The notes beneath the pieces are model-generated. The model saw only the letters and a program-made list of their open reading frames with translations, searched no databases and had not been told where the DNA came from. Positions 1 through 64,000 of a stretch of DNA of 64,000 nucleotides are shown in pieces. Every line of letters begins with the position of its first letter. Within the stretch, counting starts at the first letter, position 1. Origin of the DNA: an uncultured Nioella sp. (GTDB lineage Bacteria > Pseudomonadota > Alphaproteobacteria > Rhodobacterales > Rhodobacteraceae). The stretch is taken from positions 124,001 to 188,000 of the forward strand of contig CANLZL010000003.1 in the NCBI GenBank assembly GCA_947495575.1. The letters run 5' to 3'. The translations under genes were made by a program, and so were the position numbers.

Positions 1-1934
1 TCTTCGCGTTTTTGGCTTTTGGCGGATCGGCCCTGATCGCTGCTGGCCTGACCCTCGGATATAACCGTCTTGATATTCCCGGCACCGGCTCTGGCTTTCT
101 GATTTCAGGGCTTGTCGCCTGCGCCGCCTTGATCGGCCTGTCGACCTGGGTCTGGATACTATTTGATGAAAACGTGGCCCGCCCCGTCGAGCGTCTGGCC
201 GCTGAGATGCGCACCCGTGCGCATACCGATGTAGAGGCTGAAATTGACCATGCCCCGGCCCGCTACCTCGGTGATCTGGCCCCAGCCGCAGCTGCTGTTG
301 CCGAACATCTGACTGAAACCCGAAATGCGCTGGCCCTTGCTGTGGGTCGGGAAACTGCCCAGCTAAACCTTGAAAAATCACGGCTTGAGATGCTTTTGGC
401 GGAATCTCCTGATGGTGTTTTGTTCTGCACTCCTGACCACAAGGTCGCGCTTTATAACGCTCGCGCAGCCGAAGTATTGCGTCACGCTGAGGCGCTTAGC
501 CTTAATCGGCCCATTGCCCACATCCTGATGGCAGCGCCAATTCGTCAGGCATATGATCGGCTTTTGGCTGAGGAGAGTAGCGAAAGCGCCGATATTGTCT
601 GTGCCACCCGGCGAGGCGGGCGCATCATCGAGGCGCGCTTGCGACTTCTGTTCCTCGAAGGGCAAGAAACCAAAACGCCGGGATACATCCTTTCTCTCAG
701 CGACACTGGCGCCGACCTGAAAATCCATGCAGAGCGCGCTGCGCTGTTTAACCGTGTCCTTGATGGTGTGACCGAAGCATCAACTGAATTGCCCGCGCCG
801 TTGGCGGAACTGATTCAGGAAGTATCAGCCGCCAAGGCAACCACCGATGCCCTTTGGTGGCCAATGGAAGTTCTACCGATTTCAGGTCTGGCCCCTGCCC
901 TGCGCGCTCGATTGGCCCGCAAAGACATTGCTTTGACAACGGATTTGCCCGATCGGCGCATTCGTTGCGACGGCTACGCAATAACACGACTTTTAGAGCG
1001 ATTGGCCCTCGGTTGGGCCGGGTCGGGTGCCACAACAGTGACGCTTGCGGCAGATCTTTCTGATACGCATGCAAGCCTTCGACTAGGGTCCGATGCAGAC
1101 ACACCAAGTAAGTCCACGATGGCCGAGTGGCTGTCTGCCCCCCTTGCGCCGGGATTTGCTGGGTTTTCAGGCCGCGACGTCGAAGTCACGCACGGCACGC
1201 GCGTGGCGCTATCGGATGGGCAGATCACGATAACTTTGCCATTGGCGAACCCCTCCCGGTCCGCAGCGCCACGCAAGGTCCAATACGATTTCGACCTTCT
1301 GCACGCAGAACTACCCCACAGCCTAAGGGACGCCAAACTGCGCCAACTTAATTTCGTGATCTTCGACACCGAAACCACTGGCCTGAATCCGCAGGTGGAT
1401 GAAATCTGCCAGATCGCGGCAGTGCGCGTAGTGAATGGAAAGCTGCGCGCGGATGAGCGCTTTGATATGTTGGTCAATCCCGGTCGAAAGATCCCTTCGG
1501 CCTCAACTGCGGTGCATCACATCACGGATGAAATGGTGGCTGATGCTCCTGATGTGGCCACCGCGCTTACCCGCTTTCACAGCTTCGCTGATAACGCGAT
1601 TCTCGTCGCTCATAATGCACCGTTCGATATGGCCTTTTTGCAGCGGCGCGAAGCCGAGATAAGGCGACGTTTCGATCAACCCATTCTCGATACTGTTCTA
1701 CTATCGGCAATCCTCTTCGGCCAATCCGCTGAACATACACTGGATGCTGTCTGCGACCGTCTGGCTATCGTCATTCCCGAAGAAGATCGTCATACAGCGA
1801 TAGGCGACGCCATCGGCACCGGAGACGCGTTTGCCAAGATGATTCCGATGCTCGAAGCGGCAGATCTGCCTACATTGGGAGCAACGATCGAGGCCTTTGA
1901 CCGACACAGCCGGTTAATCGGCCATTTGAATTGA
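1..1934 (+). CDS. Membrane-anchored HAMP/PAS-like sensor region fused to a C-terminal DnaQ/Pol III epsilon-type 3'-5' exonuclease (5' end outside window)
   Basis: Frame open to the window edge (ORF track start is TTG at 12). C-terminal NFVIFDTETTGLNPQVDEICQIAAVRV...HHITDEMV...LVAHNAPFDMAFL...HTAIGDAIGT matches DEDDh exonuclease Exo I/II/III motifs. N-terminal TM segment, then RPVERLAAEMR (HAMP-like) and LLAESPDGVLFCTPDHKVALYNARA (PAS-like). Confidence 0.85.
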   Translation, partial: FAFLAFGGSALIAAGLTLGYNRLDIPGTGSGFLISGLVACAALIGLSTWVWILFDENVARPVERLAAEMRTRAHTDVEAEIDHAPARYLGDLAPAAAAVAEHLTETRNALALAVGRETAQLNLEKSRLEMLLAESPDGVLFCTPDHKVALYNARAAEVLRHAEALSLNRPIAHILMAAPIRQAYDRLLAEESSESADIVCATRRGGRIIEARLRLLFLEGQETKTPGYILSLSDTGADLKIHAERAALFNRVLDGVTEASTELPAPLAELIQEVSAAKATTDALWWPMEVLPISGLAPALRARLARKDIALTTDLPDRRIRCDGYAITRLLERLALGWAGSGATTVTLAADLSDTHASLRLGSDADTPSKSTMAEWLSAPLAPGFAGFSGRDVEVTHGTRVALSDGQITITLPLANPSRSAAPRKVQYDFDLLHAELPHSLRDAKLRQLNFVIFDTETTGLNPQVDEICQIAAVRVVNGKLRADERFDMLVNPGRKIPSASTAVHHITDEMVADAPDVATALTRFHSFADNAILVAHNAPFDMAFLQRREAEIRRRFDQPILDTVLLSAILFGQSAEHTLDAVCDRLAIVIPEEDRHTAIGDAIGTGDAFAKMIPMLEAADLPTLGATIEAFDRHSRLIGHLN

Positions 1935-1985
1935 CGACCGCGCGGAAACATGGACCGCATTGTGACACAGACTGGAGATATCGAT

Positions 1986-2675
1986 ATGGCCCGTGTGCCG
2001 CTCTACAAACAAGCCGAGACTGAAATGATGCGCAGGATCACCGAAGGCGAATGGCCAGTCGGACAGCGCCTTGGCAATGAGTTTGAGCTGGCCCATGAAT
2101 TTGGTGTCAGCCAAGGCACCATGCGGCGTGCGCTTATCTCACTAGAAGGCATGGGTTATCTGCACCGCAAACCCGGTCGCGGCACATTGGTCGCCAGGCC
2201 AGAGGCAACGGCGAACGGAACCGCGATGGCCTCCGGTGGCTTCCAACGCCTGACTGGCCAAGATGGCGGCGCGCTTGATCTTATGGTGTTTCGTAGCCGC
2301 ACTTCTCAACGTCGCGCCGATCCGGTCGAAGCCGGTTTGTTCGGAGGTGGGCAACTGCATACGCTATCGCGCACACTAAAATGTGACGACGCCCGATTTG
2401 CGTTGGAAGAAATCGCCAGCCCATCGGATCTGCACGAGGAACTGCCCGCCGACTTCATCGACCTTCTGGAAGAGCTCGGACAAACTCCGGCCCGTATCGA
2501 CGACCGCCTGCATGCCGAAGCGATTTCGATGGGCGATTCCGTTGCTCTGTCGACCGACCGACACGCGGCCCTACTCTGCTTGACCCGAGTGGCTTATGAC
2601 GGTGACGGCAAGGCCATCGTACGGCAGGTTATGCGTATGGCAGGACCAGTCAGCTACGGCGTAACTTTGGGTTAG
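1986..2675 (+). CDS. GntR family transcriptional regulator (HutC/UTRA-like)
   Basis: MARVPLYKQAETEMMRRITEGEWPVGQRLGNEFELAHEFGVSQGTMRRALISLEGMGYLHRKPGRGTLV is a GntR wHTH. ORF track starts at 1950; the 1986 ATG fits the family N-terminus better. Confidence 0.85.
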   Translation: MARVPLYKQAETEMMRRITEGEWPVGQRLGNEFELAHEFGVSQGTMRRALISLEGMGYLHRKPGRGTLVARPEATANGTAMASGGFQRLTGQDGGALDLMVFRSRTSQRRADPVEAGLFGGGQLHTLSRTLKCDDARFALEEIASPSDLHEELPADFIDLLEELGQTPARIDDRLHAEAISMGDSVALSTDRHAALLCLTRVAYDGDGKAIVRQVMRMAGPVSYGVTLG

Positions 2676-2732
2676 TGTTGCCGCCTTCGTTTCCGGGGTT
2701 ACCCCTCCGGTGTTGCCTGTAGGCTCACCGAA

Positions 2733-3263
2733 CTAGCGGCAGGCCAGATAAGTTAAGTCACAGGTTAGCCCGGCCCGGCACGACATATTGGACAGGCAGA
2801 AATCGCCGACATTGCCGCCGCCCCCGATTCCGTTGTTTCCATTGCCTTGACCGCCGCCACTGTTGCCGGAACCGCCATTGCCGCCGACACCCGTTCCTGG
2901 GCTTCCACCGCGCATAGCAACAGCACAGAAGTTGTTGCACTGGCTATAAACCCACCGGCAATCATCGTAATCGCCTTCATCGCAGAACCTACGACAAACT
3001 GAAGCGGCCGTTTGCAGCGCGATGCAATCATAAGTGCTCAATGAGCAAGCTTGCTGCGTCATGTAATCAGCGTCGAGACATTGATACGTCTGATTATATT
3101 GAGCTACCGCCGGGGTACCCTGCGCCAATCCCAAAACCAGCACCAGAGTGCAAATACTTACCAACCGGGAGGCCAGACCAACGATCTTTTTCCTAAATAG
3201 CGGCCTCGTCACATTGACAAAAATCAAATTTGGCATAACGGCCCCTCTGAATCTTACGATCAA
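2733..3263 (-). CDS. Secreted Cys-rich / Gly-rich small protein of unknown function
   Basis: Signal-peptide-like N-terminus (LASRLVSICTLVLVLGLAQGTPAVAQ), about 14 Cys in the mature part, central GGNGGSGNSGGGQGNGNNGIGGGG linker, C-terminal CLSNMSCRAGLTCDLTYLACR. Confidence 0.6.
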   Translation of the reverse strand: MIVRFRGAVMPNLIFVNVTRPLFRKKIVGLASRLVSICTLVLVLGLAQGTPAVAQYNQTYQCLDADYMTQQACSLSTYDCIALQTAASVCRRFCDEGDYDDCRWVYSQCNNFCAVAMRGGSPGTGVGGNGGSGNSGGGQGNGNNGIGGGGNVGDFCLSNMSCRAGLTCDLTYLACR

Positions 3264-3360
3264 TCCAGAGACGGTATCATGAAACAGGCCCGCGCCCTAA
3301 TTGGGTAACAGGTCGAAGCAAGAAGCAACGTCTTCCATCGCCAGAAAACAAGGGTGAAAA

Positions 3361-3382
3361 CGAAGCCAGATTTCCGGCTTCG
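3361..3382 (-). terminator. Rho-independent terminator candidate at the end of the galactose operon
   Basis: Stem CGAAGCC/GGCTTCG; on the minus strand it is followed by TTTTC, downstream of the stop at 3422. Confidence 0.55.
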
Positions 3383-3421
3383 GTGACACAGTTTTGATTT
3401 CTTGCCCGTCCCCGAAATCAC

Positions 3422-4871
3422 TCAGATTCCGTCGATGCACACATATTTGGTGTCTAGGTAATCTTCGAGTCCTTGGCTGCCGCCCTCTTTGCCCATTCCG
3501 CTTTCCTTGACGCCGCCAAACGGGGCCTCGACGGTGGTGATAAGGCCAGAATTGATGCCAATCATGCCATATTCCAAGCCTTCGTTCAGTCGGAAAACTC
3601 GTGCCATATCTGTGGTATAGGCGTAACAGGCCAATCCGAATTCTGTGTCGTTGGCCATGGCCATCACGTCTTCTTCGGTTTCGAATTTGAACACCGGGGC
3701 AAGCGGGCCAAAAATCTCTTCCTTGGCAAACATCATGTCCTGGGTGGCCCCAACAATCACAGTTGGTTCAAAGAAACTGCCGCCATTGCCGTGTCGATTG
3801 CCGCCGGTGGCAATCCGCCCACCTTTCTGCGTTGCATCCGAAACAAACTCTTCGACCTTTTCAACTGCGGCTACGTCAACCAGAGGGCCTTGTTCGACCC
3901 CGGCGGTCATGCCGTCACCTACTTTTAGTGCCGCGGTTTTCTCTGCCAATTTCGCCACAAAGGCGTCGTGAATTCCGGCCTGCACATACATCCGGTTCGC
4001 GCAAACGCAGGTCTGGCCTGCATTGCGGAATTTCGAAACCATCGCGCCCTCAACTGCGGCGTCCAAATCGGCATCGTCAAAAACAATAAACGGTGCGTTT
4101 CCACCCAGTTCCATCGAGACTTTCTTAACGGTATCCGCGCTTTGACGGATCAGGAGCTTGCCGATCCCGGTTGAGCCAGTAAAGGTCACTTTGCGCACCT
4201 CAGGCCGTTCCATGATCTCGCCCGCGATCTTGCTGGCCGACCCGGTTACGATATTGACGACCCCTTTGGGGTAGCCCACTTCTTCCGCCAAAGCTGCCCA
4301 GGCAAGCCCGGAATATGGGGTCTGCGTCGCAGGTTTCGCCACAACCGTACAGCCAACAGCCAAGGCAGGTGCCAGTTTACGCGCCAGCATCGAAGACGGG
4401 AAATTCCACGGCGTGATCATGCCGACAACGCCGACCGGGTGTTTGGTAACAAGGATGCGGCGACCGTTCACTCCGGGGGGGACGATCTCACCTTTTGATC
4501 TCCGTGCCTCTTCAGCGAACCAACGCACATACTGTGCACCAATGGCAATTTCGCCCTTAGCCTCGGCCAGCGGCTTACCCATTTCTATGGTCAGCAACTC
4601 ACCCAACGCCGCTTGGTTATCCATCAGGGCATCGTGCATTTTCCACAGCAATCCGACCCGATCCATCAATGACATGGCTGCAAATTCGGGGAACGCTGCC
4701 TTGGCTGCATCTACCGCACGGGATGTTTCAGCCGCACCGGAGTTGGGAATCGTGCCGATCACCTGCCCATTTGCCGGGTTTGTGACATCTATGGTCTGAC
4801 CAGAATCCGCCGCAACCCATTCACCGTTGATATAGTTCGCTTCCTTCAACCAGGCCGCAAATCCGCTCATC
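3422..4871 (-). CDS. NAD(P)-dependent aldehyde dehydrogenase, succinate-semialdehyde dehydrogenase (GabD) family
   Basis: VGMITPWNFPSSMLARKLAPALAVGCTVVAKPATQTPYSG, FTGSTGIGKLL, MELGGNAPFIVFDDADLD, RNAGQTCVCANR. Start MSGFAAWLKEANYINGEWV with RBS ggagg upstream. Confidence 0.9.
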
Positions 4872-4884
4872 TCATTGATCCTCC

Positions 4885-5868
4885 TCAGGAAAATTTGCCC
4901 ATACGTTGAGCAACGTCCAGCATTCGGGCAGAAAAGCCCCATTCATTGTCATACCATCCAAAAACGCGAAGCATACCCCCTTTGGATCGCTTTATTTCTG
5001 GTCCCGCAATGATCAGCGATTCAGGCCGCTGGCGCAGGTCTGACGAAACCAGCGGCTTTTCGGTATAACCAATGACACCCCCGGTTGATGCCAAGAGCGA
5101 TTTCACCTCATTAGCCTGCGGTCGGTCCCGGGTGATCACCGCCAGATCGACGCAAGACACGCTTGCCGTCGGCACACGAACCGCAGACCCGGTGATACGC
5201 CCGGCCAGATGCGGCAGGACAACATCCACCAAATGCTCTGCACTTGTTGTGGTGGGCACCATGGAAAGGGCGGCGGCACGACTGCGCGCGGGGTTCGCCA
5301 TAGGCATATCTACTGTGGGCTGGCTGCCCGTATAGCAATGCACTGTCGTCATCAGTGCCGTTTCCAAACCATAAGCGTCATCCAGAACCCGTGCCAATGG
5401 GGCAAGGGCATTTGTCGTGCAGGAGGCATTGGAGACAATTATGTGTTCTGGGCCAAGGATTTCTTCATTGGCTCCCAAGACAATCGTGGCATCAGCAGAC
5501 AGCGACGGCCCCGAGATCAGAACCCGCGTCGCGCCCGCCGCCAACCCCTGTTCCGCGATGTCCCGCCTTGCCCGGCCTGTGCACTCCATCAAAAGGTCGA
5601 CATTATTGAGTTTGAGGGCAGACAGATCCGATTGCTGGGAAAAGGCGATGCGCCGTCCACCCGCAATTAAGGCGTCCTGTTCAAACTCCACCCCACCGGG
5701 GAACGGGCCAAAAACGGAATCATATTCAAAGAGGTAAGCGCAGGTTTCGACTGGCGCGATGTCGTTTACCGACACAATCTCGATCCCGGACCACGCATCG
5801 CTGGTCAGCCACGCCCGCAAGACCGACCGCCCAATGCGCCCGAACCCGTTGATTGCAACTTTGATCAT
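4885..5868 (-). CDS. Glyceraldehyde-3-phosphate dehydrogenase paralogue (type I GAPDH family)
   Basis: MIKVAINGFGRIGRSVLRAW, SNASCTTNALAPLARVLDD, MTTVHCYTGSQ, RSRAAALSMVPTTTSA, WYDNEWGFSARMLD. Confidence 0.88.
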   Translation of the reverse strand: MIKVAINGFGRIGRSVLRAWLTSDAWSGIEIVSVNDIAPVETCAYLFEYDSVFGPFPGGVEFEQDALIAGGRRIAFSQQSDLSALKLNNVDLLMECTGRARRDIAEQGLAAGATRVLISGPSLSADATIVLGANEEILGPEHIIVSNASCTTNALAPLARVLDDAYGLETALMTTVHCYTGSQPTVDMPMANPARSRAAALSMVPTTTSAEHLVDVVLPHLAGRITGSAVRVPTASVSCVDLAVITRDRPQANEVKSLLASTGGVIGYTEKPLVSSDLRQRPESLIIAGPEIKRSKGGMLRVFGWYDNEWGFSARMLDVAQRMGKFS

Positions 5869-5927
5869 TCCCGCCATCTCCACGTCCAAATTTCAGGCGC
5901 AGAGTGATGCATGGGCAAGGCGAAGGT

Positions 5928-7835
5928 TCAAGCCGTGGATTTGTACCAATACACGCCGGCAGGTGCTATAGTCTGTCCCTGATAGTCTTGCGGGTCAGTT
6001 CCATAATTGATGACGAACATCATGTCCCCCGCCCGTCTGCACCGCAATCCGTCCGGCATATGTGCGACCTCAAGGCCCTGATCTTGCAACAATATCTCAA
6101 GCAACCCCTGCATGGCCACAGGATCAAGATAACCGCCGAGATAGCGGAGCGTGTCACTTCCCACCAATAATGGTTCACCATCTTGGGTACGAAGCTGCAC
6201 ATCGGCATTGCCTTCAAGAAACTCGCGCCAAAGCGTCACAACCCCACCGCCCTCTATCGGGATCGGCATATCCGGCCTGAGGGATTCGACGCGTGAAATC
6301 GTTACATCAAGCCCATCGATCTGAGGTGGCAAAGGCACTGGAATCGACAATTCAGAGGTCTTGGAATTTGTGCGCGGGCCGAGCAGGATCGACGCTTCGG
6401 CCTTTGAAATCGCGGCTTTCAATTGATCCGTCAAAGTTTGCACGCCCGGTACGAGGATCAACTTGTACCCCGATAAATCCGACACGTCGGGACGCAGGAT
6501 ATCGACCGACTGCCCTAAGCGGCGCAAAGCCTTGTACATATCGAAGACCAGTTGGAAATAATCCAACCCCTGCCCTTGCGGCTGCACCTCCCATGACCAT
6601 TGAGCGTCATAGTCAAAGACAAGTGCAATCGGTGCCTGCGCAACAGCGACTTCTGGCAGCTCGGCCAACTCCCTCGCTACTTGTTTGGCCGCGTAATAGG
6701 CTGTTGCCGGTTCGCTATCCGGACGCAGCATGCCCGCATGCATCTGCTCCTGCGCAAACGGGGCCTGACGCCAGCGGAAATAGGCAACGCATTCGGCACC
6801 GTGGGCAAAGGCCTCCCACGCCCACAGCCGTTCCATTCCCGCCATCGGAGCCGGGTTGTAGGGCGCCCAGTTCACTGGACCCGGTTGTTGTTCCATCACC
6901 CACCATCGGCCTTTGCCAACGGCCCGATAAAGGTCGTGATGGAAGGCCTGAAAATCAGGATCGCCCTGTCGAGCATTCGCAGATTGATGGGCGTCATCGG
7001 CGCCTACGCGGTCCTCCAAGAAGCCAAGCGGGTAACTGTCCCAAGTGGCAATCTCCATCTGGTCGCCGGTTTTCCAATGGTCGAAATCGGTGATCCGGCC
7101 CATATAATTATGCGAAATCGGGGCATCAGAATGGGCGCGAATAATGTCGACCTGAACCTGATTGAACCGAACCACCTGATCCGAACTGAAGCGGCGGAAC
7201 GCAAGGCAGTGCGCCGGGTTCGCTTCGGTCACTGTCAAGTTGGGCAGGCCAATCTGATCGAAACTTTGATAGTCCATCGACCAGAAAATATTGCCCCATG
7301 CCTCGTTCAACGCTTCGATATTGCCATAGCGGTTTTGGCACCAAACCTGGAACGCCTTATGAGCAGCGTCAGAATAGGACACCGTCGTGTCATGGCAGCC
7401 ATATTCATTGTCAGTTTGCCATGCAGCGACATGCGGGTTTTTGCCATAGCGCTCCGCAAAGAGGCGCGTAATACGGGCGCTTTCATCGCGATATCCGTCA
7501 TGGCTGAAGCAATAATGCCGGCGCGATCCAAACCCGCGCGGGCGACCATCAAGATCAACGGCCAGCATGTCGGGATGCTTATCGATCATCCAGCGTGGCG
7601 GGGTTGCCGTCGGTGTTCCCAGAACGATTTTCAGGCCGGCTGCGCCCAAAACATCAACTGCCCGATCCAGCCACTCAAACGTCATTTTCCCGGGCGTCGG
7701 TTCCAGTCGTGACCAGGCAAATTCACCGATCCGCACCCAAGTCAGGCCGATCTCGACCATGCGCGCCGCATCGTCGGCCCAAATTTCTTCTGGCCAATGT
7801 TCGGGGTAATAGCAGGTCCCGAGCGTCCGCTTCAC
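5928..7835 (-). CDS. GH42 beta-galactosidase
   Basis: LGTCYYPEHWPEEIWADDAARMVEIGLTWVRIGEFAWSRLEP, TATPPRWMIDKHPDMLAVD, AWQTDNEYGCHDT, WWVMEQQPGPVNWAPYNPAP. Confidence 0.92.
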   Translation of the reverse strand: MKRTLGTCYYPEHWPEEIWADDAARMVEIGLTWVRIGEFAWSRLEPTPGKMTFEWLDRAVDVLGAAGLKIVLGTPTATPPRWMIDKHPDMLAVDLDGRPRGFGSRRHYCFSHDGYRDESARITRLFAERYGKNPHVAAWQTDNEYGCHDTTVSYSDAAHKAFQVWCQNRYGNIEALNEAWGNIFWSMDYQSFDQIGLPNLTVTEANPAHCLAFRRFSSDQVVRFNQVQVDIIRAHSDAPISHNYMGRITDFDHWKTGDQMEIATWDSYPLGFLEDRVGADDAHQSANARQGDPDFQAFHHDLYRAVGKGRWWVMEQQPGPVNWAPYNPAPMAGMERLWAWEAFAHGAECVAYFRWRQAPFAQEQMHAGMLRPDSEPATAYYAAKQVARELAELPEVAVAQAPIALVFDYDAQWSWEVQPQGQGLDYFQLVFDMYKALRRLGQSVDILRPDVSDLSGYKLILVPGVQTLTDQLKAAISKAEASILLGPRTNSKTSELSIPVPLPPQIDGLDVTISRVESLRPDMPIPIEGGGVVTLWREFLEGNADVQLRTQDGEPLLVGSDTLRYLGGYLDPVAMQGLLEILLQDQGLEVAHMPDGLRCRRAGDMMFVINYGTDPQDYQGQTIAPAGVYWYKSTA

Positions 7836-8695
7836 AAGATAACCTCGGGCTCCATCTGTCCCTGAGCAACATCTTCGATGACGAAGGTTTGCCCGGCCAG
7901 CGGCGTTTCGATCATTGCTTCGCTGCCCAATCCGACATTGGCCGATGTCACGTAAAGATCACGTAAACCAGCGCCACCAAACGCGGGGCAAGTTGCCTGA
8001 CCGGCAGGGATGGTCACATCGCGCAAGACTTCCCCTGCGGGCGAATATGCCCGAACGCGCGAATGTCCCCACTCAGCGCTCCAGTAATTTCCGTCGGTGT
8101 CCACCACGGCGCCATCTGCATTTGGGCCACCTTCGCCATGATCGAGGAACACTTCGGGATCGCCCACGGGCCAGCCATCGACTGCATTCAACTGCTGCCG
8201 CCAAACCTTGCCCTGACGAGTATCCGCGAAATAGCCAATATTACCTTCAGGCGCAAAGCAGATGCCGTTGGAAACAGTGATGTTCGGGTAAAGCTGCCTC
8301 AGCTCACCCTTGTAGTAACGATAGATAGCCCCTGCACCTGGTTCTCCGTTGAAGCCCATGGTTCCAATCCAGAACCCGCCCCAAGGGTCGGCGCGGCCAT
8401 CATTGGAACGGGTGAGAGGGTTGTCTGCCTCAAGCGAAACAATGGTTTCCTCTTTCCCCGTGGTCAGGTCGAACCGAAACAAGTCGGTCTCAGACGCGAT
8501 CAGCAATGCATCCTCACCGACCCAACCAGCGGCAGAAACATGTCGGTCAAACGTCCAGGTCTTCTGACCCTCCGACGTGCGCGTCATTAGGGTCTTTCCA
8601 AGAATGTCGAACCAAAAAAACTGCTGCCGCTTTGGGTTCCAAAGCGGCCCCTCGCCCAGCTTGCAGGCCCGGTCGTCAAAAACTGTCGCGATCAT
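7832..8695 (-). CDS. SMP-30/gluconolactonase (LRE) family sugar lactonase
   Basis: KLGEGPLWNPKRQQFFWFDILGKTL, TRSNDGRADPWGGFWIGTMGFN, YFADTRQGKVWRQQLNA; overlaps adjacent genes in the operon. Confidence 0.9.
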   Translation of the reverse strand: MIATVFDDRACKLGEGPLWNPKRQQFFWFDILGKTLMTRTSEGQKTWTFDRHVSAAGWVGEDALLIASETDLFRFDLTTGKEETIVSLEADNPLTRSNDGRADPWGGFWIGTMGFNGEPGAGAIYRYYKGELRQLYPNITVSNGICFAPEGNIGYFADTRQGKVWRQQLNAVDGWPVGDPEVFLDHGEGGPNADGAVVDTDGNYWSAEWGHSRVRAYSPAGEVLRDVTIPAGQATCPAFGGAGLRDLYVTSANVGLGSEAMIETPLAGQTFVIEDVAQGQMEPEVIL

Positions 8696-9297
8696 CTGTC
8701 CATTCCATCAAAGGCCGCGACCATAGTTTCGGCGCGCGCGCGCACATCTTCAACCGAAAGGCCAGGCGTATAAAGAGCCGTTCCGATGCCAAATCCCGTG
8801 ACGCCTGCAGCCCACCATTCGCCAAAGTTGTCCGGGCCTGCGCCACCGACCGCAAAAACATCGGTTTCAGGAGGCAAGACTGCGCGGTAGGCCTTGATGC
8901 CAGCGACGCCAACCAAATTGGCAGGGAAGATTTTCAAACCGTCGGCACCAGCTGCCAGCGCTGCAAAACACTCTGTCGGCGTCATCACACCGGGCCAGCT
9001 TTGCATACCCAGACGCTTGGATTCCTTGATAACAGCTTCATCGTAATTGGGGGATACGACCAGTTTGCCGCCCGCTTGGTGAACCTTGTTTACATCCTCG
9101 ATCGTCAAAACCGTGCCGGCCCCAATCAGCGCGCGATCACCAATAGCCTTGGACATAACGGCAATGGTTTCGAACGGACGCGGAGAGTTAAGCGGCACCT
9201 CGATCCGATCAATCCCGGCTTCGAGAATTGCAATTGCGATGTCTTCGGCTTCTTCGGGTTTGATACCACGTAGAATGGCGATCAGAGGGCGGCTCAT
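8692..9297 (-). CDS. dgoA: 2-dehydro-3-deoxy-6-phosphogalactonate aldolase
   Basis: IAILRGIKPEEAEDIAIAILEAGIDRIEVPLNSPRPFETI, GAGTVLTIEDV, SPNYDEAVI, GADGLKIFPANLVGVAGIKAYRAVLP; next to DgoK. Confidence 0.9.
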   Translation of the reverse strand: MSRPLIAILRGIKPEEAEDIAIAILEAGIDRIEVPLNSPRPFETIAVMSKAIGDRALIGAGTVLTIEDVNKVHQAGGKLVVSPNYDEAVIKESKRLGMQSWPGVMTPTECFAALAAGADGLKIFPANLVGVAGIKAYRAVLPPETDVFAVGGAGPDNFGEWWAAGVTGFGIGTALYTPGLSVEDVRARAETMVAAFDGMDR

Positions 9298-10209
9298 TTA
9301 TACTGTCTCCGTGAGGGATTGGTAGGCAAGGCGCAGTCCGCCAAGCGTAAGATCGTCGCCGTCGCGTTCCTGAACACTCAAACCTTGAGCCTTCAAACCG
9401 CGGGCATAGAGCGACGTGATTTTAGCGTCACCGCCGATAATTACGTTCTGTCCGAGCCAATACGGGCGGCAAGCCGCAAGCTCGGCCCCGATCAAAAGGC
9501 CTGACAGGCGACCACGTGATACCGCGTCGGATTGGCCATGCAACAGGCCCTCTGCGCGGATGCGGAACAGGCGTTGCGCCAGCCGCTCGGGGTTCGAAAG
9601 CGTGTCAGACACCGCCGCGTCAAAGGCATCAAGATCGAAGTCTTTGGTCTTGACGGAATGGCGCAGAACGGACTGGCCAGAAATCAGGGCAAATAGCTCA
9701 CCGGTCATAACAGTCTGAAAGCTAACGATTTCCTCAGCGCTGATATGGGCCCATTTTGTGTGCGTGCCAGGTAGGCACAAAACACCGTCAAACGCCGGAT
9801 CATCTGCCAGAACGCCCAGAATTTGGGTTTCTTCGCCACGCATGACATCTGCCGGCTCATTTTGACAAACACCCGGCAAGATATGAACCTGAAGGCGCGG
9901 GTCATTCACGGCCGGGCGGGTCAGATCGGCCCCATGGGCCTTGCACGGCACTGTCAGATAGCTAGCCTCGGCCCACCCTTGTCGTGCGCCGACCATGCCG
10001 CAGGCCACGACTGTAATCGGGTCATCGCCCAGCCAAGCTCCAACCAGCCGCAAGAGCGCTGGCTCAAACTCGGCCTGGACAAGCTTGCCCATCCCCTCAT
10101 CAGATTTGGCCTCTGCCAATACAGAGCCATCGGCGGCCATGGCAAACGCCCTGACGTTCGATGTGCCCCAATCCACTGCAATCCAGGATGGGTTCGCTGC
10201 TTCTGTCAT
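9298..10209 (-). CDS. dgoK: 2-dehydro-3-deoxygalactonokinase
   Basis: WIAVDWGTSNVRAFAMAADGSVLAEAKSDEGMGKL, CGMVGARQGWAEASYLTVPC, LPGTHTKWAHI; operonic with dgoA. Confidence 0.9.
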   Translation of the reverse strand: MTEAANPSWIAVDWGTSNVRAFAMAADGSVLAEAKSDEGMGKLVQAEFEPALLRLVGAWLGDDPITVVACGMVGARQGWAEASYLTVPCKAHGADLTRPAVNDPRLQVHILPGVCQNEPADVMRGEETQILGVLADDPAFDGVLCLPGTHTKWAHISAEEIVSFQTVMTGELFALISGQSVLRHSVKTKDFDLDAFDAAVSDTLSNPERLAQRLFRIRAEGLLHGQSDAVSRGRLSGLLIGAELAACRPYWLGQNVIIGGDAKITSLYARGLKAQGLSVQERDGDDLTLGGLRLAYQSLTETV

Positions 10210-10970
10210 CCGGTAACTACCACTCCGCCGTCGATTACCATGACCTGACCGGTCATCATTTTGGAGGCCTCAGAGGCCAGGAACAGGGTTCCGCCGACGA
10301 TATCATCGGGCCCGATTGTATCTTTCAGGCATTGGCGCCCAAGGTGATCCTCCAGCGCCTCGGGCGTTACCCACAGGTCTTTTTGCTTTTGCGTCAACAC
10401 CCAGCCGGGTGCAAGCGCATTTACGCGGATCTTGTCTGGCCCGAACTCGCGCGCGAGGCTCCGGGACATCGCGGTGATTCCGCCATTTGCTGTTGTATAA
10501 GATGGATAACCGGAATTGCCCATCATGTAGCTGATCGAGCTGAAATTGACGATTGATCCGCCGCCGGCGGCCTTCATACCTTCGGCCACGGCCTGACAAG
10601 CAAAGAAATAGGCTTTGAGGTTTATGGCCTGCGACCAGTCCCAGAACTCTTCCGTTACCTCTGCTGTGGTGTGGCGTTTGTCATTTGCGGCGTTGTTGAT
10701 CAGCGCGGTGATTGGGCCGTTCACTTCGGCAGCTTCTGCAAGGCACGCCTTTAACCGGTCGATATCCGTGATATCGCAGGTCATGAAATGTGGGCGATTT
10801 CCAGTGGCCGCTTCCATCTCATCAACGAAATCGGTGCTGTCAGAGCGCTGAACGAAGGCAACTTTGGCCCCCTGACGCAAAAACCCTTCCGTCAGTGATG
10901 CGCCAATGCCAGAGCCACCACCAGTGATAAAAACCGAGGCACCTTTCAAGTCAGGATAAGTGGCAGTCAT
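10206..10970 (-). CDS. SDR-family dehydrogenase, probable D-galactose/L-arabinose 1-dehydrogenase
   Basis: SVFITGGGSGIGASLTEGF, INNAAN, SYTTANGGITAMSRSLAREFG, RVNALAPGWV. Substrate inferred from operon context. Confidence 0.8.
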   Translation of the reverse strand: MTATYPDLKGASVFITGGGSGIGASLTEGFLRQGAKVAFVQRSDSTDFVDEMEAATGNRPHFMTCDITDIDRLKACLAEAAEVNGPITALINNAANDKRHTTAEVTEEFWDWSQAINLKAYFFACQAVAEGMKAAGGGSIVNFSSISYMMGNSGYPSYTTANGGITAMSRSLAREFGPDKIRVNALAPGWVLTQKQKDLWVTPEALEDHLGRQCLKDTIGPDDIVGGTLFLASEASKMMTGQVMVIDGGVVVTG

Positions 10971-12679
10971 CAGTGGCTCTCCCTCGTCACCGGGCGGGTA
11001 TCTTTACCCACCAAAAAGTCCAAATCCGCGCCTTTGTCGGCTTGCAGAACATGATCAACATACATTTTCGCGTAGCCGCGTGTGTAATGGGGTTCAGGCG
11101 CGACCCATGCGGCACGTCGCTTTGCCAGCTCTTCTTCGCTTACCAGCATTTCCAGAACGCCGGTCGAAGCCGAGACCTTGATCATGTCACCGGTTTTCAC
11201 CAGCGCCAAAGGTCCGCCCGCCGTTGCTTCGGGGGCGACATGCAGGATCACCGTGCCAAATGCGGTGCCGGACATACGGGCGTCGGAAACCCGCACGATA
11301 TCACGCACACCTTTTTTCACCAGCTTGGCAGGAACCGGCATGTCGCCCACTTCGGGCATTCCGGGATATCCCTTGGGACCGCAGTTTTTCAAAACCAGCA
11401 CCGTGTTTTCGTCCACTGGCAGATCATCACGATCAATATTGGCCTTCAGTTCTTCAATAGTCTCAAAGACATAGGCTGGGCCTTCATGTTCCAGCAAATG
11501 GTCGGACGCGGCCGAAGGCTTCACGATAGAGCCGTTTGGCGCCAAATTTCCCCGTAGAACCCGCAGGCCCGCCGCGGGCTTCCGCGGGGCGTCAAAGGCA
11601 GAAATCACATCGCGATTGTAGCATTCGGCCTCTTCATAATAATGCGAGATATCCTTGCCCATCACGGTATTGGCTGGACGTAACTTGTGGCTGAGCTCTT
11701 TTAGAACAACGGGAACACCGCCCGCGTAGCAAAAGTCTTCCATCAGGTATTTTCCCGATGGCATGCAGTTGACCAAGAGGGGAATTTCTCCTCCGATTTC
11801 GAAGTCATCCATCGTCAGGTCAATTCCGACACGCCCCGCCAAAGCCAAAAGGTGAACCACTGCGTTCGTCGATCCGCCAAGGGCGGCGTTGGCCAAAATG
11901 GCGTTTTCAAAGCTTTCCTTGGTCAGGACATCCGACATTTTCAGGTCTTCTTCCACCATCTCCACGATGCGCTTACCGGTCATGTGCGCCAACGCCATAC
12001 GGCGGGCATCCACGGCGGGCAGTGATCCGTTCATTGGTAAAGAAAGCCCCATCGCCTCGGTCAGCGACGAGGTGGTCGACGCGGTACCCATGGTCATGCA
12101 CACGCCCTTCGACCGACTCATGCCGGATTCTGTGGCCATGAAATCCTTGAGCGTCATGTCGCCCGCTTTAACGTCCATCGCAAATTTGCGAACATCCGTG
12201 CCAGAGCCGATGTCGCGGCCTTTCCATTTGCCATTCAACATGGGGCCGGCACTGACCACGATCGACGGCAAATCTACAGAAGCCGCCCCCATCAATTGTC
12301 CGGGAGTGGTCTTGTCACAACCGCCGAGTAGAACGACGCCGTCCATGCCGTAAGCCCGGATCGATTCCTCGACATCCATCGCCAGTAAATTGCGAAAAAG
12401 CATTGCCGTTGGCTTCATCTGGGTTTCGCCCAAGCTCATTACAGGGAACTCAACCGGAAAGCCTCCAGCCTCCCAGACGCCGCGTTTCACTCCTTCGGCC
12501 AGTTCGCGAAGGCCCGAGTTGCACGGGGTCAGTTCCGACCATGTATTGCAAATCCCGATCACCGGGCGACCATCAAAGACGTGATCAGGAAAGCCCTGAT
12601 TCTTCATCCAGCTGCGGCGGACAAATCCATCTTTGTCCAGCATACCGTACCAGCTGCGATTACGTCTTTCCTTGGTCAT
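10970..12679 (-). CDS. IlvD/Edd family sugar-acid dehydratase (L-arabinonate/D-galactonate dehydratase-like)
   Basis: GICNTWSELTPCNSGLRELAEGVKRGVWEAGGFPVEFPVMSLGE, LLGGCDKTTPGQLMGAAS, GVCMTMGTASTTSSLTEAMGLSLP, RVSDARMSGTAFGTVILHVAPEA. Confidence 0.9.
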   Translation of the reverse strand: MTKERRNRSWYGMLDKDGFVRRSWMKNQGFPDHVFDGRPVIGICNTWSELTPCNSGLRELAEGVKRGVWEAGGFPVEFPVMSLGETQMKPTAMLFRNLLAMDVEESIRAYGMDGVVLLGGCDKTTPGQLMGAASVDLPSIVVSAGPMLNGKWKGRDIGSGTDVRKFAMDVKAGDMTLKDFMATESGMSRSKGVCMTMGTASTTSSLTEAMGLSLPMNGSLPAVDARRMALAHMTGKRIVEMVEEDLKMSDVLTKESFENAILANAALGGSTNAVVHLLALAGRVGIDLTMDDFEIGGEIPLLVNCMPSGKYLMEDFCYAGGVPVVLKELSHKLRPANTVMGKDISHYYEEAECYNRDVISAFDAPRKPAAGLRVLRGNLAPNGSIVKPSAASDHLLEHEGPAYVFETIEELKANIDRDDLPVDENTVLVLKNCGPKGYPGMPEVGDMPVPAKLVKKGVRDIVRVSDARMSGTAFGTVILHVAPEATAGGPLALVKTGDMIKVSASTGVLEMLVSEEELAKRRAAWVAPEPHYTRGYAKMYVDHVLQADKGADLDFLVGKDTRPVTRESH

Positions 12680-14763
12680 AGCTTGGTTCCTTCAAAAACC
12701 CACATGGTTTGCGGGAAGCTCCAGGGGAGGGTCACGCCGTGGTTCATTAGATACTGTCCGCTGACCTCGATGGGTTGCGTCTTGAGTATCTGCGGTCCGC
12801 GCGACACAGCAGCAGGCGCAACAGCAGATTTTCGCAATTCCACACGATAACGTGCTCCTGGATCCAGCCGGGTCAGTTGCAATGGTCTGGGCGCTATTTG
12901 GGCCGAAGTATCCGCCTTGCCTGCGAAGACCACAAAACGCGACCCATCTTCCGCCTGCTGTTGTTCAGCAATAACCGCCGGGTCCGCACTATCGAGACGC
13001 AGGATATCGGCCCGGGCCAGCCAATGGCGGTTATCCTTCCACCATTGCGTGACTTCGGTCAGAACATGAACCTCATAATCCGTCAATTCCCGCGGGTCCA
13101 TTTCGAACCCCATGTGCCGTTGCGCGGCGACCCAGGCACGGAAATTTATGTCCAAAATCCGGCCCGAAGTATGACATTCGCGTGGGCCAACGTGACTGCC
13201 AGTGACAACCATCGGCAAGAAGATCGAGGCGTTGTGCTGTATACGAAGCCGTTCAAGCGCATCATTCGAATCCGAAAGCCAGATACGTTGTGTCCGCGCC
13301 ATAATGCCGAAATCGATACGCCCGCCGCCTGATGCACAGCTTTCGATTTCAACGCCTGGGAAGGCGTCGTGTAGCCGGTCCAACAATGCGTATGACCCAC
13401 GGGTCTGCGCGGCATCGGGCATAGGCAGAACACGATTGTGATCCCACTTGATATAGTCAATCGGATGATCACGCAGGATCTTGGAAATCCGTTCGAACAA
13501 AAATTCCTGAACTTCCGGCAAGGCCATGTTGATGGCTTTTTGCTGGCGTCCCAAAAGCTGATCCTCAGAGCCGAGGGCCCAATCTGGATGCTTGCGGTGA
13601 ATCTCGCTGTTGGGGTTGATCATTTCGGGTTCAAACCAGATCCCGAAGGTCATTCCAAGCGAATGCACGTGGTTGATCAACGGGTCCAAACCGTCAGGGT
13701 ATTTGCGAGGATCAACCTCCCAATCGGACAAGGATTTGGTGTCGTCGTCACGCTCCCCAAACCAACCGTCATCAAGCACAAACCGCTCAGCCCCTAGGTT
13801 GGCGGCGCGTTCAGCGATATCCATCAACTCAGGAAGGTTATGATTGAAATATACAGCTTCCCAGCAATTGTAATGCACGGGGCGCGGGCGCGACGGATCT
13901 GGAAATTCAACGATATTATCCCGCAAATGCCGCTGGAACGCGACTGAACAGCCATTGATGCCATCGTTAGAGAAGACCGCGTATAGCGTGGCTGTCTTGA
14001 ACTCTGTCATTGGCTCCCGCTCTAGTCGGGCGGCATGACCAAACTGGATTTGGCGGCGTCCATCCGGCAGCTCTTCGGCCACCATTCGGTGACCGCCAGA
14101 CCAACCATAATGGAACCCATAAGCCTGGCCCTGAGCATTGGTCGCCCCACGACAGGGAACGATCAGACCCGGGAAATGCTCATGGCCTGTCCGGCCAGTG
14201 CGGTTTTCGCGGTACCGCATCCCGGGCGACCAGGCGGTTTTGTTCATCTGGAATTCACCACACCATCGTCCGGCGAAATCGTACATTTCATCGGATAGCT
14301 GCGGGCCAGGAAATACTGGTGCGGACAACCAATGCAGGTGCATCGGCTTATCCGAATGCAGACTTGCCTGCGCCTCGATCACATGGGTGTGAGGATCAAT
14401 GGAAAAGCGTGCCTTGTAGGTCAGCACGTGGCTTTCGTCCAGATAGGTCAGGATAAGACTGTTTTCAGCCTCTTCTGCCTCATGAAAACAGAACTTCGGC
14501 AACATCGGCGTCCCTGCCTTGTCGCGAAGGATCAGCCCTGGTTGGCCCGGAAAAGTCCGCGTTGCCTCGGGGCAAATTGAGAGTTCCGGATTAGCGTCCA
14601 GCATACCGCCCGTAACATCTAGTTCGTTTGCGGCAAAAAGGGTTTCACAATCATCGCCATCTGGAAGGCGAGGACCCCAATAAACGACTTCTGGCAGGTG
14701 CTCGCGGGATGCCGCGAGCACCAGAGTTTGCCTGTCGTCCTGAAGACGCCAGCATTGGATCAT
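12676..14763 (-). CDS. GH36 alpha-galactosidase
   Basis: NCWEAVYFNHNLPELMDIAERAANLGAERFVLDDGWFGERDDD, GIWFEPEMINPNSE, DYIKWDHNR, IESCASGGGRIDFGIM. Confidence 0.93.
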   Translation of the reverse strand: MIQCWRLQDDRQTLVLAASREHLPEVVYWGPRLPDGDDCETLFAANELDVTGGMLDANPELSICPEATRTFPGQPGLILRDKAGTPMLPKFCFHEAEEAENSLILTYLDESHVLTYKARFSIDPHTHVIEAQASLHSDKPMHLHWLSAPVFPGPQLSDEMYDFAGRWCGEFQMNKTAWSPGMRYRENRTGRTGHEHFPGLIVPCRGATNAQGQAYGFHYGWSGGHRMVAEELPDGRRQIQFGHAARLEREPMTEFKTATLYAVFSNDGINGCSVAFQRHLRDNIVEFPDPSRPRPVHYNCWEAVYFNHNLPELMDIAERAANLGAERFVLDDGWFGERDDDTKSLSDWEVDPRKYPDGLDPLINHVHSLGMTFGIWFEPEMINPNSEIHRKHPDWALGSEDQLLGRQQKAINMALPEVQEFLFERISKILRDHPIDYIKWDHNRVLPMPDAAQTRGSYALLDRLHDAFPGVEIESCASGGGRIDFGIMARTQRIWLSDSNDALERLRIQHNASIFLPMVVTGSHVGPRECHTSGRILDINFRAWVAAQRHMGFEMDPRELTDYEVHVLTEVTQWWKDNRHWLARADILRLDSADPAVIAEQQQAEDGSRFVVFAGKADTSAQIAPRPLQLTRLDPGARYRVELRKSAVAPAAVSRGPQILKTQPIEVSGQYLMNHGVTLPWSFPQTMWVFEGTKL

Positions 14764-15611
14764 TACTTAACTGCCCCTAGGGTTAGACCAGCAATGAAGT
14801 GCTTTTGCATCGCAAAGAACATTGCCACTGGGGGCAAGGCTGCGACGATACTACCGGCACTCATCAGATGGTACTGAGCTACGAATTGAGAGTTGAACGA
14901 GGTGATGCCCGCCGTCACTGGCTGCGCGCCCGGACCCTGTGTCAACACAATCGCCCAGAAATAGTCATTCCAGATGAATGTAAAGATCAGAACCGCCAAC
15001 GCTGCAATTGCGGGCTTCATCAGGGGAAGAACGACATACCAGAAGATACGCCATTCACTGACACCTTCCACGCGCGCCGCCTCGATCAGCGGATAAGGCA
15101 GTGCCCGGATAAAGTTCCGCATGAAGAGCGTACAGAACCCGGTTTGGAAGGCTACGTGGAACAGCACCAGCCCCAGCTTAGTGTCATAGAGCCCCATGTT
15201 CACAGTGAGGTCACGAACCGGAACCATAAGAATCTGGAACGGAACGAAGTTGCCGGCGATGAACATAAAGAACAGCAACAGGTTGCCGCGGAACTTATAG
15301 ATGCCCAGCGCAAAGCCGGTCATGCAGCTAAGCGCTACTGCGCCAACAACAGTTGGTACCGTGATCAGCACCGAATTGATCATATAGCGCGGCATGTCAC
15401 TTTCAAAAAACACACGGCCATAGTTGGTGAACATTTCGAAGGAAGATGGAACACCCCAGTAATTGCCGTTGGTGAAGTCCGTCAGTGGGCGCATCGAGAA
15501 CAGCATCACCGCCAGTAGAGGCAGCAACCACATTATGAGTGCGATCGGCAAGATGGATTGGTAAGTCAGCTGCGCAGCGCGGCTGCGTTTTTGAATCGGA
15601 GTCGGAAACAT
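14763..15611 (-). CDS. CUT1 carbohydrate ABC transporter permease (MalG-type)
   Basis: Multi-TM; EAARVEGVSEWRIFWYVVLPLMKPAIAALAVLIFTFIWNDYFWAIVL (EAA loop). Confidence 0.92.
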   Translation of the reverse strand: MFPTPIQKRSRAAQLTYQSILPIALIMWLLPLLAVMLFSMRPLTDFTNGNYWGVPSSFEMFTNYGRVFFESDMPRYMINSVLITVPTVVGAVALSCMTGFALGIYKFRGNLLLFFMFIAGNFVPFQILMVPVRDLTVNMGLYDTKLGLVLFHVAFQTGFCTLFMRNFIRALPYPLIEAARVEGVSEWRIFWYVVLPLMKPAIAALAVLIFTFIWNDYFWAIVLTQGPGAQPVTAGITSFNSQFVAQYHLMSAGSIVAALPPVAMFFAMQKHFIAGLTLGAVK

Positions 15612-15629
15612 TTCTCTGGATCTCCTAAA

Positions 15630-16541
15630 TTAATGGCCGGACTGGCGTTCTTCGTTCCACATCGACCACAGGAAGTAGCCAATGAAGACGAGCATGATCA
15701 TGAACAAGACAACGGCGATGGCGGAGCCATAGCCCATTCGGAATCCGTATTCCGATAGCGCTTGTTCAAACATGTAGAAACTGAGAACGCGGGTCGAACC
15801 GAAGGGACCACCATTTGTCATGATGGAGATCAGGTCGAACGAGCGCAGAGCACCGATGATCGTGACCACAAAGGCGATGAACGTTGCGGGGCGCAATTGC
15901 GGGATCACCACATACCACAGCATGTGGCGGCCCTTGGCCCCGTCCAGACGGGCGGCCTCGATCTGCTCTGGATCAACGGCGTTCAAGCCGGTGAGGTACA
16001 GGATCATACAATAGGCCGTTTGCGGCCACAGTCCGGCAGCAATGATTCCGTATGTTGCCAATGTCGGGTCACCCAGAACGTTGATTGATCCGGCCCCGAA
16101 GAAACCGAGAACGGCGTTCAACAGACCTTCACGCGGCAGGTAGAACCATGAAAAAACGAGGCCGACAACAACCTGCGACAGAACAAACGGGAAAAAGAAC
16201 AACGACTTATAAAGCCGGATGCCCGCAACGGTTTGGTTCAGGAATAGCGCGATAAACAAACCTGCCGGGATCGCCAGCAAGTAAAGCACCAACCATTTTA
16301 CGTTGTTCCACAGCGAAATCTCGAAGGCTCGATCGCCCACCAGTTCGCTGTAGTTTTCTAAGCCGACATATGTAGCCTCACCCAGACCGTCCCAGTCATA
16401 AAGAGATATTTGGAACGATTGGAAAATCGGTATCACCACATAGACGGCGAAAAACAAAACACCGGGCAATAGGAACAAGAGCGGAGTCACCGTCATCTTG
16501 TTCCTTTGCATCCAGGTTTGTTGTTGGGAAATTGAGCTCAT
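15630..16541 (-). CDS. CUT1 carbohydrate ABC transporter permease (MalF-type)
   Basis: EAARLDGAKGRHMLWYVVIPQLRPATFIAFVVTIIGALRSFDLISIMTNGGP; multi-TM. Start MSSISQQQ (or 16547). Confidence 0.9.
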   Translation of the reverse strand: MSSISQQQTWMQRNKMTVTPLLFLLPGVLFFAVYVVIPIFQSFQISLYDWDGLGEATYVGLENYSELVGDRAFEISLWNNVKWLVLYLLAIPAGLFIALFLNQTVAGIRLYKSLFFFPFVLSQVVVGLVFSWFYLPREGLLNAVLGFFGAGSINVLGDPTLATYGIIAAGLWPQTAYCMILYLTGLNAVDPEQIEAARLDGAKGRHMLWYVVIPQLRPATFIAFVVTIIGALRSFDLISIMTNGGPFGSTRVLSFYMFEQALSEYGFRMGYGSAIAVVLFMIMLVFIGYFLWSMWNEERQSGH

Positions 16542-16620
16542 ATCCATTCCTCCATTGGACAGCGCATTCGAAAACAGCGTTTTCTGGCAGCTTGCGGATG
16601 ATCTGTCGCGGGAAAGAAGC

Positions 16621-16647
16621 GCGCCCCGCTTGCGCAAAGCGGGACGC
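16621..16647 (-). other. Stem-loop between SBP and permease genes (possible mRNA 3' stabiliser or attenuator)
   Basis: CCCGCTT-GCGCA-AAGCGGG, extendable by GCG/CGC, between the SBP stop (16665) and the permease start. Confidence 0.5.
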
Positions 16648-16664
16648 GTACTGACTAAGTCAGA

Positions 16665-17930
16665 TTATTCGTAGATGCGCTGGCGCGATTGCTCCAGACG
16701 GTTCAGAATGTCGTCCAGATTGTCTGGGAACACCATGAATTCCTGAAGTCCTTCCATGCCAAGTGCGGCCATTTCAGCCGGGAAATCGCGGTCAAAGAAC
16801 TGTGCGATGCCACCGGTTGCGTTGTTGGCCAGCATGTCGAAGCCCTGCTGAAGGAACTCATCGTCAGCAACTTCCGACATCGCGTTGATGGGCAACTGAC
16901 CAAGAGCATCAGGACCATTGATCCGTGTCTGAACCTCAGCCGAAGTTACAAAGCGCAGGAATTCCTGTGCGGCCGGAACGTTTTCTGCACCCGATGGGAT
17001 GTGGAACGTATCTGTTGGTGCGTCTTCGCCCATTGCCATACCTTCGGTGATGGCTGGGAACTGGTAAAAGTCGATCTGATCATCGGTCAGGCCAGCTTCG
17101 CGCAGGTGCGGAACAGCAAAGTTACCGATCAGATACGCGGTTGCTTCGCCATTTACCACGAAGGGCAGTGCTTCCTGCCAGGAGTAGTTCTGGTGATCAG
17201 CCAGGAATGCGCCCATGTCGATCAGTTCACGCCAGTTAGCAAAGGTTTGGCGGACGCGATCGTCGGTCCATTCAACTTCACCACGCGCAAGCGCCATGTG
17301 GAAGTCAAACCCGTTCGTGCGCATGTTCAGGTAGTCAAACCAGCCACCAGCGGTCCACAGGAAACGAGTGCCGATGGAATAACAGGCACGGCCAGAGTCG
17401 ACGATGACCTGACAGTTTGCAACTTCTTCTTCCCAGGTGGCGGGTTCGCTCAAACCAAGCTCATTGAAGATATCTTCGCGATAATAGATGCCCCATTGGT
17501 AGTAAGTGTAGGGCACGCCCCACTGACGATCATTAAGAGTCATAGCACCTTGAACGGCACCGAGCCCTTCAAAGTCGCCGGCTTCCCACATGTCCGAGAT
17601 GTCCATGAACAGGCCGGCGTCCACGTAAGGACCCATGCGGTTTGCCGCATACCAGTTCACAACATCGGGCGGGCTGGCGGACAAGGCGTTCCGGATTTGA
17701 GTTTTCCAGGCTTCGCGATCAACAATGTCCAATTCAACCGTCAGGTCAGGATGCATTTCGTCGAACTCGGCCGCCAGGCTTTCAATCACGGCGCGAGGCG
17801 CCGGGTTGCCCATGTCCGACATGATACGAAGTGTGCCGGAAAGTGCTGCGTGACCGTCTGCGAAAGCAGTGCCTGCAAGCATTGTTGTTGCCGCTAGCGC
17901 AGCCAGCGGGGTCTTAATAATGGAACGCAT
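16665..17930 (-). CDS. Sugar ABC transporter extracellular solute-binding protein (family 1)
   Basis: Signal peptide MRSIIKTPLAALAATTMLAGTAFADGH; LSGTLRIMSDMGNPAPRAVIESLAAEFDEMHPDLTVELD. Confidence 0.9.
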   Translation of the reverse strand: MRSIIKTPLAALAATTMLAGTAFADGHAALSGTLRIMSDMGNPAPRAVIESLAAEFDEMHPDLTVELDIVDREAWKTQIRNALSASPPDVVNWYAANRMGPYVDAGLFMDISDMWEAGDFEGLGAVQGAMTLNDRQWGVPYTYYQWGIYYREDIFNELGLSEPATWEEEVANCQVIVDSGRACYSIGTRFLWTAGGWFDYLNMRTNGFDFHMALARGEVEWTDDRVRQTFANWRELIDMGAFLADHQNYSWQEALPFVVNGEATAYLIGNFAVPHLREAGLTDDQIDFYQFPAITEGMAMGEDAPTDTFHIPSGAENVPAAQEFLRFVTSAEVQTRINGPDALGQLPINAMSEVADDEFLQQGFDMLANNATGGIAQFFDRDFPAEMAALGMEGLQEFMVFPDNLDDILNRLEQSRQRIYE

Positions 17931-17958
17931 GGTGTCCTCCCTATGTGCTTCCAAAATT

Positions 17959-18013
17959 GAAACTTAGTCCCGACCAATGGATTTTTTTGTTCCATTATTT
18001 GAAACTTAGTTTC
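17959..18013. promoter_or_regulatory. Candidate IclR operator pair in the divergent promoter region
   Basis: TTGAAACTTAGT occurs twice (GAAACTTAGTCCC at 17959-17971; perfect palindrome GAAACT-T-AGTTTC at 18001-18013), 42 bp apart. Confidence 0.5.
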
Positions 18014-18094
18014 TATAGTTGAAATCATAACGCGACTCGGTATAGGGTTGTCAACAGATTCCTCGGAGGGAGCCGTGGATTGCGGGAGGAAATT

Positions 18095-18874
18095 ATGAAT
18101 AAGCCGATGGACGGCACCGTGGGAAAAGCGCTCAGTGTCCTTGATGAGGTCGCTTCGTTTGGACGTCCCGTGAAATTCGCGGAACTTCAGACCCGCAGCA
18201 TTTACCCAAAGGCCACGCTCTACCGTTTGGTGCAAACCCTGGTTAGCCAGGGGATGTTGTTTCATGACGATGACACCGGCAGCTATTCTCTGGGTATTCG
18301 ACTGGTGAAACTGGCGCATTCCGCCTGGAAACAGGCCACGCTCGCCACCGTTGCCCGCCCCTATGTTGACGCCCTTGCAGCCCAGGTTGGTGAAACCATT
18401 CACCTGGCGCAGATGGAAGCCGGGCAAATCCTGTTCGTAGACAAGCAAAAAATGAGCGACCGGTTTGAGACGCTGGCACAGACGGGCCTTGTAGCCCCTG
18501 CCTATTGTACGGGCGTTGGCAAAGCGATTTTGGCCAATATGACGCCCGAGCGGCGAGAGCGCGCGCTGAAACAGCAGCTGTTTCTTGACTACACACCCAA
18601 TACCCATACAAGTCTGGAATCACTTCTAGGCGAGTTGGAAACTATTCGCGCCGAAGGTGTCGCATACGACCGGGAAGAGCACGAAATTGGCATCATCTCG
18701 ATCGCTGCGCCGATTGTCACGCAAGGAGGGCGGGTCATCGGAGCATTGTCGATTGCAACATCTACAACGCGCCATTCGTTGGAAAGCCTGACCAAATTTA
18801 AGTCAGGCGTTCTGGAAACAACAAAACGAATTGGGGATGAAGCCACGGCTTGGCAATTCCCAACAGTCAACTGA
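18095..18874 (+). CDS. IclR family transcriptional regulator
   Basis: VGKALSVLDEVASFGRPVKFAELQTRSIYPKATLYRLVQTLVSQGML; C-terminal IclR effector domain (CTGVGKAILANM...YDREEHEIGIISIAAPI). ORF track starts at 18080; the exact start is uncertain. Confidence 0.88.
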   Translation: MNKPMDGTVGKALSVLDEVASFGRPVKFAELQTRSIYPKATLYRLVQTLVSQGMLFHDDDTGSYSLGIRLVKLAHSAWKQATLATVARPYVDALAAQVGETIHLAQMEAGQILFVDKQKMSDRFETLAQTGLVAPAYCTGVGKAILANMTPERRERALKQQLFLDYTPNTHTSLESLLGELETIRAEGVAYDREEHEIGIISIAAPIVTQGGRVIGALSIATSTTRHSLESLTKFKSGVLETTKRIGDEATAWQFPTVN

Positions 18875-18894
18875 CGCACTCTGGAGGAGATCTC

Positions 18895-19950
18895 ATGTCA
18901 GGGGTAACACTCAATAAGGTTATCAAACGCTACGGCGATGTTCAGGTTATTCACGGGGTCGACCTCGAGATCGAGGACGGCGAGTTCTGCGTTTTCGTCG
19001 GTCCGTCCGGTTGCGGTAAATCTACTCTGCTCCGAATGGTTGCAGGATTGGAAGAAACCACAGACGGCCAGATTGATATCGGCACTCGGGACGTAACACA
19101 TATGGACCCCGCGGAACGCGGCGTTGCGATGGTGTTCCAGACTTATGCGCTTTACCCGCATATGACTGTCGAACAGAATATGGGCTTCGGCCTGAAAATG
19201 AACGGCGTCCCAAAAGCCGAGATTGATCAAAAGGTATCCGGTGCCTCCAAAATCCTGAAGCTTGACGAATATCTCAAGCGCCGTCCAAAGGCTCTTTCGG
19301 GTGGTCAGCGTCAGCGTGTGGCCATTGGCCGTGCGATTGTTCGCGGCCCGGACGTGTTCCTTTTCGACGAACCTCTGTCCAACCTCGACGCTGAACTGCG
19401 TGTCGAGATGCGGGTCGAGATTGCGCGCCTGCACAAGGAAATCGGCGCAACCATGATTTACGTGACGCACGATCAGGTCGAAGCCATGACTATGGCCGAC
19501 AAAATTGTTGTGTTGCGGGCCGGCGAAATTGAGCAGGTTGGCGCACCGCTGGACCTATACAACGATCCGGACAACCAATTCGTGGCTGGCTTTATCGGCT
19601 CACCTGCAATGAATTTCTTCGACGGTACTGCTGCAGACGGGAAAGTCACTGTTCCCGGGCTAGGTGGTCTGGTTATCGACGCGCCAGCTTCGGCCAATGC
19701 GGCCGGAAAAGTAACCGTCGGCGTTCGTCCACAAAAGCTTCGCCTTGCAGACGGGGATTCGCACACTGTCGATATCTCTGAGCAACTTGGAGGCGTGGCC
19801 TACCACTACATCACCGCAGCAGACGGCAGCCGTGTGATTGTCGAAGCACACGATCAGACCAACCCGGTTTCCGGTAGCCGTATTGGCCTTGATGTTGCAC
19901 CAGATTCTGCACTGTTCTTTGACGCTGCCAGCGGCCAGCGCCTGCGCTGA
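18895..19950 (+). CDS. CUT1 sugar ABC transporter ATP-binding protein (UgpC/MsmX type)
   Basis: VGPSGCGKSTLLRMVAGLE, LSGGQRQRVAIGRAIVRGPDVFLFDEPLSNLDAELR, C-terminal TOBE region. Start after ggagga. Confidence 0.93.
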   Translation: MSGVTLNKVIKRYGDVQVIHGVDLEIEDGEFCVFVGPSGCGKSTLLRMVAGLEETTDGQIDIGTRDVTHMDPAERGVAMVFQTYALYPHMTVEQNMGFGLKMNGVPKAEIDQKVSGASKILKLDEYLKRRPKALSGGQRQRVAIGRAIVRGPDVFLFDEPLSNLDAELRVEMRVEIARLHKEIGATMIYVTHDQVEAMTMADKIVVLRAGEIEQVGAPLDLYNDPDNQFVAGFIGSPAMNFFDGTAADGKVTVPGLGGLVIDAPASANAAGKVTVGVRPQKLRLADGDSHTVDISEQLGGVAYHYITAADGSRVIVEAHDQTNPVSGSRIGLDVAPDSALFFDAASGQRLR

Positions 19951-19971
19951 CACGAAGCAAGTCATCAAATG

Positions 19972-20002
19972 AAAACGGCGGCCTGTTTGGCCGCCGTTTT
20001 TT
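19972..20002. terminator. Bidirectional Rho-independent terminator
   Basis: AAAACGGCGGCC-TGTTT-GGCCGCCGTTTTTT between convergent genes. Confidence 0.85.
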
Positions 20003-20019
20003 GTTGAAGGCTAAGCCTC

Positions 20020-20772
20020 TCAGGCTGCAGCATCATTCGGGTTCTTGCCCAATATGATCATGCTGAGCAAATCATCATCCGTCACATCCTTGGTATTGAC
20101 GGTTCCGACCAGCTTGCCGTTTTTCATCACGCTGGCCCGATCACACAGGTCCAAAACCGCATGCACATCGTGATCGATAAGGAAGATTCCGATCCCGTCA
20201 GCTTTCAGCTTCTTAATCAGCTCTGCTACCATTTGGGTTTCTTGCGGCCCAAGAGCGGCAGTCGGTTCATCCATGATCAGGATACGCGCGTTGAAATAGA
20301 CCGCACGCGCAATCGCAACTGACTGACGCTGACCACCGGACAATGCAGATACTGGCGCATTGAACTTTTGGAAGTTCGGGTTGAGCCGGGCCATTATCTT
20401 GCGCGTCTCGGCTTCCATAGCCGAGTCGTTGACCAATCCCAAAGGTGTCACCAATTCACGACCAAGGAACAGATTCGATGCCGCATCGAGGTTATCGGCC
20501 AGCGCAAGAGTCTGGTAGATCGTCTCGATGTTGTAGCTACGTGCGTCTCTCGGGTTTGTGATCGTGGCCCGTTCACCGTTGATATAGATCTCACCTGCGT
20601 CGGGACCATAGGCACCCGAGAGCATCTTGATCAGGGTCGATTTGCCCGCCCCGTTATGGCCCAACAGGCCCACAACTTCTCCGGGATGCAGGTCAACCGA
20701 TACATCATCAACAGCTTTGATACCGCCGAATGAGATCGACATATTGCGCATTTCTACGAGTGGAGTGGTCAT
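20020..20772 (-). CDS. Sugar ABC transporter ATP-binding protein (single-domain, CUT2/XylG-like)
   Basis: [51 protein letters not shown]. Confidence 0.88.
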
Positions 20773-20773
20773 G

Positions 20774-22069
20774 TTACGCGTCCCCCGTGCGTTTGCGATA
20801 GACGATGTCGATAAAGACAGCGAGCACCAATACAATGCCGACAACGATGTTCTGATATGGCGCATCAACGCCGACCATAGCCATGCCCGATTGCAGCGAC
20901 TGCATGATCAAGGCACCTAGGATTGCACCATGGATTGTGCCCATGCCACCGGCCAAAGCCGTCCCTCCGATCACCGCTGCTGCGATGACGCGGAGTTCGT
21001 CCAATGTCCCAATATCATTCGTGTGATTGGTCAATCGTGCAGAGGCAACGACCGCGGAAATCGCACAAAGGGCCCCCATCAGAGCGAAGATTTTGACTGT
21101 CAGCATCCGGGTATTGACACCGGAAAGTTCAGCTGCATCAGGATTGCCACCGGTCGCAAAGATATAGCGGCCAAAACGGGTCCGACGTGCAACAATTGTC
21201 ATCGATACCGCGATTACAATCAGCAGAAGAACCGACACAGGCAGGCCATACCCAATGGAGTAGCCCTCTGGCATGGTTTCGCCACTTGCTTCAAACATAC
21301 GACGCAAGCGACCCTGAGGGATCTGATATGCGTTCAATGTCGCGATAAAGCCGAGAATGACAGCTGCTGAAATCCCGGAGAGTGTTAGTTCAGCCCAGAC
21401 AGGCTTTACCGGGAACCCGTGCGCTGACTTGGCGCGTCTTGCATTCCAGATACCGGCAATCGCTGCCAGCGCTGCGATAACACCCAATATCCAGCTCATG
21501 GTTGGCCCAAGGGTACCGTTGGTGCCGCCGAAGATCTGAAAGTTGGTATCAAGTGGGCCGATGGTTTGGCCGCGGGTCAAGAACCAACCGACGTTCCGCC
21601 ATACCAAAAGACCACCCAGGGTTACAATAAAGGCCGGGATCGTTAAGTACCCGATCATCCATCCGTGGAAGGCTCCGATCGCGGTGCCCGCAACGATACC
21701 GACAACAATCGCTATCGGTGCAATCATTGGGTTGCCCAGTTCCATTCCCAGAACATCAGGAAGGAAGGCGGTTTGGGTCATTGCCATAATGGCCGAACAG
21801 GTGGCCAGAAGTGCCCCAACCGACAGGTCGATATGGCGGGTGACGATAACGAAGACCATTCCACAGGCCATAATCGCGACCGACACGGTCTGGATCGTAA
21901 GGTTGAAGACGTTCCGGGGAGTTAGAAACCGCCCATCGGTGAAAAGATTGAACCCGATACAAAGGATGATAAAGGCGCCAACCATACCCAATAGACGCGT
22001 GTCCAGCTCCAGTAGCTGGAAGATATTCTTGCGTTGTTGGGGGATTGGCTGAGATGTGGCGTCGGTCAT
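20774..22069 (-). CDS. Sugar (xylose-type) ABC transporter permease, CUT2/XylH family
   Basis: Multi-[74 protein letters not shown]. Confidence 0.9.
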
Positions 22070-22101
22070 GTCCGAACTCCATAAGTCAGCGGAAGAGAAG
22101 T

Positions 22102-22134
22102 GATGCGCCCCGTATCAGTGGGTGGGGGCGCATC
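22102..22134 (-). other. Stem-loop between xylF-like and xylH-like genes
   Basis: Perfect 10-bp arms GATGCGCCCC/GGGGCGCATC. Confidence 0.6.
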
Positions 22135-22142
22135 GTTATATT

Positions 22143-23174
22143 CTACATATCGCAGGGTGCTGGGCCGCCAGAGACGCCCTGGCAGAGTGTTTCCAGATCG
22201 ATCCAGCCCGCGTCGACAACAACTGAAAGATTGTCTGCGGTGATTGGAACAGGGGCCAGGAACAAGGAGTTCATGGTTGTTCCGCCTGGCGATGTCCATT
22301 CCTGGGAGCCTTCGACATCGCTCATCATCGAGCCGCTGGCCAAAGCCACGGCGATCTCGCCCGCCGCACGACCAAGGTCACGTGCGTCTTTCCAGACCGA
22401 TACCGTCTGAGTACCCAGAGCAACACGGTTCAACGCAGCGTGATCACCATCCTGGCCGGAAACCGGGATACCGTCCATGCCTTGTGCGGTCAGTGCCGCG
22501 ACAACACCACCGGCCGTACCGTCGTTAGAGGCAATTACAGCGTCCACACCATTATCGGTTGCCGTCAGGATCTGCTCCATGTTGCGCTGAGCGTTCGCAG
22601 GCAACCAACCATCAGTGTACGCTTCGCCAACGATTTCAATGTCGCCAGCGTCAATTGCGGCCTGGATGATCTCTTGCTGACCACCGCGAAGGAAATCAGC
22701 ATTCGCATCGGTCGGTGAGCCCTTGATCATCACGTAGCGGCCAGTTGGGGCCGCTTCGAGAACGGCGCGAGCCTGCATTCGGCCCACCTCGACATTATCG
22801 AAAGTCAAGTAAAATGCGCGGGGATCTTCGATCAGGCGATCATACGCGATTACTGGAATGCCTTCGTCAGCGGCGGCCTGGATTGCCGGGCCAATTGCGG
22901 ATCCGTCTTGTGCCAGGATGATCAACGCGTCAACGCCCTGAGCAATCAGGCTTTCGACATCCGAAAGCTGCTTAGATGCAGACGATTGCGCATCAGCAGA
23001 GATATAGCCAGCGCCAGCTGCATCAAGTGCTGCAAGCATTGCGGCTTCGTCGGTTGCCCAACGCTCTTCCTGGAAATTGGACCAGCTGACACCGACAGTG
23101 ATGTCCTGAGCGTAAGCTGCGGTGGCCATAGTGGCCGCCATCGCCGTCATGGCGATTTTCTTCAAGATCTTCAT
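22143..23174 (-). CDS. D-xylose-type ABC transporter substrate-binding protein (XylF-like)
   Basis: Signal peptide [81 protein letters not shown]. Confidence 0.88.
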
Positions 23175-23367
23175 TTTATTCCTCCCTGTTACATGTCTGG
23201 CCCCGGATGACCGGGGGAATCCATCATGTGCAAACTGTCTAACATTATTTTTTTCGAAGTTCAAATTAAATCGAGCTATGTGACGGAAATTCAGCTAAGC
23301 TTAGGCGAGGTATCGCATTGAGCATTTAATTCGTTTAGAGAAATAACGCAGTACAGGGAGGGGCGAC

Positions 23368-24585
23368 TTGGTACAAAACACGCGAATTTCTTTGGCAAAC
23401 GAGCAGCGCGAAAGCGGGCGACAGCAAGTTTTCGACTCGATTCGGCAGGCTGGCCGAATCGCGCGCATCGACATTGCCCGGGAAACCAATGTCAGCCCCG
23501 CAACAGTTACCGCGATTACATCTGAGCTAATGTCCGCCGGCCTGATTGAAGAATTCACACCCGAGGTTGAACGAAAAGGAGCCAAGCGCGGGCGGCCGCG
23601 AGTGGCCCTGAAAGTGCGCGGCGACGCACATCTGATCGCTGGCATAAAGATTTCAGACCGGTCTGCCACCGTCATTTTGGTGGATTTTGAGGGCAACACA
23701 TTAGGTGAATATGATGAGCCCGTTCCCGGACCAATCATGTCACCTGAGGAGCTGGTGCGCCTTGTCGGGCAATCGCTCGAAGGTGCTTCTGCCTCTATTG
23801 GAAAAACTCTCGCTGATATTTCGGGTGTTGGTCTGGGTCTGGCCGGGCTGATCAACGCCAACAAGAATTTCGTGCATTGGTCACCGAGCTTGGATGCACG
23901 CAATGTTGAGTTGGGCAAGATGTTGGACGCCCACCTGCCCTTTCCTGTTTTCATGGACAACGACGCCAATCTGGTTGCTAAGGCAGAGCAGCTTTTTGGA
24001 GATGGGCGCCACGTTTCCGATTTCATTGTCATCACCATTGAACAGGGTGTCGGCATGGGGATCGTCATTGACGATCAAATCTACCGCGGAGAACGCGGAT
24101 GCGGAGCCGAGTTTGGCCACACCAAGGTGCAACTGGACGGCGCTCTGTGCCGTTGCGGTCAACGCGGATGTCTGGAGGCTTATGTCGGTGACTATGCTCT
24201 GCTGCGCGAGGCCAATATCCGTGGAGAAGGAAGCGCGCAGGACGATCTGGCGGTCCTTTACTCTCGCGCCAAAACCGGTGATGCCATGGCCCAATCCATC
24301 TTTGACCGGGCTGGCCGGATGTTTGCAATGGGCCTGGCAAATGTCATCAACATCTTTGACCCAGAACTGCTGATCCTGTCCGGCGAACAGATGGCGTTTG
24401 ATTTCCTTTACGCCGACGCGGTTCTGGACCGTGTGAAAGCCTCGGTCGTTCAGGTTGACGCCGCGCTGCCCGAAATCAAGGTCCATAAATGGGGGGATCT
24501 GATGTGGGCCAAAGGCGCAGCCGCATATGCCATGGAAGGGGTAACCGCCCTGACAATTCGACAGTTGGCTGCCAATGCGTCCTAG
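23368..24585 (+). CDS. ROK family transcriptional regulator (XylR-like)
   Basis: N-terminal wHTH (GRIARIDIARETNVSPATVTAITSELMSAGLIEE); ROK domain ITIEQGVGMGIVIDDQIYRGERGCGAEFGHTKVQLDGALCRCGQRGCLEAYVG. TTG start. Confidence 0.88.
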   Translation: MVQNTRISLANEQRESGRQQVFDSIRQAGRIARIDIARETNVSPATVTAITSELMSAGLIEEFTPEVERKGAKRGRPRVALKVRGDAHLIAGIKISDRSATVILVDFEGNTLGEYDEPVPGPIMSPEELVRLVGQSLEGASASIGKTLADISGVGLGLAGLINANKNFVHWSPSLDARNVELGKMLDAHLPFPVFMDNDANLVAKAEQLFGDGRHVSDFIVITIEQGVGMGIVIDDQIYRGERGCGAEFGHTKVQLDGALCRCGQRGCLEAYVGDYALLREANIRGEGSAQDDLAVLYSRAKTGDAMAQSIFDRAGRMFAMGLANVINIFDPELLILSGEQMAFDFLYADAVLDRVKASVVQVDAALPEIKVHKWGDLMWAKGAAAYAMEGVTALTIRQLAANAS

Positions 24586-26086
24586 TCTGATCCTACTGGT
24601 CTTGTGGCCCGCGGCAGCAGCGGCAACCCCAAGCTTTGAGCCACGGCCTGCCCCCGACCATGTCTATGATGGCGGATGGGAACATTTTGTCGGCGGCGGT
24701 TTGGCCAGTTTTGATTGCAATGGCGACAACATGCCGGAGCTTTACGCCGCCGGCGGCGACAATCCCGCCCAGTTATTACTGAACAACAGCACTTCGGGTG
24801 GACCTGTATTGTTCAGTGCCGCAGCGGAAAGCTCGATCTCCATGCTGGGTGTTATTGGCGCCTACCCTTTGGATATTGATAGTGATGGATATCTCGATCT
24901 GGCCATTTTGCGGGTCGGCGAAAACCATCTGATGCGCGGCTTGGGAAACTGCGATTTCGCGGCCTTCTCTGAGTTGGAGTTTGCGAGCGATGCACGCTGG
25001 AGCACAGCCTTTTCCGCGACATGGGAACGGGGTTCCGCCCTGCCAACGCTTGCCATTGGAAATTATGTGGATCGTGAGGATCCCGACGGCCCGTTTGAAG
25101 CATGCGACACCAATCAAATTTATCGCCCTGCAGGACAGCGATATTCCGCGCCGGATGAATTAGAGCCTGGGTATTGTGCGCTTTCGATCCTCTTTTCCGA
25201 TTGGGGACGGCAAGGCCGCATGGACCTTAGGGTTTCCAACGATCGCCACTATTACGTTCGTGACGGACAAGAGCAGATGTGGGCGATGGAGGCGACGCCG
25301 CGATTGTACGGATCAGAAGATGGATGGCAGAGCCACCAACTATGGGGCATGGGCATCGCGTTACGCGATGTCTCAGGTGATGGTCTTCCTGAGGTTTACC
25401 TGACCTCAATGGGGGATCAACGATTCCAGTTCCTGAACCTAAATGCAGACGGACCACATTTTTTGGACGCGCCCTTTGATTTGGGGGCAACCGCACATCG
25501 GCCTTACACGGGCGATGATGGGCGCCCTTCGACCGGTTGGCACGCCGTATTTGGAGATGTCGATAATGACGGGTTCGACGACCTGTTCGTTACCAAAGGA
25601 AATGTCGAACAAATGCCCGGCAGCGCTATGGCCGACCCGAATAACTTGCTGATGGGTCGTGCCGACGGTGGATTTATCGAAGCGGGTCTGGAGGCGGGGA
25701 TCGCAACGATGAACCGCAGTCGTGGGGCTGTCATGGTGGATTTAAACGCCGATGGATTGTTGGATATCGCTGTCGTAAATCGACGGGCCCCGTTGGAAAT
25801 TTACCAAAACGTCACCAGTCAAAGCGGAAACTGGCTTCTGGTTGAAGTGAGCCAAGCGGGGACCAACCCTGACGGCGTTGGCGCCATAGTCGAACTGCGC
25901 AGTGACACCCGTGCATGGACCCAGGAGATCACTGTCGGCGGCGGGCATGCCGGGGGATCAGCCGGGCCGCTTCATTTTGGAATGGGCGATGCCGAAACGG
26001 CAGAAATCAGAGTGATCTGGCCAGACGGTCAGGAAAGTGAATGGCAACCCGTCACATCCAATTCTCGTATGACAATTGCCCGTTAA
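24575..26086 (+). CDS. CRTAC1/FG-GAP (VCBS) repeat protein with ASPIC/UnbV-like C-terminus, exported
   Basis: Signal peptide MRPSLILLVLWPAAAAATP; repeats LASFDCNGDNMPELYAAGG, PLDIDSDGYLDLAIL, RDVSGDGLPEVYLTSMG, GDVDNDGFDDLFVTKGN, DLNADGLLDIAVVNR; C-term GVGAIVELRSDTRAWTQEITVGGGHAGGSAGPLHFGMGDAETAEIRVIWPDG. Confidence 0.85.
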   Translation: MRPSLILLVLWPAAAAATPSFEPRPAPDHVYDGGWEHFVGGGLASFDCNGDNMPELYAAGGDNPAQLLLNNSTSGGPVLFSAAAESSISMLGVIGAYPLDIDSDGYLDLAILRVGENHLMRGLGNCDFAAFSELEFASDARWSTAFSATWERGSALPTLAIGNYVDREDPDGPFEACDTNQIYRPAGQRYSAPDELEPGYCALSILFSDWGRQGRMDLRVSNDRHYYVRDGQEQMWAMEATPRLYGSEDGWQSHQLWGMGIALRDVSGDGLPEVYLTSMGDQRFQFLNLNADGPHFLDAPFDLGATAHRPYTGDDGRPSTGWHAVFGDVDNDGFDDLFVTKGNVEQMPGSAMADPNNLLMGRADGGFIEAGLEAGIATMNRSRGAVMVDLNADGLLDIAVVNRRAPLEIYQNVTSQSGNWLLVEVSQAGTNPDGVGAIVELRSDTRAWTQEITVGGGHAGGSAGPLHFGMGDAETAEIRVIWPDGQESEWQPVTSNSRMTIAR

Positions 26087-27375
26087 CGCGGGACGCTAAG
26101 CCCACTTGGAACTGAATCGGGCACTCCCAATCGCCCTACAACCGAAATTGGATCGGTCAGCGTTTCCAGAAAGGCGATGAGGTCTGCAATATCTTGATCT
26201 TCCAGAGTAATTGGCGAAAGTTCATTAGCGGTGGCAATCGCCAGCATCTCAGCGGCATCCGTCAACACGCGCCAATCCTCAACACCCGGAAAATCGGGCA
26301 AAATGGCCAAGGATGGGTCGTAGGACATCAGCGAATTGACCGGATCAAGGTGGTGCCTGATGACCGATTCAAGATCAGGATAGGCGCCGGAATGGCCATA
26401 AGGCGCCGTCAAAGCAACATTCCGCAATGACGGCGTTCGGAACGCAAATGCATCGCCGGGATCTCCAGTGACATGCATTCGCCCTTCATCACGAGCATGA
26501 GTTTCGAACCGCGTGGCCTTACCTGGCCCCAGCTGAGGCATCGCGATTGCGTGAAAATCGTGATCGGTCTGGAACCGCCCCGCGTGACATGACCCGCAGC
26601 CAGCCACCTGATAAAAAACTTCCATCCCTCTCGCAGCGGCATCACTTATCGGGCCGTCATCGGCTAGATAACGATCAAACGGGCTGTCGTCGGCGCGCCA
26701 TTCGTAGCGGGTGAATTCAGCCAATACATTGCCAATCTCTGCAAAAGTGATCTCTTCCCCTTCTCCCAAAATCGCGTCAAACCGTGCGCGATAGTCCGGG
26801 ATTTCAGCCACACGGGCTGCGATTTGGTCCCATGCGCCGCCCTCCAGTGACAAGTGCCCCATTCGCACTGCGCGGCTTATTGGATTTTCTGAGTAATGCC
26901 CGGCCATTTCATCAGCCGACAAAACCGGAAACATTCCTTGCGCAGCAAGCACTGAATCGAACCTTTCGGCCATGCTGTCACCCAGAGGCGTTCTGATCCC
27001 ATTCGGGCGTGTCGGGTCTGCCTCTAACCGGCCATCGTGGAACATGACCGTGAATTCCGAAGCGCCAAGGTTGAACAAGGCAGGCGCATTTCGCGGGATG
27101 CGTTGTTCAGGCATGTTTTCGGGATCAAACCGGCGATCCGGCCCCAGACCGATTCCCCCGTCGCCAATTGACAAAGACACCGCGTCGGATGTGCCAAACC
27201 GAGGATGGTGGCAGGTGGCGCAGGCGACCTCTTGATTTCCAGACAGGACCGGATCGTAGAACAACAACCATCCCAACTCGACCCGATCCGGATCGGTTTC
27301 GACCCACTCAGCCGGCGGAAACGCCGGTTGAGCAACGGCCAAGGTTGGCACCAAAATGAGCGGTAGCCACCTCAC
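26083..27375 (-). CDS. Di-haem cytochrome c peroxidase / MauG family protein
   Basis: Signal peptide MRWLPLILVPTLAVAQP; two CXXCH motifs (CATCH, CGSCH); RIPRNAPALFNLG, FRTPSLRNVALTAPYGHSGAYPDLESVIRHH. Confidence 0.9.
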   Translation of the reverse strand: MRWLPLILVPTLAVAQPAFPPAEWVETDPDRVELGWLLFYDPVLSGNQEVACATCHHPRFGTSDAVSLSIGDGGIGLGPDRRFDPENMPEQRIPRNAPALFNLGASEFTVMFHDGRLEADPTRPNGIRTPLGDSMAERFDSVLAAQGMFPVLSADEMAGHYSENPISRAVRMGHLSLEGGAWDQIAARVAEIPDYRARFDAILGEGEEITFAEIGNVLAEFTRYEWRADDSPFDRYLADDGPISDAAARGMEVFYQVAGCGSCHAGRFQTDHDFHAIAMPQLGPGKATRFETHARDEGRMHVTGDPGDAFAFRTPSLRNVALTAPYGHSGAYPDLESVIRHHLDPVNSLMSYDPSLAILPDFPGVEDWRVLTDAAEMLAIATANELSPITLEDQDIADLIAFLETLTDPISVVGRLGVPDSVPSGLSVPR

Positions 27376-28367
27376 GCACGGCCCTCAGAGATGTCGATTG
27401 TCAATTTTTGAAGGTAAGGCCGTTCGGGCGTTGCAATAATGGATGGGAACGTGGGCTTGTTCACAGCATCGGGAAAACCTTGCGGCTCAAGGCAAACACC
27501 ATGAAATGGCGCGATTGATTGCCCCTCATGTGCACCATCGGTGTTCGCCAATCCTGCACCAGTATAAAGCTGGAGGCCAGATTGATCTGAGAACATGCGC
27601 AAACACAACCCGTTAGGCGCCTCAAGCTCTGCCGTGACGGATCCCGCTGCATGGTTAGAGTTTACCACAAGGTTCATGTCCATTCCCTCCCGTTCGGGAT
27701 CGGCCGAACCCAAGCTGCAGAAGTCTCGAAAATCATATGGTGTATTATCAACCGGTGAGATTTCGCCACTGGTAATATTCAGGGCCGCTTTGGGGGTCAT
27801 CCGGTCTGCCGCAATCCGCAAACGATGATCCCAAATGGCCCCTGCCCCGGACAAGTTGTAGTAGTTGTGTTGCGCCAGATTGACCGGGGTTGGCCGGTCA
27901 ACCTCAGCCCGCATTTCATAGGTAACTTTACCGCCGGACAGGCTGATGATGGTGGTGAAATGTGCAGTGCCGGGATACCCCTCTTCGCCATCCGGCGACA
28001 CATAGGTGAATTGAACCGCATTTGCGGCGCTGTCGTGTTCTGCGTCCCATATCCGCCTGTTCAGCCCCCGCTTACCGCCATGCAAATGGGTGGAGCCCTC
28101 ATTTTGCGCCAGTTGGTACTGCTTCCCGCCCAAGTTAAGAACGCCTCCGCCCGTTCGGTTGGCAACACGTCCGGCGATTGCCCCAAGATAGAACGGGTCT
28201 GACAGGTATTGCGCCGGATCGGCATACCCCAGAACGACTGGAACTATGCCATCCCGGCATGTGACCCACCACCCACGCGTGATGGCGCCATAATTCAGCA
28301 GAGAAAGGCGGACCCCGCCCTCCTGCAGATCAAAGCTTTGGATGTCACTGGCGGAAATATCAGTCAT
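27372..28367 (-). CDS. galM: Aldose 1-epimerase
   Basis: LNYGAITRGWWV, FYLGAIAGRVANRTGGG, STHLHGGKRGLNRRIWDA, PVNLAQHNYYNLSG. Confidence 0.88.
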   Translation of the reverse strand: MTDISASDIQSFDLQEGGVRLSLLNYGAITRGWWVTCRDGIVPVVLGYADPAQYLSDPFYLGAIAGRVANRTGGGVLNLGGKQYQLAQNEGSTHLHGGKRGLNRRIWDAEHDSAANAVQFTYVSPDGEEGYPGTAHFTTIISLSGGKVTYEMRAEVDRPTPVNLAQHNYYNLSGAGAIWDHRLRIAADRMTPKAALNITSGEISPVDNTPYDFRDFCSLGSADPEREGMDMNLVVNSNHAAGSVTAELEAPNGLCLRMFSDQSGLQLYTGAGLANTDGAHEGQSIAPFHGVCLEPQGFPDAVNKPTFPSIIATPERPYLQKLTIDISEGRA

Positions 28368-28386
28368 TTTGGGCCTTTTTCCGGGG

Positions 28387-29697
28387 TCACACGAAGCGGT
28401 TGACGACGTTTTCCAGATATTCCTGTTTGCCGGATTTTGGCGTGGGATTGACATCTTCGGCCAACACCCGACCCGCAATCTGGTCAAGCGTCCGGTTGCC
28501 CGCCATCATGGCCTGCGCCTCGTCTGATTTCCAGCCAGCATAGCGATCTTCCACGAAGCCATGCAACGTGCCGTCTTCCATCATTGCAGCTGCTGCCTTC
28601 AATCCTCGCGCGCAGATATCCATGCCGCCAATATGCGCCATCAACAGGTCCTCAGGGTCCAGTGATTGGCGACGCAGCTTCGCGTCGAAATTTGTGCCGC
28701 CGGTCGTGAAACCACCATTTTGCAGGATGTGATAATAGGCCAGTGCAACTTCGGGTGTGTTGTTTGGGAATTGATCGGTGTCCCACCCGGATTGATAATC
28801 ATTGCGGTTCATATCGATTGACCCAAATATACCAAGCGCAACGGCGGTCGCGATCTCATGCTCGAAACTATGACCGGCCAAAATGGCGTGGCCTTGTTCA
28901 AGGTTCACTTTAACTTCATTTTCCAAACCATGGCGCTTGAGGAACCCATAGACGGTCGCAGTGTCATAGTCATATTGGTGCTTGGTCGGCTCCTGCGGTT
29001 TCGGCTCGATCAGGATGGCACCCTCAAAACCTATTTTGTGTTTGTACTCGACCACCATATTTAGAAAGCGGCCAAGCTGCGCATCTTCTTGTGCAAGATT
29101 GGTATTCAAAAGGGATTCGTACCCTTCACGCCCACCCCAAAGCACATAGTTCTCGCCGCCCAGTTTCGCAGTTGCATCCATACAGGTTTTGACCGTGGCA
29201 GCACTGAAGGCAAAGACATCAGGGTCAGGGTTGGTGGCGGCACCAGACATGAACCGGCGATGAGAGAACAGGTTGGCTGTCCCCCAAAGCAGTTTCATCC
29301 CGGTGACTTCCATTTTCCCGGCAAAGTAATCGGTGATCTCTTCAAGGTTTCGCGTGTTCTCAGCGAAGCTATCGCCTTCGGGGCGCGCGTCGAAATCGTG
29401 GAAGCAGAAATATGGGACGCCAAGCAGTTGGAACATTTCAAATGCGACATCTGCCTTTAGTTTGGCGGCCGCCATGCCGTCAGAAAACCACGGACGCTCA
29501 AAAGTTTGCCCACCAAAGGGATCATTTCCGGGCCAAACGAAATTGTGCCAATAGCACACTGCAAAGCGTAGATGGTCTTCCATCCGTTTGCCCATAACGA
29601 CCTCATTCGGATCGTAATGCTGGAACGCCAATGGGTTGGCGCTGCCTGGGCCCTCAAAGGGGATCTCGGTGATGTCTCGGAAAAAACCGGTGCTCAT
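28387..29697 (-). CDS. xylA: Xylose isomerase
   Basis: [93 protein letters not shown]-type region [17 protein letters not shown]. Confidence 0.97.
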
Positions 29698-31157
29698 GTC
29701 AGGGCTGCCTTCAAGTTTGGATAGAGCGCGCGGTATTTGGCGTAGGCGGCGTCATAGGCCGGAACCAGATCCGAGCGCGGTTCAATGGTTTCCGCCACTT
29801 CGGGCGGGGTCATGATTTCTTTGATTGAGTGGCCGTCTGCTGCCATGGCCAATCGGGCCGCCCCCAGGGCAGCGCCAAATTCGCCTTGCGCCGGGATGCG
29901 CAATGGAAGGTTCAGGATCGTTGCCAGGCTTTGCAACCAGAACGGCGAAGCCGTGCCGCCACCGATTGCCAAAACGCTGTCCAGCTTGGTGCCGGTAGTT
30001 CTCAGCGCTTCAAGCGAGTCACGTAAGGCAAAACTCACGCCTTCCATAACCGCTTGGGTCAATGTTTGAGTATCCGTGCTGATATCCAGCCCGATCATCG
30101 CGCCGCGAACTTCCGCATCATTATGCGGGGTCCGTTCCCCGGACAGATAGGGCAGAAAGAAAACATCGGCTGGTCCGGACGCTGTATCCGGCAATTTTTG
30201 TGCCAAAGTCGCGGGGCTGTCGCCAAGGTTCTTTGCAAGCCAGTTCAGGCAGTCCGTGGCCGCTAAAATGACCCCCATCTGATACCAGGTCTCTGGCACC
30301 GCGTGGCAGAAACTGTGCACGGCTGTGTCTGGTGCCGGGGAAAAACTGTTCTTTGCGGCCAACAGTACGCCCGAAGTTCCAAGCGAGACAAACCCATCGC
30401 CTTCGCGGAAACAGCCCACTCCACAAGCTGCGGCTGCATTGTCACCGCCGCCGCCTGCAACGACCACAGGGCCAGCTAGGCCCCAAGCGTCCAGCCGTTC
30501 TTGACGCAAAAGGCCAGAGGCGTCACTTCCTTCTACAAGTCTTGGCATTTGGTCAGCGCGCATATGGCCGGCATCCAACAACGCACGCGACCACTTTCGC
30601 GATCCAACATCCAGCCATGCGGTTCCTGCTGCGTCGGACATATCCGAGGCGTATTCCCCAGTAAGCCAAAGGCGCAGATAGTCTTTTGGCAACAAAACTT
30701 TTGCTGTTTTTGCGAAGATCTCCGGCTCGTTGGCCTCAACCCAAAGCAGCTTTGGTGCGGTAAACCCCGGAAAGACGATATTTCCGGACAGGTCGCGAAC
30801 ATTATTCGCCTTGTCCAATTCAGCTGCTTCCGCCGCAGATCGCGTGTCATTCCAAAGAATCGCGGGCCGCAACACCGATCCGTCGTGATCCACCAAAACA
30901 GCCCCGTGCATCTGCCCTGACATACCTATGGAACGGATGTCTGCAAAGGCTTTTGGCGATGTCTGGCGAAGCTCGGACAAGGCAGTGTCACAGCCCGTGA
31001 TCCAATCGGCCGGATCCTGTTCGCTCCAACCCGGTTGGGGTCGATGGACCGGCCACGCACATTCTGAAGCCGCATGAAGCACGCCGCGCTCATCCACCAA
31101 CACCGCCCGCAAACCGGAGGTGCCAAGATCCAGACCCAAATACATTTTTCCTCCCAC
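29694..31157 (-). CDS. xylB: Xylulokinase
   Basis: [56 protein letters not shown]; overlaps xylA. Confidence 0.95.
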
Positions 31158-31187
31158 TGTCGGGCAATTAGATCAGTGTCCGACATT

Positions 31188-31206
31188 TATTTTAGTGATT
31201 AAAATA
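31188..31206. promoter_or_regulatory. Inverted repeat upstream of xylB (candidate operator)
   Basis: TATTTTA-GTGAT-TAAAATA, about 31 bp upstream of the xylB start. Confidence 0.35.
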
Positions 31207-31278
31207 TTTCATGAGATTCGACCTAAGTCAACGCCTTGCAGGACGGTTTCGTCAGAAAATTGGCCACACGAAGAGGCA

Positions 31279-31305
31279 AAGCCCGGTCAAAATCTGACCG
31301 GGCTT
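31279..31305 (-). terminator. Terminator candidate after the TRAP operon
   Basis: Perfect 11-bp stem AAGCCCGGTCA/TGACCGGGCTT; minus strand continues TTTGCCTCTT. Confidence 0.6.
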
Positions 31306-31332
31306 CGAATTTAGTTCTATTTTTCCAGTGTG

Positions 31333-32733
31333 TTAGATTTGACTTGGCAACCAAAGCACAATGGATGGGAATGCCACCAACAAAGCGATCGTAACCGCGT
31401 CTGCGATGAAAAACGGGGTCACGCCCTTGAAGACATCCTGCACCGACAGGTCGTCTCGCACGCCAGCCACAACAAAACAGTTGAGGCCAATTGGCGGTGT
31501 GATCAGGCAGAACTCTGCCATTTTCACCACTAAGATCCCGAACCAAACCGCACACATTGTGCCCGACATTCCGAATGTTGACGCCTCAGCCGCGACATTC
31601 ATTCCGCCGTTCAGCGCCATCACTGCCGGAAAGACAACGGGCAATGTCAGCAACAACATGCCAATTGCATCCATGAACATCCCTAGCACGGCATAGGCCA
31701 GCAAGATGCAGATCAGGATCAACATCGGGGCCATTTCGAGGCTCTGCAGCCAGTCCGAGAATGCGCCCGGCAAGTCAGCAAATCCAAGGAACCGCACATA
31801 TATCAGAACGCCCCAGATGATCGAAAAGATCATGACGCTCAACTTTGCCGTTTCCAGCAGCGCCTCTTTCAAGGCTGGCCAGCGCATTCCACGGTAAAGC
31901 GCCATCAGGAAAACGATAAAGGCCCCGATCGCGCCACCCTCAGTTGGTGTCCCCCACGCGTCGCCCCCAAAGGGATTGTAGACAAAGCAGATGATGATCA
32001 CGACAACGGCCACAATGGGTAATGCCGGCGGAAGCGACTCAAACCGCTCTTTCCAGGTGAACCCGGTGACTCGTGGCCCAAAGCCTTTGATGGTCAGCGC
32101 CATGCCGACGATCAGCAAGGTATAGACAACCGCAGAGAAGACGCCCGGGATAAACCCTGCCAAAAGCAATCGTCCGACATCCTGCTCAACAATTATCGCG
32201 TAGATCACCAAAATGGCCGAGGGCGGGATCAGCGATGCCAAAGTGCCTGCGGCAGCAACAACGCCCGCAGCAAAGCGCTTGTCGTAACCGATCGCCAACA
32301 TCTCAGGGATGGCGATCCTTGCAAATACAGCCGAAGTTGCAACCGAAGCGCCGGAAACCGCTGCAAAGCCTGCCGTCGCAAATACGGTGGACACAGCCAA
32401 CCCGCCTGGCACCCAGGCCATCCATCGTTTCGCAGCTTCAAAAAGCGCCTTGGTCAGGCCTGCGTGATAGGCAAGGTAACCAATCAGGATGAAAGTTGGA
32501 ATGAGGCTTAACGCCTGGCTAGATATCTTCGAATGAGGCACCTGCCCGGCAGTTTTGACCGCGACGGTGAGCGCCCAGACGAATTGATCCGGATCATAGC
32601 CACGCCCGTTCCAGAAATGCCAGACAAGGCCAACAAGACCGGAAAGACCGGCGGCAAACGCCACGCGCATGCCCAAGACGACAAGCAGCAACAGCCCGCC
32701 AGATACCCAAAGGCCTATTGTGATAGAATCCAT
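31333..32733 (-). CDS. dctM: TRAP transporter large permease (DctM)
   Basis: 466 aa, multi-TM; LAIGYDKRFAAGVVAAAGTLASLIPPSAILVIYAIIVEQDVGRLLLAGFIPGV. Confidence 0.92.
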   Translation of the reverse strand: MDSITIGLWVSGGLLLLVVLGMRVAFAAGLSGLVGLVWHFWNGRGYDPDQFVWALTVAVKTAGQVPHSKISSQALSLIPTFILIGYLAYHAGLTKALFEAAKRWMAWVPGGLAVSTVFATAGFAAVSGASVATSAVFARIAIPEMLAIGYDKRFAAGVVAAAGTLASLIPPSAILVIYAIIVEQDVGRLLLAGFIPGVFSAVVYTLLIVGMALTIKGFGPRVTGFTWKERFESLPPALPIVAVVVIIICFVYNPFGGDAWGTPTEGGAIGAFIVFLMALYRGMRWPALKEALLETAKLSVMIFSIIWGVLIYVRFLGFADLPGAFSDWLQSLEMAPMLILICILLAYAVLGMFMDAIGMLLLTLPVVFPAVMALNGGMNVAAEASTFGMSGTMCAVWFGILVVKMAEFCLITPPIGLNCFVVAGVRDDLSVQDVFKGVTPFFIADAVTIALLVAFPSIVLWLPSQI

Positions 32734-32745
32734 TTTCTTCGCCCC

Positions 32746-33393
32746 TCAGTCTTTTGCGCCAGAGACCTGAGCGGCCTCCATCGCGGCTTGAGTGGCGGCA
32801 TCGGCATGAAGAGGCACCCCAACAGGGCGGTCTTCGTTTCGAAGAAACGCGCGTCCATAGATGTACAATTGCAATGCCAGACGAAGCACCAGAACCGAAA
32901 AGGCAATGGGTGCAAGCAACTTGGCAGGCCAAATCGGCAGACGAATATCCATCGAGCTATCCCGGCTCCAAAGCGGCGCTGCAAAATCAAAGCTGCGCTG
33001 AAAATGGGCCCAGGTGCCCCACACCAAAAGCACCATCAAGGTGAAGATGGCCAAGGTGGTAATGAACTCCGCGAGCCATAGCGGTCGTCCCTTCAACGCG
33101 CCCACCAGTAGGTCCATTCGAATGTGACCGCCCTCGCGCTGCGTGAAAGAAATCCCCATGAATGCAATCAAGGGCATCGCCTGTTCGATCCAATCCACAT
33201 ATCCCGGGATCGGCTGATTGATCGCGTTACGACCGCTGACCGATACCACAGCCAGGATCATCAAAGCGAAGACAGCCAGCCCGCTCAGCAGCGCCAGATT
33301 GCGTTCAATCACTACTAGTTTTCGGTCAATACGACTGACTGCACTGTCGTCGGACAGCACAAGTGAACTCCCGGCCATTTTTAGGCCCTCCAA
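32746..33393 (-). CDS. dctQ: TRAP transporter small permease (DctQ)
   Basis: About 4 TMs; SVSGRNAINQPIPGYVDWIEQAMPLIAFMGISFTQREGGHIRMDLL. Confidence 0.88.
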   Translation of the reverse strand: MEGLKMAGSSLVLSDDSAVSRIDRKLVVIERNLALLSGLAVFALMILAVVSVSGRNAINQPIPGYVDWIEQAMPLIAFMGISFTQREGGHIRMDLLVGALKGRPLWLAEFITTLAIFTLMVLLVWGTWAHFQRSFDFAAPLWSRDSSMDIRLPIWPAKLLAPIAFSVLVLRLALQLYIYGRAFLRNEDRPVGVPLHADAATQAAMEAAQVSGAKD

Positions 33394-33418
33394 TTTAGGA
33401 AAGTTCGGCAGATGGTAT

Positions 33419-33445
33419 GCCCCGCCGACTTAGGGTCGGCGGGGC
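33419..33445 (-). other. Stem-loop between dctP and dctQ
   Basis: Perfect 11-bp arms GCCCCGCCGAC/GTCGGCGGGGC. Confidence 0.6.
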
Positions 33446-33453
33446 AATTTAGA

Positions 33454-34464
33454 TTACATATCGCCGGAAATCATCCCGGTGACGAAGTCATAGAGTTCTT
33501 GTGCGGGTAGACCGCGGGCGTTGTTTTCCTCGATCCAAGCAGCGGCGGCAGGCGCAGCAGCAGCTTCGCGGAAGGCCGCCAGCTCATCGTCTGAAAACGA
33601 TACTTGGGCAATTCCACGTTCTTCCAATGCGGGGCCCCATGCCTCCATCGTGTTGGAGTTGTAGTTCTCGATATAGTGATCCAGCGCGTCATCAACTGCG
33701 CCAAGCAGCACTTCGCGATGCTCATCCGACAGGAATTCCAATGCATCTGTATTGACCACGACCGGGCAGTTTACGGTTCCGGGGTTGAGGTTGGTGGTCC
33801 ACCAGGCAGCGTTTTCAATCGTACCGAATGACATATGCGCATGCGGTGCGAAGCTAACCGCCGAAACCACGCCACTGTCCATCGCCTGACGAACTTCGGT
33901 GGCCGACATCGAGGTCGGTACTGCACCGATAGTGGCCATCGCCGCTCCGATACCGCCAGTTGCCCGAACCGCCATACCTTCAAAGTCGCCAAGCGTGGCC
34001 GGCGCATCGCCGGTGCCGACAATGTTGTACTGAGGAAGGGGCGACGGCATCAGCAAAGTTGCATTCCAGCGTGCCAGATCGGCCACAACGGCAGGATGCT
34101 CATACAAGGCCTGGCTGATTTCACGCTCTTGCTGGAGCGAGCTTACGCCAAGGAACGGCAGCTCGAGAACGGTGATCGTCGGGTTCTTGTCATAGTGATA
34201 CCCGGCGCAGAACTGCGCCATTTCGAACGCCCCGATGGAAATACCATCTAGGTTTTCGCGGTTACCCGAAAGGCCGCCATAAGAAATGTTCAGGGTAAAA
34301 TCGCCATCTGTCCGTTCGGCCACAAGCTCGGCCAGATGCTCCACATGGGCGGTAAATGCCCGCGGGCTGCCCCAAAGCGAAACGTTCCATTCGACGGCCA
34401 CTGCCTGAGTTGCGACACCAACGGAAAGTGCGGCCACTGCGGTGGCCGTTGCGAAAGTTTTCAT
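33454..34464 (-). CDS. dctP: TRAP transporter solute-binding protein (DctP)
   Basis: Signal peptide MKTFATATAVAALSVGVATQAVAVEW; AEHL..LVAERTDGDFTLNISYGGLSGNRENLDGISIGAFEMAQF. Confidence 0.88.
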   Translation of the reverse strand: MKTFATATAVAALSVGVATQAVAVEWNVSLWGSPRAFTAHVEHLAELVAERTDGDFTLNISYGGLSGNRENLDGISIGAFEMAQFCAGYHYDKNPTITVLELPFLGVSSLQQEREISQALYEHPAVVADLARWNATLLMPSPLPQYNIVGTGDAPATLGDFEGMAVRATGGIGAAMATIGAVPTSMSATEVRQAMDSGVVSAVSFAPHAHMSFGTIENAAWWTTNLNPGTVNCPVVVNTDALEFLSDEHREVLLGAVDDALDHYIENYNSNTMEAWGPALEERGIAQVSFSDDELAAFREAAAAPAAAAWIEENNARGLPAQELYDFVTGMISGDM

Positions 34465-34483
34465 GTGATCCTCCCATAAATCA

Positions 34484-34611
34484 CGGATTTCGATACAGGC
34501 CAGACTGACAGATCGCTTGTCACCAAACTATGAAGGAAATTGCCAGAAACTGCGAAGGGGCCATGCGGAAATCCGCAGGGCGTTGATTTGTAGGATTACA
34601 GGTGGATTTCC
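34484..34611. promoter_or_regulatory. Repeated GGAAATCC/GGATTTCC motifs in the dctP/M20 divergent region
   Basis: GCGGA-AA-TCCGC at 34565-34576, GGATTTCC at 34604-34611, CGGATTTCG at 34484-34492. Confidence 0.4.
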
Positions 34612-34655
34612 GGTGGTTATTCTGGCCGAACTGACGTGAAACAATGGTGCTGCAC

Positions 34656-35807
34656 ATGCTCTCCAATTCCGACCTTATTGAACTCACTGCGTTTCGCAAG
34701 GCCTTGCACCGACGGCCGGAAATCTCAGGCGAGGAAGTGGAAACCGCCGCTGCCGTTGTTTCCGCGCTGGATCCCTTACGCCCCACTGAAATCCTGACCG
34801 GGTTGGGCGGTCACGGTGTCGCTGCCACCTTTGACAGCGGCCAACCCGGACCAACCGTCATGTTTCGCGCAGAATTGGATGCGCTTCCTATTCCGGAAGT
34901 GTCCGGCGCACCCTGGACATCAGAAATTGATGGCAAAGGGCATTTATGCGGTCATGACGGGCACATGACCTTTTTGCTGGGGCTTGGGCGCATCCTGTCT
35001 CGCGCACCGGTCGCGCATGGGCGCGTGGTTTTGATGTTCCAGCCAGCCGAAGAAGATGGCAGCGGTGCACGTGCAGTCGTTGCCGATCCTGCCTTTGCCA
35101 CCATAAAACCGGATTGGGCCTTTGCCATTCACAACGAGCCAGGCAAAGCCTTTGGAACTGTTTCGACCCGGGCAGGCCTCATAAACTGCGCCTCTCAAGG
35201 ATTGCGTATTACGCTGTCGGGCAAGACCGCCCACGCCGCAGAACCAGAGGCCGGTCGGTCACCTGCCCGCGCTGTCGCGGAAATCGTACCGGCCATATCC
35301 GACCTCGGTACGGGCGGCGCTTTGGATGAAAATTTTCGGCTGGTAACGGTGACCCATATCCGTGTCGGCGAACCCACCTTTGGTATCTCACCCGGTGAGG
35401 CAGAGGTTTTCGCAACGCTTCGCACCACTCGCGATGATGCGATGGCAGGCCTGAAAGATACCGCCTGTGAGTTGGTGAACTCGATCGCCAAGGTTCACCA
35501 TCTCGAAGTCAAATTTGAGGTATTTGACGAATTCGCTGCCTCCATCAATCATACTGAAGCCGCAGAGGTTGCAATCGCGGCTATGAGCGCCATTGGAATT
35601 GCACATAATGACGAAGGGCTACCCATGCGCGCCTCCGAGGATTTTGGCGTATTTGGCTGGGGCGCCAAAGCTGCGATGCTGTGTCTGGGACCGGGCGAAA
35701 ATTATCCGGCTTTGCACAACCCGGACTATGATTTTCCAGATGACCTGATCCCAATTGGTGTCGCGATATTTGAACGTATCACCAGAGATTTGCTGGGGCG
35801 GGTCTAG
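34656..35807 (+). CDS. M20 family amidohydrolase / N-acyl amino acid (hippurate-type) hydrolase
   Basis: FRKALHRRPEISGEEVETAA, FRAELDALPIPE, HLCGHDGHMTFLLGLGRIL, LMFQPAEEDGSGARAVV, ASEDFGVFGWGAKAAMLCLGPGE. ORF track starts at 34644. Confidence 0.88.
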   Translation: MLSNSDLIELTAFRKALHRRPEISGEEVETAAAVVSALDPLRPTEILTGLGGHGVAATFDSGQPGPTVMFRAELDALPIPEVSGAPWTSEIDGKGHLCGHDGHMTFLLGLGRILSRAPVAHGRVVLMFQPAEEDGSGARAVVADPAFATIKPDWAFAIHNEPGKAFGTVSTRAGLINCASQGLRITLSGKTAHAAEPEAGRSPARAVAEIVPAISDLGTGGALDENFRLVTVTHIRVGEPTFGISPGEAEVFATLRTTRDDAMAGLKDTACELVNSIAKVHHLEVKFEVFDEFAASINHTEAAEVAIAAMSAIGIAHNDEGLPMRASEDFGVFGWGAKAAMLCLGPGENYPALHNPDYDFPDDLIPIGVAIFERITRDLLGRV

Positions 35808-35809
35808 CT

Positions 35810-37168
35810 TCACTCAGCCGCCAATACGGCGTCTTTGTCCAAGCCCAGTTTGACGATTTTTTCGTTCAGAGTACGCCTGCCGATGCCAAGCGCCTCAGCG
35901 ACCGCATCCATGCGTCCTTCATGCGCCCGAATGGCCTTGGCAATCAGTTCACGTTCAAAAACCGCGACCGCTTCTCGCAGTGTGTCGGGAACATCTTCTG
36001 CCGGTGCGTCGGTGCGCAACGCTTGCGAAACCGAGCCGCCGCCACGTCTGGCCTGCAAGACCCGCCGTTCGGCCACCGTACGCAATTCGCGAACATTGCC
36101 GGGCCAGTCATGTGCCAGCAATGCGGTAACATCTTCGTGCGACATGTCCGGCAAGGACACTTCATAAACTCGCGCATATTCGGCTGTGAAATAGGTGAAA
36201 AGCATTGACAAATCATCCCTACGCGCGCGCAGCGACGGCAGATCAATGACCATTGTGTTGATACGATACAGAAGGTCTTGGCGAAGGCGGCCTTCGGCAA
36301 CGGCCGCGCCCGGGTCTTCATTTGTGGCAGACAGGATCCTGACATCGACGCGAACAGGTTTATCTGCTCCAAGAGGAGTGACCTGCCCATCCTCGATCAC
36401 GCGCAATAGCTTTGCCTGAACCGGCAGGGGGCAGGTGCAAACCTCGTCCAGGAACACAGTCCCTCCATCCGCGGAGACAAGCGCGCCAGCGCTCTTCCCC
36501 TTTATGCCAAACATCTCAATTTCAAACCGATCCTCGGGCAAGGCAGCACAATTCAAGGCCATGAACGGGGCAGAGGCGCGCGCGCCCAGATCATGCAGGG
36601 CTCGGGCCACCAGTTCTTTTCCTGTTCCGGTCTCACCTTGTAGCAAGATGGAGACATCGGTATCGGCCAGATCCACAACATCCTTACGCAGTTGCTGAAT
36701 TGCAGGGGTTTGCCCCACCAAGACCCGGTCAAGGCCTGACAGCCGAGCAAGTCGATCCTTCAGCCGTTCGGCGTCTTGTGCCATGCGGTGCTGACGGGCA
36801 GCATGGTCCAATATGCGCAGCAACCGGCGCGGGTCATATGGTTTTTCAACAAAGCTATACGCGCCGTTCTGAATGGCCTGCACCGCTGTCGGAATGTCTC
36901 CGTGGGCTGAGATCAGAACAAGCGGCGGGGCGGACTGAGGGTCCAATTCCGATAGCAGGTCCAGCCCGCTCATACCCGGCATCCTGACATCGGAAAGGAT
37001 TACGTCAGGCTGAATGTCGGCGAGCAGATCAATGACGCCTGTTGCCCGCGGCAATGCATCAGCACGCCAACCAGCTGCCTCCAACAAATCCACCAGCGAC
37101 GCCCGCATGGATTTATCGTCATCGACGATCAAAACCGAAAAGGCCTGTTGGATCGGAGGGCTTGTCAT
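35810..37168 (-). CDS. dctD: DctD-like response regulator with AAA+ domain, lacking a recognisable GAFTGA loop
   Basis: Receiver domain (VLIVDDDKSMRASLVDLLE, DVILSDVRMPGMSGLDLL); Walker A GETGTGKELVARALHD; FLDEV Walker B; Fis-type HTH (VAEALGIGRRTLNEKIVKLGL). The region between EMFG and DGGTVFLDEV is IKGKSAGALVSA. Confidence 0.88.
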   Translation of the reverse strand: MTSPPIQQAFSVLIVDDDKSMRASLVDLLEAAGWRADALPRATGVIDLLADIQPDVILSDVRMPGMSGLDLLSELDPQSAPPLVLISAHGDIPTAVQAIQNGAYSFVEKPYDPRRLLRILDHAARQHRMAQDAERLKDRLARLSGLDRVLVGQTPAIQQLRKDVVDLADTDVSILLQGETGTGKELVARALHDLGARASAPFMALNCAALPEDRFEIEMFGIKGKSAGALVSADGGTVFLDEVCTCPLPVQAKLLRVIEDGQVTPLGADKPVRVDVRILSATNEDPGAAVAEGRLRQDLLYRINTMVIDLPSLRARRDDLSMLFTYFTAEYARVYEVSLPDMSHEDVTALLAHDWPGNVRELRTVAERRVLQARRGGGSVSQALRTDAPAEDVPDTLREAVAVFERELIAKAIRAHEGRMDAVAEALGIGRRTLNEKIVKLGLDKDAVLAAE

Positions 37169-38889
37169 TCTGCTGCCTCGCTTTGGGCATCTGCCAATGG
37201 AATCTCAACACGAAAAACCGCCCCGCCCCCTGCGCGGTTATGGGCCTGCATCGTGCCTTGATGCTCTTTCACGATGCCCGCCGAAATCGCCAAACCTAAC
37301 CCCATGCCATGACCAGATTCACGGCTGGTCACGAAAGGTTCTTGTAGGTCAGTGAGGGTGGCCTCGCCCAAACCATGTCCGCGATCGGCAACTTCAAACC
37401 ACGCCATGTCCGAGGTCGCCTGGACACGCACTGTCAGGTCACGGCCGCCGTGATCTTCCATTGCATCCACTGCGTTCCTGAGAAGGTTGATCATAACTTG
37501 CTCGATCCGCAGTTTGTTGCCCTGGATAAAAATTGGATGGTCTGCCATTTCATTATGAACAGTAATTTCCGCGACCTGAAAATTGGCTGCCATTAAACCC
37601 AACGCTTCGGACATCGCTTTACGCAATTCAACCGGTTCCATTTTGTCTTCACCTGGGTTGGAGAAGAACTTGAGCTGTCGGGTGATCGCTTCCATCCGAT
37701 CAACTAGCCCGGTCAAACGGGACACAACCTTCACTCCCCCCCCCATCTCAGCGGCCGCCAAGTGATTTCGCATTGCCGTAATGGGCTGACCAAGCTCATG
37801 GGTGACCGAGGCTGAGATTTCGCCCAACGCCGCCAGCCGGCTGGCCCGGGCCAATTCATCGCGGGTGCGATCAAGGCGTCGTTCTGCGGTTTTCCTGTCC
37901 TCGATCTCAACTGCCAGCCGTTCATTTGCGCGGCGCAATTCTGCTTCTTCGGCTTCCGACCGCCTAAGTGCGGCGCGGATCAGCGCAGTACGTCGCATCA
38001 GGACGATCAACAACAACCCACCAAAGACGGCGACCGCGATCACAGTGGCAAGCCAGCTGCGCGTGACAACCGGCGTTTCACTGGCAAAGTAATGCAGGCG
38101 CCAACCATGCGGCAAATCCCCGGTTTCAAGGTGAATGACCTCTTGGCCGCCAATCGTGGCCCGACGTTCACCCCGGTCTTGCCAATTCAGCTGGCTCAAG
38201 TCCTGTCCGCTGAACTGCCGGGCCTGGGCAATGTCTTCGCGTTGTTGGTCGCTGAGTGGGCCAAGAGTTCGATACCGCCAGCTTGGGTCAGAGGCCAGCA
38301 ACACAACACCATCGGCGTTCACCAACAAGACTTGCTCACCGCCGTCGCGCCAGTTGCCTTCAAGCTCAGTCAAATCGATCTTGATGGCAATGACGCCCAA
38401 CCTTTCACCAAGGTCCGACATCACTCCGTCGGCAATGAAATAGCCGGGCAACCCCGTGGTCGCTCCGATCCCGTAGAACCGGCCCTGCTGGCCATCCATG
38501 GCCTCCTGAAAATACGGACGGAACCCGTAATTCTGACCTACAAAACTCCGCCCCGTACCGGCGTTGGACGCTGAAATCGTAAGTCCAGTGTCGTCCATCA
38601 GATAGATTGCGTCCAGCCCAGCTTGGTCTGTGAACGTCGCCAGGCGATTATCAAGAAGCGCCGTTTCACCACCATGGGCCGTGTCTATGACAAACGGGTC
38701 ACGGGACAAAACGAAGGTGAGGTGGGAAAACCGATTTAGCTGCGCGACGACGGTACTTCTATAGAGGGACAGCCGCCCTTCGGCCCGTGTCATTTCATCG
38801 GACCAGAAATACCGGTAAGAGGCGAAATAGGCACCCATTGCCATGGCAAGAAACAGCGCAAGCCCTGCGATCCATCGCCATAGGTTCAT
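37165..38889 (-). CDS. dctB: DctB-like C4-dicarboxylate-type sensor histidine kinase
   Basis: Double Cache-type sensor region (SFVGQNYGFRPYFQEAMDGQQGRFYGIGATTGLPGYFIA), HisKA LGEISASVTHELGQPITAMRNHL, HATPase VMINLLRNAVDAMEDHGG, GHGMGLGLAIS. Start MNLWRWIAG inferred. Confidence 0.88.
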   Translation of the reverse strand: MNLWRWIAGLALFLAMAMGAYFASYRYFWSDEMTRAEGRLSLYRSTVVAQLNRFSHLTFVLSRDPFVIDTAHGGETALLDNRLATFTDQAGLDAIYLMDDTGLTISASNAGTGRSFVGQNYGFRPYFQEAMDGQQGRFYGIGATTGLPGYFIADGVMSDLGERLGVIAIKIDLTELEGNWRDGGEQVLLVNADGVVLLASDPSWRYRTLGPLSDQQREDIAQARQFSGQDLSQLNWQDRGERRATIGGQEVIHLETGDLPHGWRLHYFASETPVVTRSWLATVIAVAVFGGLLLIVLMRRTALIRAALRRSEAEEAELRRANERLAVEIEDRKTAERRLDRTRDELARASRLAALGEISASVTHELGQPITAMRNHLAAAEMGGGVKVVSRLTGLVDRMEAITRQLKFFSNPGEDKMEPVELRKAMSEALGLMAANFQVAEITVHNEMADHPIFIQGNKLRIEQVMINLLRNAVDAMEDHGGRDLTVRVQATSDMAWFEVADRGHGLGEATLTDLQEPFVTSRESGHGMGLGLAISAGIVKEHQGTMQAHNRAGGGAVFRVEIPLADAQSEAAE

Positions 38890-38958
38890 TTCGTCGCCTC
38901 CCAACACCGAAAACCCGGTGCTTCAAAGGCTTAGCCAAATCGGGAAGAATTGCAAATT

Positions 38959-39261
38959 CTAGTGGTCAGGCAGAGGCAGGCAGCCGGGCAATCCGGCAGG
39001 TAAAACCGCAATGGCACCCGCCGCGTAGAGGCGGCTGGCAAGATCGGGCAACTGGCTTTCCAAAGTAATGCTCAAAGGTGTGGCCGCAAGGATTGATATG
39101 TCATTTGGCAAATTGTTCATCAACCCATGACCCGGGAACAATACGACGGCGCCCGGTGCGGCGTCGGTGAAGCGCATGACAAGCAGCAACACTGCGATCC
39201 AACCCAGAAACAATATCGGCAATGCCAGAAATATTCGCCTAGTAGTCATGGATGTGCTCAA
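38959..39261 (-). CDS. Small single-TM protein of unknown function
   Basis: MTTRRIFLALPILFLGWIAVLLLVMRF; overlaps the end of the upstream gene (39239) on the same strand. Confidence 0.5.
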   Translation of the reverse strand: MSTSMTTRRIFLALPILFLGWIAVLLLVMRFTDAAPGAVVLFPGHGLMNNLPNDISILAATPLSITLESQLPDLASRLYAAGAIAVLPAGLPGCLPLPDH

Positions 39262-40291
39262 GCCGTAAACCTACCGCATCCAGGCCGCGCAACCGTTCGG
39301 CCAGAGACTGCACAGGGACCATGATCAGGTGGCGGTAATCATCATATCCCTGGCGCGGAAAAGACAAGAATGCGTCCTGCGCCACAAGGTTGGGCGAGAT
39401 GGCTGTAAACATGATGTCATCGTTGCCAGCGATCTCGACAAACTCGACGCCTTGTGCAGCCAAGTCTGCCATCATCCCTGTCAGTTCCCGATACCGTGGT
39501 GTTTCAATCACAATCCCGCCGGCCTGCGTTCCGACCACTTCAATTCCAGCAAGGTCGGTCAACTCTTGTTCCGTCAGGCCTGTTACGATCATCCGCAATC
39601 GTAATTCGTCAAACCCAACGCCAGCGACGGCATTCGCTATGACACTAGCATATGCTGCTTTGACCCTGTTCTCGACACCAAGAGCAAAGGCTCGTTCACG
39701 GCTTCGTAGGGACGGTGTTGCCGCAAGTTCCAGTGCCGCTGCATCACTTTCGAAGTCCCAGTTATACCACGGAACCTGCTGTAAAAACGCTGCGTAACCA
39801 CGCGCCTGACCCGCCGATAAGTCGTCCAACGGATCTCTTTCGCCTCCGCGTAGCCACGTGAAAGCGCGCCCGATGGTCTCCTCATATGCGGCCTTCATCA
39901 ACAGCTCGGCCGTGAAACTAACCCCGATGACATAGACCATCTGACGCGTCTCAAAATCCGCACCGCCATGCTGGCCTGCCATCTCTGAAAACGCACACAA
40001 CGACGTCCAATAACTGGTGATTGCGCGTAAAAAACCAAACTCATGCGGATCGCCAGTGGCAATCACTTCGGCATAGTCGTCATAAGCATGCACAATGTGC
40101 CATTCGGGGTAGGTCAACAGCGTTCTGGATTCGAGGCGATGGTCTTCGTCTGGCAATACGGGCGTATAGTCAGAGGTCAGGACGTCTCCGCGACAGGCGA
40201 TTTCGACATAGATCACCGGTGCAAGCAATCCAAGGATCAGAACCAACACCAAAGCGATAATTCGCTTGGCCCATCGCCACAAAAATCGCAT
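39239..40291 (-). CDS. Conserved-looking membrane-anchored protein of unknown function (350 aa)
   Basis: N-terminal TM (RIIALVLVLILGLLAPVIYVEIAC), soluble remainder; no family recognised. Confidence 0.75.
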   Translation of the reverse strand: MRFLWRWAKRIIALVLVLILGLLAPVIYVEIACRGDVLTSDYTPVLPDEDHRLESRTLLTYPEWHIVHAYDDYAEVIATGDPHEFGFLRAITSYWTSLCAFSEMAGQHGGADFETRQMVYVIGVSFTAELLMKAAYEETIGRAFTWLRGGERDPLDDLSAGQARGYAAFLQQVPWYNWDFESDAAALELAATPSLRSRERAFALGVENRVKAAYASVIANAVAGVGFDELRLRMIVTGLTEQELTDLAGIEVVGTQAGGIVIETPRYRELTGMMADLAAQGVEFVEIAGNDDIMFTAISPNLVAQDAFLSFPRQGYDDYRHLIMVPVQSLAERLRGLDAVGLRLEHIHDY

Positions 40292-40695
40292 CAGTTGCGG
40301 TCCAACCTAAGGCCCGCCCAAAGGGCAAATCCACCCAGGGCCAAATGGGGCAAATTGGCGAATACACGCGGCATGGTCATCGACATGCCAAGGCTTTCAT
40401 TCGTGAAGATGCCAAGGTCGAGATACCCGTAGCCAGTAAAGAACCCAAAGACTCCATCGCCAAGGTAGGCCGCGCCAAAAAGCAAAAGGAAGCTACGCGC
40501 AGCACGAGATGAAATAATGCCCGAGGCGAGTGCCCAAAAGGCCGACACAACATGCAGCGCATCGTCGAAAATATCCAATTCAAAGATGCCAAAGGCCAAC
40601 CCGTTTTCATCGGTCAAACCGGGGATATAGTTCAACGAAGCGGCCACCATGAGTGCCACAAAGTAAAAGACACATATCTTTCGGATCGTGTTCAT
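40291..40695 (-). CDS. Small polytopic membrane protein of unknown function (DUF4383-like appearance)
   Basis: 134 aa with about 4 predicted TM segments (DALHVVSAFWALASGIIS, FLLLFGAAYLGDGVFGFFTGYGYLDLG, LPHLALGGFALWAGL). Confidence 0.7.
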   Translation of the reverse strand: MNTIRKICVFYFVALMVAASLNYIPGLTDENGLAFGIFELDIFDDALHVVSAFWALASGIISSRAARSFLLLFGAAYLGDGVFGFFTGYGYLDLGIFTNESLGMSMTMPRVFANLPHLALGGFALWAGLRLDRN

Positions 40696-42176
40696 AGGTC
40701 CTCCAAATAGATGTCCCAGAGATTGTTACGGAAGATAAGGTCGCGGTCCATCTCTCGTTTGGCCGCCGCAAACTCAGCTGCGCGCGGATAGGTTGCTAGC
40801 AATTGGTCGACGGTCGGATGTGGCCGGTACGGTAGGTAGTAGCTCGCGCCAATCTCAATCATGCGATCAACAAGGTCTCGCGTCATGCGAGCCATATCTG
40901 CTTCGGCTCTTGGTGTCATTTCCTGACTAAAGCTCATGACGGCTGCAATTCGGTCAACAGGAGCATAGGACAGCCAGCTTTCACTATCCTGTGCCACGTA
41001 GCGCAATGTGACGTTCAGAAACTCCTGGTAAGACGATGGAATAACCTCCCGACAGGCCACTAGAAAATCACCAAACCGATCAGGAGCAACAAAGTATTCG
41101 TGCAGAATATCTGTCCGGTGGGGATTACGATCATCCAAGGTGACAACCGGCTCATTGATCAAGCTGTTCCGGGTGGCCGGACCGTCGCCCAGGGCGGGGC
41201 CAACCACTGTTTCCGTCCACCACCTGAAGCGCTTCATCGCTTCATTGCCCAGCTGTGCCCGGTAGACATAGCTGGCCGCACGCGACATGAAGCCAGAGCC
41301 AGATGCGGGCGGTATGTCGCTTTGATCCTCACCGGCTCGATAAGTAATCAGCAGGGCCTCTTCAAAGAAATTATCCCGGTCAACATTTAAGCGGCCATAG
41401 GCCATTGGAACATCGCCCGATGTCAACGCGCGGTTAAAGGTGGTCGGAAAATTCTCAGCCGCCATTGTCTCAAACGAAGGGGTCAAACGTTGATTGGCCA
41501 CCATCTGAACATCCATATCGATAATCGCGCCGGTTAATCCGTACCCGCCCATCGTCATATTGAATATCTCTGGGTTTTCAGTTCGCGAACAGCGCACGAC
41601 CTCTCCCGACGGCAAGATGACACGAAATGCCTGGACTGTGGCCCCCATCGGCCCAAACGGAACTGGCCAACCATGGGCGTTAACGCAGAATGTGGCCGCG
41701 ACGCCAAAATCATGATTGGATTGCATTACAGCCGGTGAAAACCCGAGGGGGTCCAGTGCCGCAATAACCTCGGACCATCGCGCGCCGGCATGAACCCGGT
41801 AGAGGCTCCGCCCGCTGTCAATTTCGACCATTCCATTGTCAAACGTGATTGCGTGCCCGTCCCTAGGGATCGCTTGCCCTCCCATCGAATGCCGGGCTGC
41901 TCCGATATTCACCGGACGCCCAGCATCCCGTGCGTCCGCCATCTCTGATCGAATAGCCTCAATTAGGGCGTCGCCGGGGTCTTGTGAAAGAACAATGTGT
42001 CGGTGAATGGGCGTGGCTGACAAACCGCTCGCATCGTTAAGGATTCCGTCGCTTGCCACAGGCATTTGCAATCTGGCACCGTCCAAAACTGGAAGATGTG
42101 GGCCAAGCGTTCGCGCGCCGATCCAGCCAGCCGCGCCACCTGCGCCAAGTAACACCGCACGTCGCGTAATCGCCAT
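40692..42176 (-). CDS. FAD-binding oxidoreductase, VAO/PCMH family, Tat-like N-terminus
   Basis: MAITRRAVLLGAGGAAGWIGART; GRPVNIGAARHSMGGQAIPRDGHAITFDNGMVEID, VHAGARWSEVIAALDPLGFSPAVMQSNHDFGVAATFCVNAHG, MTMGGYGLTGAIIDMDV. Confidence 0.85.
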   Translation of the reverse strand: MAITRRAVLLGAGGAAGWIGARTLGPHLPVLDGARLQMPVASDGILNDASGLSATPIHRHIVLSQDPGDALIEAIRSEMADARDAGRPVNIGAARHSMGGQAIPRDGHAITFDNGMVEIDSGRSLYRVHAGARWSEVIAALDPLGFSPAVMQSNHDFGVAATFCVNAHGWPVPFGPMGATVQAFRVILPSGEVVRCSRTENPEIFNMTMGGYGLTGAIIDMDVQMVANQRLTPSFETMAAENFPTTFNRALTSGDVPMAYGRLNVDRDNFFEEALLITYRAGEDQSDIPPASGSGFMSRAASYVYRAQLGNEAMKRFRWWTETVVGPALGDGPATRNSLINEPVVTLDDRNPHRTDILHEYFVAPDRFGDFLVACREVIPSSYQEFLNVTLRYVAQDSESWLSYAPVDRIAAVMSFSQEMTPRAEADMARMTRDLVDRMIEIGASYYLPYRPHPTVDQLLATYPRAAEFAAAKREMDRDLIFRNNLWDIYLEDL

Positions 42177-42302
42177 GACGTATCCTCCTACCAACCAGCC
42201 GCGATGATAATGCGGTGGTCTTAAATCTATTCAACCAATAGCAGAGTAGATGGAGGTTTCGCAGCCATCTTGCGATGGCAGAATTCCTGACCCAACCGAA
42301 AT

Positions 42303-43490
42303 TCAGGTCATTGCAGCCATAATTCCGCGCAATTCCGCAAGGCCGCGCATCCGCCCAACAAGCGGATAACCCGGCATCATGGGACGGTCTAGGTCAGACA
42401 ACAGCGCCTGCCCATGATCGGGACGCATGGGGATTTGCCAATCGGTCCGACCGTTGGAACGACGTCGCGCTTCTTCATTCATCAGTGCCTGGACTGTAGC
42501 GACCAGATCTGTATTCCCGCCCAGATGCTCGGCCTCAAAAAAGGAATGCCGATCGCCGTCGGACAGCCCCGATCGCATGGTGTTGCGAAGGTGGACGAAG
42601 TGAATATGCGAACCCAAACTTTCAACAAATTCCGTTGGATCGAAGTCCGGTGACACACCAAGCGATCCAGTACAGAACGTAATCCCATTCGCCGGGCTTG
42701 TGACTGCATCGATCAATTCGGAATAGTCCTGAAGGCCCGACATAATCCTCGGCAACCCAAGCAAAGGAAAGGGTGGATCGTCAGGGTGGCAACACAGCCG
42801 AATACCCAAATCTTCTGCGGTTGGAACAATTTCTGACAAGAAATCAAAAAGATGTTGCTTCAAACGCAGTGGCGTAAATCCATCATAAGCCGTCAGCTTT
42901 GCAGCGACATCATCAAGCGTCCAACGATCATTTGCCCCCGGCAAACCAGCCACGATATTTGAAGCCAACCGCGCCCGAGCTTCATTATCCAGTTCTCGCC
43001 AACGTTTGCGTGCGGCGTCTTGCAGAAATTCTGAATAGTCTTCTTCTGCGCCAACACGGTTGAGAAGGAACAGGTCGAAAACAACAAAATCAACCAGATC
43101 AAACCGCATCGCCGTTCCGCCGTTTGCCAAGGGCGCGGCAAGCCGAGTACGTGTCCAATCAAGGACAGGCATAAAGTTGTAACACACGACTCTGAGCCCG
43201 TGTTCGGCAAGGTTTTGCAGGCTCTGTCGATACGCCTCTATATGGGCTTTGTAGTCACCAGTTTGGGTTTTTATGTCCTCAGAAACCGGAAGGCTTTCCA
43301 CGACGTCCCAAGTCAGGGGTTTTGTGGCCTCTATCATTGCTTTGCGAAGGGCTATTTCCTCGCGGTCCCACACTTCACCTGTCGGGATGTGATGCAGGGC
43401 CGAGACAATACCCTCGGCCCCGGTTTGGCGCACCTCAGGCAGTGTGATTTCATCTGCTGGACCGAACCAGCGCCAGGTTTGCCGCATCAC
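42303..43490 (-). CDS. uxuA: Mannonate dehydratase
   Basis: MRQTWRWFGPADEITLPEVRQTGAEGIVSALHHIPTGEVW, CYNFMPVLDWTRT, LCCHPDDPPFPLLGLPRIMS, GITFCTGSLGV, MRPDHGQALLSDLDRPMMPGYPLVGRMRGLAELRG. Confidence 0.96.
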   Translation of the reverse strand: MMRQTWRWFGPADEITLPEVRQTGAEGIVSALHHIPTGEVWDREEIALRKAMIEATKPLTWDVVESLPVSEDIKTQTGDYKAHIEAYRQSLQNLAEHGLRVVCYNFMPVLDWTRTRLAAPLANGGTAMRFDLVDFVVFDLFLLNRVGAEEDYSEFLQDAARKRWRELDNEARARLASNIVAGLPGANDRWTLDDVAAKLTAYDGFTPLRLKQHLFDFLSEIVPTAEDLGIRLCCHPDDPPFPLLGLPRIMSGLQDYSELIDAVTSPANGITFCTGSLGVSPDFDPTEFVESLGSHIHFVHLRNTMRSGLSDGDRHSFFEAEHLGGNTDLVATVQALMNEEARRRSNGRTDWQIPMRPDHGQALLSDLDRPMMPGYPLVGRMRGLAELRGIMAAMT

Positions 43491-43499
43491 AATCTACCC

Positions 43500-44579
43500 T
43501 TAGTCCATCCGCAATGTACGAGTGGTTTCCGTGTCAAACAGGTGAATTTCGCCTGGCTCTGGAATGACCGAAATGGTCTGGCCCAGTTCGACGTCTGTTT
43601 GCCCCGGCAAATGCAATGTCATAGCGCTGCCGCCTCCCAGGCTGCCATACAGGTAGCTTTCACCGCCCAATTGCTCAACACTTCGGACAGATACCTTTAC
43701 CCCGCCATCAGCGACTTGCTGCATGTGGTTAGGTCGGATGCCAAGCGTCACCGCTTCGCCTGGGCGTTGCGCATATCCAGTGGCTGGCAAAGCCAAGGTT
43801 TCGCCGGTCTCCAGTTCCAAAACTTCGCGATTGTCCGCGGATACATTGCCAGAGATGAAATTCATCTTGGGCGATCCGATAAAGCCCGCGACAAAGATGT
43901 TGTCGGGACGGTTATAAAGATCCAGTGGGCGGCCAAACTGCTCCAGTTCACCAAGGCGCAAGACAGCGATCTTATCCGCCATAGTCATCGCCTCGACCTG
44001 ATCATGGGTCACATAGATCATGGTATTGCCCAGTCGGCGGTGCAGAGCGGCAATCTCTCCACGCATATCCACGCGCAGCTCCGCATCAAGGTTCGACAAG
44101 GGCTCATCGAAAAGAAAGACGCGCGGTTCACGGACAACCGCGCGACCGATAGCAACCCGTTGCCGCTGCCCCCCGGACAGGTCCTTTGGGCGACGATCCA
44201 AGAGCATGTCGATTTGCAGCATCTTGGCGACGCCATCGACCTTCTCATTGATCTCGGCGCGGGGCGTGTTGATGTTTTCCAACCCAAAGGAAAGGTTCTG
44301 GCGCACGGTCATATGTGGATAGAGCGCGTAGCTTTGGAACACCATCGCCAGCCCGCGATCGGCGGCAGGGATCGAGTTCACAACCTCTCCACCAATGACA
44401 ATGTCCCCATCCGTGATGGGCTCCAGTCCAGAAATCATACGCAGCAAAGTTGATTTCCCGCACCCCGACGGTCCAACAAACACGCAAAATTCGCCATGTT
44501 GGATATCAAGATCAATGCCCTTGATCACCTCGACCACGCCATAAGACTTGCGGGCCTGTTTCAGTTCGATACTTGCCAT
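43500..44579 (-). CDS. CUT1 sugar ABC transporter ATP-binding protein (UgpC type)
   Basis: VGPSGCGKSTLLRMISGLE, LSGGQRQRVAIGRAVVREPRVFLFDEPLSNLDAELR. Confidence 0.93.
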   Translation of the reverse strand: MASIELKQARKSYGVVEVIKGIDLDIQHGEFCVFVGPSGCGKSTLLRMISGLEPITDGDIVIGGEVVNSIPAADRGLAMVFQSYALYPHMTVRQNLSFGLENINTPRAEINEKVDGVAKMLQIDMLLDRRPKDLSGGQRQRVAIGRAVVREPRVFLFDEPLSNLDAELRVDMRGEIAALHRRLGNTMIYVTHDQVEAMTMADKIAVLRLGELEQFGRPLDLYNRPDNIFVAGFIGSPKMNFISGNVSADNREVLELETGETLALPATGYAQRPGEAVTLGIRPNHMQQVADGGVKVSVRSVEQLGGESYLYGSLGGGSAMTLHLPGQTDVELGQTISVIPEPGEIHLFDTETTRTLRMD

Positions 44580-44598
44580 ATCAATTATCCTTTCGCGC

Positions 44599-45651
44599 TT
44601 ACTTGCCGCCCGTTGAGGCGATGCCAGTGGCGATATATTTCTGCAGGAACATGAACACTGTCGCGATGGGCAGCAGCGTCAGAACAGTCATTGCCAAGAG
44701 GCTGGACCAGTCTGTCGTCAGTTCCCCTTGGAACGAGTTCAGCGCCAGTTGCAGAGTGAAGTTTTCGGTCTGGGTCAACACGATCAGTGGCCAGAGGAAG
44801 TCATTCCAGCGCCACATAATCGCAAGGATGGCCAGAACCGCGATGGCAGGTGCCGATAGCGGAATGATGATCCGCCAAAAGATCTTCCATTCGCTGGCTT
44901 TGTCCATTCGGGCCGCGTCAAGAATTTCATCCGGTATGGTGATCATGTATTGCCTGAGCAAGAACACCCCCGTCGGTGTTGCCGCCCCCGGTATGATGAC
45001 CCCCCATAAACTGTTGAACATGCCAAGTTCCGTCACGATCAGGAATAACGGCACGAGGACAACCGTCTGTGGGATCATTAGTGTTCCGACGACCAACAGC
45101 AGCACCGCCGTTCGCCCGCGAAATTCGTATTTCGATAGGGCAAAGGCCGCCATCGAATTGACCAACAACATCAAAAGCGTTGCTGTCACTGTGATGAAGG
45201 TCGAATTCCAGAAAAACCTGAGGAAGTTGAACCGTTCAAACAGCGACGTATAGTTTTCCGTCGCCAGTGAAAATTCTTCGACCGGTTCACGGTTGGCAAT
45301 GTTGACCCTTAGCCGTTCTTCCGGGTTCAGCGGATCGATCATTTGCGCCTGATTACCAACCCGACGCAGTTGCGCCAGCGTCATGCCCTCATATTCACCG
45401 GCGGTCATCACGAAAAGCGGCAGCGCGTCGTCATACCCATCAACTTCAACTGTTTGCTGTGCATAGGGCAACAATGTCGGCGGGAAGCGTTGCAGGTCGG
45501 CTTCGGTTTTGAAGCTGGACAACACCAGCCAAACAACCGGCCCGAACATCAAGAAGATACCGGTGCACAGATAGGCGTAAGACACCCAGTCAGTCCAATG
45601 CAGTCGGGTAGAGCCGCGTGTCGCGGTCAGAAAATCCCAGATCTTACCCAT
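44599..45651 (-). CDS. CUT1 carbohydrate ABC transporter permease (MalG-type)
   Basis: Multi-TM; DAARMDKASEWKIFWRIIIPLSAPAIAVLAILAIMWRWNDFLWPLIVL. Confidence 0.92.
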   Translation of the reverse strand: MGKIWDFLTATRGSTRLHWTDWVSYAYLCTGIFLMFGPVVWLVLSSFKTEADLQRFPPTLLPYAQQTVEVDGYDDALPLFVMTAGEYEGMTLAQLRRVGNQAQMIDPLNPEERLRVNIANREPVEEFSLATENYTSLFERFNFLRFFWNSTFITVTATLLMLLVNSMAAFALSKYEFRGRTAVLLLVVGTLMIPQTVVLVPLFLIVTELGMFNSLWGVIIPGAATPTGVFLLRQYMITIPDEILDAARMDKASEWKIFWRIIIPLSAPAIAVLAILAIMWRWNDFLWPLIVLTQTENFTLQLALNSFQGELTTDWSSLLAMTVLTLLPIATVFMFLQKYIATGIASTGGK

Positions 45652-46612
45652 CGACGTTCCTCCGGTTTACCCACAATTGAATGAGAGTGAGGATCACAAG
45701 GACAATAGCCACCAAAAGCGATGCAGCCGCAGCCAAACCAAAGAGGCGCGGTGCCCCGGCAAAGCCTTCCTCGTAGATATATTGAATGATAAATGTGGTC
45801 GCTGTGCCCGGTCCGCCACCCGTGAAGGCATAGATCTCGTCGAAGGTTTGGACCCCTTTGATCAGGGCCAGTACCAGGACAACCAACATCGTCGGGGACA
45901 AGAGTGGCAGAGTAATTCGTCGAAACGTTCTCCAAGGGCTGGCCCGGTCCATCAAGGCCGCTTCATACACATCGCGAGGGATGGCTTGCAGTCCGGCCAA
46001 TAGGATCAACGTGTAAAACCCCATATGCGCCCAGACAGAGATGAAAACGGACCATGTAAAAGCCCATTGCGCATCAACCAGCCAGTTATAGCCCCCGATG
46101 CCAGTCCAATCGAGGAACGCGTTCAACACGCCTTCGCGCTGCAAAATCCACTTCCAGATCAGCGCAACCACGACGGGCGACAACAAAACCGGAAAGAAAA
46201 ACACCGAGCGGAAGAACCCGCGAGCCCGAATTTTTCCGTTCAAAATAATGGCCGTCAGCAAGGCAAACCCGACCATCGCGCCAACCTGCAAAGTCACGAA
46301 CCATGTCGTGTTCCAAACGGCGCGCCAGAATTTGTCTTCGCGGCAGGAGTTCGGATCGAGAAAGTTTTCGCAATCCGTCAACGTCACGAAATTTCTGAGG
46401 CCAACATTGGGTCGGTCTGCCAACAGGACATTATCGCCGCCTGTCATCGCGTATGACACATTCAAAATAACGGGCAGAAACGCGAACAAGCCGAATAGAA
46501 TAAGGTTGGGCAGCAAAAACACCCAAGCCAGTTTGTTAATCCCGAGGAGACGCTGAAGCGCCAGCATCGGAACCTCAACGATCCGCATGATCGGTGACAA
46601 TATTTGTAGCAT
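45644..46612 (-). CDS. CUT1 carbohydrate ABC transporter permease (MalF-type)
   Basis: Multi-TM; EAALMDRASPWRTFRRITLPLLSPTMLVVLVLALIKGVQTFDEIYAFTGGGPG. Confidence 0.92.
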   Translation of the reverse strand: MLQILSPIMRIVEVPMLALQRLLGINKLAWVFLLPNLILFGLFAFLPVILNVSYAMTGGDNVLLADRPNVGLRNFVTLTDCENFLDPNSCREDKFWRAVWNTTWFVTLQVGAMVGFALLTAIILNGKIRARGFFRSVFFFPVLLSPVVVALIWKWILQREGVLNAFLDWTGIGGYNWLVDAQWAFTWSVFISVWAHMGFYTLILLAGLQAIPRDVYEAALMDRASPWRTFRRITLPLLSPTMLVVLVLALIKGVQTFDEIYAFTGGGPGTATTFIIQYIYEEGFAGAPRLFGLAAAASLLVAIVLVILTLIQLWVNRRNVDG

Positions 46613-46640
46613 GGACCCCTCCCTGCCCTTGCGAATTGCC

Positions 46641-46663
46641 CCCCGCGCGTCGATGCGCGAGGG
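46641..46663 (-). other. Stem-loop between SBP and permease genes
   Basis: CCC-CGCGC-GTCGAT-GCGCG-A-GGG. Confidence 0.5.
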
Positions 46664-46684
46664 ACAGTCTTTGATTGGAAGTGC

Positions 46685-47956
46685 TTAGTTGGCTTCAGCC
46701 ATTGCAGCAGCAAGATCAGATGCCGCGCGCTCCATGGCTTCTTCCACGGTCAGCTCGCCAACGATGGCTTGGCTCAAACGCTCAACCGTGATGCCGAACA
46801 TTGCACGGTTGCCTGGGTAGCCCTGGTAGGCAAAGGCAATCGGAGATACGTCAGGCAAAGCACCAGCAAAACCGTTCAGCGCACCTTGTGCGCCGGCCGA
46901 TACGCCTTCGTAGTCAACGCCCGCTGCCGCTACACCAAGGTGTGCAGGCAGGTTACGGGTGCGTGCGGTGGCTTCGGCATAGATGTCTTCCTGTGCAAGG
47001 AAGTCGATGATCGCCGCGACAATCTCGGGATGTTCAGTGTCGCTGAACCCTACGATGCCAGCGCCGCCGGGCATGCCGGAACAGGCACCTGCAGGACCAC
47101 AAGGGCTGTCTACAACTTGCCAGTCGAAGAAGTCACCGATGTTCTCTTCCATGCGGCCAACCTGCCACGAACCGGAATAGTAGAACACAAGTTCACCATT
47201 GATGAACTCCTGTGCCGCATCCTGATAGGTTGCACCGCCCTGACCGGCCCAAACGTCACGCGCAAAGGTGCCGTCATTGTTCCACTCAACGAATTGTTCG
47301 ACATAGGCGGTAAAGCCGTCGTCCACCAACATCGCGTTGCCATCCGCATCGAAGAGCTGCGCGCCGTAGGAAATTGCGGGGCCCGCCACACGGTGGCCGG
47401 ACCGGTCAATCGCCATTGGGAAATCTGTGCCGGTTGCTTCTGCAACCGCACGAGAGGCCGCTGCCCAATCTTCCCAGGTTGCGCCTTCGCCCGGCATTTC
47501 AACACCGGCCTGCTCAAACAGCGTCGCATTGACGAATGGGCCGGTGATAGTCAGCTGGCTGTGCATGCCGTTGATTGCATCGCCACCATCCGGGCCACGA
47601 TACCAGCTCAGCGTGTCGCCAAAGCTGGATTCCCAATAATCGCGATCCACATAGGGCGCGAGGTCGAGGTAATATTCGCTAAGACCGCCAAGGTCGGTCA
47701 CTTTGGCGATGTCAGGGCCGTTGCCGGAAGCCAACTGAACCGGCAAGTTCTCAAGGATGGCCTGGTAGGGCACAATGTCGACGATCACGTCAACGCCGGG
47801 GTTGTCTGCTTCAAAGCGTGTCAGCAGGTCTTCATACACTTCGCATTCATTGCCGTCCGTCGAGCACATGAACCGAATTTCCTGCGCCGAAGCCATACCG
47901 GCCGAAAGGCCAAGCACGCTTGCAAGAGCAGTGGTCATTAATACTTTATTGGTCAT
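46685..47956 (-). CDS. Sugar ABC transporter solute-binding protein (family 1)
   Basis: Signal peptide MTNKVLMTTALASVLGLSAGMASAQE; CEVYEDLLTRFEADNPGVDVIVDIVPYQAILENLPVQLASGNGPDIAKV. Confidence 0.9.
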   Translation of the reverse strand: MTNKVLMTTALASVLGLSAGMASAQEIRFMCSTDGNECEVYEDLLTRFEADNPGVDVIVDIVPYQAILENLPVQLASGNGPDIAKVTDLGGLSEYYLDLAPYVDRDYWESSFGDTLSWYRGPDGGDAINGMHSQLTITGPFVNATLFEQAGVEMPGEGATWEDWAAASRAVAEATGTDFPMAIDRSGHRVAGPAISYGAQLFDADGNAMLVDDGFTAYVEQFVEWNNDGTFARDVWAGQGGATYQDAAQEFINGELVFYYSGSWQVGRMEENIGDFFDWQVVDSPCGPAGACSGMPGGAGIVGFSDTEHPEIVAAIIDFLAQEDIYAEATARTRNLPAHLGVAAAGVDYEGVSAGAQGALNGFAGALPDVSPIAFAYQGYPGNRAMFGITVERLSQAIVGELTVEEAMERAASDLAAAMAEAN

Positions 47957-47999
47957 TTTGGGTCTCCTCCCTAAAGGTCCTATTTCCGTCTTTTCATAA

Positions 48000-49064
48000 T
48001 CAGGCGACATCAGGCATCCAGCCCGCATAAAGCGCTGATCCTTTTTGCAATGGCAGTCTTATATCGCTGCCTTCGCGCGCCGATCGGTAGATCGCTGTCA
48101 CCAGCTCGATTGACCGGCGCCCGTCCTTCAATGTCACTTCGCGTCCACCTTTGCCCTCCAATGCATCGGCAACCGCGTTTAGATACCCGGCAAAGCCGGA
48201 TTTCACCTCTGGCACGTTGGCCAAAATCGCATCGACCTGCGATTGCGTGACAGGCGCGCGGGCGGTGAAGGTCCACTCGTCCTCAGCCGGTGTATAGGGG
48301 GCCGAGCCGCTTTCTGCGGAGAGCCCCTCGAAACAGAATCTGAGGCGGCTGGAATCATCACCAGAGCCGAGCGTAACACAGCTTGTCGCTAACGCACCGT
48401 TTTCCATGCGGAAGCTCAGGGCGGCGCAATCTTCGGTTTCAATCTCGTTCACCCGGACATCCGTACGCGCAAAAACCGAGGCAACCGGCCCAAGAAATCT
48501 GGTCAACAAGTCATGCGAATGGATGGCATGGCCCAGAAGCGCCCCGCCAGACTCACCCGACCATGTCCCGCGCCACGGAATGGCATAATAATCCGCATCG
48601 CGATTCCAATGGGTTTCCAGGCTGGCCACGTAGGGCTTTCCTGTCAGGCCTGCATCGATCAAAGCATGTAACTTGGCGGTCGCCGGACCGTAACGATACT
48701 GAAAAACCGGGAACACATTCTTTCCGGTCTGTTCTGCTGCAGCCTCCAGCGCATCGGCCTCTTCCAGTGATCGCACGATCGGTTTTTCGCAGATCACGTG
48801 CTTTCCAGCTTCAAGCGCCATCAGAGAGACCGAGAAATGTAGATGCGGCGGCAGGCAAACGTCGATAAGATCGATCTCGGGATCGGCTAATACGGCTTCC
48901 AAGTCATTGGAGATTGAAATGCTCGGATCATCCCCAATGGCCGCTCGTGCACGGTCCGTGTCTAACTCGCAAAACGTCGAAACTGCAAAACGGTTTGGCA
49001 GGGCGCGATACCCTTTTAAATGCTCGGCCCCGATGCCGGCACCTATGATCGCCACGCGGATCAT
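48000..49064 (-). CDS. Gfo/Idh/MocA family oxidoreductase (1)
   Basis: IRVAIIGAGIGAEHLKGYRAL, DLIDVCLPPHLHFSVSLMALEAGKHVICEKPIVRSLEEAD. Confidence 0.9.
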   Translation of the reverse strand: MIRVAIIGAGIGAEHLKGYRALPNRFAVSTFCELDTDRARAAIGDDPSISISNDLEAVLADPEIDLIDVCLPPHLHFSVSLMALEAGKHVICEKPIVRSLEEADALEAAAEQTGKNVFPVFQYRYGPATAKLHALIDAGLTGKPYVASLETHWNRDADYYAIPWRGTWSGESGGALLGHAIHSHDLLTRFLGPVASVFARTDVRVNEIETEDCAALSFRMENGALATSCVTLGSGDDSSRLRFCFEGLSAESGSAPYTPAEDEWTFTARAPVTQSQVDAILANVPEVKSGFAGYLNAVADALEGKGGREVTLKDGRRSIELVTAIYRSAREGSDIRLPLQKGSALYAGWMPDVA

Positions 49065-50071
49065 GCGCGCGCCTCAGCCATTGCCTGTGCCTCTAAGGCC
49101 AATTCGCAAACTTTGAACGCATGCGCCTGTGTCATCGCTGTCTCGGTGCGGTTGCGGATGTCGTCAATCAAGCGTCCAAAATAGGGAAGGCCAGCATCTG
49201 AGGCGTCGATGCGTTCGCAGCGATCACCCGTCACAAGGATCAGGTGATCTGTCCCCTCATGACCAAAATCGCAATATTTGCGTAGCTCGATATAGCCTTC
49301 AGTGCCCAGGATCGTCAGCCGCCCGTCGCCCCAAGTGGGCAGGGCATCGGGTGTGTACCAATCAACGCGGATATATCCGTGACCCTGATCGCTGCGAAGC
49401 GCGACCTCGCCAAAATCCTGCAATCCAGGATCATCAGAGTTGGCATAATTGGCAACGCTGGCCATGCAGATCTCAGCGTCGGCCGAACCTGTGAAATAGA
49501 GGAACTGGTCGATCTGATGGCTGGCAATATCTGTGATGATGCCGCCGTAGGCTTCACGATCAAAAAACCAATCAGGTCTCGACGCGCGGTTTAGCCGATG
49601 AGGCCCCAAACCAACAGTTTGCACCACTTTGCCAATGGTCCCGTTTGCAACCAAATCTGAGGCTAAGGTGACTGCTGGAACCTCAAACCGCTCTGAAAAA
49701 TCGACCGACCAAATGCGCCCAGTGCGTGCCACACATTCTTTAATCGCGTTCAGCTGATCTTGCGTCGTGCAGCCAGGTTTGTCCGTCATCACGTCCTTGC
49801 CCGCCTCCATTGCCCGCAAGGCCCAGGCCGCCCGATCCTTTGGGATGCCGGATAACAAAATCAGTTCAATGGATGCATCACCCAATAATTCGTCGGCTGA
49901 ACTGGCTTTAAGCACATCAGGGAAGCGTTTGGTAAAGCCGTCTTCGGTATTGGGGGCACCCTCAGTCCACCACCCAGCAAACTGGGCCCCGGCATCTATC
50001 ATGTTCTGTGCCATGCCAAAGATATGGCGGTGGTCGATGCCAATGGCAGCGAATTTCAATGGGGCACTCAT
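49061..50071 (-). CDS. Gfo/Idh/MocA family oxidoreductase (2)
   Basis: LKFAAIGIDHRHIFGMAQNMID, ALRAMEAGKDVMTDKPGCTTQDQL; GGIITDIASHQIDQFLYFTGS. Confidence 0.87.
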   Translation of the reverse strand: MSAPLKFAAIGIDHRHIFGMAQNMIDAGAQFAGWWTEGAPNTEDGFTKRFPDVLKASSADELLGDASIELILLSGIPKDRAAWALRAMEAGKDVMTDKPGCTTQDQLNAIKECVARTGRIWSVDFSERFEVPAVTLASDLVANGTIGKVVQTVGLGPHRLNRASRPDWFFDREAYGGIITDIASHQIDQFLYFTGSADAEICMASVANYANSDDPGLQDFGEVALRSDQGHGYIRVDWYTPDALPTWGDGRLTILGTEGYIELRKYCDFGHEGTDHLILVTGDRCERIDASDAGLPYFGRLIDDIRNRTETAMTQAHAFKVCELALEAQAMAEARA

Positions 50072-51108
50072 AAAGGCAACTCCTGAACCGAACCAGTATT
50101 TGCTGCACGGGTTATGGCATCAATCAGATCATGAGCGGGCAATGCCGCCTCTCCGGGAATGGCCGGGGCGCGGCCCGTCGTCAGGGCGTTCGAAAAATCC
50201 TCGATCACGCTTTGGTGCCACGCATAGGTGAAAGCCATCGGATCAGCCCCGCCTCCGGTAGCCGCATCCTCGCCCAAAACCTCTTCTCGTCCATCGCGCC
50301 AGGTGATCTGCAGCTTGCCAGATTCCAGATGAAGGCTGGCATCATCAAAATGCAGAGTGATAGATTCCGCGGATCCGGGAAAACTTGCAGTGCTTGCTGT
50401 CAGCGATCCAATGGCCCCGGAAGTGAATTCCAAACCAGCAACAACGAAATCTTCAGCCTCCATTTGGTGAAACCGCGTCGTCTTTGCCATCGCGCGAACG
50501 GATTTGACTGTTCCTGTCAGACTAAGCGCGAGGTCAATTGTGTGGATCGCCTGCGAGATCAATACGCCGCCTCCGTCGCGGCCATAGGTGCCACGCCCCG
50601 GTTCGTCATAATAGGCTTGCTCACGCCACCAGGGCACCGCAATCTCAGCTAAGCCGAGCGGCCCGAAAGAGTGCGAGGCGACGAGTTTCGCAGCGGCCAA
50701 TGACGCCGCACGCATCCTGTGCTGAAAGACGATACCCAGCCGGACGTTGGCGTCTTGGCAGATTTGAATCACCTCTCTCGCCTCATCTGCGTTCCGCCCG
50801 ACAGGTTTTTCCAAAAGGATGTGCTTTCCAGCTTCGGCCAAGGGGCGAACGATATCTGCGCGGGCATTGGGTGGCGTCAGAACAATCGCGAAATCCACGC
50901 CGGGATCGGCTGCTACCTCTGCCAAGTCAGAATAAACTCGCAACCGACGGTCGGTGACTTCGCTGGCCAAGGCCTCGGCGCGGTGACCGCTGCGCGACTG
51001 AATTCCAATCAGGTCCGTGTTCGATGCTTCCAGGCAGGCCGCAACATGAGTTCGGGCAACCATGCCCGCACCAATCAACACAGCCGTTTTCGGTCTGGTT
51101 TGAGTCAT
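50068..51108 (-). CDS. Gfo/Idh/MocA family oxidoreductase (3)
   Basis: TAVLIGAGMVARTHVAACLEA, VRPLAEAGKHILLEKPVGRNADEA, GGGVLISQAIHTIDLALSLTG. Confidence 0.9.
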   Translation of the reverse strand: MTQTRPKTAVLIGAGMVARTHVAACLEASNTDLIGIQSRSGHRAEALASEVTDRRLRVYSDLAEVAADPGVDFAIVLTPPNARADIVRPLAEAGKHILLEKPVGRNADEAREVIQICQDANVRLGIVFQHRMRAASLAAAKLVASHSFGPLGLAEIAVPWWREQAYYDEPGRGTYGRDGGGVLISQAIHTIDLALSLTGTVKSVRAMAKTTRFHQMEAEDFVVAGLEFTSGAIGSLTASTASFPGSAESITLHFDDASLHLESGKLQITWRDGREEVLGEDAATGGGADPMAFTYAWHQSVIEDFSNALTTGRAPAIPGEAALPAHDLIDAITRAANTGSVQELPL

Positions 51109-51145
51109 ACCCTACCTGAACTCCTCCCAAGTTGCCCCCATCAGA

Positions 51146-51192
51146 CATACCGGTATACCGGTTGTCAACTTAATTACATACCGGTATACAGG
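51146..51192. promoter_or_regulatory. Tandem UxuR-like operators in the divergent promoter
   Basis: CATACCGGTATACCGG (51146-51161, containing perfect palindrome CCGGTATACCGG) and CATACCGGTATACAGG (51177-51192), 31 bp apart. Confidence 0.7.
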
Positions 51193-51226
51193 AATATACC
51201 GACATCCCTGCGAAGGAGCCTTTGAC

Positions 51227-51943
51227 GTGAACCGCAAAACGCCTGCCCTTGATGCAGCGGCGATGCCTGTCCCGCCATTGGACCTAAACAGGCCCGCGGC
51301 CGAGCAGATTTTCACGTCTCTAAAAGCCGCGATTCTATCGACCCGTTTGACGCCCGGGCGCATGATTTCGGAAAACGAGGTTGGGCAGTTATTTGGAGCT
51401 AGTCGAACACCGGTACGAGAGGCCTTTTCGCTGCTTCGTGAAGACGGGTTGCTGATCACCCGTCCAAGCCGTGGCACATATGTGTCAAAGCTGTCGGAAA
51501 AGCAGATCCGCGGAGCCCAGTTTTTGCGGGAAGCGCTGGAAGTTTCCGTTGTCGAACGGCTTTGCCTAGAGGGGCTGAAGGACATCCACCGGACGCGTCT
51601 GGTCAAGGCGCTCGAGTTGCAAAAACGGGCAATGCAGGCGGGAGACACCTCTGCATTTCAGGAGCAAGACGACCGGTTCCATGCCATCTTGGCCGACGCC
51701 ACCGGTTTTGAGCGCATAGAAAATCTTCTGATAAAAGAAAAGTCCGTACTCGATCGCTTACGTGTCCTGTCGCTTGATGACACTAACCAGATGGAGCAAC
51801 TGTTCAGTGAGCACACTGGTATATTTGAAGCCATCGAAAACGGCTATTCCGGGCAGGCCGTCGATCGGATCAAGCGCCACCTTCGGCGCGTTCTGAAAAC
51901 ACTGTCGCAACTGATTGAGGCCAATCAGGACTATTTTGAATAA
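51227..51943 (+). CDS. GntR family regulator, FCD subfamily
   Basis: AAEQIFTSLKAAILSTRLTPGRMISENEVGQLFGASRTPVREAFSLLREDGLLITRPSRGTYVSKLSEKQIRGAQFLREALEVSVV; C-terminal FCD helices. Confidence 0.9.
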   Translation: MNRKTPALDAAAMPVPPLDLNRPAAEQIFTSLKAAILSTRLTPGRMISENEVGQLFGASRTPVREAFSLLREDGLLITRPSRGTYVSKLSEKQIRGAQFLREALEVSVVERLCLEGLKDIHRTRLVKALELQKRAMQAGDTSAFQEQDDRFHAILADATGFERIENLLIKEKSVLDRLRVLSLDDTNQMEQLFSEHTGIFEAIENGYSGQAVDRIKRHLRRVLKTLSQLIEANQDYFE

Positions 51944-51959
51944 GCCCCCGGAGGCCAAT

Positions 51960-53339
51960 GTGACCCACTTGCCACCGCAAGCCCAAGCGATCTATGAAAC
52001 TGTCCAGGGGTTATCGATCATCTCACCCCACGGGCATTGCGACCCGAGCTGGTGGGCAGATGATTTGCCCTTTCCTGACCCCGCAGAATTACTGATTATT
52101 CCCGATCACTATGTTTTTCGGATGCTGTATTCACAGGGTATTCCGCTTCAAAAGCTGGGTGTTGGTGTTGCTCGGCAAGACCGGAATCCACGCGAGATTT
52201 TCCGGCTATTTGCATCCAATTGGCACTTGTTCTTAGGCACACCCAGCCGGGGCTGGCTTAACCATACATTTCGGAACTTGCTTGAAATAGAAACACCCCT
52301 GTGTGCGGACACATCCGATGCTATATTCGATCAGATTTGCCAGAAGATCCAATCACCCGATTTTCGGCCACGTGCTCTATTTGACCGGATGAACATTGAC
52401 GTGCTCGCCACTACGGATGCTGCGACCGACCAATTGAGCACCCATTCGGCGATCCATGCTTCAGGCTGGACGGGCCGCATCATTCCAACATTTCGACCCG
52501 ATGATATCTTGAATCCCGCGCGCCCCTCCTACGCATCAAGCTTGCAAGAATTGGCTGAGCAAACCGGCGAAGACGTAACTGAGTACGCCGCCTTCCTGCG
52601 TGCGATCTCAAAACGGAGGGAGTTTTTCCGGCAAATGGGGGCCACCGCGACCGATCACGACGTTCCGATCCCCATTACAAATTGGTTGAGCAAAAGCGAA
52701 ATCAACGACCTGCATGCCCGGGCCTCTCTCGGTACTCTGAACGAAGATGAGTGCACTCGTTATTACGGTCACTTGCTGATTGAGATGGCCCAAATGGCCG
52801 CTGATGATGGAATGGTGATGCAAATCCATGCGGGTAGCCGTCGAAACACGAACCCGGCATTAATGAGCCAGTTCGGGCCGGACATGGGTGCTGACATCCC
52901 ATTGGCTGTGAATTGGGTTGACGGTCTTCAGGATTTGTTGGCGCGTGTCGGTAATGATCCGAAACTGCAAATCCTGCTGTTCACGTTAGATGAAAGCACT
53001 TACGCCCGTGAATTGGCACCGATGGCAGGCCATTGGCCATGCCTAAGGATCGGACCACCCTGGTGGTTTCATGACAGCCTAAATGGAATGCGCCGTTACT
53101 TTGACAACGTGGTCGAAACGGCCGGGTATTTCAACCTGGCCGGGTTCAATGATGACACGCGGGCATTCCTGTCGATACCCGCCCGCCACGACACGTGGCG
53201 CCGCGCCGTGTCGATTCACTTGGCGGATCAGATCGAACGTGGCGCAATGGTTCAATCCGATGCCCTGCGACTTGCTCCCTACCTCTGCCGCGATCAGGCC
53301 ATTGATGCCTACCGACTGCCCGGCGAAAGGTCGGCGTGA
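51960..53339 (+). CDS. uxaC: Uronate (glucuronate) isomerase, divergent subgroup
   Basis: ISPHGHCDPSWWADDLPFPDPAELLIIPDHYVFRMLYSQGI, EIFRLFASNWHLFLGTPSRGWLNHTF, MQIHAGSRRNTNPALMSQFGPDMGADIP. GTG start with ggagg upstream (ORF track starts at 51915). Confidence 0.85.
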   Translation: MTHLPPQAQAIYETVQGLSIISPHGHCDPSWWADDLPFPDPAELLIIPDHYVFRMLYSQGIPLQKLGVGVARQDRNPREIFRLFASNWHLFLGTPSRGWLNHTFRNLLEIETPLCADTSDAIFDQICQKIQSPDFRPRALFDRMNIDVLATTDAATDQLSTHSAIHASGWTGRIIPTFRPDDILNPARPSYASSLQELAEQTGEDVTEYAAFLRAISKRREFFRQMGATATDHDVPIPITNWLSKSEINDLHARASLGTLNEDECTRYYGHLLIEMAQMAADDGMVMQIHAGSRRNTNPALMSQFGPDMGADIPLAVNWVDGLQDLLARVGNDPKLQILLFTLDESTYARELAPMAGHWPCLRIGPPWWFHDSLNGMRRYFDNVVETAGYFNLAGFNDDTRAFLSIPARHDTWRRAVSIHLADQIERGAMVQSDALRLAPYLCRDQAIDAYRLPGERSA

Positions 53340-54616
53340 TGCCACGTATCCTTCACCTTGGCCTAGGCAACTTCCACCGCGCCCATCAGGCCGCTTATAC
53401 GGCGAATGCTGGTGGCGGTTGGAATATCACTGGCGTTGCAATGCGTAACCGGCGTTTGCGTGATCAGATGCAAGCGACCGACGGACACTATGGTCTTGGC
53501 ATCCGCAGCGTCGATGGCCTGAATGTTCAGGATATTTCGGTTCACGACCGGGTTCTGCTTGCCTCTGAGGATCCACAGTTGGTGATCGATGGCTTCGCGG
53601 ATCTTGATCTGCATATCGTGACCATGACTGTCACTGAAAAGGGCTATTTCCTGAACGCAGCCGGCACAGGCCTGAACCTCTCTGCCCCAGAAATCGCCGC
53701 AGACCTAGAGGGCAGACCGGCCAAAACGGCTGTCTGCATGTTGGCAAAAGGCTTGGCAAAAAGGGCGCAGGCCGGTGCGCAACCGTTAACAATCATCAGT
53801 TGTGACAATCTGTCTGGCAACGGGACAAAGCTGCACAGGGCTGTTGTGGATTTCGGAACAGCAGCAGGCCTTTTTGATGCGCCAGATATCGCGCCTTGGA
53901 CATCATTTCCCAACACAATGGTCGACCGCATAACGCCGGCAACCACGCCTGACGTGGTCGCTGAAATTGAGGGCCACACTGGCACGCACGCCCCTAACGC
54001 GGTCCTGACGGAAGAATTTTCCGAATGGATCATCGAGGATGATTTCGCCGGTCCTCACCCAGATTGGCAAACTGCAGGCGCCGAATTTGTGAAGGATGTG
54101 GAACCCTATGAACTGAGAAAACTGCGCTTTTTGAATGCCGCCCATTCTTATCTAGCCTATGCCGGATCCATTAAGGGCCACACCTACGTGCATGAGGCAA
54201 TTGAAGACCCAGAACTTCGGCAAGGTGTCGAGCGTTTGTGGGACGATGCCGCCGCAACGGTGCCGGTCGAGATTGAAGCGACCTTGACAGACTATCGGGC
54301 GGCCTTGATTAATCGGTTTTCAGTTCCGGAGATGCGGCACGAGCTGGCCCAGATTGCCATGGATGGCAGTCTGAAACTCACAGAACGGATTGTTCCCATC
54401 ATTTTGGCAAATTGTCAGGCTGGCCGCCCGTCTCCTGGGGCTGAGGCCGCATTTGATGCATGGGTGCGCTATGTCAAAGACGCATCTGCAAAGGGCGACG
54501 CTATTGCCGACGCACAGGCCGACCGACTGCAATATCTTCTAGAAGAATTAGATAGCAGCACAGCGAACGAGGCGTTGGCCGACCTTGTCGGCCTATCCGA
54601 TGGCGACAGGGCCTAA
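53336..54616 (+). CDS. uxuB: Mannitol dehydrogenase family; fructuronate reductase (D-mannonate oxidoreductase)
   Basis: ILHLGLGNFHRAHQAAYTANAGGGWNITGVAMRN, SCDNLSGNGTKLHRAVVDF, FPNTMVDRITPATTPD, KLRFLNAAHSYLAYAG. Confidence 0.92.
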   Translation: MMPRILHLGLGNFHRAHQAAYTANAGGGWNITGVAMRNRRLRDQMQATDGHYGLGIRSVDGLNVQDISVHDRVLLASEDPQLVIDGFADLDLHIVTMTVTEKGYFLNAAGTGLNLSAPEIAADLEGRPAKTAVCMLAKGLAKRAQAGAQPLTIISCDNLSGNGTKLHRAVVDFGTAAGLFDAPDIAPWTSFPNTMVDRITPATTPDVVAEIEGHTGTHAPNAVLTEEFSEWIIEDDFAGPHPDWQTAGAEFVKDVEPYELRKLRFLNAAHSYLAYAGSIKGHTYVHEAIEDPELRQGVERLWDDAAATVPVEIEATLTDYRAALINRFSVPEMRHELAQIAMDGSLKLTERIVPIILANCQAGRPSPGAEAAFDAWVRYVKDASAKGDAIADAQADRLQYLLEELDSSTANEALADLVGLSDGDRA

Positions 54617-55512
54617 GCGTCCACCAACCCTTGCTGCAAAAACGACAAGACGGCCTGTCGCATTTCTGGCGTTTCGCGGTGATCAAGTTCGGAATCAACA
54701 AAGAACGACAATTGATCGCTTGCCTCGGCCTTTGCAAAAGCCGTTTCGAGATCTTTCCGTCCTATCTCAAAGGCCGATGCTGGCGTGGACCAATCCTGAA
54801 GACCCGCACAGATCATCAAAGCCCGAGGTGCTGCAAGCCCGGCAATTTCGCCGGTGCTGTATTTGGCAACTAGACCCGGGACCGTCATGTAGTGACCGTG
54901 CCCATCATGAGCACGCAGATCAATGAGGGTTTTCAGGTCTGCAAACGAGCACAGCGCTGCCGCCGCCTTCACGCGCGGATCAAGTGCAGCCAGCCACCAG
55001 GCATGCGTGGAGCCCATCGAAAAACCCAATGCGCCAAGGCGGTTAGCGTCAATCACATCATAGCCTGAAAGAAACCCAAGGGCCTGCTGCAATTCACTCA
55101 GCATTTGCCCAAAGAGCGTTTTCCCATGCCAGGCTAGAGTTTTGCTTAGTTCGCTCTCGACAGGTGTCTGCCGGCCACCAAAGCATGGCATATCCAGACA
55201 CAAGGACGCACAGCCTAAAGATTTCAGCGCGGGCCCATATGGCCCTTGCAGCGAACTGCGGCCCTCGGTCAACTCCGTGCGACCCATCTGGTATCGATTG
55301 CCATGCGCATGACAATAAATCACCGCCGGGACTTTGGCGTGCCCCGGTGCAGGCCGCAAGAACCGAGCGGGGATATGATCGCCCCCGGAGGTAAAGAAGG
55401 TCAGATCGCTTTGAAGCCAATCCTCAAATTGAGATGAATCGCCATCCTGAACATCAACGAATTGAGATTCCGGGAACGTCCCGCCTAGAAGTGCCTGTAG
55501 GTCGTCCCGCAT
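54613..55512 (-). CDS. Alpha/beta hydrolase (dienelactone hydrolase / acetyl-xylan-esterase-like)
   Basis: PAVIYCHAHGN, nucleophile elbow GALGFSMGSTHAWWLAALDPRVKAAAALCSF, PRALMICAGLQDWSTP, ELDHRETPEMR; no signal peptide seen. Confidence 0.8.
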   Translation of the reverse strand: MRDDLQALLGGTFPESQFVDVQDGDSSQFEDWLQSDLTFFTSGGDHIPARFLRPAPGHAKVPAVIYCHAHGNRYQMGRTELTEGRSSLQGPYGPALKSLGCASLCLDMPCFGGRQTPVESELSKTLAWHGKTLFGQMLSELQQALGFLSGYDVIDANRLGALGFSMGSTHAWWLAALDPRVKAAAALCSFADLKTLIDLRAHDGHGHYMTVPGLVAKYSTGEIAGLAAPRALMICAGLQDWSTPASAFEIGRKDLETAFAKAEASDQLSFFVDSELDHRETPEMRQAVLSFLQQGLVDA

Positions 55513-55534
55513 TGCCGCTCCGTTTCACGCAGGC

Positions 55535-56047
55535 TCAGCCTGCGGCGGCAAAATTTCCGAACTGGCCGCCGAAGAAGAGCAGTGGCGTGCCTTGCCGAAC
55601 CGAAGCCCGCAAAACACGTGCGACGATGATCGCATGATCTCCGCCGTCATATTCGGCATAGCGTTCACATTCGAACCGTGCAAGGCAGCCGTCGATCAGC
55701 GGTGCGCCTGTTTCGCCCTCGCCCCATTCGGCCGCGTCAAACGCGTGGGGGGAGGCTGCAAAAGCCCGGCAAAGAGGCATCTGTTCTTCAGCGAGAATGT
55801 GAATGGCCATATGCTCCGCCTCTGAAAAAAACGGAAACCGGCGTGACGTTTTTGACGCTGACCATAGGACAAGCGGCGGGTCCAGTGAGACTGAGGAAAA
55901 ACTATTCGCAGTGATGCCCACGGGACCGGCATCAGTCTGAGTTGAGACGATCGTCACACCCGTTCCAAACCGCGACAACGCCCCGCGCAGTTCGCGCGCC
56001 ATTTCGGGACCCGGACAAAAATGTTCCATCGGATTGGCCATGGTCAT
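55535..56047 (-). CDS. Flavin reductase (HpaC/flavin reductase-like domain); candidate SmoA-type partner
   Basis: LRGALSRFGTGVTIVSTQTDAGPVGITANSFSSVSLDPPLVLWSASKTSRRFPFF. Confidence 0.9.
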   Translation of the reverse strand: MTMANPMEHFCPGPEMARELRGALSRFGTGVTIVSTQTDAGPVGITANSFSSVSLDPPLVLWSASKTSRRFPFFSEAEHMAIHILAEEQMPLCRAFAASPHAFDAAEWGEGETGAPLIDGCLARFECERYAEYDGGDHAIIVARVLRASVRQGTPLLFFGGQFGNFAAAG

Positions 56048-56940
56048 GGAACCTCGTGCCCCTGTGCTGCGGTCAGGATCTCGAACCAGCTTTCGCGATC
56101 AAGCTCAACTTTGGACGCGTCCGAGATTCTGGCAATACGATCAAGGTTGTTTGTTCCCATGACAGGCGCCAGTTTTGCCGGATGGGCCAGCAACCATGCC
56201 ACCGCCACAGCCGTTGCATCGACGCCTTGCGCTTTGCCGATACGGTCAAGAGCGTCGCGAACGGCGGCACCTTCTGCGCCAAACAATCGCCCGCCCCCTA
56301 ATGGAGACCAAGCCATGGGCCGGATCGCCTTTTCCTGCATCCACTGGATGTCGCCCTCAATGAATGGGGCGTAATTCAGAACACTGGCCTCGATCTGGTT
56401 GGTGCAGAGAGGTGTCGACATCGCCGATTGCAAGAGGTTCCAATCATGGAATTTGAAATTCGATACCCCGACCGAGCGCACCTTGCCCGACGCAACCAAC
56501 CCGTCTAACGCTTTGCCGGTTTCCTCGTGATCCATGAAAGGATCTGGGCGATGAACCAACAAAAGATCAATCCGATCGGTGGCCATGTTGGTCAGTGAGG
56601 CCTCAACGGACGCGGTGATGTGAGCGGCAGATGTATCGTAGTACTTTAACCGCTTGTCAGAATATTTCCCGATCGGAGCCACGATATCGCATTTGGTAAC
56701 GATCTCAATCTGTTCACGCAGCGCAGGTGCGGCCTTCAACGCGCCCCCCAAAACAGCCTCGGCACCATAGTCGCCATAAATATCGGCCTGATCCATCGTC
56801 GTAATGCCTTGGGCAAGGCAGGCTTCAATCTTGGACTGCACATAGGCGGGCGAGGTGTCGGAATCGTCAGCCACTCGCCACATCCCATAGACAAGGCGGC
56901 TGATTTCCAACTGGCCGGAAAGGGACAAACGGTCGGTCAT
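56044..56940 (-). CDS. Aldo/keto reductase (YdhF-like); candidate SmoB-type 6-oxo-glucose reductase
   Basis: ISRLVYGMWRVAD, GITTMDQADIYGDYGAEAVLG, RIDLLLVHRPDPFMDHEETGKALDGLVASGKVRSVGVSNF, MAWSPLGGGRLF, AWLLAHPAKLAPVMGTNNLDRI. Confidence 0.9.
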   Translation of the reverse strand: MTDRLSLSGQLEISRLVYGMWRVADDSDTSPAYVQSKIEACLAQGITTMDQADIYGDYGAEAVLGGALKAAPALREQIEIVTKCDIVAPIGKYSDKRLKYYDTSAAHITASVEASLTNMATDRIDLLLVHRPDPFMDHEETGKALDGLVASGKVRSVGVSNFKFHDWNLLQSAMSTPLCTNQIEASVLNYAPFIEGDIQWMQEKAIRPMAWSPLGGGRLFGAEGAAVRDALDRIGKAQGVDATAVAVAWLLAHPAKLAPVMGTNNLDRIARISDASKVELDRESWFEILTAAQGHEVP

Positions 56941-58091
56941 TTACGTTCTCCTGCGCCAAGCGGGGTCATCGGGGTTTCAGCCGGAACACGTCCGTATTCA
57001 TGTGGCAACGAGCAGGTTTTCAGATGCGGCATGACCTTTTCACCGAAATGCTTGCACTCGTCCAAATGCGGATAACCTGAGAAGATGAAGGCGCGCATAC
57101 CCATCTTCTTATACTCTTCGATCTTTGACATAACCTGATCGACCGATCCGACAAGGGCCGCGCCGCAGCCTGACCGTGCCCGGCCAATTCCAGTCCAGAG
57201 GTTTGGCTCAACATATCCGAATTTGTCGGCAAGCTCGCGTGCGCGGGCCTGGTGCGAGACGCCCAGGGAGATGGAGTCATGCGCCCGCTCACGGATGAGC
57301 TTGCCATACTCGTCATCCAATTTGCTGACGAGGTAATCTGCGTATTCGCGGGCCTCTGCTTCGGTATCGCGCACGATCATATGAACACGCAAACCATAAT
57401 CGAGGGTCCGGCCATACCGCTCGGCCACGGCATTCACCGCCTTCATGCGTTCGGCTAGGTTTTCTTTAGGTTCGGGCCACATCAGGTAAACGTCGCAATG
57501 TTGTCCGCAAAGTTCCAATGCGGCTGGCGAATAGCCCCCGAAATAAAGCAGCGGCCCGCCAGTTTGATAAGGGCGCGAAGGGTCGGTCGTCAGACCCTCG
57601 AAATTGTAAACCTCGCCATTGTAGTTGATCTCATCCTGCGTCCACGCTTGCTTGAGAATTTCGACAACTTCGCGAGATCGCTGATAGCGTTGGCTGCTAT
57701 CGGCCACCTCTCCGGGGAAGTCGGACGAAATGATATTGACCGTCAGGCGACCCTTAAGCATGTGATCGAGCGTCGCAATAGTGCGTGCCAGCATGATGGG
57801 CTGCATTTCACCACAACGCACAGCGGCCAGCATGTTGATCTTTTCCGTGATCGGCGCACAGCCTGCGACAAAGCTGAGTGTATCCTGACCCACCTGATAG
57901 GAGGATGGGCAGAGGATGTTCCGAAACCCCTGCTTTTCGGCTTCCTTCAGAATGCCCGAACAATGATCCCAAGAGGACCGCAAGTCACCGTCCGGCACGC
58001 CCAGAAACTGGTAATCGTCGGAACACAGCGCGGCGAACCACGACACCTCGGCTGCATCCAGATCCTGGGACGTAATGGGGACAACTGACAT
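56937..58091 (-). CDS. LLM-class (SsuD-family) FMNH2-dependent monooxygenase; candidate sulfoquinovose monooxygenase (SmoC-type)
   Basis: PLLYFGGYSPAALELCGQHCDVYLMWPEP, GLRVHMIVRDTEAEARE, PNLWTGIGRARSGCGAALVGSVDQV, AFIFSGYPHLDECKHFGEKVMPHL parallel E. coli SsuD blocks YLTWGEP / RLHVIVRET / [20 protein letters not shown] / SGYPHLEE. Start MSVVPITSQ with ggagg RBS. Confidence 0.88.
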   Translation of the reverse strand: MSVVPITSQDLDAAEVSWFAALCSDDYQFLGVPDGDLRSSWDHCSGILKEAEKQGFRNILCPSSYQVGQDTLSFVAGCAPITEKINMLAAVRCGEMQPIMLARTIATLDHMLKGRLTVNIISSDFPGEVADSSQRYQRSREVVEILKQAWTQDEINYNGEVYNFEGLTTDPSRPYQTGGPLLYFGGYSPAALELCGQHCDVYLMWPEPKENLAERMKAVNAVAERYGRTLDYGLRVHMIVRDTEAEAREYADYLVSKLDDEYGKLIRERAHDSISLGVSHQARARELADKFGYVEPNLWTGIGRARSGCGAALVGSVDQVMSKIEEYKKMGMRAFIFSGYPHLDECKHFGEKVMPHLKTCSLPHEYGRVPAETPMTPLGAGERK

Positions 58092-58153
58092 GCGGGTTCC
58101 TCCCTGTTGGACCGCTGAATTTTTCTCTTGCCTAGCACTCCGAAAAAGGTAAA

Positions 58154-58170
58154 TCAATGATGTATCAATT
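58154..58170. promoter_or_regulatory. Candidate GntR operator in the divergent promoter
   Basis: TGAT-GT-ATCA at 58158-58167 flanked by ATCAAT repeats, about 21 bp upstream of the GntR ATG. Confidence 0.35.
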
Positions 58171-58188
58171 TTTGATGCGCGAACAAAC

Positions 58189-58899
58189 ATGACCCAAGAA
58201 CAGCCCTCTGGGGCGCTGCCAATTTATCTACAAGTCAGCGAGATGCTGATCCGCGACATCGCTGCCGGGACCTTGGTCGATGGCAGCCGCTTGCCACCCG
58301 AACGTGACATGGCGAAGTCCCTTGACATCTCTGTCGGCACTTTGCGTAAGTCATTGGCAGAACTTGAGAAACGTGGCCTTTTGGATCGTCGGCAAGGGTC
58401 CGGGAATTACATTCGCGCAACCCAGTCTCCAGAAGGGATATATGCCTTTTTCAGGCTGGAACTGGTCAACGGAACCGGCCTGCCCACAGCGCAGGTTCTA
58501 GATGTGACGCGGATGAAAAAGCCCGATCACCTTCCGCAATTTGGTAGATCAATTGATGCACATAGGATTCGACGGATCCGATTCCTCGACAAAACTCCAG
58601 CCGCAGTGGAAGAGATCTGGCTTGATGGCTCTTACGCCAAAACTTTGACGGCTGGGGAATTGTCCGAGTCGCTCTACCTGCACTACCGCGAGGCTCTCGA
58701 CCTGTGGATCACCGGCTTCGATGACAGCGTGGGTGTGGCCCCCTGCCCGGATTGGGCCCCCATCGAATTCGGCGTCACGCCTGGCGCAGCCTGCGGAATA
58801 GTCGAGCGCCACAGCCGCGCCCGGGACGGCGCAATTGCAGAAGTTTCCCGCAACTGGTTTGACAGTAACGTCGCACGCTATGTCGCGCGCATGAGGTAA
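58189..58899 (+). CDS. GntR family regulator (UTRA subfamily)
   Basis: LPIYLQVSEMLIRDIAAGTLVDGSRLPPERDMAKSLDISVGTLRKSLAELEKRGLLDRRQGSGNYI. Confidence 0.9.
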   Translation: MTQEQPSGALPIYLQVSEMLIRDIAAGTLVDGSRLPPERDMAKSLDISVGTLRKSLAELEKRGLLDRRQGSGNYIRATQSPEGIYAFFRLELVNGTGLPTAQVLDVTRMKKPDHLPQFGRSIDAHRIRRIRFLDKTPAAVEEIWLDGSYAKTLTAGELSESLYLHYREALDLWITGFDDSVGVAPCPDWAPIEFGVTPGAACGIVERHSRARDGAIAEVSRNWFDSNVARYVARMR

Positions 58900-58907
58900 T
58901 GAGAACA

Positions 58908-59999
58908 ATGACAGACACGCTCAAATACGGCATCATTGGCTGCGGCATGATGGGGCAAGAACACATCCGCAACATTGCTTTGCTGGACAATGCCGAAGTG
59001 GCAGCAATCTATGAACCCGATGCAGGAATGAGGTCTGAAGCGGCGCAGCTTGCACCGCAGGCGCGGTTCGCAGACAGTATTGGTGACCTGCTGGCAACAG
59101 CAGATATCAATGCTTTGCTGATCGTTTCCCCCAACTATTGCCATGTTGACCAGTTGGAAGAAATCGCCCGCACCCGGCCCCTTCCAATTCTTATAGAAAA
59201 ACCCCTCTATACCGATCCCAATGATGAAGCGCGGGTTGAAGCTCTTAATCAGTCTTATCCGCAACTTATGTGGGTCGCGATGGAATACCGTTATATGCCA
59301 CCGATTGCCGCCTTCCTTGAAATGGCCAAAGAGGTGACCGGTGGCATCCGGATGTTGACCATCCGCGAACACCGGTTCCCCTTTCTGGTTAAAGTCGGGG
59401 ACTGGAACCGGTTCAACAAAAACACCGGCGGTACGCTGGTCGAAAAATGCTGCCACTTCTTTGATTTGATGCGGCTGACGATCGGAGCGGAACCTGTGCG
59501 CGTTATGGCTTCGGCTGCCCAGGATGTGAACCATCTTGACGAAACCTATGACGGAATGGCGTCCGATATATGGGACAATGCCTATGTCATTGTCGATTTT
59601 GACAATGGCGCCCGCGCGATGCTGGAACTCTGCATGTTTGCCGATGGGTCAAAATACCAAGAAGAAGTCTCGGCGGTTGGCGCAAAAGGAAAGATTGAGG
59701 CGCTTGTCCCTGGTCCGTGGCGCATCCGGCCAGAAGAATTTGGCGAACAGCCCGTACCAAAACTGATCGTTAGTCCGCGCGCCCCCCAAGGCCCCAAGGA
59801 AATTGACATTCCTGTGGATCCCGCGCTTTTGCAAGCAGGCGACCACAATGGATCAACTTTCTACCAGCATCAGCTATTTGCCCAAGCCATCAGAGCGGGC
59901 GGTCGGCCCGCTGTCTCCATGCAAGACGGCGCGATAGCGGTGCGCATGGGGATGGCAGCCCAGGAATCCGCCCGAACCGGTAAGGCGGTATTGCTTTAA
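58908..59999 (+). CDS. Gfo/Idh/MocA family protein (4); possible NAD-dependent glycosidase or sugar oxidoreductase
   Basis: LKYGIIGCGMMGQEHIRNIALLDN, LPILIEKPLYTD, WVAMEYRYMPPIAAFLEM, GGTLVEKCCHFFDLMRL. GntR stop and an upstream ATG overlap at 58899. Confidence 0.88.
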   Translation: MTDTLKYGIIGCGMMGQEHIRNIALLDNAEVAAIYEPDAGMRSEAAQLAPQARFADSIGDLLATADINALLIVSPNYCHVDQLEEIARTRPLPILIEKPLYTDPNDEARVEALNQSYPQLMWVAMEYRYMPPIAAFLEMAKEVTGGIRMLTIREHRFPFLVKVGDWNRFNKNTGGTLVEKCCHFFDLMRLTIGAEPVRVMASAAQDVNHLDETYDGMASDIWDNAYVIVDFDNGARAMLELCMFADGSKYQEEVSAVGAKGKIEALVPGPWRIRPEEFGEQPVPKLIVSPRAPQGPKEIDIPVDPALLQAGDHNGSTFYQHQLFAQAIRAGGRPAVSMQDGAIAVRMGMAAQESARTGKAVLL

Positions 60000-60010
60000 G
60001 GCTCTGTTTA
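59996..60010. promoter_or_regulatory. CtrA-like site upstream of motB
   Basis: TTAA-GGCTCTG-TTTA versus consensus TTAA-N7-TTAA (one mismatch). Confidence 0.3.
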
Positions 60011-60056
60011 GGTACCAAGATTATGGTCGGCCCCAGTTCATACATGGGGTCGATCT

Positions 60057-60896
60057 ATGTCCGCGCAAAACGATATGCGCCCGATTATCATCAAGAAGGT
60101 CAAAAAGGTCAGCGGCGATGGCCACCACGGCGGCGCTTGGAAGGTCGCCTATGCCGATTTCGTGACCGCGATGATGGCATTTTTTATGCTGATGTGGCTG
60201 CTGAACGCGACAACGGAACAACAGCGCAAGGGCATTGCCGATTATTTCAGCCCGACTGTCCCGATCAGCCGAATTTCCGGCGGGGGTGATGGTTCTTTTG
60301 GTGGTGACAGTCCCTTTTCGGAAACGGTCGTAGCCCAGAACGGCACTGGGGCCTCGGACCGACGGCCAACCGAGGGTCGACAGGCCATGGGCATGTCTGG
60401 CGCCGACCACAATTCTCACCAACTAGAAACCGCGATGCTTGGAGATATCGAGGATAGCTTGTTGGATGGGGGTGGGGACTCGCGCTTGACAGATGGCGCG
60501 CTGGACCAGGTACAGACGCGCCTGACGGATGTTGGGTTGATTATCGAGATCTACGCAAGGCCCAACGCACCGCTTTTCCTGGCCGATGACGCCGGGCTTC
60601 AGCCCTGGATGCTGGACCTGTCGGCTTTGATTGCGTCCCTTATGACTGCGATCGACAATCCAGTGGCCATTGGTGCCCACGTGCGCGCGGGACCAATTGT
60701 TGCGGCCACCGATACCGGCTGGGAGCGTACAAACAGGCAGGCGCAGCTCGTTCGCGAAGCGCTGGAGGCAGCCGGGCTGGCGCCGGAACGGGTTGTTCGG
60801 GTCATCGGCCATTCCGATCGAACACCTGCGGTTGAGAGCATCATGGATGTTCGGAATGACCGAATTGAACTGACGATCATCCGAAACTTCCCATAA
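60057..60896 (+). CDS. motB: Flagellar motor protein MotB
   Basis: IIKKVKKVSGDGHHGGAWKVAYADFVTAMMAFFMLMWLLNATTEQQRKGIADYFSP; C-terminal OmpA-like region. Confidence 0.93.
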   Translation: MSAQNDMRPIIIKKVKKVSGDGHHGGAWKVAYADFVTAMMAFFMLMWLLNATTEQQRKGIADYFSPTVPISRISGGGDGSFGGDSPFSETVVAQNGTGASDRRPTEGRQAMGMSGADHNSHQLETAMLGDIEDSLLDGGGDSRLTDGALDQVQTRLTDVGLIIEIYARPNAPLFLADDAGLQPWMLDLSALIASLMTAIDNPVAIGAHVRAGPIVAATDTGWERTNRQAQLVREALEAAGLAPERVVRVIGHSDRTPAVESIMDVRNDRIELTIIRNFP

Positions 60897-60989
60897 AAAA
60901 CAATCAATTTTATTTATTAGGTCGCCGTTAAATCGACATGTGGTTGGGTCGGAGCTGAGAAAAAGAGATGCAGCAGAAAGGCGCATTCC

Positions 60990-62291
60990 ATGACCATTTC
61001 CTCTTCGCTCAATACCGGTGTCGCTGGCCTCAATGTGAACGCAAGCCGCCTGGCTACAATTTCCGACAATATCGCGAACTCTGGCACTTACGGCTACAAG
61101 CGGGCCGTAACCAACTTTCAATCCATGGTGATTACTCAGGGCGAAGGCAGTTATTCCGCTGGCGGCGTTCGAGTCATTACCGGTCGGATGATCGACCAGC
61201 GCGGCACTCTGATTACAACGAACAACCCCACTGACCTTGCTATTGGTGGTCGCGGAATGTTGCCCGTCACAACCTCTGCAGCTTTGGACGACCAGACCAG
61301 CAACTACCCGGTGATGTTGGCAACGACAGGTTCGTTCCGCCCTGATGCCGATGGCGTGTTGCGGACGGAATCTGGGCTGGTCCTGATGGGCTGGCCCACG
61401 GGAAACGACGGTACTGTTCCCACCTTTCCAAGAGACACAACAGAAGCGCTGGAGCCCGTTCGCGTCAACGCTAACCAATTCGCGGGCGACCCAACAACTC
61501 GCATGGAATTGACCGTCAATCTTCCGGCAACTGCGACCTCCACCGGATCCAGCGGCGACCCTCTAACCATGTCGACCGAGTATTTTGACAATATGGGCAC
61601 GTCACAGGTGCTGACCGTCACGTACACACCAACAGTTCCGGCCAGCGGCAGTTCCAACGAATGGACGATGGTCATTACCGATTCCGCGTCTGGCGGGGCT
61701 ACGATCGGCGAATACACTCTGACCTTCGATGACGCCCGCGGGAATGGCGGGAATTTGGCGGCCGTCGCCACAACCTCGGGCGGCGCTTATGACACGAGCA
61801 ACGGTACAATTTCGGTCAACGTGGATGGTGGCCCGCTGGAAATTTCCATTGGCGCATTGGGTGAGGCCTCCGGTCTGACGCAGCTGTCGGACACGTTTGC
61901 CAACGCCCCCGTGGTGAAAGACGGGTCGCCTGTTGGCAACCTTACGTCAGTCGAAGTTGATCCTCAGGGCTATGTCCACGCCATCTACGACAGTGGCTTT
62001 ACCCGTGCGATCTATCAGGTGCCAGTGGTCGACGTTCCTAACCCCAATGGACTAATCCCCTTGAACAACCAAGCCTATCAGATCTCACCCGACAGCGGAT
62101 CATTCTTCCTATGGGATGCAGGCGACGGGCCGACCGGCGATATCGTGGGCTTCGCACGCGAGGAATCCACAACGGATGTCGCCGGGGAACTAACACAATT
62201 GATACAGACTCAACGCGCCTATTCCTCCAACGCCAAGGTCATCCAGACTGTAGACGAAATGCTGCAGGAAACCACAAATATCAAACGCTGA
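60990..62291 (+). CDS. flgE: Flagellar hook protein FlgE
   Basis: SSLNTGVAGLNVNASRLATISDNIANSGTYGYKRAVTNFQSMV; C-term REESTTDVAGELTQLIQTQRAYSSNAKVIQTVDEMLQETTNIKR. Confidence 0.95.
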   Translation: MTISSSLNTGVAGLNVNASRLATISDNIANSGTYGYKRAVTNFQSMVITQGEGSYSAGGVRVITGRMIDQRGTLITTNNPTDLAIGGRGMLPVTTSAALDDQTSNYPVMLATTGSFRPDADGVLRTESGLVLMGWPTGNDGTVPTFPRDTTEALEPVRVNANQFAGDPTTRMELTVNLPATATSTGSSGDPLTMSTEYFDNMGTSQVLTVTYTPTVPASGSSNEWTMVITDSASGGATIGEYTLTFDDARGNGGNLAAVATTSGGAYDTSNGTISVNVDGGPLEISIGALGEASGLTQLSDTFANAPVVKDGSPVGNLTSVEVDPQGYVHAIYDSGFTRAIYQVPVVDVPNPNGLIPLNNQAYQISPDSGSFFLWDAGDGPTGDIVGFAREESTTDVAGELTQLIQTQRAYSSNAKVIQTVDEMLQETTNIKR

Positions 62292-62305
62292 TATTTGGCT
62301 GAGCA

Positions 62306-63760
62306 ATGACCATTTCAGGGGCACTTTCCGCAGCATTATCCGGGCTCACGGCCAACAGCCGTGCCGCTTCGGTAGTGTCTGCAAATGTCGCAAACGCCGG
62401 AACAGATGGGTATGGCGTGCGAGAAGTGCACTTGGCAGCCCTTACATATGGCGCGGGCTATGGTGTCCACATCACTGGCATCGACCGTGTTGTCGACCCT
62501 GTTTTATTGGGCGAGCGTCGCGCGGCAGAAGCCTCCCTTGGCGAGGCTGGAACCCGCGCGCATGCGCTGCAACGTATCGAGACGTTAATTGGCTCCCCAG
62601 ATGATGCTAACAGCCTGTCGGCGCATCTGGCAGAGTTTGAAGCACAACTGGTGGGCGCGGCCAGCAGGCCAGATAGCCAGGCGCGACTTGAAGCCGTTTT
62701 GCAAAGCGCAAACCGGTTGGTTACCCGCATCAATGACGTGTCCGACGGAATTCAATCGACCAGATTACAGGCGGACAGGGACATCGCCGCCAATGTCGAA
62801 GTGTTGAATCGCACCATTGCTGAAATCCACGATCTGAACCGCACTATCAGAACCGCCGTTTCCCGCGGCGACTCCGCGCTTGGCCTAATCGACAAGCAGC
62901 AAAGCCTGATCGACGGCATCGCTGAATTGGTTCCGATCCGCGAAGTCCGCGACCAGACCGGTATGGTAAACATATACTCTGCAGACGGCATCGCCCTTTT
63001 GGACGGATCTGCAGCTCAGTTTGGTTTCACGGCGTCTGCTGCAATAACTCCTGGAATGACGCTAGAAAACGGCGATCTTTCGGGTCTGACAATCAATGGC
63101 CGTGCGGTGGCAACCACCGATACATATGGCTCACTTTCCGGCGGGAAGCTGGCCGGCCTCTTCGCGATCCGTGATGAAATTGGTGTTAAGGCCCAGGCAG
63201 AAATTGACGGTGTTGCGCTCGATCTGACAAGCCGCCTCGATTCTTCAACAATTGATCTCACGATCGGGGCAAGTTCGCCCGGGCTTTTCACTGATGCCGG
63301 CGTTCTGTCCTCCGCCACTTATGAAACAGGGCTTGCTGCCCGGCTGCGCCTCAATGCGGCTGTCGATCCCGCGCAGGGCGGTGCGCTTTGGCGGATTCGG
63401 GACGGTGTTGGGGCAACGGCTGAGGGAAACCCGGGCGATCCAACGCTTATAAACAACATCCTGCTCGCCTTGCAAAACGAACAAACAACGGCGAGCGCAG
63501 CCTTTTCAAGCACCACCAGAACCATGTCCGAACTGGTTTCCGATCAGCTGTCTTTGGCTGCCATGGACCGTCAGTTCGCAGATGCGGATTCCAGCCACGC
63601 CAATGGCAGCTACCTCGCCCTTCGCGAGGCCGAATTGCGTGGCGGCGTGGATACAGATGAACAAATGCAGCGTCTGTTGGAAATCGAAAAGGCCTATGCC
63701 GCCAACGCCCGTGTCATCTCAACCATTGACGAGATGCTGGATCAGCTCATGAGGTTATAA
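62306..63760 (+). CDS. flgK: Flagellar hook-associated protein FlgK
   Basis: ISGALSAALSGLTANSRAASVVSANVANAGTDGYGVREVH; C-term SYLALREAELRGGVDTDEQMQRLLEIEKAYAANARVISTIDEMLDQLM. Confidence 0.93.
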   Translation: MTISGALSAALSGLTANSRAASVVSANVANAGTDGYGVREVHLAALTYGAGYGVHITGIDRVVDPVLLGERRAAEASLGEAGTRAHALQRIETLIGSPDDANSLSAHLAEFEAQLVGAASRPDSQARLEAVLQSANRLVTRINDVSDGIQSTRLQADRDIAANVEVLNRTIAEIHDLNRTIRTAVSRGDSALGLIDKQQSLIDGIAELVPIREVRDQTGMVNIYSADGIALLDGSAAQFGFTASAAITPGMTLENGDLSGLTINGRAVATTDTYGSLSGGKLAGLFAIRDEIGVKAQAEIDGVALDLTSRLDSSTIDLTIGASSPGLFTDAGVLSSATYETGLAARLRLNAAVDPAQGGALWRIRDGVGATAEGNPGDPTLINNILLALQNEQTTASAAFSSTTRTMSELVSDQLSLAAMDRQFADADSSHANGSYLALREAELRGGVDTDEQMQRLLEIEKAYAANARVISTIDEMLDQLMRL

Positions 63761-63761
63761 A

Positions 63762-64000
63762 ATGACACTGGTTTCCATCGGCGACATGACCCGCAGTTTC
63801 CAATTGCGCAGTCAATTCGCGCAAACCAAAACCGACCTCTCAGTCTTCACGAAGGAACTGTCGTCGGGCCAACATTCCGATATGGGAAAGGCTCTTAAGG
63901 GGGATTTTTCAGCTCTCAGCGATATTCGCCGCGGCCTTCGAATGAATGAGGCGTACCGATCTGCAGCGGCTGCGGCCGCCCTCATCGCGTCCACGGCGCA
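63762..64000 (+). CDS. flgL: Flagellar hook-associated protein FlgL / flagellin-like (3' end outside window)
   Basis: MTLVSIGDMTRSFQLRSQFAQTKTDLSVFTKELSSGQHSDMGKALKGDFSALSDIRRGL directly after flgK; frame open to window end. Confidence 0.8.
   Translation, partial: MTLVSIGDMTRSFQLRSQFAQTKTDLSVFTKELSSGQHSDMGKALKGDFSALSDIRRGLRMNEAYRSAAAAAALIASTA

Follow-up and report, generated by a model that had tools for sequence, protein, structure and literature searches.

A clade of DctD-like regulators that lacks the sigma-54 contact loop

The response regulator DctD from Rhizobium (or S.) meliloti is a sigma-54 activator of dctA. It binds the site TGTGCGgaaatCCGCACA (PMC11077940), and dctA has tandem DctD sites whose affinities differ 50-100 fold (PMC11077940 and its references). 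Other members of the NtrC family lack an intact GAFTGA, the motif in the L1 loop that contacts sigma-54. NtrC from R. capsulatus has a deletion in L1 and works with the housekeeping RNA polymerase; both phosphorylation and ATP binding are needed (as cited in PMC10274813). NtrC from Caulobacter crescentus has a smaller deletion of eight residues, which spans GAFTGA, and it acts at sigma-70 promoters as both an activator and a repressor (PMC10274813). HupR, TyrR, and DhaR have defective GAFTGA motifs and are reported to be sigma-70 dependent (PMC3162934).

We analyzed a DctD-like regulator from an uncultured Nioella sp.; the window is the whole stretch of DNA that was analyzed, with a length of 64,000 nucleotides. 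The regulator resembles DctD in its domain order, in the neighboring DctB-like kinase, in having a dicarboxylate-type transporter as its proposed target, and in its operator. Unlike DctD, it has no GAFTGA; there is also no rpoN in its host and no -24/-12 element at its target promoter. Like the NtrC of R. capsulatus, it is an alphaproteobacterial member of the NtrC family with an L1 deletion, and like the NtrC of Caulobacter, it has lost eight residues including GAFTGA. However, the R. capsulatus protein is a nitrogen regulator, not a DctD, and the Caulobacter protein belongs to another subfamily with another regulon, in a bacterium that keeps rpoN (our control search was positive). HupR, TyrR, DhaR, and VpsR are also NtrC-family proteins with a defective GAFTGA, but they have other sensory inputs and targets and belong to other subfamilies. 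GAFTGA-less regulators of the NtrC family are already known as a kind (the NtrC proteins of R. capsulatus and Caulobacter, HupR, and TyrR). The new aspects are its occurrence in the DctD branch and throughout a clade there, a host without rpoN, and an operator that lies beside a -10-type promoter.

The regulator and its shortened L1 loop

The regulator's domains were identified by a profile search as Response_reg, Sigma54_activat, AAA_lid_14, and HTH_8 (Table 1). The receiver matches that of S. meliloti DctD (1l5y, E = 8e-24), and the AAA+ domain (PF00158, E = 4e-49) has the Walker A and B motifs, the arginine fingers, and sensor II. The first-pass annotation had described the receiver, both Walker motifs, and the Fis-type HTH as intact, and we found all of them. 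It had also placed a shortened L1 without GAFTGA at 36455-36520. Our alignment agrees: L1 has 8 fewer residues than in GAFTGA-bearing relatives, GAFTGA is missing, and the remaining sequence, EMFGIKGKSAGALVSADGG, lies within that span. The protein thus has an L1 deletion in an ATPase that is otherwise intact.

An AlphaFold model, whose alignment combined the window with related loci, had a mean pLDDT of 87.5 overall and high confidence in the AAA+ core. At the position of L1, the model has just a very short hairpin. The model's fold matches include Brucella NtrX and NtrC1, and its AAA+ part is within 2 Å of PspF. The solved structures that are nearest by fold include VpsR and Brucella NtrX.

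Table 1. Features of the regulator locus, in window coordinates
Feature	Position	Strand	Basis
dctM, TRAP large permease	31333..32733	-	Pfam PF06808
dctQ, TRAP small permease	32746..33393	-	Pfam PF04290
dctP, TRAP solute-binding protein, proposed target	33454..34464	-	Pfam PF03480
Position of the clade's -10-like hexamer; the window reads CAGTCT, a weak match (A2 and T6 only)	34502..34507	-	peak over 25 dereplicated loci
Second element GCAATTTCCTTCAT, interpreted as a degenerate operator, centered 33 bp from the first	34530..34543	-	7/14 match
Strong operator TGCGGATTTCCGCA, DctD-type palindrome, center 106 bp before the dctP ATG	34564..34577	-	conserved in 30 dctP loci
M20 amidohydrolase, between regulator and operator	34644..35807	+	Pfam PF01546
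DctD-like response regulator (REC-AAA+-Fis HTH), 452 aa, without GAFTGA	35810..37168	-	ORF and Pfam
Fis-type HTH, residues 401-440	35849..35968	-	Pfam PF02954
Walker B GGTVFLDE, residues 235-242	36443..36466	-	sequence motif
Shortened L1 region EMFGIKGKSAGALVSADGG, residues 218-236	36461..36517	-	alignments; AlphaFold short hairpin
Walker A GETGTGKE, residues 178-185	36614..36637	-	sequence motif
Receiver domain, residues 12-120, phosphoacceptor D60	36809..37135	-	Pfam PF00072
Partner histidine kinase, DctB-like (dCache_1, HisKA, HATPase_c)	37165..38907	-	ORF and Pfam

Distribution of the loop loss and of rpoN

A scan of GTDB genomes yielded 41 orthologues (51-70% identity; the next relatives were at 44% or below), and a separate search for relatives added six more. 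GAFTGA is missing from all 47, while the outgroup has it. In a phylogenetic tree, the GAFTGA-less orthologues are monophyletic (support 100/99) and separate from a group that holds GAFTGA-bearing proteins; for DctD from S. meliloti, the comparison covered the receiver. The first-pass annotation had asked if the loss is clade-wide among the DctD homologs of Rhodobacteraceae; our 47 orthologues all have it and make up a single clade.

Most of the orthologues share the same 8-residue gap. Since this gap recurs in dozens of independent assemblies, a sequencing error or frameshift as the cause of the missing loop is ruled out. Nine orthologues have lost further residues from the loop (L067, L071, L075, L076, L077, L079, L080, L081, and L085), and rpoN is missing from every genome of this subclade.

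Within the clade, conservation is lowest in the L1 region (35% identity), the Walker B motif is 98% identical, and the Fis-type HTH has a mean pairwise identity of 80%. We checked 13 residues for phosphorylation of the receiver, ATPase activity, and the HTH, and all of them are invariant in 48/48 clade sequences. These include D17, D60, S87, and K109 in the receiver and K184, D241, E242, R296, R302, and R360 in the ATPase. Judging from these comparisons, the pattern is one of selective loss of a single loop while the rest of the protein is maintained.

To find rpoN, we used Pfam models for the DNA-binding part and the core-binding part of sigma-54 (PF04552 and PF04963), which were positive in the control genomes (E. 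coli, B. subtilis, Caulobacter, and a Bacteroides). Neither model had any match in the regulator's own genome (3.68 Mb in 26 contigs, 100% complete), so the host does not encode RpoN. rpoN was also not found in a congener's genome. Among the 41 genomes with orthologues from the GTDB scan, 11 have rpoN above the cut-off, which implies that loss of rpoN is not required for loss of the loop. Loop-less members in genomes with rpoN were also seen in G005, G009, G016, and G018. The idea that the loop was lost because rpoN was lost is therefore unsupported.

These distributions bear on whether the regulator is a decaying relic, left over after rpoN was lost and with no remaining role in activating transcription. 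The host does lack rpoN, and the loop shrinks further in a subclade whose genomes all lack it. But decay does not fit with the invariant phosphorylation, ATPase, and HTH residues, with the loop-less members in genomes that retain rpoN, with the conserved operator and operon, or with the fitness phenotype of mutants in R. pomeroyi (see below). We consider a relic to be highly improbable.

More broadly, 62 of 200 Rhodobacteraceae genera have a clear rpoN (weak matches near the cut-off were left out of this count). A DNA pattern for FGHExGAFTGA matched G[AS]FTGA loops in 37 genomes, each of them with rpoN, whereas the 138 genomes without rpoN had no such match (P = 5e-24, Fisher's exact test, with genomes treated as unrelated). 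Up to two mismatches are tolerated by the pattern, which can overlook variants; one example is NAFTGA, which is reported from Paracoccus denitrificans and R. pomeroyi (PMC3162934). R. pomeroyi is also reported to possess a sigma-54 activator. Proteins of the loop-less kind are annotated as "sigma-54 dependent" in public genomes (such as R. pomeroyi and Leisingera). The NCBI name is "sigma-54 dependent transcriptional regulator", yet roughly two in three of the Rhodobacteraceae genera that we sampled lack sigma-54.

We also noted other regulators in the host's genome. Its sole enhancer-binding protein with a near-complete loop (G000:C4:185920-186417, L001) has GAFPGA. GAFPGA loops are found in genomes with rpoN as well as in genomes without it, and this Thr to Pro form is a common deviation that was noted earlier (PMC3162934). 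A second GAFTGA-less regulator (G000:C2:380720-381175, L004) is widespread in Rhodobacteraceae (relatives are at L020, L022-L028, and L030-L035). Its Walker B motif is LVLED instead of LFLDE, which suggests that its ATPase may be altered.

Operator and promoter of dctP

The kinase is directly upstream of the regulator in 41/41 loci, and in 29/41, dctP, dctQ, and dctM follow downstream on the same strand. The M20 amidohydrolase, on the opposite strand, separates the regulator from the dctP operator in this genome only, among those compared; we found no homolog of it in the 41 related loci.

Upstream of dctP, the core TGCGGANNTCCGCA is present in 30/30 sequences (29 loci and the window). Ten of its twelve fixed positions are invariant, and the other two vary in one or two sequences. 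Both this core and the window's palindrome TGCGGATTTCCGCA match the DctD site of R. meliloti. Alternatively, the palindrome might end the transcript of the kinase-regulator operon, as a terminator or 3' mRNA hairpin. Its position in most loci is 10-25 bp past the regulator's stop codon, and it could form a G+C-rich hairpin. But where other DNA separates the regulator from dctP (the window, L058, and L076), the distance from the palindrome to dctP is still about 105-115 bp. Also, there is no T run beside it, no terminator was predicted in the window, and it matches a known DctD site. Since the palindrome keeps its place relative to dctP rather than to the end of the regulator, we rejected a terminator, which we consider very unlikely, and we treat the palindrome as an operator.

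In the same 30 sequences, a second conserved element, GCNNTTTTCTTCAT, lies downstream of the palindrome at nearly fixed spacing. When we compared this element to the operator at all offsets, similarity peaked at 33 bp (mean of 8.5/14 versus 4.0 overall). This is why we read it as a degenerate, putative second operator. The window's element is the weakest match among the loci, and the element at L016, GCGGATTTCCTCAT, is nearly a full site. By sequence, then, these promoters have the DctD arrangement of tandem unequal sites: TGCGGANNTCCGCA plus a probable degenerate copy 33 bp away.

The host's genome contains just one other exact operator (G000:C1:294172-294185, L139). It precedes ORFs for a tautomerase-like protein, an SMP-30-like protein, and an ABC-type binding protein, and it has no clear second element at 33 bp.

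Which RNA polymerase uses the dctP promoter? A convincing -24/-12 element was found in none of the 30 ingroup dctP promoters, including those from genomes with rpoN. The first-pass annotation had likewise seen none upstream of dctP, and our scan of the window gave the same result. Most of the GAFTGA-bearing relatives from Pseudomonas have GCGGATTTCCGC sites after the regulator, several of them paired 32-33 bp apart. These are followed by TGGCACAGCTCCTGCT or a near copy of it, which is a textbook -24/-12. This positive control shows that our scan detects a sigma-54 promoter where one is present.

These results also make it hard to argue that the regulator still uses sigma-54, via another surface or because we missed rpoN. 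Some members of the clade are in genomes with rpoN, and a DNA-binding-domain mutant of the GAFTGA-less NtrC from Caulobacter raises some sigma-54-dependent transcripts (PMC12421884). However, the dctP promoters lack -24/-12 elements even in genomes with rpoN, two sigma-54 models found nothing in a complete genome, and the congener was negative as well. We give this explanation almost no credence.

Instead, the dctP promoters share a -10-like hexamer, NATACT, which peaks at +63.5 from the center of the palindrome (25 dereplicated loci, 10 of them within one base). In shuffled sequences the mean maximum was 3.6, and 0/1000 shuffles reached 10, with loci treated as unrelated. R. pomeroyi, which is outside the 25-locus set, has GATACT at this position (counted by hand). 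The -35 region is poor. A -10-like hexamer thus recurs at a fixed distance across loci and may belong to a sigma-70-type promoter, although the hexamer is weak in the window itself, where a scan for consensus sigma-70 promoters found nothing. If transcription does depend on this hexamer, it would start near +75, which would place the strong site at around -75 and the weak one at around -42. The binding sites of R. capsulatus NtrC are farther away, at over 100 bp upstream.

Mutant fitness and mode of action

Transposon pools of R. pomeroyi DSS-3 give an indication of the regulator's role. Mutants in SPOA0237 (dctD-2), SPOA0238 (dctP), and SPOA0240 (dctM) had similarly negative fitness in three co-cultures, with differences of -0.27/-0.25/-0.22, -0.18/-0.20/-0.18, and -0.14 each (PMC10041152). 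The orthologue on the megaplasmid of R. pomeroyi (L149, 9983-11323) has the same gene order and lacks GAFTGA (FGIAGQSEGRLAKASGG). If SPOA0237 is this gene, as presumed from gene order only, then the shared sign of the regulator, dctP, and dctM mutants favors activation over repression, with the caveat of possible polar effects on dctP from insertions in the regulator. This suggests that the regulator activates dctP.

A repressor would instead bind next to the -35 region and block RNA polymerase. The second element does abut the presumed -35 region, and the NtrC of Caulobacter, which is also GAFTGA-less, represses some genes (PMC10274813). But the regulator mutants of R. pomeroyi resemble the dctP and dctM mutants, rather than being opposite to them, and a poor -35 suits an activated promoter. 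We consider repression to be unlikely.

The contact loop is gone and rpoN is absent, but the regulator and its DNA sites are conserved, so the ordinary RNA polymerase is the regulator's most likely partner. We think it likely that it is a DctB/DctD-type activator of dctPQM that uses a non-sigma-54 holoenzyme, most probably the one with housekeeping sigma-70. Independent observations support the suggestion in the first-pass annotation that the pair acts at a sigma-70-type promoter: the lack of rpoN, the clade-wide loss of the loop with the ATPase residues retained, the lack of -24/-12 elements, and the -10-like hexamer. Direct dependence on sigma-70 is inferred.

We propose that the kinase would phosphorylate D60 of the regulator, whose dimers would then occupy two sites, a strong one at about -75 and a weak one at about -42 that adjoins the -35 region. 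The bound regulator would assist the non-sigma-54 holoenzyme, most likely with sigma-70, at a promoter whose -35 is poor. The motor residues are invariant, so oligomerization probably still requires that ATP be bound or hydrolyzed.

More tentatively, the clade might have switched holoenzymes while keeping its operator. The ancestral tandem enhancer would now belong to a sigma-70 promoter, with its sites at about -75 and -42, and a loop-less AAA+ ring would still use ATP to activate the housekeeping polymerase, at a rigid distance as in class II activation. The loop would have been lost first, and rpoN would then have been lost repeatedly within the family. This fuller scenario is possible but doubtful.

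Regardless, the same DctD-type tandem operator is found with a GAFTGA protein and a -24/-12 promoter in Pseudomonas and with a loop-less protein and a -10-type promoter here. This matched pair makes it possible to test what the conserved ATPase does once contact with sigma-54 is lost.

Some loci have the kinase-regulator pair without a match to the window's dctP, dctQ, or dctM (L063, L068-L073, L078, L082-L084, and L086). Several of these retain the operator and the second element after the regulator, which suggests that the pair may control other transporters at these loci.
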